Part shown: positions 1 to 21,036 of the stretch, one piece after another
How the letters are laid out: each line of letters begins with the position of its first letter
How positions within the stretch are numbered: the first letter of the stretch is position 1
DNA from: a virus
Virus record (IMG/VR): IMGVR_UViG_3300035661_000364
Span: 1-21,036 of that record
Length of the DNA stretch: 21,036 bases
Strand: one strand, 5' to 3'
Notes under the pieces: generated by a model
What the model was told of the DNA's origin: nothing
The model's database searches: none
Seen by the model: the letters and a program-made list of their open reading frames with translations, nothing else
Program-made: the position numbers and the translations under genes

Positions 1-1
1 T

Positions 2-1669
2 ATGACTCGTAAGCAAGGTACTAACGCAGTTATAAGTGCTAGATTATTCTTTGCAAGACAGAAGAGTGTAAGTATTAGTACTAATACCTTCTTCTCTACG
101 GATAACTCCTTAAAGTTCTACCCTTCCAGCTCTGTCTCTCTGTCCTCTACTGCGTTAACGTTTGACGCCTATACCAATGAGTACTATATTGATTTAAACC
201 TCGTAGCGGAGCAATCAGGGGCTTCCTACAACATCTCTTCTGGTAGCTTGTTATACTTCTCTAACTTTGACCCTTATTTTTTACGTGCGGAGATTAACTA
301 TTTATCTCAATCAGCTAATGATACTGAGACTAATACTCAGTTTATTACTAGGGCAGGTACGGCTATATCAACTCGTAATTTAATAAACGTTCCTTCTATC
401 GTTTCTAACTTAGAAGCTACATTTAGTACCGTTACTGATATTTCTCCAATAGGATTTGGCGATCCAGAGATGATAAGAGATATGGTAGATGTATCTGTGC
501 CAGGAATGGCGACCCCAGTGTTATTACACACAGGTGGTATGGCAGATGTATATTGTAACACTCCTCTATCTTCTACTATAGTACAGTTAACCGCCGATAC
601 ATCAGGCAATATACTAGCAACAGGTCCTATCTATTCTATAGCTAGAAGCACTGTTCCTGGGTCTAGCGTAGCTGACACTATACCTCTAACAGTCTCTTCT
701 TCTGTAGGTTCTATAACCAGCTCTGGTAATATAGCAACAGTTATCTTACCAAGTCATGGTTACCCAAACGGCCAGAGCGTTACTATATCTGGAGCAGACG
801 TAGCAGGGTATAATGTAACAGCTGCAATAACGGTAGTAGATGCTAATACCTTTACTTATGCAATAGTTGGGCCACTAGCCTCTCCGGCAACAGGAGTTTT
901 GTCTGCAACTATAGATACCCCCTTTACTATAAGTAACCCAAATGTTATAAGTAGGGCATTGACCTCTTTATCTAGCTCTTCAGGAGTAGCCACGGCTACC
1001 TTAGTTAACCATGGTATACCCGTAGGTAGATACGTGACTATCTCCGGTGGTACGCCGAGCGGATATAATGGAAACTTTCTTGTTACTGCTACTACAAAAG
1101 ATACGTTCTCTTTTATAGTGACCTCAGGGTTAACCTCTCCCGCTACTGGAGTTATCGTAGCTACCTCAGTAAATCCTATATCTGATGTGGGATTCAGCGG
1201 AAGACAATCACTTAGTATTTCTATGGGGGTTGGTAACTCTTCTAAGACTGCCAGTTTCACTATTAAATACTACGATTACTTAGAAAGCTTCCAGACTTAT
1301 TTAGAAGATCCGGCTAATAGAGTTATCTGTGCAGACTTATTAGCCAGGGGCTTTAATATGTATAGGCTAGATGTTACAATAACTGCTTATAACGGCCCAG
1401 CACCAGATCCAGTGATTTGCACAACTACATTACACACATACTTAGCTGGATTAAAGCCAGGACAGATATTCATAATGGCTGACTTACTAGCTATGCTATA
1501 TGCCGCAGGTATCTCTACGATTAAGACTCCTGTGCTAATAACCTATAATCAGTACACAAGAGATCTACTGCCACCAGTAACAGGAACAATAACAGACTAT
1601 TTAGACCCTGCAGATAGAACTTCTATCTTCTTACTAAATAGCCTAGTAACAAACAACCAGGTAGTTTAA
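2..1669 (+). CDS. Baseplate J-like protein, 5' truncated, with two inserted beta-sandwich repeats
   Basis: The visible 555 residues fit the baseplate J/gp47-like family, which builds the wedges of contractile-tail baseplates. Residues 3-90 carry the usual RKQGTNA...F start and an A-(x)-G-x-x-YN-(x)-G segment. Residues 107-135 (DTETNTQFITRAGTAI...) match the family's conserved D-x-E core. The C-terminal part (397-470) has VGFSGRQ and RVICADLLARG segments, which I recall from large-phage versions. Between the two halves, residues 232-305 and 320-390 are two copies of a roughly 70-aa domain with the pattern SHG/NHG-x-P-x-G-x-x-VTISG...GYN...TF-x-(F/Y)...SPATGV. The ATG at position 2 is probably internal, because the family normally has about 100 residues before this segment and the window begins here. 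The stop is followed four bases later by the next start. Confidence 0.82.
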   Translation: MTRKQGTNAVISARLFFARQKSVSISTNTFFSTDNSLKFYPSSSVSLSSTALTFDAYTNEYYIDLNLVAEQSGASYNISSGSLLYFSNFDPYFLRAEINYLSQSANDTETNTQFITRAGTAISTRNLINVPSIVSNLEATFSTVTDISPIGFGDPEMIRDMVDVSVPGMATPVLLHTGGMADVYCNTPLSSTIVQLTADTSGNILATGPIYSIARSTVPGSSVADTIPLTVSSSVGSITSSGNIATVILPSHGYPNGQSVTISGADVAGYNVTAAITVVDANTFTYAIVGPLASPATGVLSATIDTPFTISNPNVISRALTSLSSSSGVATATLVNHGIPVGRYVTISGGTPSGYNGNFLVTATTKDTFSFIVTSGLTSPATGVIVATSVNPISDVGFSGRQSLSISMGVGNSSKTASFTIKYYDYLESFQTYLEDPANRVICADLLARGFNMYRLDVTITAYNGPAPDPVICTTTLHTYLAGLKPGQIFIMADLLAMLYAAGISTIKTPVLITYNQYTRDLLPPVTGTITDYLDPADRTSIFLLNSLVTNNQVV

Positions 1670-1672
1670 TAA

Positions 1673-3871
1673 ATGCCATTATCATCCTTCTCTTTAACGG
1701 GGCTTGACCTAGGAAAAGCAGATTCTAATCTATCATACTTATACGGTATGTCAGATTTCTGGTCTGTTATGTTTGAAGATAGTGAGAAGATAAATCTACT
1801 TCTAGAAGCTACGTCATACCAGTGTTCTGACGTGTATAGCAAGTTCCTGCAGCTTACCAGCACACTTAGCTTAGAGAATATACAATCTACTATAGGGTAC
1901 CAGACTAAGCTTTTACTAGTCTCGGATATCGATGCTGTTCCAGGTACAACTAATACTTTTTATATCTCAGACAAGATACTATCTAGTAGATACATTTCTA
2001 ATCGTCCGTTCCTACCAACCTCTACTTTAGAAGAGGGTGTTCACTACAATATATCCCCAGACGGTACCCAGCTTTCCTTATACTCAGACATATCAAAGAT
2101 TGGATTTCCTTCTAGAGGGCTAGCTTCTGGTGCAAAACAGTATGCACTATGGGTTGCTGACGCCCAAATAGATGAGCAGTTAGTGTCGGACTACTATGCC
2201 AAGCTTATTCAAGTTACACCGGAAGTATCTTCTGATAACTTTAAAAACTTTGTGTATGGCCTATATTACTTATACATAAACGGGCCAGACTTAGATAAGA
2301 TTCGCAAAGGTTTAAACCTAGCTCTAGGGATACCTTTAGCTCGTGGGGTAGAGACGGTATTAGACATACGAAAGTACCTGGATACGGACCAATGGCTAGT
2401 ATCTACGGATACTAACTCATATCTGATTCCTTATGGGTTAGCCCCTACTGTTATTGTTGGTGAGGTGCTTAGCTTATCTCAGGAACTAGCCTTTTGGATA
2501 GAAGTAAAAGATTACATTAACGATGGGGAATGGTGGATAAACTTACAAATACCTCCCTCTATTCTACCTTACATCCCGGATGGGAAAGACAACAGATATG
2601 CATCTGTGGGTTCTTATGCCGACTATGTAATGCGTACTTACTTAAGTAAACATTCTTTTTTGGTCAACGTTAAGGTTGCAGACTTTAAAAACATACAGTA
2701 TTTTGAGCAAATATCTTCTATAATTAATAGAATAAAGCCGACTCATACCACTCCAATATACATATGGTCTGTACCTATTCCAGATGAGGTACTTACTTTA
2801 TCCGAATCTTCTCTTTCACAGCGCAGAGACAAGCCTGCTTGTGAAAGCTTATCTGTTCCAGTTCATAGATTTTCTAGAGGATCTAGTTCTCCTATTTTTA
2901 GAGGGTGTGGTAACTTCATACGCTGTAATATATCTACGGAAGTAGGGGAGCTTATTGGGTATATCAGCCCCATCTCTTCATATCCAATGCCCGTAGATGG
3001 TGGCTTTGTTAGAGGATTTGTGGATGTTAATAAACAGCTCAGAACTGAGACCGATGTAGAGCTTGGGTGGCTGAATGCTACGTTTAACAGATTCTCTGAA
3101 GTAAGAATAAACAGGGATAAGATGGTATTTTCTAGGAATGCAATACACACTGACATTTCAGGACAAGGCTATATCCCATACTCGCAAGCTACTTACGCTA
3201 ATGAGAATCTTAGAGCGGTACCTTTATATGCAACGACAAGAACAGAATTACAGGCTAGATTAAATCTTATAAATTTTACGATGCCTGCTTCGGATTCCTT
3301 CACTGTACTTAAACCAGTAACTAGCGATGGATCTGTAAACTCTGAATCTATAAACTACACATCCCTAAACTCTACTTATAATATAGATTTCTTTTCTGCA
3401 TTAGTTGCAAACTTTAGTACCTTATTTGTTAGAATAGGAACCCCATATTTAGGACCTTTTATGCCTAAACCTGGGTACACTACATATACTCCCTTAGTCA
3501 CTGATTTAAAGCGCACTGATTATTTACTGGTAGTACGAGTGTATGAGGATACCTATGGGGTATACTGGATTACTTCTAATGATTCTGATATAATTCCAAA
3601 CTTCTTTGTGTTAGAAGATTCGGATACTTTAGTAATAAGTATAACAGCTCCTATGATGCGGGGCCTGGCAGCGTCAGACTGTCCTGCGTACATGGTGCGT
3701 GGTGCAAATGATGCCTTAAACTATAGTACAGGAGGTGGAACTAATACCTCTGCCATAAACGAATCAATACAAGATACTGGCATAACCGTTACCTATACTG
3801 ATAACGTTAACACAGCAGTACCATTAAACAGAGCAGGATCCACCTTGATATTAAGAAAAGAAGTCGTATAA
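1673..3871 (+). CDS. Large baseplate-region structural protein (732 aa)
   Basis: I do not recognise a named family with certainty. It directly follows the J-like gene, where P2-like phages encode tail protein I, so a baseplate or tail-tip role is inferred from position. Visible features are an N-terminal segment rich in acidic and aromatic residues (1-60), a segment at 203-231 (GPDLDKIRKGLNLALGIP, then ETVLDI), and a 320-366 stretch (RTYLSKHSFLVNV ... KPTHTTPIYIW). These resemble conserved stretches of baseplate-associated proteins in large myoviruses. The C-terminal half is beta-rich with no signal peptide or membrane segment. The stop overlaps the next start as TAATG, which suggests translational coupling. 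Confidence is high that it is a virion gene and low for its exact part. Confidence 0.7.
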   Translation: MPLSSFSLTGLDLGKADSNLSYLYGMSDFWSVMFEDSEKINLLLEATSYQCSDVYSKFLQLTSTLSLENIQSTIGYQTKLLLVSDIDAVPGTTNTFYISDKILSSRYISNRPFLPTSTLEEGVHYNISPDGTQLSLYSDISKIGFPSRGLASGAKQYALWVADAQIDEQLVSDYYAKLIQVTPEVSSDNFKNFVYGLYYLYINGPDLDKIRKGLNLALGIPLARGVETVLDIRKYLDTDQWLVSTDTNSYLIPYGLAPTVIVGEVLSLSQELAFWIEVKDYINDGEWWINLQIPPSILPYIPDGKDNRYASVGSYADYVMRTYLSKHSFLVNVKVADFKNIQYFEQISSIINRIKPTHTTPIYIWSVPIPDEVLTLSESSLSQRRDKPACESLSVPVHRFSRGSSSPIFRGCGNFIRCNISTEVGELIGYISPISSYPMPVDGGFVRGFVDVNKQLRTETDVELGWLNATFNRFSEVRINRDKMVFSRNAIHTDISGQGYIPYSQATYANENLRAVPLYATTRTELQARLNLINFTMPASDSFTVLKPVTSDGSVNSESINYTSLNSTYNIDFFSALVANFSTLFVRIGTPYLGPFMPKPGYTTYTPLVTDLKRTDYLLVVRVYEDTYGVYWITSNDSDIIPNFFVLEDSDTLVISITAPMMRGLAASDCPAYMVRGANDALNYSTGGGTNTSAINESIQDTGITVTYTDNVNTAVPLNRAGSTLILRKEVV

Positions 3872-4359
3872 TGATAATAACCAATATAACTAGAGAACAA
3901 GTATATCCAGTAGGTACGTTGTCCGCTTTCGCAGTATATGAGGATGGTAGAGTAGACAAGCTTTTTGAAGAGAAGAACTTAATAACAACTCCTGCTAAAC
4001 AAGCCTTGCTTTCTGTATTGTACTTACCAGGAGTAGTCTCAGATCCTATTACTCAGTTTAGAGTAGGCACGGGTGGGGCGATTGACCCTCAAGGCTTATA
4101 CCCTAAGCAAGAGGATCCCACTCAAACAGGGCTCATAACCCAAGTGTACTCTGTGGCAACAACTTATATTCTAGGTAGTACAGACGTCTCTGTGACATAT
4201 TTGGCTGACGTGGATCAGTCTTCTGCTAATGGCTCTTTAATAACAGAAGCTGGACTATTTAAAGCATCAGGGTTAATCTTTAACGTAAAGAACTTCCCTG
4301 CAATACCTAAAACTTCAGAGTTCTCGATTCACTTTGAATGGACGATTAAGTACGCATAA
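3871..4359 (+). CDS. Small tail/baseplate-associated structural protein (162 aa)
   Basis: This 162-residue protein has a layout common in phage tail-region genes. It has an early helix (KNLITTPAKQALLSVL, about residues 35-50), an FRVGTGG turn at 64-70, a TQTGLITQVYS segment at 84-94, and a C-terminal NGSLITEAGLFK ... HFEWTIKYA block. Similar proteins with an NG-x-x-I-x-E-x-G-L-F motif sit beside fibre and baseplate genes in many phages, but their function is not established. It starts inside the preceding stop (TAATG) and ends inside the next start in the same way, so it probably belongs to one translationally coupled block. No enzyme motif, signal peptide or membrane segment is visible. Confidence 0.65.
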   Translation: MIITNITREQVYPVGTLSAFAVYEDGRVDKLFEEKNLITTPAKQALLSVLYLPGVVSDPITQFRVGTGGAIDPQGLYPKQEDPTQTGLITQVYSVATTYILGSTDVSVTYLADVDQSSANGSLITEAGLFKASGLIFNVKNFPAIPKTSEFSIHFEWTIKYA

Positions 4360-4721
4360 TGGCAAGTAGCTTACAGATAAATACACAATTAACGGATGCT
4401 GGTTATATAATTACCGCGTCTATAGCAGCAGGTAGTATTCTCCCAGCTGACATTTTTACGTATACCAATACAGGGACGACTACCCTTGGAGACTATTTTG
4501 GAGTAGTATCTATTTTGGACTTACCGAGATTACAAGTGTGGACTGGTGCTGCAGTACCTGTATTTGGAAATGGTTATGTTAGATATTCCCACGCTATGAT
4601 ACCAGTTCCTCTTTCAGTCGACGTAAACTCAGTAATAACTACCCTTATAACTTCGGTTCAGAACTTGAGCACGGCATTTAAAGCAGCTCAGACAACCTCT
4701 AGGATTGTACAAATAACATAA
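4359..4721 (+). CDS. Hypothetical structural protein (120 aa)
   Basis: I do not recognise a family. The 120 residues are rich in Thr, Val and Ile with few charged residues, as expected of a small beta-rich virion protein. The C-terminal 40 residues (VNSVITTLITSVQNLSTAF) look helical and amphipathic, possibly a short coiled coil used for oligomerisation. It is coupled at both ends by TAATG overlaps, upstream with the 162-aa gene and downstream with a 17-codon ORF. Its place between baseplate-like and fibre-like genes suggests a connector or tip component, which is inference from context only. Confidence 0.6.
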   Translation: MASSLQINTQLTDAGYIITASIAAGSILPADIFTYTNTGTTTLGDYFGVVSILDLPRLQVWTGAAVPVFGNGYVRYSHAMIPVPLSVDVNSVITTLITSVQNLSTAFKAAQTTSRIVQIT

Positions 4722-4774
4722 TGAGTTTTGCTTTAGAATACTACAACAAGCACCTTAAAATAAGAGTACTATGA
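4721..4774 (+). CDS. 17-codon linking ORF (possible coupling mini-gene)
   Basis: The ATG at 4721 overlaps the previous stop (TAATG), and the TGA at 4772-4774 overlaps the next start (CTATGA). The encoded peptide is MSFALEYYNKHLKIRVL. It exactly bridges the only gap in this part of the operon and keeps the end-to-end overlap seen at 3871, 4359 and 5850. The following start at 4771 has only a weak AAGAG-like Shine-Dalgarno in front, so translation of this mini-ORF could deliver ribosomes to it. It may have no protein function, or it may be a chance reading frame. Confidence 0.3.
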   Translation: MSFALEYYNKHLKIRVL

Positions 4775-5850
4775 AACAATTATTTATAAATAACGCTAAA
4801 ACGACCGCCGCAATATCCATAGCCTCTACTGATATGAATATCACTGTCGCCGCAGGGACAGGTGGAAAATTCCCATCTCCCGTTCCTGGACAAGAATACT
4901 TTATAGTGACTTTAGAGCTAGGAGGAGTAGTAGAGATTGTCCGCTGTACTTCTAGAAGCGGTGACACTCTTACCTTAGACACTAGAGGTATGGAAGGTAC
5001 GCTGCCCGCTTCTTTTGCAGTAGGTGCGGCAGTAGAGAGTAGACTAACAGCAGCTACTTTAAATAGCCTAGTTTCGGCTTCAGGAACTTTAATAACATTT
5101 CCTAGTCTTGATTCTTTACTACCTCCTAGTGTATTAGAACTCCCTGCCTGTGTCTGTTATAGTCTAGATACCTCAGGTAACCCTATACTGGCTCTTGAGG
5201 CTAGCATATCATCCTGGAGATTCTCTACTCATCCAAATGTGGTGGTGGTGGGATCGGTTACTGGAACAGGTACAACTACTCAAATAGCCTCCGCTGCTAT
5301 TGGGACTTTGTTAGTAGGTTTAATACCAGGCCAGTATGTAATTCAGTTTACTTCTGGCGCACTAATAGGTATGGCTAGGTTGGTAACTACGTCTTCTTCA
5401 AACGTACTAGCCTGGACCACTCCAATGCCTTCTGCTCCATTAGTAGGAGACACTTTTGAAATATATGAAGATACCGCTAGCTTACTTAAAGCCGAGTCTG
5501 CAACTAGAGCAGCAGCTGATGCAAAAGCAGTACAGGAAACTTCTGCAACTGGTTCAGCCTTACTTCCAGCAGGTACAACAGCTCAACGTGATGTCACTCC
5601 CGTCTTTGGCGCTACTCGTGCTAACTCTGACTTAACTCAAACGGAATGGTGGAATGGTACTGCTTGGGCTCCTATGGGCGGTGGTGCAACCGGGGCAATT
5701 GGCAACTATGTATTCTTTGAGAATGACATGACGGTAACTGCTAATTATACATTGACAGCTAATAAGAATGCCATGACTGCTGGACCAGTAACAATAAATA
5801 CAGGGGTAATAGTTACCGTACCTTCTGGCGCAACATGGAGTATTGTATAA
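4771..5850 (+). CDS. Tail-fibre or fibre-connector protein (359 aa)
   Basis: Residues 1-95 form a beta-rich N-terminal domain common at the start of phage tail proteins. It has an early NNAKTTAAISI strand, EYFIVTL, a VVEIVRCTSRSGDTLTL strand pair and an RGMEGTLPASFAVGA loop. After a variable middle there is a short helical Ala-rich segment (about 237-258, probably coiled coil). Then come AQRDVTPVFGATRAN and EWWNGTAWAPMGG (271-304). The C-terminus is a compact domain ending GPVTINTGVIVTVPSGATW, which caps many phage fibre and tail proteins. It directly precedes three fibre cassettes and may link them to the baseplate, which is inferred. Its last base overlaps the next start (TAATG at 5850). 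Confidence 0.7.
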   Translation: MKQLFINNAKTTAAISIASTDMNITVAAGTGGKFPSPVPGQEYFIVTLELGGVVEIVRCTSRSGDTLTLDTRGMEGTLPASFAVGAAVESRLTAATLNSLVSASGTLITFPSLDSLLPPSVLELPACVCYSLDTSGNPILALEASISSWRFSTHPNVVVVGSVTGTGTTTQIASAAIGTLLVGLIPGQYVIQFTSGALIGMARLVTTSSSNVLAWTTPMPSAPLVGDTFEIYEDTASLLKAESATRAAADAKAVQETSATGSALLPAGTTAQRDVTPVFGATRANSDLTQTEWWNGTAWAPMGGGATGAIGNYVFFENDMTVTANYTLTANKNAMTAGPVTINTGVIVTVPSGATWSIV

Positions 5851-6689
5851 TGAGCGTACAAGTAAATGGAACAACAGGGGTAAGTCTAGTAACAGGCATT
5901 GGTGCTTCAACTGATTTTGATGCGCGTTATGCAGCATCAATGCCAAACTTCACCGCGTCAACTACATCAAATCTAATATCTGCGTCACTAGGCGTAGGAA
6001 AAGTAGATTTCCGTAATGCTGTACTGACTAACGGCACTCTTGTTGAGTACAACGTAACCAGCACCTTAACTCTGGCAATGAACAGTACTGCTGCGTCATT
6101 AGGTGCAACAACAGCAGTAGCTACATCTCTAATTTACGCAATTGTTTATGCTGCTGGTACGCCACAATTAGCTGTTTGTAATTTGACTGGTGGATTACAA
6201 CTGGATGAAACCAATCTAATTACTACAACTGCGATTGGCTCAGGTTCGACCGCTGCAAACGTATGGTACTCCACAAGTGCAATAGCAACACCTTCGCAAT
6301 ATCGAGTTATTGGCTTAGTTAACGCGACATGGACTAGCGGTACTGGTTGGTCTAGTCCTATGTTAGTGCAGCCTGTTGGGGTTGGTCAAGCTATGCAGAA
6401 CTTTAGCAACTCATTAACTACTAGCGGTTATCAAAAATTACCAAGTGGTCTTATTATCCAGTGGGGAACTGGTACTGCCGTAGCTTCTGGTACTTCAACA
6501 GTTACATTCCCTATTACATTCCCGAATGCATGTTTGAATGTAGTAGGCACTCCAATGTATGCAACATCTGCAAATAACTGTATGTGTACTCTTAACTCAA
6601 ATACTAACTCACAAGCCGTATTTTATATGTATGACTATACGAATGGGACTTTACTAATAGCCCCAAAATGGTTTGCTGTAGGATATTAA
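5850..6689 (+). CDS. Tail fibre A (279 aa) with shared module and gp53-like C-terminal tip
   Basis: I place the start at 5850, which overlaps the upstream stop as TAATG. An in-frame ATG at 5835 lies inside the previous gene. Residues 25-182 are the 158-aa module shared without gaps with fibres B (7304) and C (8795). The C-terminal tip starts SGYQKLPSGLIIQWG at 192-206, the signature of the gp53-like tail-fibre C-terminal family, a likely receptor-binding end. Unlike B and C it has almost no N-terminal extension before the module, only about 24 residues. The next gene, an assembly-type protein, follows nine bases after the stop behind a clear AAGGA. By hand count its module differs from that of fibre B at about 21 of 158 positions. 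Confidence 0.8.
   Translation: MSVQVNGTTGVSLVTGIGASTDFDARYAASMPNFTASTTSNLISASLGVGKVDFRNAVLTNGTLVEYNVTSTLTLAMNSTAASLGATTAVATSLIYAIVYAAGTPQLAVCNLTGGLQLDETNLITTTAIGSGSTAANVWYSTSAIATPSQYRVIGLVNATWTSGTGWSSPMLVQPVGVGQAMQNFSNSLTTSGYQKLPSGLIIQWGTGTAVASGTSTVTFPITFPNACLNVVGTPMYATSANNCMCTLNSNTNSQAVFYMYDYTNGTLLIAPKWFAVGY
5922..6395 (+). repeat. Shared fibre module, copy 1 of 3 (158 aa)
   Basis: This is the central module of fibre A. It aligns without gaps to 7523-7996 and 8954-9427. A 30-base block around 6330-6359 (encoding WTSGTGWSSP) is nearly identical in all three copies. Confidence 0.85.
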
Positions 6690-6698
6690 GGAATAAAA

Positions 6699-7172
6699 AT
6701 GAAATACACAACATTAGATACAAACGGGCTACCAACTGCATTTTATTCAGACGACATTCACGGGAATATTCCAACGGATGCTAGGGCAATTACAGATGAG
6801 CAATGGCTTGAGTGTATTAACAACAGTGGGCAAATATGCTTCAAGAATGGTGTTTTAATTCCTTATACTATTACACTAACAGAATCAGAAATATTTGCAC
6901 AAACAGAGGCTACTTATAATCAAGCAGTGCAAGAATATATTGTCAGCATCGCACAGAAGAAAGGTTATCGTGATGATGTAAGCTGCGCTAGTTACTTAAA
7001 TGACCCACATCCGCTATTTGCAGCTGACGCGCAAGCTTTTGTGCCTTGGCGTTCGAGCGTGTGGTTACAGTGTTATGCAGACTTGGCAGCGATTAAGGCA
7101 GGAACGATGCCTATGCCCGCCAGCCCAGACGCCTACATTCTGACATTGCCAGCCGTGCCAGCGGGGTTCTGA
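6699..7172 (+). CDS. Tail fibre assembly (chaperone-like) protein for fibre A (157 aa)
   Basis: It lies directly after fibre A with an AAGGA ribosome site, the usual position of a tail-fibre assembly protein. The layout fits that group. The N-terminus (MKYTTLDTNGLPTAFYSDDI) is a small beta segment. A helical region at 72-95 (TYNQAVQEYIVSIAQKKGY) is followed by an A-x-F-x-P-W-R-x-x-V-W-x-x-C pattern (112-125) and a Pro-rich end (LPAVPAGF). These resemble the C-terminal domain in fibre chaperones that has Ala-rich helices and a conserved WR-x-x-VW. The last roughly 150 bases are clearly more GC-rich than the surroundings (35 of 60 bases in 7081-7140), which suggests that end was acquired by recombination. 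A fragment of a different chaperone family follows at once. Confidence 0.7.
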   Translation: MKYTTLDTNGLPTAFYSDDIHGNIPTDARAITDEQWLECINNSGQICFKNGVLIPYTITLTESEIFAQTEATYNQAVQEYIVSIAQKKGYRDDVSCASYLNDPHPLFAADAQAFVPWRSSVWLQCYADLAAIKAGTMPMPASPDAYILTLPAVPAGF

Positions 7173-7174
7173 GT

Positions 7175-7300
7175 ATGAAACTCCAAGGATTGTTTGCGAC
7201 TAGTGTGGCTAACGTCAATACACTATTCGTCCACAAGCAAACGCAGAAAGCTGCAATACGTGCAGCAACTACCGTTTCAGCCGTGATTAAGGGAATATAA
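7175..7300 (+). pseudogene. Remnant of a DUF4376-type fibre-assembly gene (41 codons)
   Basis: An ATG at 7175 opens a 41-codon ORF. Its sequence (LQGLFATS-VANVNTLFVHKQ, then KAAIRAATTVSAV) aligns with the last roughly 43 residues of the 160-aa protein at 8297 (LQGLYVASGNIANSAFTHKQ, then KAAIRAATKVTAV). The DNA matches too, with AGCTGCAATACGTGCAGC present in both. The rest of that gene is absent, and the sequence just upstream belongs to another chaperone family and is GC-rich. It is therefore best read as the 3' leftover of a chaperone gene replaced by recombination. It may still be translated as a short peptide. The stop is four bases before the fibre B start. Confidence 0.72.
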
Positions 7301-7303
7301 TAA

Positions 7304-8281
7304 ATGTCAGGACAAATAAAAGTAAATCAAGTACAGCTCGGTGATAGTGCAACAGCTACACAGAACTTTGTGCTTCAAACAAACGTGGATGGCACTGCTA
7401 AGTTAGCTCGTGGGAATGTAGGCGCTACTAGTCAGGATATATTCACTATAGATACAGGGGGAGGACTAAATGTATCTTCCGCAACTGCAAGTGGACATGT
7501 AGTAAACTTAGGTTTAGCTGATGCGCGTTATTCAGCATCGTTGCCAAACTTCACCGCATCAACCACATCAGCTTTAATATCCGCAACACTTGGAACTGGT
7601 AAAGTAGATTTTCGTAATGCTGTACTTACTAATGGTGCTACTGTTGCGTACAATTTAACCAGCACATTAACTCTGGCAATGAATAGTACGGCTGCCTCAT
7701 TAGGTGCAACCACAGCAGTAGCTACCTCTCTAATTTACGCAATTGTTTACAATGCAGGCTCACCTCAGTTAGCTGTTTGTAATCTATCGGGTGGATTACA
7801 ACTTGACGAAACCAATCTAATTACTACAACTGCGATTGGCTCAGGCTCGACGGCTGCAAACGTTTGGTATTCAACGACAGCAATATCAACAGCATCACAG
7901 TATCGAATTGTCGGGCGAGTAGATGCTACATGGACTAGTGGTACTGGTTGGTCTAGTCCTACATTAGTGCAGCCTGTTGGGGTTGGTGAGGCTATGGCAG
8001 GTTTTAGTAGTCTAGGTTATGGGCAGATTTACATAGATGTTACTGGCTCAAGGGTAGCCTCCACAACTTATTACAATGCAACTGGGAAACCCATACAGTT
8101 AATCATAGGCAACCAACTTTCCAGCACAAATGGCCCTATACTAACTGTAGGTGGCGTTGTTGCTGGGCATATTTCTACTGCCGCAGCTAATGTGGCTATA
8201 CTAAGATTGACCGCAATTGTACCCGCAGGCGCTTCTTATTCTGCAACTGGTGCATGGGACTCTTGGGTAGAACTTCGTTAA
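7304..8281 (+). CDS. Tail fibre B (325 aa)
   Basis: Residues 1-55 form a common phage fibre N-terminal segment (KVNQVQLGDSATATQNFVLQ), probably an attachment domain. A linker with SATASGHVVNLG (59-70) leads into the shared 158-aa module at 74-231. The tip (236-325) begins SLGYGQIYIDVTGSR and continues TTYYNATGKPIQ. This is a widespread fibre C-terminal domain unlike that of fibre A but related to that of fibre C. The protein has almost no charged residues, as in rigid beta-structured fibres. The preceding intergenic sequence is the chaperone remnant, so translation starts with only a weak GGGAATA ribosome site. The next gene follows 15 bases later behind AAAGGA. Confidence 0.8.
   Translation: MSGQIKVNQVQLGDSATATQNFVLQTNVDGTAKLARGNVGATSQDIFTIDTGGGLNVSSATASGHVVNLGLADARYSASLPNFTASTTSALISATLGTGKVDFRNAVLTNGATVAYNLTSTLTLAMNSTAASLGATTAVATSLIYAIVYNAGSPQLAVCNLSGGLQLDETNLITTTAIGSGSTAANVWYSTTAISTASQYRIVGRVDATWTSGTGWSSPTLVQPVGVGEAMAGFSSLGYGQIYIDVTGSRVASTTYYNATGKPIQLIIGNQLSSTNGPILTVGGVVAGHISTAAANVAILRLTAIVPAGASYSATGAWDSWVELR
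7523..7996 (+). repeat. Shared fibre module, copy 2 of 3 (158 aa)
   Basis: This is the central module of fibre B and is closest to copy 1. Several 30-60 base blocks are almost identical, for example around 7700-7750 and 7808-7850. It ends at VGVGEAM, after which the tips of A and B diverge completely. Confidence 0.85.
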
Positions 8282-8296
8282 AAGAAAGGATAAATT

Positions 8297-8404
8297 ATGT
8301 CACTATGGATAGACAGTAATAAGCAAGTACATGATGATATGGACGGAGCAGCTTTAGAATTATCAAGCTGGCCTAAAGGCATGACACCTTACACAATGCC
8401 AACA
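8297..8404 (+). repeat. Chaperone N-terminal repeat, copy 1
   Basis: The first 36 codons match 9731-9838 closely, with differences mostly at third codon positions. The last shared segment encodes the Pro-Tyr-Thr-Met-Pro stretch. Confidence 0.8.
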
Positions 8405-8779
8405 CCGACAGCAGCCGAATTGTTAGCAGCGGCACAGCAAACACAACTAGCCGTAATAGATAGTGCATACGTTACCGCTATACAGCAACCAGTCACGTAC
8501 ATGAACACGACATTTCAAGCTGACAAAGATAGTCAGGACTTGATGTTGAAATCCATCAATTGGCTTAAATCAATTGTAGATATCGGGGAAACTATTCCCG
8601 CAGACTTTGGTTGGTGGGACACTACAAACGTTAAGGTACCAATGACTTTAGAACAGTTGCAGGGTCTATACGTAGCAAGTGGTAATATTGCTAATTCTGC
8701 TTTTACTCATAAGCAAGATTTAAAAGCTGCAATACGTGCAGCGACTAAGGTCACAGCCGTGACCAAAATAGTTTGGTAA
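8297..8779 (+). CDS. DUF4376-type fibre-assembly protein for fibre B (160 aa)
   Basis: The N-terminal 36 residues (SLWIDSNKQVHDDMDGAA ...) are nearly the same as in the 170-aa protein at 9731, and the rest diverges. The body has the pattern I recognise for DUF4376. It has a helix, TTFQADKDSQDLML (70-83), DFGWWDTTNVKVPMTLEQLQGLY (103-125), then helical HKQDLKAAIRAA near the end. DUF4376 proteins usually sit next to tail-fibre genes and are treated as fibre-assembly proteins, though that role is based mainly on context. A good AAAGGA ribosome site precedes the ATG. Its 3' end is the homologue of the remnant at 7175-7300. Confidence 0.68.
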   Translation: MSLWIDSNKQVHDDMDGAALELSSWPKGMTPYTMPTPTAAELLAAAQQTQLAVIDSAYVTAIQQPVTYMNTTFQADKDSQDLMLKSINWLKSIVDIGETIPADFGWWDTTNVKVPMTLEQLQGLYVASGNIANSAFTHKQDLKAAIRAATKVTAVTKIVW

Positions 8780-8794
8780 TTACAGGACTTAATA

Positions 8795-9718
8795 ATGACA
8801 ACCTCAATAAGATCAGGAACTAGTGATTGTGCAGTACAGCTTAACGGAGTAGACGCTATCACATTTACAAGTTCTAGTGCAACAGTGGCACAGCCTTTAA
8901 CAGCCCCTTCCGCAACTGCAAGTGGTCAGGTGGTTAATTTAGGTCAGGCAGACATAAGATATTCCAGCTCGATGCCAAACTTCACCGCGTCAACTACATC
9001 AAATCTAATATCCGCATCGCTTGGAGCTGGTAAAATAGATTTTCGTAATGCTGTGTTAACTACTGGTACTCCTATTGAGTACACTATAACTTCTGCATTA
9101 TCACTTGTAATGAATAGTACTGCTATATCCTTGGGTGCAACCTCCGGAGTTTCTACAACTCTTATTTACGCAATCGTTTATGCTGCTGGAGTACCACAAC
9201 TTGCAGTAGCAAATACATCTGGCGGATTGCAGCTTGATGAAACAAACCTGATTACTACAACAACGATTAACTCCGGATCCACTAGTAATAATGTGTGGTA
9301 CTCAACAAGTATAATTTCTGCAGCCTCACCCTATCGTATAGTAGGGCGAGTAGATGCCACATGGACTAGCGGTACTGGTTGGTCTAGTCCTACGTTAGTA
9401 CAACCAGTTGGGGTTGGTGAGGCTTTGGCAGGGTTGAGTAGTCTAGGCTATGGACAGACTTGGAAAAGTGTTACAAGGACTGCCGGGACAACTTATTATA
9501 ATACTACAGGGAAGCCAATTCAAGTACTAGTTATTACTTCCCTAACACAAGACCCGAATCTCTCAATTACTTTATCTGGTCTTGCGTTAACAAATATACT
9601 AACTCAGATGCCTAGCGGAGCTTCAGCCCAGGAAAATTCTACTTTTATAGTACCTCCTGGAGGGTCATACTCTGTCGTAAATAGTAATGGCACTATAACT
9701 TGGTATGAACTTTCTTAA
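8795..9718 (+). CDS. Tail fibre C (307 aa)
   Basis: The third fibre cassette has a short distinct N-terminal segment (1-38, TTSIRSGTSDCAVQLNG) and a linker like that of fibre B (SATASGQVVNLG, 39-50). The shared module follows at 54-211, more diverged here than between A and B. The tip begins SLGYGQTWKSVTR and TTYYNTTGKPIQ (216-243) and ends ITWYELS. It belongs to the same broad tip family as fibre B but diverges strongly along the outer loops. The protein is Ser/Thr-rich and weakly charged. An AGGA lies 11 bases before the ATG. It is paired with the 170-aa gene that follows. Confidence 0.8.
   Translation: MTTSIRSGTSDCAVQLNGVDAITFTSSSATVAQPLTAPSATASGQVVNLGQADIRYSSSMPNFTASTTSNLISASLGAGKIDFRNAVLTTGTPIEYTITSALSLVMNSTAISLGATSGVSTTLIYAIVYAAGVPQLAVANTSGGLQLDETNLITTTTINSGSTSNNVWYSTSIISAASPYRIVGRVDATWTSGTGWSSPTLVQPVGVGEALAGLSSLGYGQTWKSVTRTAGTTYYNTTGKPIQVLVITSLTQDPNLSITLSGLALTNILTQMPSGASAQENSTFIVPPGGSYSVVNSNGTITWYELS
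8954..9427 (+). repeat. Shared fibre module, copy 3 of 3 (158 aa)
   Basis: This is the central module of fibre C, the most diverged copy, yet it has the same length with no gaps. The LQLDETNLITTT and WTSGTGWSSPTLVQPVGVGEA blocks are conserved. Confidence 0.85.
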
Positions 9719-9730
9719 GAGGATAATAAA

Positions 9731-9838
9731 ATGGCACTATGGATAGATAGTAACAATCAAGTACATGACGACATGGATGGTGCAGCTTTAGAATTACCAA
9801 GCTGGCCTAAAGGTATGTCACCTTACACAATGCCAGCA
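9731..9838 (+). repeat. Chaperone N-terminal repeat, copy 2
   Basis: This is the second copy of the 36-codon segment at 8297-8404. Homology ends near the Pro-Tyr-Thr-Met-Pro stretch, after which the two genes are different subtypes. Confidence 0.8.
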
Positions 9839-10243
9839 CCAACAACAGCAGAAATAGTTAATATTGCTAAAGCGTCTAAAATTGCGTCCTTGTCTAAATC
9901 ATGCCAAGACTATATTTATGCAGGGTTTACCTCAAACGCTTTAGGCTCAACATACACCTACCCTGCTAATGATAAAGATCAGACCAATCTAGCAGCTAGA
10001 GTACTTAGCAGTTTGTATCCAAATCTTCCAGCTAGCTGGACTACATCTTTTCTTTGTTGCGATACAAGCGGGGTTTGGGGTTATGTTAGTCACACTGCTG
10101 CCCAAATACAACAAGTAGGTGCTGATGCAAATGCGTATATCGCTTCAGCCTTAGTTAAAAACAACACTTTATCAAGACAGGTAAATGCAATAAACAACAC
10201 ATCCACTACTGCGCTAACAGACCTAGCGGCTATAGTTTGGTAA
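9731..10243 (+). CDS. Fibre-assembly-type protein for fibre C (170 aa)
   Basis: The N-terminal 36 residues repeat those of the 160-aa protein at 8297. The remaining part is of a different subtype. It has KSCQDYIYAGFTSNALG (54-70), a DKDQTNLA segment (83-90), CCDTSGVWGYVSHTAAQIQQVG (114-135), and helices ending in LTDLAAIVW. This C-x-x-x-I-x-x-GF-x-S-x-ALG ... DQ-x-NL ... HT-x-x-Q pattern is common in phage proteins next to fibre genes. It is taken as the assembly partner of fibre C from position. An AGAGGA ribosome site lies 8-13 bases upstream. The swap of body behind a constant N-terminus suggests the constant part does a shared job and the body matches the fibre tip. Confidence 0.66.
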   Translation: MALWIDSNNQVHDDMDGAALELPSWPKGMSPYTMPAPTTAEIVNIAKASKIASLSKSCQDYIYAGFTSNALGSTYTYPANDKDQTNLAARVLSSLYPNLPASWTTSFLCCDTSGVWGYVSHTAAQIQQVGADANAYIASALVKNNTLSRQVNAINNTSTTALTDLAAIVW

Positions 10244-10253
10244 ATAGACTTAA

Positions 10254-10772
10254 ATGATTTATTATTTAATTCTGATGTACGCACTAGCAGACCGTATTCG
10301 AGGCGATGCTTTTCAACCAGTAGTATTCAATTTCAACCATAGACTGTCTGCGTATGTAGTATTAGGGTGGACATTTGCTGCATTAACAGGTCACGTTTTT
10401 GATTACCTCACTTTACCTATTGCTCTTCTTTTAGTTGCAGGTGCTAGTTCAGGCTTGTCAGAACCCTTAGGCGCATTAAACAGTAGTAGACCTATGATTG
10501 TAGAGGAGTTAGAGTGGTGGCAGTTTGGCTGGATGAAAACCAACGCTTTATTGGCTACAACTTTTAGAGGATTAATGTGGGGAGTACCTGTTGCGCTTTT
10601 AACATACTTTGACCATTCCTTGATTTGGGCTTTACCAGCTTTCACTGTAGCAATGCCTGCTGCTGTTTTAATTAGTAGACAGTGGTTAAAATCAGACTGG
10701 CAGTACATGGAATTTATCAGAGGTTTTATTGCTGCTTCCTTATTCGTTTACTTTAAATCTTTAGGAGTTTAA
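10254..10772 (+). CDS. Multi-pass membrane protein of unknown function (172 aa)
   Basis: I do not recognise a named family. Hydrophobic segments are visible near residues 31-48, 51-66, 101-117, 122-140 and 156-167, so four or five membrane helices are likely. A conserved-looking N-terminal ALADRIRGD motif (10-18) and an EELEWWQFGW loop (84-93) lie between them. There is no signal peptide apart from the hydrophobic start. It follows fibre cassette C by 10 bases and is followed at two bases by a second membrane gene, so the two may act together in the host membrane. Possible roles are holin-like or antiholin activity, superinfection exclusion or virion-membrane contact. The sequence does not choose among them. 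Confidence 0.6.
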   Translation: MIYYLILMYALADRIRGDAFQPVVFNFNHRLSAYVVLGWTFAALTGHVFDYLTLPIALLLVAGASSGLSEPLGALNSSRPMIVEELEWWQFGWMKTNALLATTFRGLMWGVPVALLTYFDHSLIWALPAFTVAMPAAVLISRQWLKSDWQYMEFIRGFIAASLFVYFKSLGV

Positions 10773-10774
10773 AA

Positions 10775-11140
10775 ATGAAATCAGTTTACTTATTAGCCTC
10801 AATACCATTTTTAGTAACAGCAACGTGGATCTTCTACTTAGCTCTTATGAACCTGGTGGCACACAGAGATAAATTAAACTGGGCAGCTTGGTTGCTCGCA
10901 GGCCCTACTTTAGTAGTAGGTCTTATTTTTGACTTTTTACTAAACATGATTGTCGGCTCAATATTATTCCTTGAACTTCCGCAATACCAGAATAAGGAAT
11001 GGCTATTCACTACTAGGGTTTCCAGACACAAGTATGTTGACCCTGCAGATAGCTGGAGAGAGAAACTGGCATTCTTTATTTGCACTACTTTACTAGACCC
11101 ATTTTCTCCTACAGGTAGGCACTGCAATCCCCCATCCTGA
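10775..11140 (+). CDS. Phage membrane protein with C-terminal LLDPFSPTGRHC motif (121 aa)
   Basis: Two long hydrophobic stretches (about 7-29 and 35-68) are followed by a basic, soluble tail. It ends in a short segment, TLLDPFSPTGRHC (105-117). I recall this combination of a membrane hairpin, a short TxRxSRH segment (here TTRVSRH) and an LLDPFxPxGxHC end from small uncharacterised proteins in tail and lysis regions of proteobacterial phages. No function is known to me. The Cys and His at the end could bind metal. An AGGAG ribosome site sits ten bases before the ATG, inside the end of the upstream membrane gene. Confidence 0.62.
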   Translation: MKSVYLLASIPFLVTATWIFYLALMNLVAHRDKLNWAAWLLAGPTLVVGLIFDFLLNMIVGSILFLELPQYQNKEWLFTTRVSRHKYVDPADSWREKLAFFICTTLLDPFSPTGRHCNPPS

Positions 11141-11155
11141 GATTAAAATAGACTT

Positions 11156-11602
11156 ATGAAAACTATTCCTGAGAATGAGCATGAGCTACACGAAACTATA
11201 GTAATAGACATTTACTATCCGGATCACCCACCTAGAACAGAGTCTCCTGTCTTTATTGCTACTAAGAAACATTGGCACGCTGAGAAAGCTACTTGTGACG
11301 TCTGCGGCTCTACTGAGAAAGTAGAAATTCATCACAAGTTCATTGAGTGGGCTGACTCGGATGGCGTGGATTGGGATAAGGTTAAAAAATTTCACCCAGA
11401 CTTTGACTGGGCTAATTACAAAAATCCTGAGGACTTTGTAGACTCGATCTACAACACAGAGCCTTTATGCGAGAAGCATCACAGAGGCCCATCCCCTCAT
11501 GGAAAACATTTCACCCCAGAACCAATCTGGAATATGCAGAAATATAAATTGGACAGTTTTGTGTATTGTCCAGATGAGATAAAAGATAAGGAAAATAAAT
11601 GA
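11156..11602 (+). CDS. HNH-type zinc-binding protein, putative endonuclease (148 aa)
   Basis: It has an HNH-like arrangement. C47-x2-C50 forms one half of a zinc site, followed by EIHH (H59, H60). After a long acidic and aromatic insertion (WADSDGVDWDKV ... PDFDW, 65-85) come N100 and LCEKHH (C105, H108, H109). C47, C50, C105 and H108 could bind structural zinc, while H59 or H60, N100 and H109 fit the catalytic triad of HNH nucleases. The C-terminus has HGKHFTPEPIW (115-125), seen in related phage proteins as I recall. The gene sits between membrane and structural genes, not near a terminase, so a packaging role is less obvious. It has only a weak ribosome site, and its stop overlaps the next start (ATGA). 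Confidence 0.65.
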   Translation: MKTIPENEHELHETIVIDIYYPDHPPRTESPVFIATKKHWHAEKATCDVCGSTEKVEIHHKFIEWADSDGVDWDKVKKFHPDFDWANYKNPEDFVDSIYNTEPLCEKHHRGPSPHGKHFTPEPIWNMQKYKLDSFVYCPDEIKDKENK

Positions 11603-11925
11603 GTACCGTAGTTTTTACAAACCCTAGTGTAGCCAGAGAAACGGATACTATGTCGGGCGGTTGGATCGCACCTTCTTACTTATTAGATTCTACACCTGTC
11701 CCCGTTCCTATGGCAGGGGCGCCTTTACCATGTACTATAACTTTGTTTCCATATTCGGGAGATACATTATCACTAGAAACCAGTTTTGATAACGGCGTAA
11801 CTTGGGAATATGTAGTGCAATCAACTATTATAAAACAAACAAGCGTACTTATATCCGGATGCTCTACTATTAGAATAACTAAAGTATCTGGCTCCTCTGT
11901 ACTATCCTACTTTACGGTGTGCTAA
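11599..11925 (+). CDS. Small beta-rich structural protein (108 aa)
   Basis: I do not recognise it by name. The protein is Ser/Thr/Val-rich. It contains a SLETSFDNGVTWEYVV strand-turn-strand (about 57-72) of the type S-x-D-x-G-x-x-W, often seen in beta-sandwich domains of phage surface proteins. It overlaps the HNH gene by four bases (ATGA) and is followed two bases after its stop by a protein of similar size and pattern. The pair may be decoration or adaptor proteins for the large protein at 12294, which is inferred from position. Confidence 0.58.
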   Translation: MSTVVFTNPSVARETDTMSGGWIAPSYLLDSTPVPVPMAGAPLPCTITLFPYSGDTLSLETSFDNGVTWEYVVQSTIIKQTSVLISGCSTIRITKVSGSSVLSYFTVC

Positions 11926-11927
11926 TT

Positions 11928-12290
11928 ATGAACCCTACTGTCTTACAAACCTCAATACTCTCTACTCCTGTATTTTTTAGCCTAGATCCAGCTACTGCTA
12001 CACCATCAGCATCCTACGCATTTAATAACGGCCACAGCCCCTTTGTTTCTGTCGTCCTTCAGATGATTGGAACTGGGACTATAAGTGGGATTATAGACGT
12101 AGAAGTCTCTTTGGATAACTTGATATGGGTCACAGCTACACAAGATACATACCTTAGATCCTACCTATCAAGCGCTTCAGGAATAGCAATAGCCTCTATT
12201 AGCTTAGCATCACCTTGGTTATACATAAGAGTGCGTTCTTCTTCTCTAGTAGGAACTATAACCTCTTTATCAGTTCAAACTTTAGGATAA
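11928..12290 (+). CDS. Small beta-rich structural protein (120 aa)
   Basis: The reading frame opens with a GTG at 11919, but that lies inside the previous gene. The ATG at 11928, two bases after the previous stop, is the better start. The protein has a VEVSLDNLIWVTATQ segment that parallels the SFDNGVTW segment of the upstream neighbour, and a C-terminal WLYIRVRSSS strand. The two are probably members of the same beta-sandwich group, although overall identity is low. No signal peptide or catalytic motif is visible. It precedes the 806-aa candidate hydrolase by three bases. Confidence 0.56.
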   Translation: MNPTVLQTSILSTPVFFSLDPATATPSASYAFNNGHSPFVSVVLQMIGTGTISGIIDVEVSLDNLIWVTATQDTYLRSYLSSASGIAIASISLASPWLYIRVRSSSLVGTITSLSVQTLG

Positions 12291-12293
12291 TAC

Positions 12294-14714
12294 ATGTCTA
12301 CGAAAAAAGCTTCTGGTGTAGGTAGTTCCTGGAAAGATGATAAGGGCGTAACCTTATACCCTTCAGTATATGTGCCATTTAATGAGTGTGATGAGACTTT
12401 ACATAGTAATTACGTACCTAGTGCCATAGGCAGGACCACTATGACGTGTGGGTCCTCTGATAAAGTAATAGAGCCGACTACCAATAGAGTTTATTATTCT
12501 GGATCTACGGTTCAAAATAGATTTGTTTTTGGAAATGTTATAGGAGGGACTAACCCAACCTCATACCATGACTTAGTATTATCACCCGCCGCAAATATAG
12601 GAAAGTTTATAGTAATAGCTTTGAAAATAAAAATAACCCCAGCACCTTCTACTTTTACTACAGTTATTTTCTTCAATGGTTATGTAACAGCAGCTGGCAC
12701 AGGTGGCCTTTCTCTAGACTTCAAATCTGGCACTACAGATGCCGTAAATCAATTTAGGCATGGTATACGATATTCAGGATCTGGGACCACTATATATGAT
12801 AGCTCTGCAACAGGCCCGTGGTGGCAGAGCGGGGTGTGGAGTGACATGTATCTTATATATAACCCTTCTGATGCGAATACTCTCAACATAAAACTATTTA
12901 TGGCAGACTCGACTGGAGTGTTAGTAAATTCCGGATCCCCCATCCTATCTTTATCTAAAATTGGGGCTATACCTAATCTACACTACGATGGTATTAGTAC
13001 CATCTTAGGGTACAATGGCGGGTGTCCTCTAGAAGTCAAAGACTTTGTAGCTTACGTGGATAATACAGATCCTACTATTAATGGGAATTTAACAAACTTA
13101 CTAAACTGGAGAGCTAGGCCCAATAATGATTTTCAGTTTCCAGATTTCTTGCGTAAACCCTCCAAGTCTATAGTGAAGCCTACCAGGGGGAAAGGCGGTT
13201 TTAAAGTTGGGTATTACTGTTCAGATTCTCCCATAGATGGCTCGGCAGGTAGAACTATAAATGATCAATATTCCTTCTGGCAGAAATGGGGGGTTCAAGA
13301 TTACGCATTTAGAGGGTTGCATATAGGGATGGGTATAGCTGCATTTCAGCCTACTGCAGGAGTATATAACACAGCCGACTTATCAGCCTTAGCAACATGG
13401 CTGTCCAGTAGAGGAATAGGTCTTAAAATTATGCTTCAAGATCAAACCTATTCCAACATAAATGAGATGCCTACTCATTTCCCCTATTGGACGGTAAATG
13501 TGGCATCTCCTCAAAGAATAGGCACTATATGGGATGACATTGAAAATCTAGATGTAGATGCATGGCTGCAAAATCCTACTCAATTCGATACGTATAATAG
13601 CGCATTAGCATCCAATGGGACGTACAGGATGTTCCACCACGTCTATACTTTACTAAAAACTCTTAAGTCATTCTCTTGTTTCGAAGGAGTGACTCTAGCA
13701 GAAACCGCAGGGTCAGCATACATCACTACAGATACTTTAGTGAATGGTGTAAGTAATCCCGTAGGCATATATGGTATAACTGATACCAATGGAGTATATA
13801 TACTAGGTAAGATTTATAGTAGACAGCGTCAGTTAATGTATTATGATAAGATGATGAAATTTATCTCAGGATACCTTAATAGTTTTAATAGAACAGACGT
13901 TACTAAGTCTATTCAGATAAACTATATGAGGGGTGGAATTATTAGTAATTATTCTGGATTCACTCAGTCCGGAAGCACTTTAACTAAAACTTCTCATGGT
14001 CTAGTTTCTGGAAGAGGCCTATACTTACTACATGGTTCTTATAACTCAGGAATATCTATGGGTTTAGCCTATGATACTCTATATTATGTAGTAGGGGCTA
14101 CTACTGACACTCTACAACTTAGCTTAACAGTTGGTGGAACCCCTATTTCTCTAAAGACGGTTAGCGACCCCAACCAGTTATACTTGCAAGATATAAACTC
14201 TTATATAGAGCTGGAACTATGCAAGGCCAGAGTACCCTCTTCTTGTAATGGGTTTAGTCTTCAGGAGCCCACTAGAGAAGTATTTACTTTAATAAATAGC
14301 TGTCGTAAGTATGGATTTGGTCTAAGTGGCCCAGACATAACTACAGCAGGAATAGAGAATCCAGCGTATGGTGAGAATGGGGCTGCAAGCATATCTCCTG
14401 TACAGATAAGGTTGGAGGCTTTAACAGGCACTGGATTCTTTAAAGGGTTAGGTCCCCTGGTAGGTATGGAGATACAAGCTCAAACATCTGCTTATACTAC
14501 AGCATACCCCACGGGCTCAACTAATATGGATACACTCATATCCAATCATGGTAGTACGGCATCAGGGTATATTTCTGCTGATCAAAGTAACACATATGCC
14601 ATTCATAGATTAAAGGTAGACTCTATAGTGTGGATTTTAAATCAAGCATACACGGAGAAGGCATTACCTGCCGTGTACGACGCTATTAGAAAACATAATT
14701 TAACGAAAGTTTAA
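12294..14714 (+). CDS. Putative tail-associated glycoside hydrolase (lectin-like + TIM-barrel-like), 806 aa
   Basis: Residues about 20-260 look like a concanavalin-type beta-sandwich. It has paired strands such as FIVIALKIKI, GLSLDFKSG and MYLIYNP, and ends with DFVAYVDNTDP. Residues about 303-545 and 625-800 look like alternating strands and helices of a TIM-barrel hydrolase. They contain FKVGYY, WGVQDYAFRG, a helix and GIGLKIMLQDQTY, then FEGVTLAETAG with E470, YGFGLSGPDI, and PLVGMEIQAQ with E726. E470 after a hydrophobic strand fits the acid/base Glu on strand 4 of clan GH-A, and E726 fits the nucleophile on strand 7. This is a reading from pattern, not proof. Residues about 553-622 form an inserted domain (SGSTLTKTSHGLVSG...) like the two repeats of the baseplate J-like protein. 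A role in cutting host surface polysaccharide is inferred. Confidence 0.6.
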   Translation: MSTKKASGVGSSWKDDKGVTLYPSVYVPFNECDETLHSNYVPSAIGRTTMTCGSSDKVIEPTTNRVYYSGSTVQNRFVFGNVIGGTNPTSYHDLVLSPAANIGKFIVIALKIKITPAPSTFTTVIFFNGYVTAAGTGGLSLDFKSGTTDAVNQFRHGIRYSGSGTTIYDSSATGPWWQSGVWSDMYLIYNPSDANTLNIKLFMADSTGVLVNSGSPILSLSKIGAIPNLHYDGISTILGYNGGCPLEVKDFVAYVDNTDPTINGNLTNLLNWRARPNNDFQFPDFLRKPSKSIVKPTRGKGGFKVGYYCSDSPIDGSAGRTINDQYSFWQKWGVQDYAFRGLHIGMGIAAFQPTAGVYNTADLSALATWLSSRGIGLKIMLQDQTYSNINEMPTHFPYWTVNVASPQRIGTIWDDIENLDVDAWLQNPTQFDTYNSALASNGTYRMFHHVYTLLKTLKSFSCFEGVTLAETAGSAYITTDTLVNGVSNPVGIYGITDTNGVYILGKIYSRQRQLMYYDKMMKFISGYLNSFNRTDVTKSIQINYMRGGIISNYSGFTQSGSTLTKTSHGLVSGRGLYLLHGSYNSGISMGLAYDTLYYVVGATTDTLQLSLTVGGTPISLKTVSDPNQLYLQDINSYIELELCKARVPSSCNGFSLQEPTREVFTLINSCRKYGFGLSGPDITTAGIENPAYGENGAASISPVQIRLEALTGTGFFKGLGPLVGMEIQAQTSAYTTAYPTGSTNMDTLISNHGSTASGYISADQSNTYAIHRLKVDSIVWILNQAYTEKALPAVYDAIRKHNLTKV

Positions 14715-14715
14715 T

Positions 14716-15399
14716 ATGAACTTTAATGACGCCTTCCTTTATGCAATGAAATCCGAGTGTGGTCCAGACTTCAACCCTGAAGACTTGGCTACAATTGACG
14801 GAGATATTTCTACTCCTACAAACCGAAAGAAGTGTGGGTATGTAAATAATCCAAAAGACCCAGGAGGTGAAACCAAATTCGGTATAGCTTCCAAGGCATA
14901 CCCCCACGTAGACATCAAAAGCTTAAACATGCAAGAGGCTAAAGACATCTATGAAAGAGACTTCTGGAAAGGTTGTGGTTGTGATGTACTACAAGACCCT
15001 ATTGCCTTACAAGTCTTTGATGCTTCTCTGAATAATGGCCCAGGTAATGCCTCTAGGTTTCTCCAAAGAGCACTAGGTGTTGCAGACGACGGACACATTG
15101 GACCTATTACAAGAAAAGTACTAGCTACAGCAGAGCCACACATTTTAGCTATTAAGTTTGACGCAGAGAGACTTCTGTTCTTTACCAAGCTTAGTACCTG
15201 GCCTACTTTCGGGGCAGGATGGGCAAATAGAATAGCTTTCAACCTAGAGGTTGTCAGTAAGAGTTGTAACTCAGAGCTGGCTAGTTTATTAATGCAAGCT
15301 TCTGTTAATATTAAATCTAACACTAAGTCTGCTACATGGAGTACTAAAGGTATTGGTATTTGTAGAGCTTGGGTTACTAAACTACAGGGAGTTAAATAG
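14716..15399 (+). CDS. Endolysin, GH108-type muramidase with C-terminal peptidoglycan-binding domain (227 aa)
   Basis: It cleaves peptidoglycan at the end of infection. The GH108 core is clear: GYVNNPKDPGGETKFGIA (41-58), then a helix with EAKDIYERDFW (74-84). The typical catalytic Glu lies in an EGGY motif directly before the NDP segment. Here that place reads KKCGY, and the likely equivalent is E14 (MKSECG), separated by a roughly 25-residue insertion. This split arrangement is one I recall from other phage lysozymes. Residues 100-140 (FDASLNNGPGNASRFLQRAL, then DDGHIGP) fit the PG_binding_3 domain that follows GH108. There is no signal peptide, so release depends on a holin, probably the next gene, which starts right after the stop. 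Confidence 0.87.
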   Translation: MNFNDAFLYAMKSECGPDFNPEDLATIDGDISTPTNRKKCGYVNNPKDPGGETKFGIASKAYPHVDIKSLNMQEAKDIYERDFWKGCGCDVLQDPIALQVFDASLNNGPGNASRFLQRALGVADDGHIGPITRKVLATAEPHILAIKFDAERLLFFTKLSTWPTFGAGWANRIAFNLEVVSKSCNSELASLLMQASVNIKSNTKSATWSTKGIGICRAWVTKLQGVK

Positions 15400-15636
15400 A
15401 TGAAATTTATTCAAACACTAATCAACGACTGCATCACAGGCATCGATGGCAAAACTGTTGACCCAGCACGCGTGTATCTAGCAGGGGCTGTAGTAGTATT
15501 CCTTGGTGGGGCTATAACAATAATCGTTCAAACACATTCTTTAAACTTTGTTGACTTCGGAACAGGCTTTGGCATGTTACTGGCTGGCGGGGGTTTAGGC
15601 ATTGCTTTGAAATCAAAAACTGAGCCTTCGGCTTAA
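15400..15636 (+). CDS. Holin-like protein with two membrane helices (78 aa)
   Basis: A short protein with two hydrophobic segments (about 24-43 and 50-70, the second Gly-rich) separated by a short polar turn. It has a charged C-terminus (KSKTEP). The pattern D-x-x-TG-x-x-x-D-x-R...F-D-(F)-G-x-G-x-(x)-LLxGxGxGIxxK-x-EP matches small holin-like proteins next to phage endolysins. Its job would be to permeabilise the inner membrane so that the endolysin reaches the wall. It directly abuts the endolysin stop (TAGATG), and a strong terminator follows. No spanin gene is visible nearby. Confidence 0.75.
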   Translation: MKFIQTLINDCITGIDGKTVDPARVYLAGAVVVFLGGAITIIVQTHSLNFVDFGTGFGMLLAGGGLGIALKSKTEPSA

Positions 15637-15654
15637 AAAGTAATACGCTCATCT

Positions 15655-15683
15655 AACCCACGTCTAGTCAACGTGGGTTTTTT
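15655..15683 (+). terminator. Rho-independent terminator after the lysis genes
   Basis: A 9-bp perfect stem, AACCCACGT / ACGTGGGTT, encloses a 7-base loop (CTAGTCA). The run of T from 15678 to 15683 overlaps the stem end. It lies 19 bases after the holin-like stop and separates the lysis block from the second structural block. A small AGCC/GGCT hairpin at the end of the holin gene (about 15631) precedes it. Confidence 0.85.
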
Positions 15684-15693
15684 AGTTTAAAAT
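15665..15693 (+). promoter_or_regulatory. Possible weak sigma70-like promoter overlapping the terminator
   Basis: TAGTCA at 15665-15670 (4 of 6 matches to TTGACA) and TAAAAT at 15688-15693 (5 of 6 matches to TATAAT) are 17 bases apart, just before the next operon. This may be chance in AT-rich DNA, and the -35 element falls inside the terminator loop. A phage-specific promoter would be missed by this reading. Confidence 0.22.
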
Positions 15694-15719
15694 AGATTCA
15701 TACAAATAAAGGTACTACT

Positions 15720-16064
15720 ATGTCAGCAGGAAAGTTAGACTTTCTAATAGAGCAAAATGCTACTTTTACGAAAGTACTTACATACTATAGCAACACTAAG
15801 ATACCAGTAGATTTAACTGGGTATTCTGCACACTTGCAAGTCAAGGATGTATATGGTACTTTATTGCTAGATCTATCCACACTTAATGGACTAATAATTC
15901 TAGGTGGTACAGCCGGAACAATCTCTCTAACAGTTCCAGCAGTTATAACTAGCACCCTTACCTTTACTAATTCCCCTTATGATTTGACTCTGACAGGCTC
16001 TGATGGAACCGTAGTTCGTCTTCTAGAAGGTAGCTTCAGTGTTTCTCCAGGACAGACAGTATGA
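15720..16064 (+). CDS. Small structural protein with DLTGY motif (114 aa)
   Basis: The protein begins after an AAAGG ribosome site, the first gene after the terminator. It has the layout of a common small phage structural protein. This is an N-terminal QNATFTKVLTYY strand, PVDLTGYSAHLQVKD (29-43), a central GTISLTVPAVIT segment, and SPYDLTLTGSDGTVVRLLEGSFSVSPG near the end. Similar beta-rich domains occur in fibre or baseplate-like proteins of many phages, but function is unknown. Its stop overlaps the following collagen-like gene (ATGA), which suggests the two products act together. Confidence 0.66.
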   Translation: MSAGKLDFLIEQNATFTKVLTYYSNTKIPVDLTGYSAHLQVKDVYGTLLLDLSTLNGLIILGGTAGTISLTVPAVITSTLTFTNSPYDLTLTGSDGTVVRLLEGSFSVSPGQTV

Positions 16065-16579
16065 GTAATGTGGTAGAGGTTATTAATCAGATTACTTCTA
16101 TTGTAGAGGTTCCAGACCGAACTACAGTTACTAGTACCGAGTCTGTCGTCAGCATTGTTTCGGAGGGTATACAAGGTCCTCCAGGGGCGCGGGGGTTGCC
16201 AGGGGCACAAGGGTTGCCAGGAACAACTAGCTACTCTGTTATTGCTTCTGAAGATTTGTCAGACGGGGACTTAGTTAATGTATGGAATAATGCGGGAGTA
16301 GCTAGCGTTCAGAAAGCAGACGGAACTAACTACAACAAAGACGCTCAAGGCTTTGTTTTAGTAGGTGTCACAGCAGGGACAATGGCAACCGTATACCCTT
16401 ACGGGTTAAATAATAGATGTTCGGGGCTAACCCCTGGAACTCAATTTTTATCTGGAACTATTCCAGGAAAACCTTCCTCTACTCCAGCCTCTGGAACTGG
16501 AAGTGTAGTACAACAAGTCGGCTTTGCAGTAGATGCTACGACAATGAACTTCATTTCGGGAATACCGATAATTCTATAA
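16061..16579 (+). CDS. Collagen-like trimeric fibre protein (172 aa)
   Basis: Residues 1-35 are a beta/helical N-terminal segment (VVEVINQITSIVEVPD). Residues 36-56 hold seven Gly-X-Y triplets (GIQGPPGARGLPGAQGLPG and GTT), a short collagen-like stretch that would force trimerisation. The rest (57-172) is a compact beta domain with SDGDLVNVWN, AQGFVLVGVTAG and GSVVQQVGFAVD segments, resembling head-fibre or tail-fibre tip domains. It is linked by ATGA to the gene before it. The short triplet run is enough for a trimeric fibre of modest length, probably an accessory virion spike. Whether it is on head or tail cannot be seen. Confidence 0.7.
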   Translation: MSNVVEVINQITSIVEVPDRTTVTSTESVVSIVSEGIQGPPGARGLPGAQGLPGTTSYSVIASEDLSDGDLVNVWNNAGVASVQKADGTNYNKDAQGFVLVGVTAGTMATVYPYGLNNRCSGLTPGTQFLSGTIPGKPSSTPASGTGSVVQQVGFAVDATTMNFISGIPIIL

Positions 16580-16592
16580 GGAAATATATAAT

Positions 16593-17003
16593 ATGGCTTT
16601 AAATACTCAAATAGCAAATGCTACCGTCAACGCTCAGGCTACTTCATTATCTACTCTTTGCAATAGTGGTTTAATTAAGCTTTACGATGGCACTCAACCT
16701 ACTAACGCAGATACTGCAATTGGTACTCAGGTTTTAGGAGTAACATTAACTTTTGGTGCAACAGCTTTTGGCGCCCCTGCTAACGGAGTACTAACTGCTA
16801 ATGCTATTACATCTGGCACTGCAGTAGCGTCAATCACTCCTACTTGGGCGCGTATTTTCAAGTCTGATGGCACGACTGTAGTTATGGACGTTTCCGCAGG
16901 CGCCTCTGGTGCTAACATAACTATTGGTGCGTTTACTTCAGGTACTACGGTTTCTTGTTCTAGCTTTACCCATACAGTGAACAAAGCTACAACCGGTCTA
17001 TAA
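16593..17003 (+). CDS. Phage structural protein with YDGTQP motif (136 aa)
   Basis: An AAGGAAA ribosome site precedes the ATG. The protein has the layout of a frequent small phage virion protein. It has an N-terminal segment ending in NSGLIKLYDGTQPTNADTA (24-42), a Gly/Ala-rich beta region (TFGATAFGAPANGVL), and WARIFKSDGTTVVMDVSAG (84-102). I recall this group from tail-adjacent structural clusters, without a proven role. It has few charged residues and no membrane segment. It is followed four bases later by the small DFGAFPG protein. Confidence 0.66.
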   Translation: MALNTQIANATVNAQATSLSTLCNSGLIKLYDGTQPTNADTAIGTQVLGVTLTFGATAFGAPANGVLTANAITSGTAVASITPTWARIFKSDGTTVVMDVSAGASGANITIGAFTSGTTVSCSSFTHTVNKATTGL

Positions 17004-17007
17004 TTAA

Positions 17008-17301
17008 ATGGCTAGTGGGCAAGGTACTTCTACATTAGACTTTGGGGCTTTTCCCGGGTCTAATGAAACCTCTATAGGAGTAACCGGATTAACTACAATA
17101 AGTAATACTAGTAAAGCAGAGGCCTACATAATGGGAGATGATTCTACTACAGATCATACCTCTTCTGATCACAGATATGCTAACTCCCTTATATCTCTTA
17201 CTTGTGGGACACCTACTACTGGAGTAGGCTTTACTATTTATGGTACATGCCTAGACTCAATAGAAGGAACTTTCCAAGTCAGATGGGTTTGGGCGGATTA
17301 A
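17008..17301 (+). CDS. Small structural protein with DFGAFPG motif (97 aa)
   Basis: The protein has a DFGAFPGSNETSIGVTGLTTI block (11-31), an MGDDSTTDHTSSDHR segment (42-56) and a C-terminal GVGFTIYGTC ... RWVWAD end. This set (DFG-x-FPG, a His-containing DH-x-x-x-x-H motif, GFTI, then W) is one I recall from small proteins in phage structural clusters. The acid/His motif may bind metal. Function is not known. It starts four bases after the preceding stop, and an AAAGGA sits before the next gene. Confidence 0.62.
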   Translation: MASGQGTSTLDFGAFPGSNETSIGVTGLTTISNTSKAEAYIMGDDSTTDHTSSDHRYANSLISLTCGTPTTGVGFTIYGTCLDSIEGTFQVRWVWAD

Positions 17302-17315
17302 TTTAAAGGAAATAT

Positions 17316-18782
17316 ATGTCACTATCCACAATACTAAATGGCAAAACTACAGGTAATGGAGTAGAAGTAGATGCTTCTAACAACTTGCAAACAACTACCC
17401 CTCAGGTAAACCAGCGTTTAGGTGGTGCAACACCAGTTCCTAATTCTGTCGGCGCAACTCGTTCATTCTATGAAAATGATGCAGGTGGTGTTACTGGTAC
17501 TGCTGACCTAGTATCCCCAAGAGTGTCAAGAAATAGAAGACTTCGCACTGGCTTAGACACACTACTATTTTCAGATGCCTTTGTAGCCTCTGCTCAGAAC
17601 ACAGGTCTGTGGACATATCGCACAACTACATTAACCACTACTTGGGGTGGTGGCTACATGACCCTTAATGGTGGTAATAGTACCGCTGCAGGTCAAACGG
17701 TGAACTCTAGTTACCAAACCTTTCCTTTATTTAATAGTTCAGGTTTACAGGTTGAGATAGAGGGGGCTCTAACTGCTATCCCGCCTGCCAACTTTCAAAT
17801 GGAAGTAGGTATTGGATTTACTGCGACTTCTGCTCCTTACGCCCCAACAGATGGTGCATTTTTTCGAGTTACTAGTGCGGGTGTGTTTGGTGTTGTAAAC
17901 TATAACGGTTCTGAAACTACGACGGGTGTGTTGATGGCTGCTGCCAACATTGTGCCTAACGCCAACGTAACATATTCCATAGATATTTACGCTGATAATT
18001 GCCACTTCTGGGGTGATGGACAACTATTAGGCACCTTAGTTGTTCCAAGTGGGAATGGTACTCCCTTCCAGTCCATAGCAGCGCCTGTGTTTGCACGTCT
18101 TACTCAACCGGGTGTGGCTGGTACTGCAATACAGTTAAAGATATCTAACATTTCCGTAGTAATGCTGGATATTAACACCAATATGCCTATGCCGCATCAA
18201 ATGGCGCACGCGGGCCTAATGGCGTACCAAGGGCAGAACGGTGCAACAATGGGTTCAACCGCTCTTTCAACCAACAACTTAGCCGCAGGTGCAGGTGCTG
18301 CAATGACCAACACTACCGCAGCTTTAGGTACTGGTTTGGGTGGACAGTTTTCTGCCTTACCCACTCTCACAGTAGGTACCGATGGTATTATATGTTCATA
18401 CGCAAATACCTTAGGTTCTGTAACAAGTCCACCACGTTCCATAGTAATTACAGGTGTTAGAGTTCAAGGTGCTGTAACTACTGCTTTAACAGGCGGTCCT
18501 GTAGTCTATGAGTATGCGTTGGCTTTCGGTCACACTGCGGTATCTCTTGCTACTGCTGAAGGTACGTCTTCAAAAGCTCCCCGTAAAATTATGTTAGGTT
18601 TTGAAACTTATGCCTCAGCAGCCGCAGTTGGTGCAATAGGAACAGGTGTATACATGGCTTTTAACTCTCCAATAGTTGTAAACCCAGGTGAATTTGTAGC
18701 TATCGCAGCCAAAAACTTAGGTGTTGTTACTACTGCTGGAGTTATCACCTTCAATGTAGCATTTGACGCTTACGAGGTTTAA
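17316..18782 (+). CDS. Phage virion protein with lectin-like and conserved C-terminal domain (488 aa)
   Basis: Residues about 1-85 are an N-terminal segment typical of this family (VNQRLGGATPVPNSVG, then YENDAGGVTG and RRLRTGLDTLLFSDAF). Residues about 85-285 look like a lectin-like beta-sandwich, with strands such as QVEIEGALT and YSIDIYADN. The C-terminal third (about 295-488) is a domain I recall from several phage structural proteins, with an LGGQFSALPTLTVGTDG segment, PPRSIVITGVRV, ALAFGHTAVSLATAEG, KAPRKIMLG and PIVVNPGEFVAIAA. Possible glycan binding by the middle domain is inferred. No catalytic motif is visible. A good AAAGGAAA ribosome site precedes the ATG. Confidence 0.66.
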   Translation: MSLSTILNGKTTGNGVEVDASNNLQTTTPQVNQRLGGATPVPNSVGATRSFYENDAGGVTGTADLVSPRVSRNRRLRTGLDTLLFSDAFVASAQNTGLWTYRTTTLTTTWGGGYMTLNGGNSTAAGQTVNSSYQTFPLFNSSGLQVEIEGALTAIPPANFQMEVGIGFTATSAPYAPTDGAFFRVTSAGVFGVVNYNGSETTTGVLMAAANIVPNANVTYSIDIYADNCHFWGDGQLLGTLVVPSGNGTPFQSIAAPVFARLTQPGVAGTAIQLKISNISVVMLDINTNMPMPHQMAHAGLMAYQGQNGATMGSTALSTNNLAAGAGAAMTNTTAALGTGLGGQFSALPTLTVGTDGIICSYANTLGSVTSPPRSIVITGVRVQGAVTTALTGGPVVYEYALAFGHTAVSLATAEGTSSKAPRKIMLGFETYASAAAVGAIGTGVYMAFNSPIVVNPGEFVAIAAKNLGVVTTAGVITFNVAFDAYEV

Positions 18783-18783
18783 T

Positions 18784-19065
18784 ATGCCAATATCCTACGG
18801 TAATGTAGAAATGCAAGCCAAGCTACTTCCATTGGTTCTAAATGACGATGGTAGTGCAGTAGTAACAGCTAGAATAGGTTATACAGATTCGTCTAATGTG
18901 TTTACTCCAATAAGTCAACAAACGTTTAATATAGAGCCTAGCGACGTATCACAGATATTAGATGCTAGTCCAACAGTGGGACTAACTAGACGAGATGATC
19001 TATCACTAGCGGTATACCAATATTTAGTATCTAAAGGGCTTATGTCACAGGGTACAATAAGCTAG
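18784..19065 (+). CDS. Small hypothetical structural protein (93 aa)
   Basis: I place the start at 18784, one base after the previous stop. An in-frame upstream ATG at 18763 lies inside the previous gene. I do not recognise a family. It begins with a beta-like segment (GNVEMQAKLLPLVLNDDG, 7-24) and ends with a helical region (RRDDLSLAVYQYLVSKGLM, 69-87). No signal peptide or membrane segment is visible. Its place between the 488-aa protein and the repeat protein suggests an assembly or adaptor partner of one of them, which is inference. Confidence 0.55.
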   Translation: MPISYGNVEMQAKLLPLVLNDDGSAVVTARIGYTDSSNVFTPISQQTFNIEPSDVSQILDASPTVGLTRRDDLSLAVYQYLVSKGLMSQGTIS

Positions 19066-19089
19066 TACTATTTAAAGTAAAGGTCATAT

Positions 19090-21036
19090 ATGTCACTGCT
19101 ACTAGCTCTAGTAGGTAGTAGCACTACTATAAGCTCCTCAGTAAATTCTAGTCAAGGTCAGACTGCTTTAGGTAGTAGCACTACTATAAGCTCCTCAGTA
19201 AGTTCTAGTCAAGGTCAGACTGCTTCAGGTAGTAGCACTACTATAAGCTCCTCAGTAAGTTCTAGTCAAGGTCAGACTGCTTCAGGTACTGCTAATGCTT
19301 CTATAAGCTCTACGGAGTCTTCTGGTCAAGGTCAGACTGCTTCAGGTGCTGCCAGTTCTTCTAACGGGTTATTTCCAGTAGTTAACTCGGCTAACGCAGG
19401 AGTAACCTCCTCTAATGCGACTACTGCCTCATTAACTCTACCCGCTAGTGTTTCTCCAGGTGATTTACTCGTAGTTCGTATCGGTTATAGTGCTGCTGGG
19501 ACAGTTACTTGGGACAACACAACTGCAGGAACTTGGACTAATCTATTTACTCAAGTTAACGGTACTTCACTACAGTACGAGATTTACTACAAAGTAGCAG
19601 ATGGTTCGGAGACAAGTAAAGTATTATCTATTACTATTCCGAGCGGCCAAATCGCATACCGAGCGGTTTCTTTTACTGGAGTAAATACAAGCGCTGCTTC
19701 TTATATTGAATATGTTACTACTACTGGTTCAAGTGCTAACCCTGACTCATTAACCTTAACTCCTTCTTGGGGTGTGTTGGACACGTTATGGCTGTCTGAC
19801 GAAGCTAACGCTAACGGTAACACTACTGTAACTGCTTATCCAGCCGGTTTTGGTGGGGGTACAAACCATAGAACTGCTACTGTATCCGGTGTTGGCATAG
19901 GGTGTTCTAACCTTAACTCTACAGTAGCGACAGTAGATCCTGCTGCATATACTATATCATCTAGTAAAGCGTGGACTGCAGCAACAATTGCATTAAGACC
20001 TTACGCCAGTACGACCGCAACTAGTACTGAAGCTTCGGCACAAGGCCAAACAGCCACTCTTTCTACAAGTCTAGCTGTTATAGCCTCAGAGAGTTCTAGT
20101 CAGGGACAGACTACATCTATCGCAGCTAGTTTGAGTATAAACTCTTCAGCTGTTTCTAGCCAAGCTCAAACATCTACCTCTACTTTATCTACGGCTATAA
20201 CAATTGGTTCTACAGAATCTTCTAGTCAGGGACAAACAGCTACTGCGTCAACAGGGATTGCAGTAAATGCATCTGTTAGTTCTAGTCAAGGTCAGACTAC
20301 TTCAGGTACGGCTAATGCTTCTCGAAGCTCTACAGAGTCTTCTAGTCAAGGTCAGACTGCTTCAGGTACTGCTAATGCTTCTATAAGCTCTACGGAGTCT
20401 TCTAGTCAAGGTCAGACTACTTCAGGTACTGCTAATGCTTCTATAAGCTCTACGGAGTCTTCTAGTCAAGGTCAGACTACTTCAGGTACTGCTAATGCTT
20501 CTATAAGCTCTACAGAGTCTTCTAGTCAAGGTCAGACTACTTCAAGTACTACTAATGCTTCTCTAAGCTCTACTGAGTCTTCTAGTCAAGGTCAGACTAC
20601 AGCTGCAATAATAAGTTTAGGCATAAACTCCACAGCTGTTTCTAGTCAGGGGCAAACATCTGCCTCTACTTTATCTACTTTAGCGATAGAGTCTTCTGGT
20701 CAAGGTCAGACTGCTTCAGGTACTACTAACGCTTCTCTAAGCTTTACTGAGTCTTCTAGTCAAGGTCAGACTGCTTCAAGTATTGCTAGTGCTTCTATAA
20801 GCTCCACGGAGTCTTCTAGTCAAGGTCAGACTACTTCAGGTACTGCTACTGCTTCTCTAAGCTTTACTGAGTCTTCTAGTCAAGGTCAGACTGCTTCAAG
20901 TATTGCTAGTGCTTCTCTAAGCTTTACTGAGTCTTCTAGTCAAGGTCAGACTGCTTCAAGTATTGCTAGTGCTTCTCTAAGCTTTACTGAGTCTTCTAGT
21001 CAAGGTCAGACTGCTTCAAGTATTGCTAGTGCTTCT
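19090..21036 (+). CDS. Ser/Thr/Gly/Gln-rich tandem-repeat surface protein, 3' truncated (at least 649 aa)
   Basis: The reading frame from the ATG at 19090 (preceded by AAAGG) stays open to the window end, so the 3' part is missing. Residues 9-85 contain four copies of a short repeat (units of 19-20 aa). Residues about 95-304 are a globular beta-rich domain (VSPGDLLVVRIGY ... AATIALRP), a type common at the ends of phage and bacterial surface proteins. From residue about 310 to the end, 17 further repeat units follow, consensus SSQGQTxSGTANASISSTES. Almost only S, T, G, Q, A, N and a few E are used, so the repeats are probably extended or disordered, or a simple beta-coil. The short N-terminus (MSLLLALVG) resembles other phage structural proteins I recall. 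A fibre or decoration role is likely; binding targets are unknown. Confidence 0.72.
   Translation, partial: MSLLLALVGSSTTISSSVNSSQGQTALGSSTTISSSVSSSQGQTASGSSTTISSSVSSSQGQTASGTANASISSTESSGQGQTASGAASSSNGLFPVVNSANAGVTSSNATTASLTLPASVSPGDLLVVRIGYSAAGTVTWDNTTAGTWTNLFTQVNGTSLQYEIYYKVADGSETSKVLSITIPSGQIAYRAVSFTGVNTSAASYIEYVTTTGSSANPDSLTLTPSWGVLDTLWLSDEANANGNTTVTAYPAGFGGGTNHRTATVSGVGIGCSNLNSTVATVDPAAYTISSSKAWTAATIALRPYASTTATSTEASAQGQTATLSTSLAVIASESSSQGQTTSIAASLSINSSAVSSQAQTSTSTLSTAITIGSTESSSQGQTATASTGIAVNASVSSSQGQTTSGTANASRSSTESSSQGQTASGTANASISSTESSSQGQTTSGTANASISSTESSSQGQTTSGTANASISSTESSSQGQTTSSTTNASLSSTESSSQGQTTAAIISLGINSTAVSSQGQTSASTLSTLAIESSGQGQTASGTTNASLSFTESSSQGQTASSIASASISSTESSSQGQTTSGTATASLSFTESSSQGQTASSIASASLSFTESSSQGQTASSIASASLSFTESSSQGQTASSIASAS
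19114..19284 (+). repeat. Three near-identical 57-bp tandem repeats
   Basis: Units at 19114-19170, 19171-19227 and 19228-19284 differ at only a few bases. Each encodes a 19-aa unit with SSTTISSSV and SSQGQT. A fourth, more diverged 60-bp unit follows to about 19344. Confidence 0.9.
20017..21036 (+). repeat. 60-bp tandem repeat array running off the window
   Basis: Seventeen S-x-(Q)-x-QT motifs occur at 20035, 20095, 20155, 20221, 20281, 20341, 20401, 20461, 20521, 20581, 20641, 20695, 20755, 20815, 20875, 20935 and 20995. Spacing is mostly 60 bases, with 66 and 54 once each. The last units (20881-20940 and 20941-21000) are identical, and 21001-21036 continues the same unit. Length in the real genome may differ if reads were collapsed. 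Confidence 0.92.

Follow-up and report, generated by a model that had tools for sequence, protein, structure and literature searches.

Phages can carry several receptor-binding proteins, as described for G7C, K1-5, the Klebsiella KP32viruses (PMC6872550), and the Ackermannviridae (PMC11721090). In such anchor and branch systems, conserved short N-terminal peptides (29 amino acids in the second receptor-binding protein of KP32; PMC6872550) are joined to variable distal parts. In P-SCSP1u, a T7-like cyanophage that its authors compared to P-SSP7, the fibre docks with its N-terminus on the adaptor and nozzle (PMC10575957). Fibres can also have dedicated assembly factors. Tfa-type chaperones (phage Mu Tfa, Pam3 gp25, and V22 gp27; PMC9608196, PMC7289586, PMC10579305) are encoded directly downstream of the fibre gene; in Pam3 gp25, fibre binding is the task of a variable N-terminal domain and trimerisation that of a conserved C-terminal one (PMC9608196), and V22 gp27, a DUF4376 protein, is a proven fibre chaperone that is needed for an active fibre (PMC7289586). 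Transfer of a fibre together with its chaperone between distant phages is already known (PMC10579305).

The DNA analysed here (the window) is a 21,036-base IMG/VR virus record from an uncultured tailed phage. It is 99.7% identical across at least 13.9 kb to a 39-kb record, L001, which is the same phage. Three tandem fibre genes (A, B, and C) are each followed directly downstream by their own chaperone gene (cA, cB, and cC) after gaps of 9 to 15 nucleotides (nt), and all six genes run in one direction with short gaps throughout (Table 1). The gene f0 directly precedes slot A. We propose that the locus probably encodes a branched three-slot receptor-binding apparatus, in which a hub carries three docked homotrimeric fibres with three tips. 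Neither its parts nor its principles are new; the slot logic, a recombination junction within the chaperone, and the hub-anchor rule set it apart as a variant not seen in the literature searched. Searches of Rfam and of phage records with the cassette DNA gave no match.

Table 1. Features of the fibre and chaperone locus (window positions).
Feature	Position	Strand	Description
f0, proposed hub fibre	4771..5850	+	359 aa; N-domain residues ~4-109; no own chaperone gene
Hub motif (C-terminal 50 residues of f0)	5698..5847	+	C-terminal in most matched ORFs
Fibre A	5850..6689	+	279 aa, counted from the second ATG (alternative ORF start 5835); anchor 5850-5933, module 5922-6395, Gp53-like_C tip to 6686
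Chaperone cA	6699..7172	+	putative tip-specific head 6699-6887, type-X C-domain 6888-7169
Fossil 3' end of former slot-A chaperone	7179..7290	+	DUF4376-type C-domain; identity to L002 and L005
Fibre B	7304..8281	+	325 aa; anchor 7304-7522, module 7523-7996, TTYYN-type tip to 8278
Chaperone cB	8297..8779	+	head 8297-8428, DUF4376 C-domain; PF14301 2e-13
Fibre C	8795..9718	+	307 aa; anchor 8795-8953, module 8954-9427, TTYYN-type tip to 9715
Chaperone cC	9731..10243	+	head 9731-9865, second DUF4376 C-domain type; PF14301 6.5e-10

Other genes of the window were also noted. An 806-amino-acid protein (12294-14714) has no Pfam match and by eye resembles a glycoside-hydrolase-type barrel; it could be a surface-glycan depolymerase. 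An ordinary lysozyme gene follows (14716-15399; Glyco_hydro_108 and a peptidoglycan-binding domain). The open frame at 19084-21036 covers at least 640 residues and runs past the contig end, with many repeats of 19 to 20 residues (SSxQGQTASGTANASISSTES...; 57/60-base period), and may encode a long fibre or adhesin of repetitive sequence.

The preliminary description had reported a 158-residue module in all three fibres, with about 21 differences between A and B. Alignment bore this out: the module aligns ungapped (residues 25 to 182 in A, 74 to 231 in B, and 54 to 211 in C), with exactly 21 amino acid differences for A/B, 38 for A/C, and 35 for B/C, and with 76, 125, and 116 differences, respectively, over 474 nt. 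The 137 of 158 identities between A and B compare with a maximum of 33 in 10,000 shuffles, and the likeness is therefore not due to chance; dN/dS among the three modules was 0.11 to 0.23, suggesting that all copies are under purifying selection. About 70 viral contigs contain the module, and in almost all cases it is the domain directly before the tip (median tip length, 100 residues). It is single-copy in most other phages (also in all 4 of the 399 genomes of L020's order that have it), and only the window phage and its relative L002 carry it in several genes. The module is thus a common penultimate fibre domain and not special to the window phage. Four contigs (L008, L009, L011, and L075) have two tandem module copies within one fibre chain.

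No Pfam family or PDB sequence matched the module, and a profile of module and tip gave only two chance-level matches. An AlphaFold2 model of module and tip, built with 48 sequences, was all beta with a mean pLDDT of 86.9, and phage tail-fibre proteins were among its 33 significant matches in a viral library, so that the suspicion that the module might not be fibre-like was not borne out. PDB matches of this model were rejected as homologues because their TM-scores were low (about 0.2 when taken over the query); an earlier 15-sequence model was too poor (mean pLDDT, 52), so its fold search was set aside. We infer that the module is a shaft or spacer domain that doubles as recombination homology.

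The fibres had been described as differing both at the N-terminus and at the tip, which holds in part. The C-terminus of fibre A matches PF21882 (Gp53-like_C; 1.2e-23), a family without a match in fibres B and C, and its tip is homologous to those of R-type pyocin fibres and AP22 gp53 (PDB 6cl6, 6cxb, and 4mtm; 1e-7 to 1.5e-3), the rest of fibre A being unrelated to these by sequence. The tips of B and C belong to one family, so only A's tip is of another kind, and B and C share about 18 residues directly upstream of the module.

Slot by slot, the comparison was made with one sister chassis, L002 (L001 being the same phage), whose genes stand in the same order, with three fibre slots. The two are 94.5% identical in DNA as far as position 5935 (codon 28 of fibre A) and 94.1% identical again from position 9833 (codon 34 of cC), with a mosaic in between. 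The N-terminus of fibre A (92.9% nucleotide identity) and, within the mosaic, those of B and C (92.7% and 93.1%) and the chaperone C-domains (92.7% for cB and 94.9% for cC) stay close to the 94% of the chassis; the modules are 83% (B/B2) and 78% (C/C2) identical, no closer than paralogues (A/B, 84%), and the fibre tips and chaperone heads have been exchanged. With anchors at chassis identity and diverged modules, each N-terminus serves as an anchor specific to its slot, and module, tip, and chaperone head are exchanged as a unit. In slot A of L002, the anchor is kept and the module is absent. Downstream of cA, the window retains a 112-base fossil, which matches the end of the L002 slot-A chaperone at 93.8% identity and L005 at 94.5%; the incoming block therefore displaced the old chaperone in slot A. 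An open frame of 41 codons with its own ATG is retained in the fossil (7175-7300). The earlier view of a constant middle between two changing ends as an unusual fibre logic falls with this comparison, in which the N-termini are constant (92.7 to 93.1%) and the module changes (78 to 83%); it arose because paralogues inside one genome had been compared, and of the two supposedly changing ends, one is the slot anchor, which is constant, and the other the tip, which varies.

The three assembly genes had been assigned to three subtypes. They do represent three combinations of parts, but cB and cC have a common head and both end in a DUF4376 domain (PF14301, both above the cut-off), for which cA has no match. 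In 14 fibre/chaperone pairs taken from phages of several chassis, similarity of the chaperone heads tracked that of the tips (Mantel r = 0.89, p = 5e-5), part of which could come from linkage alone, the tip and head genes being adjacent; the C-domains followed neither tips (r = −0.15) nor heads (r = −0.02). The heads thus appear to be tip-specific and the C-domains not matched to the tip, and the fibres are probably paired with cognate chaperones and bear three different tips, as had been supposed. The window chaperones fit the known two-domain, Tfa-type chaperones: the gene lies directly downstream of the fibre, a tip-matched variable head is joined to a separate, more conserved and exchangeable C-domain, and the block is mobile between distant phages. 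Unlike in Tfa-type systems, the junction in the window phage lies inside the chaperone, the C-domain is kept per slot, and three pairs stand in tandem. In unrelated phages, small membrane-like proteins are encoded after fibre chaperones (window 10254-11140, L007 7182-7703, L020 4387-4722, and L109 4922-5221); the window gene is related to that of L007 (2e-83), and the likeness of the other two was judged by eye.

The N-terminal part of f0 matches tail-fibre PHROGs, and its N-domain is homologous (3e-15) to that of the L003 fibre, in which N-domain, module, and tip form one chain; judged by this homology, the single chain of L003 does what a hub and a docked fibre would do in the window phage. 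Hub N-domains are likewise homologous to N-domains of single-chain fibres. Of 27 matches in the fetched loci to the motif of about 50 residues that ends f0, 24 lie at the C-terminus of their ORF, mostly with a fibre gene directly downstream whose N-terminal anchor is short. Within 4 kb upstream, a hub-motif gene was present for 18 of 22 module fibres with a short N-part (up to 82 residues, a cut set after the data had been seen) and for 0 of 31 with a long one (Fisher, 1e-10); counted by locus, the figures are 15/19 and 0/31, and a threshold-free Mann-Whitney test gave 6e-8, the loci in these statistics being partly related. Unlike in the gp10-like branched systems (G7C and CBA120), a Pfam-level search found no T4 gp10-like domain in f0 or the fibres, and the proposed hub has this different C-terminal motif instead.

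The hub motif occurs in 131 named phage records, mostly of cyanophages. A short-anchored fibre-like gene follows it in 12 of 13 named phages inspected, with anchor types beyond A, B, and C judged by eye; the exception is S-CAM7, in which the gene after the motif is not a fibre, and the motif might hence be a general C-terminal trimerisation cap. A close likeness is seen in the cultured Prochlorococcus phage P-SSP7 (gp17 and PSSP7_037-041): the motif ends gp17, and four tandem short-anchored fibres with different anchors follow (6151-8871 in our record, L122), sharing a distal domain of ∼160 amino acids (GKILQV...EVAA). P-SSP7 differs from the window phage in that this distal domain is another one, in being a T7-like podovirus, and in having one small chaperone-like gene among the four fibres. 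The B anchor recurs in L108 (a 216-kb contig), L109, and L117 to L120, the chassis of which look unrelated to the window phage, and in most of these contigs the fibre genes beside it bear anchors that resemble A and C. Their order is A-B-C in the window, L002, L108, and L109, A-C-B in L117 and L119, and C-B in L118 and L120, where a full A gene is not visible. Outside the window/L002 pair, conservation of the A and C anchors, which are short, is weak (22 to 48%), and the B and C anchors had no match in named phage records. In L108 (5565-6170), a C-type anchor is joined, by eye, to an S74-type autocleaving intramolecular chaperone, which replaces the external one.

Instead of docking on a hub, three independent fibres might each be anchored to their own baseplate site, which would make f0 a fourth fibre and its motif a trimerisation cap. 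Slot-specific anchors would suit this arrangement, as would S-CAM7, which bears the hub motif without a fibre gene beside it. We nevertheless consider it unlikely, since the motif is found upstream of short-N but not of long-N fibres and the anchors recur on unrelated-looking chassis, for which a shared baseplate site is improbable.

Among the options raised in the preliminary description, a branched fibre is the best reading, and heterotrimers or cross-linked fibres formed by way of the common module are disfavoured. The module is ungapped and conserved in all three fibres, which speaks for such an assembly, but slot A of L002 keeps its anchor without a module, most other phages have a single copy, and the chaperone heads appear tip-specific, so we regard this option as highly improbable. 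Hardly more credible is a reservoir of cassettes with a single fibre in use at any time, by phase variation through an invertase or a diversity-generating retroelement: the tandem cassettes are interchangeable, but all six genes are co-directional with short gaps. An invertible segment of the Mu G type was rejected, with neither a resolvase or invertase nor inverted repeats found, as was a diversity-generating retroelement, with no reverse transcriptase found (enzymes searched in G000, G001, and G002, records that may be incomplete).

In the favoured hub-and-slot arrangement, f0 would sit on the virion by its N-domain and offer the C-terminal motif as a docking site, to which three homotrimeric fibres in one virion would attach by the short slot-specific anchors A, B, and C. 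Each fibre would consist of an anchor, a beta-rich spacer module, and a receptor-binding tip of about 100 residues. The tip would be folded by a dedicated chaperone of two domains: the head would recognise the tip, and the C-domain would drive assembly. New specificities would arrive by recombination, between slots and between phages, as a block of module, tip, and chaperone head. One crossover would lie within the module or beside it and the other at the boundary of chaperone head and C-domain, and the anchors and C-domains would stay where they are.

The hub-and-slot arrangement seems to recur in many unrelated aquatic phages and to be undescribed. Tentatively, it may amount to a widespread docking standard, in podo- and myoviruses alike, by which a C-terminal hub motif takes several homotrimeric fibres through a few short anchor types and fibres can be exchanged between chassis. 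If the hub reading is true, it would explain how many aquatic phages have multiple receptor-binding fibres without a gp10-like branch protein and would provide a sequence rule for their detection, namely, a hub motif followed by short-anchored genes. Natural recombination cuts ahead of the module and within the chaperone, where the apparently tip-specific head meets the constant C-domain, and marine phages in culture, among them P-SSP7, allow the putative contact of hub and anchor to be tested directly.
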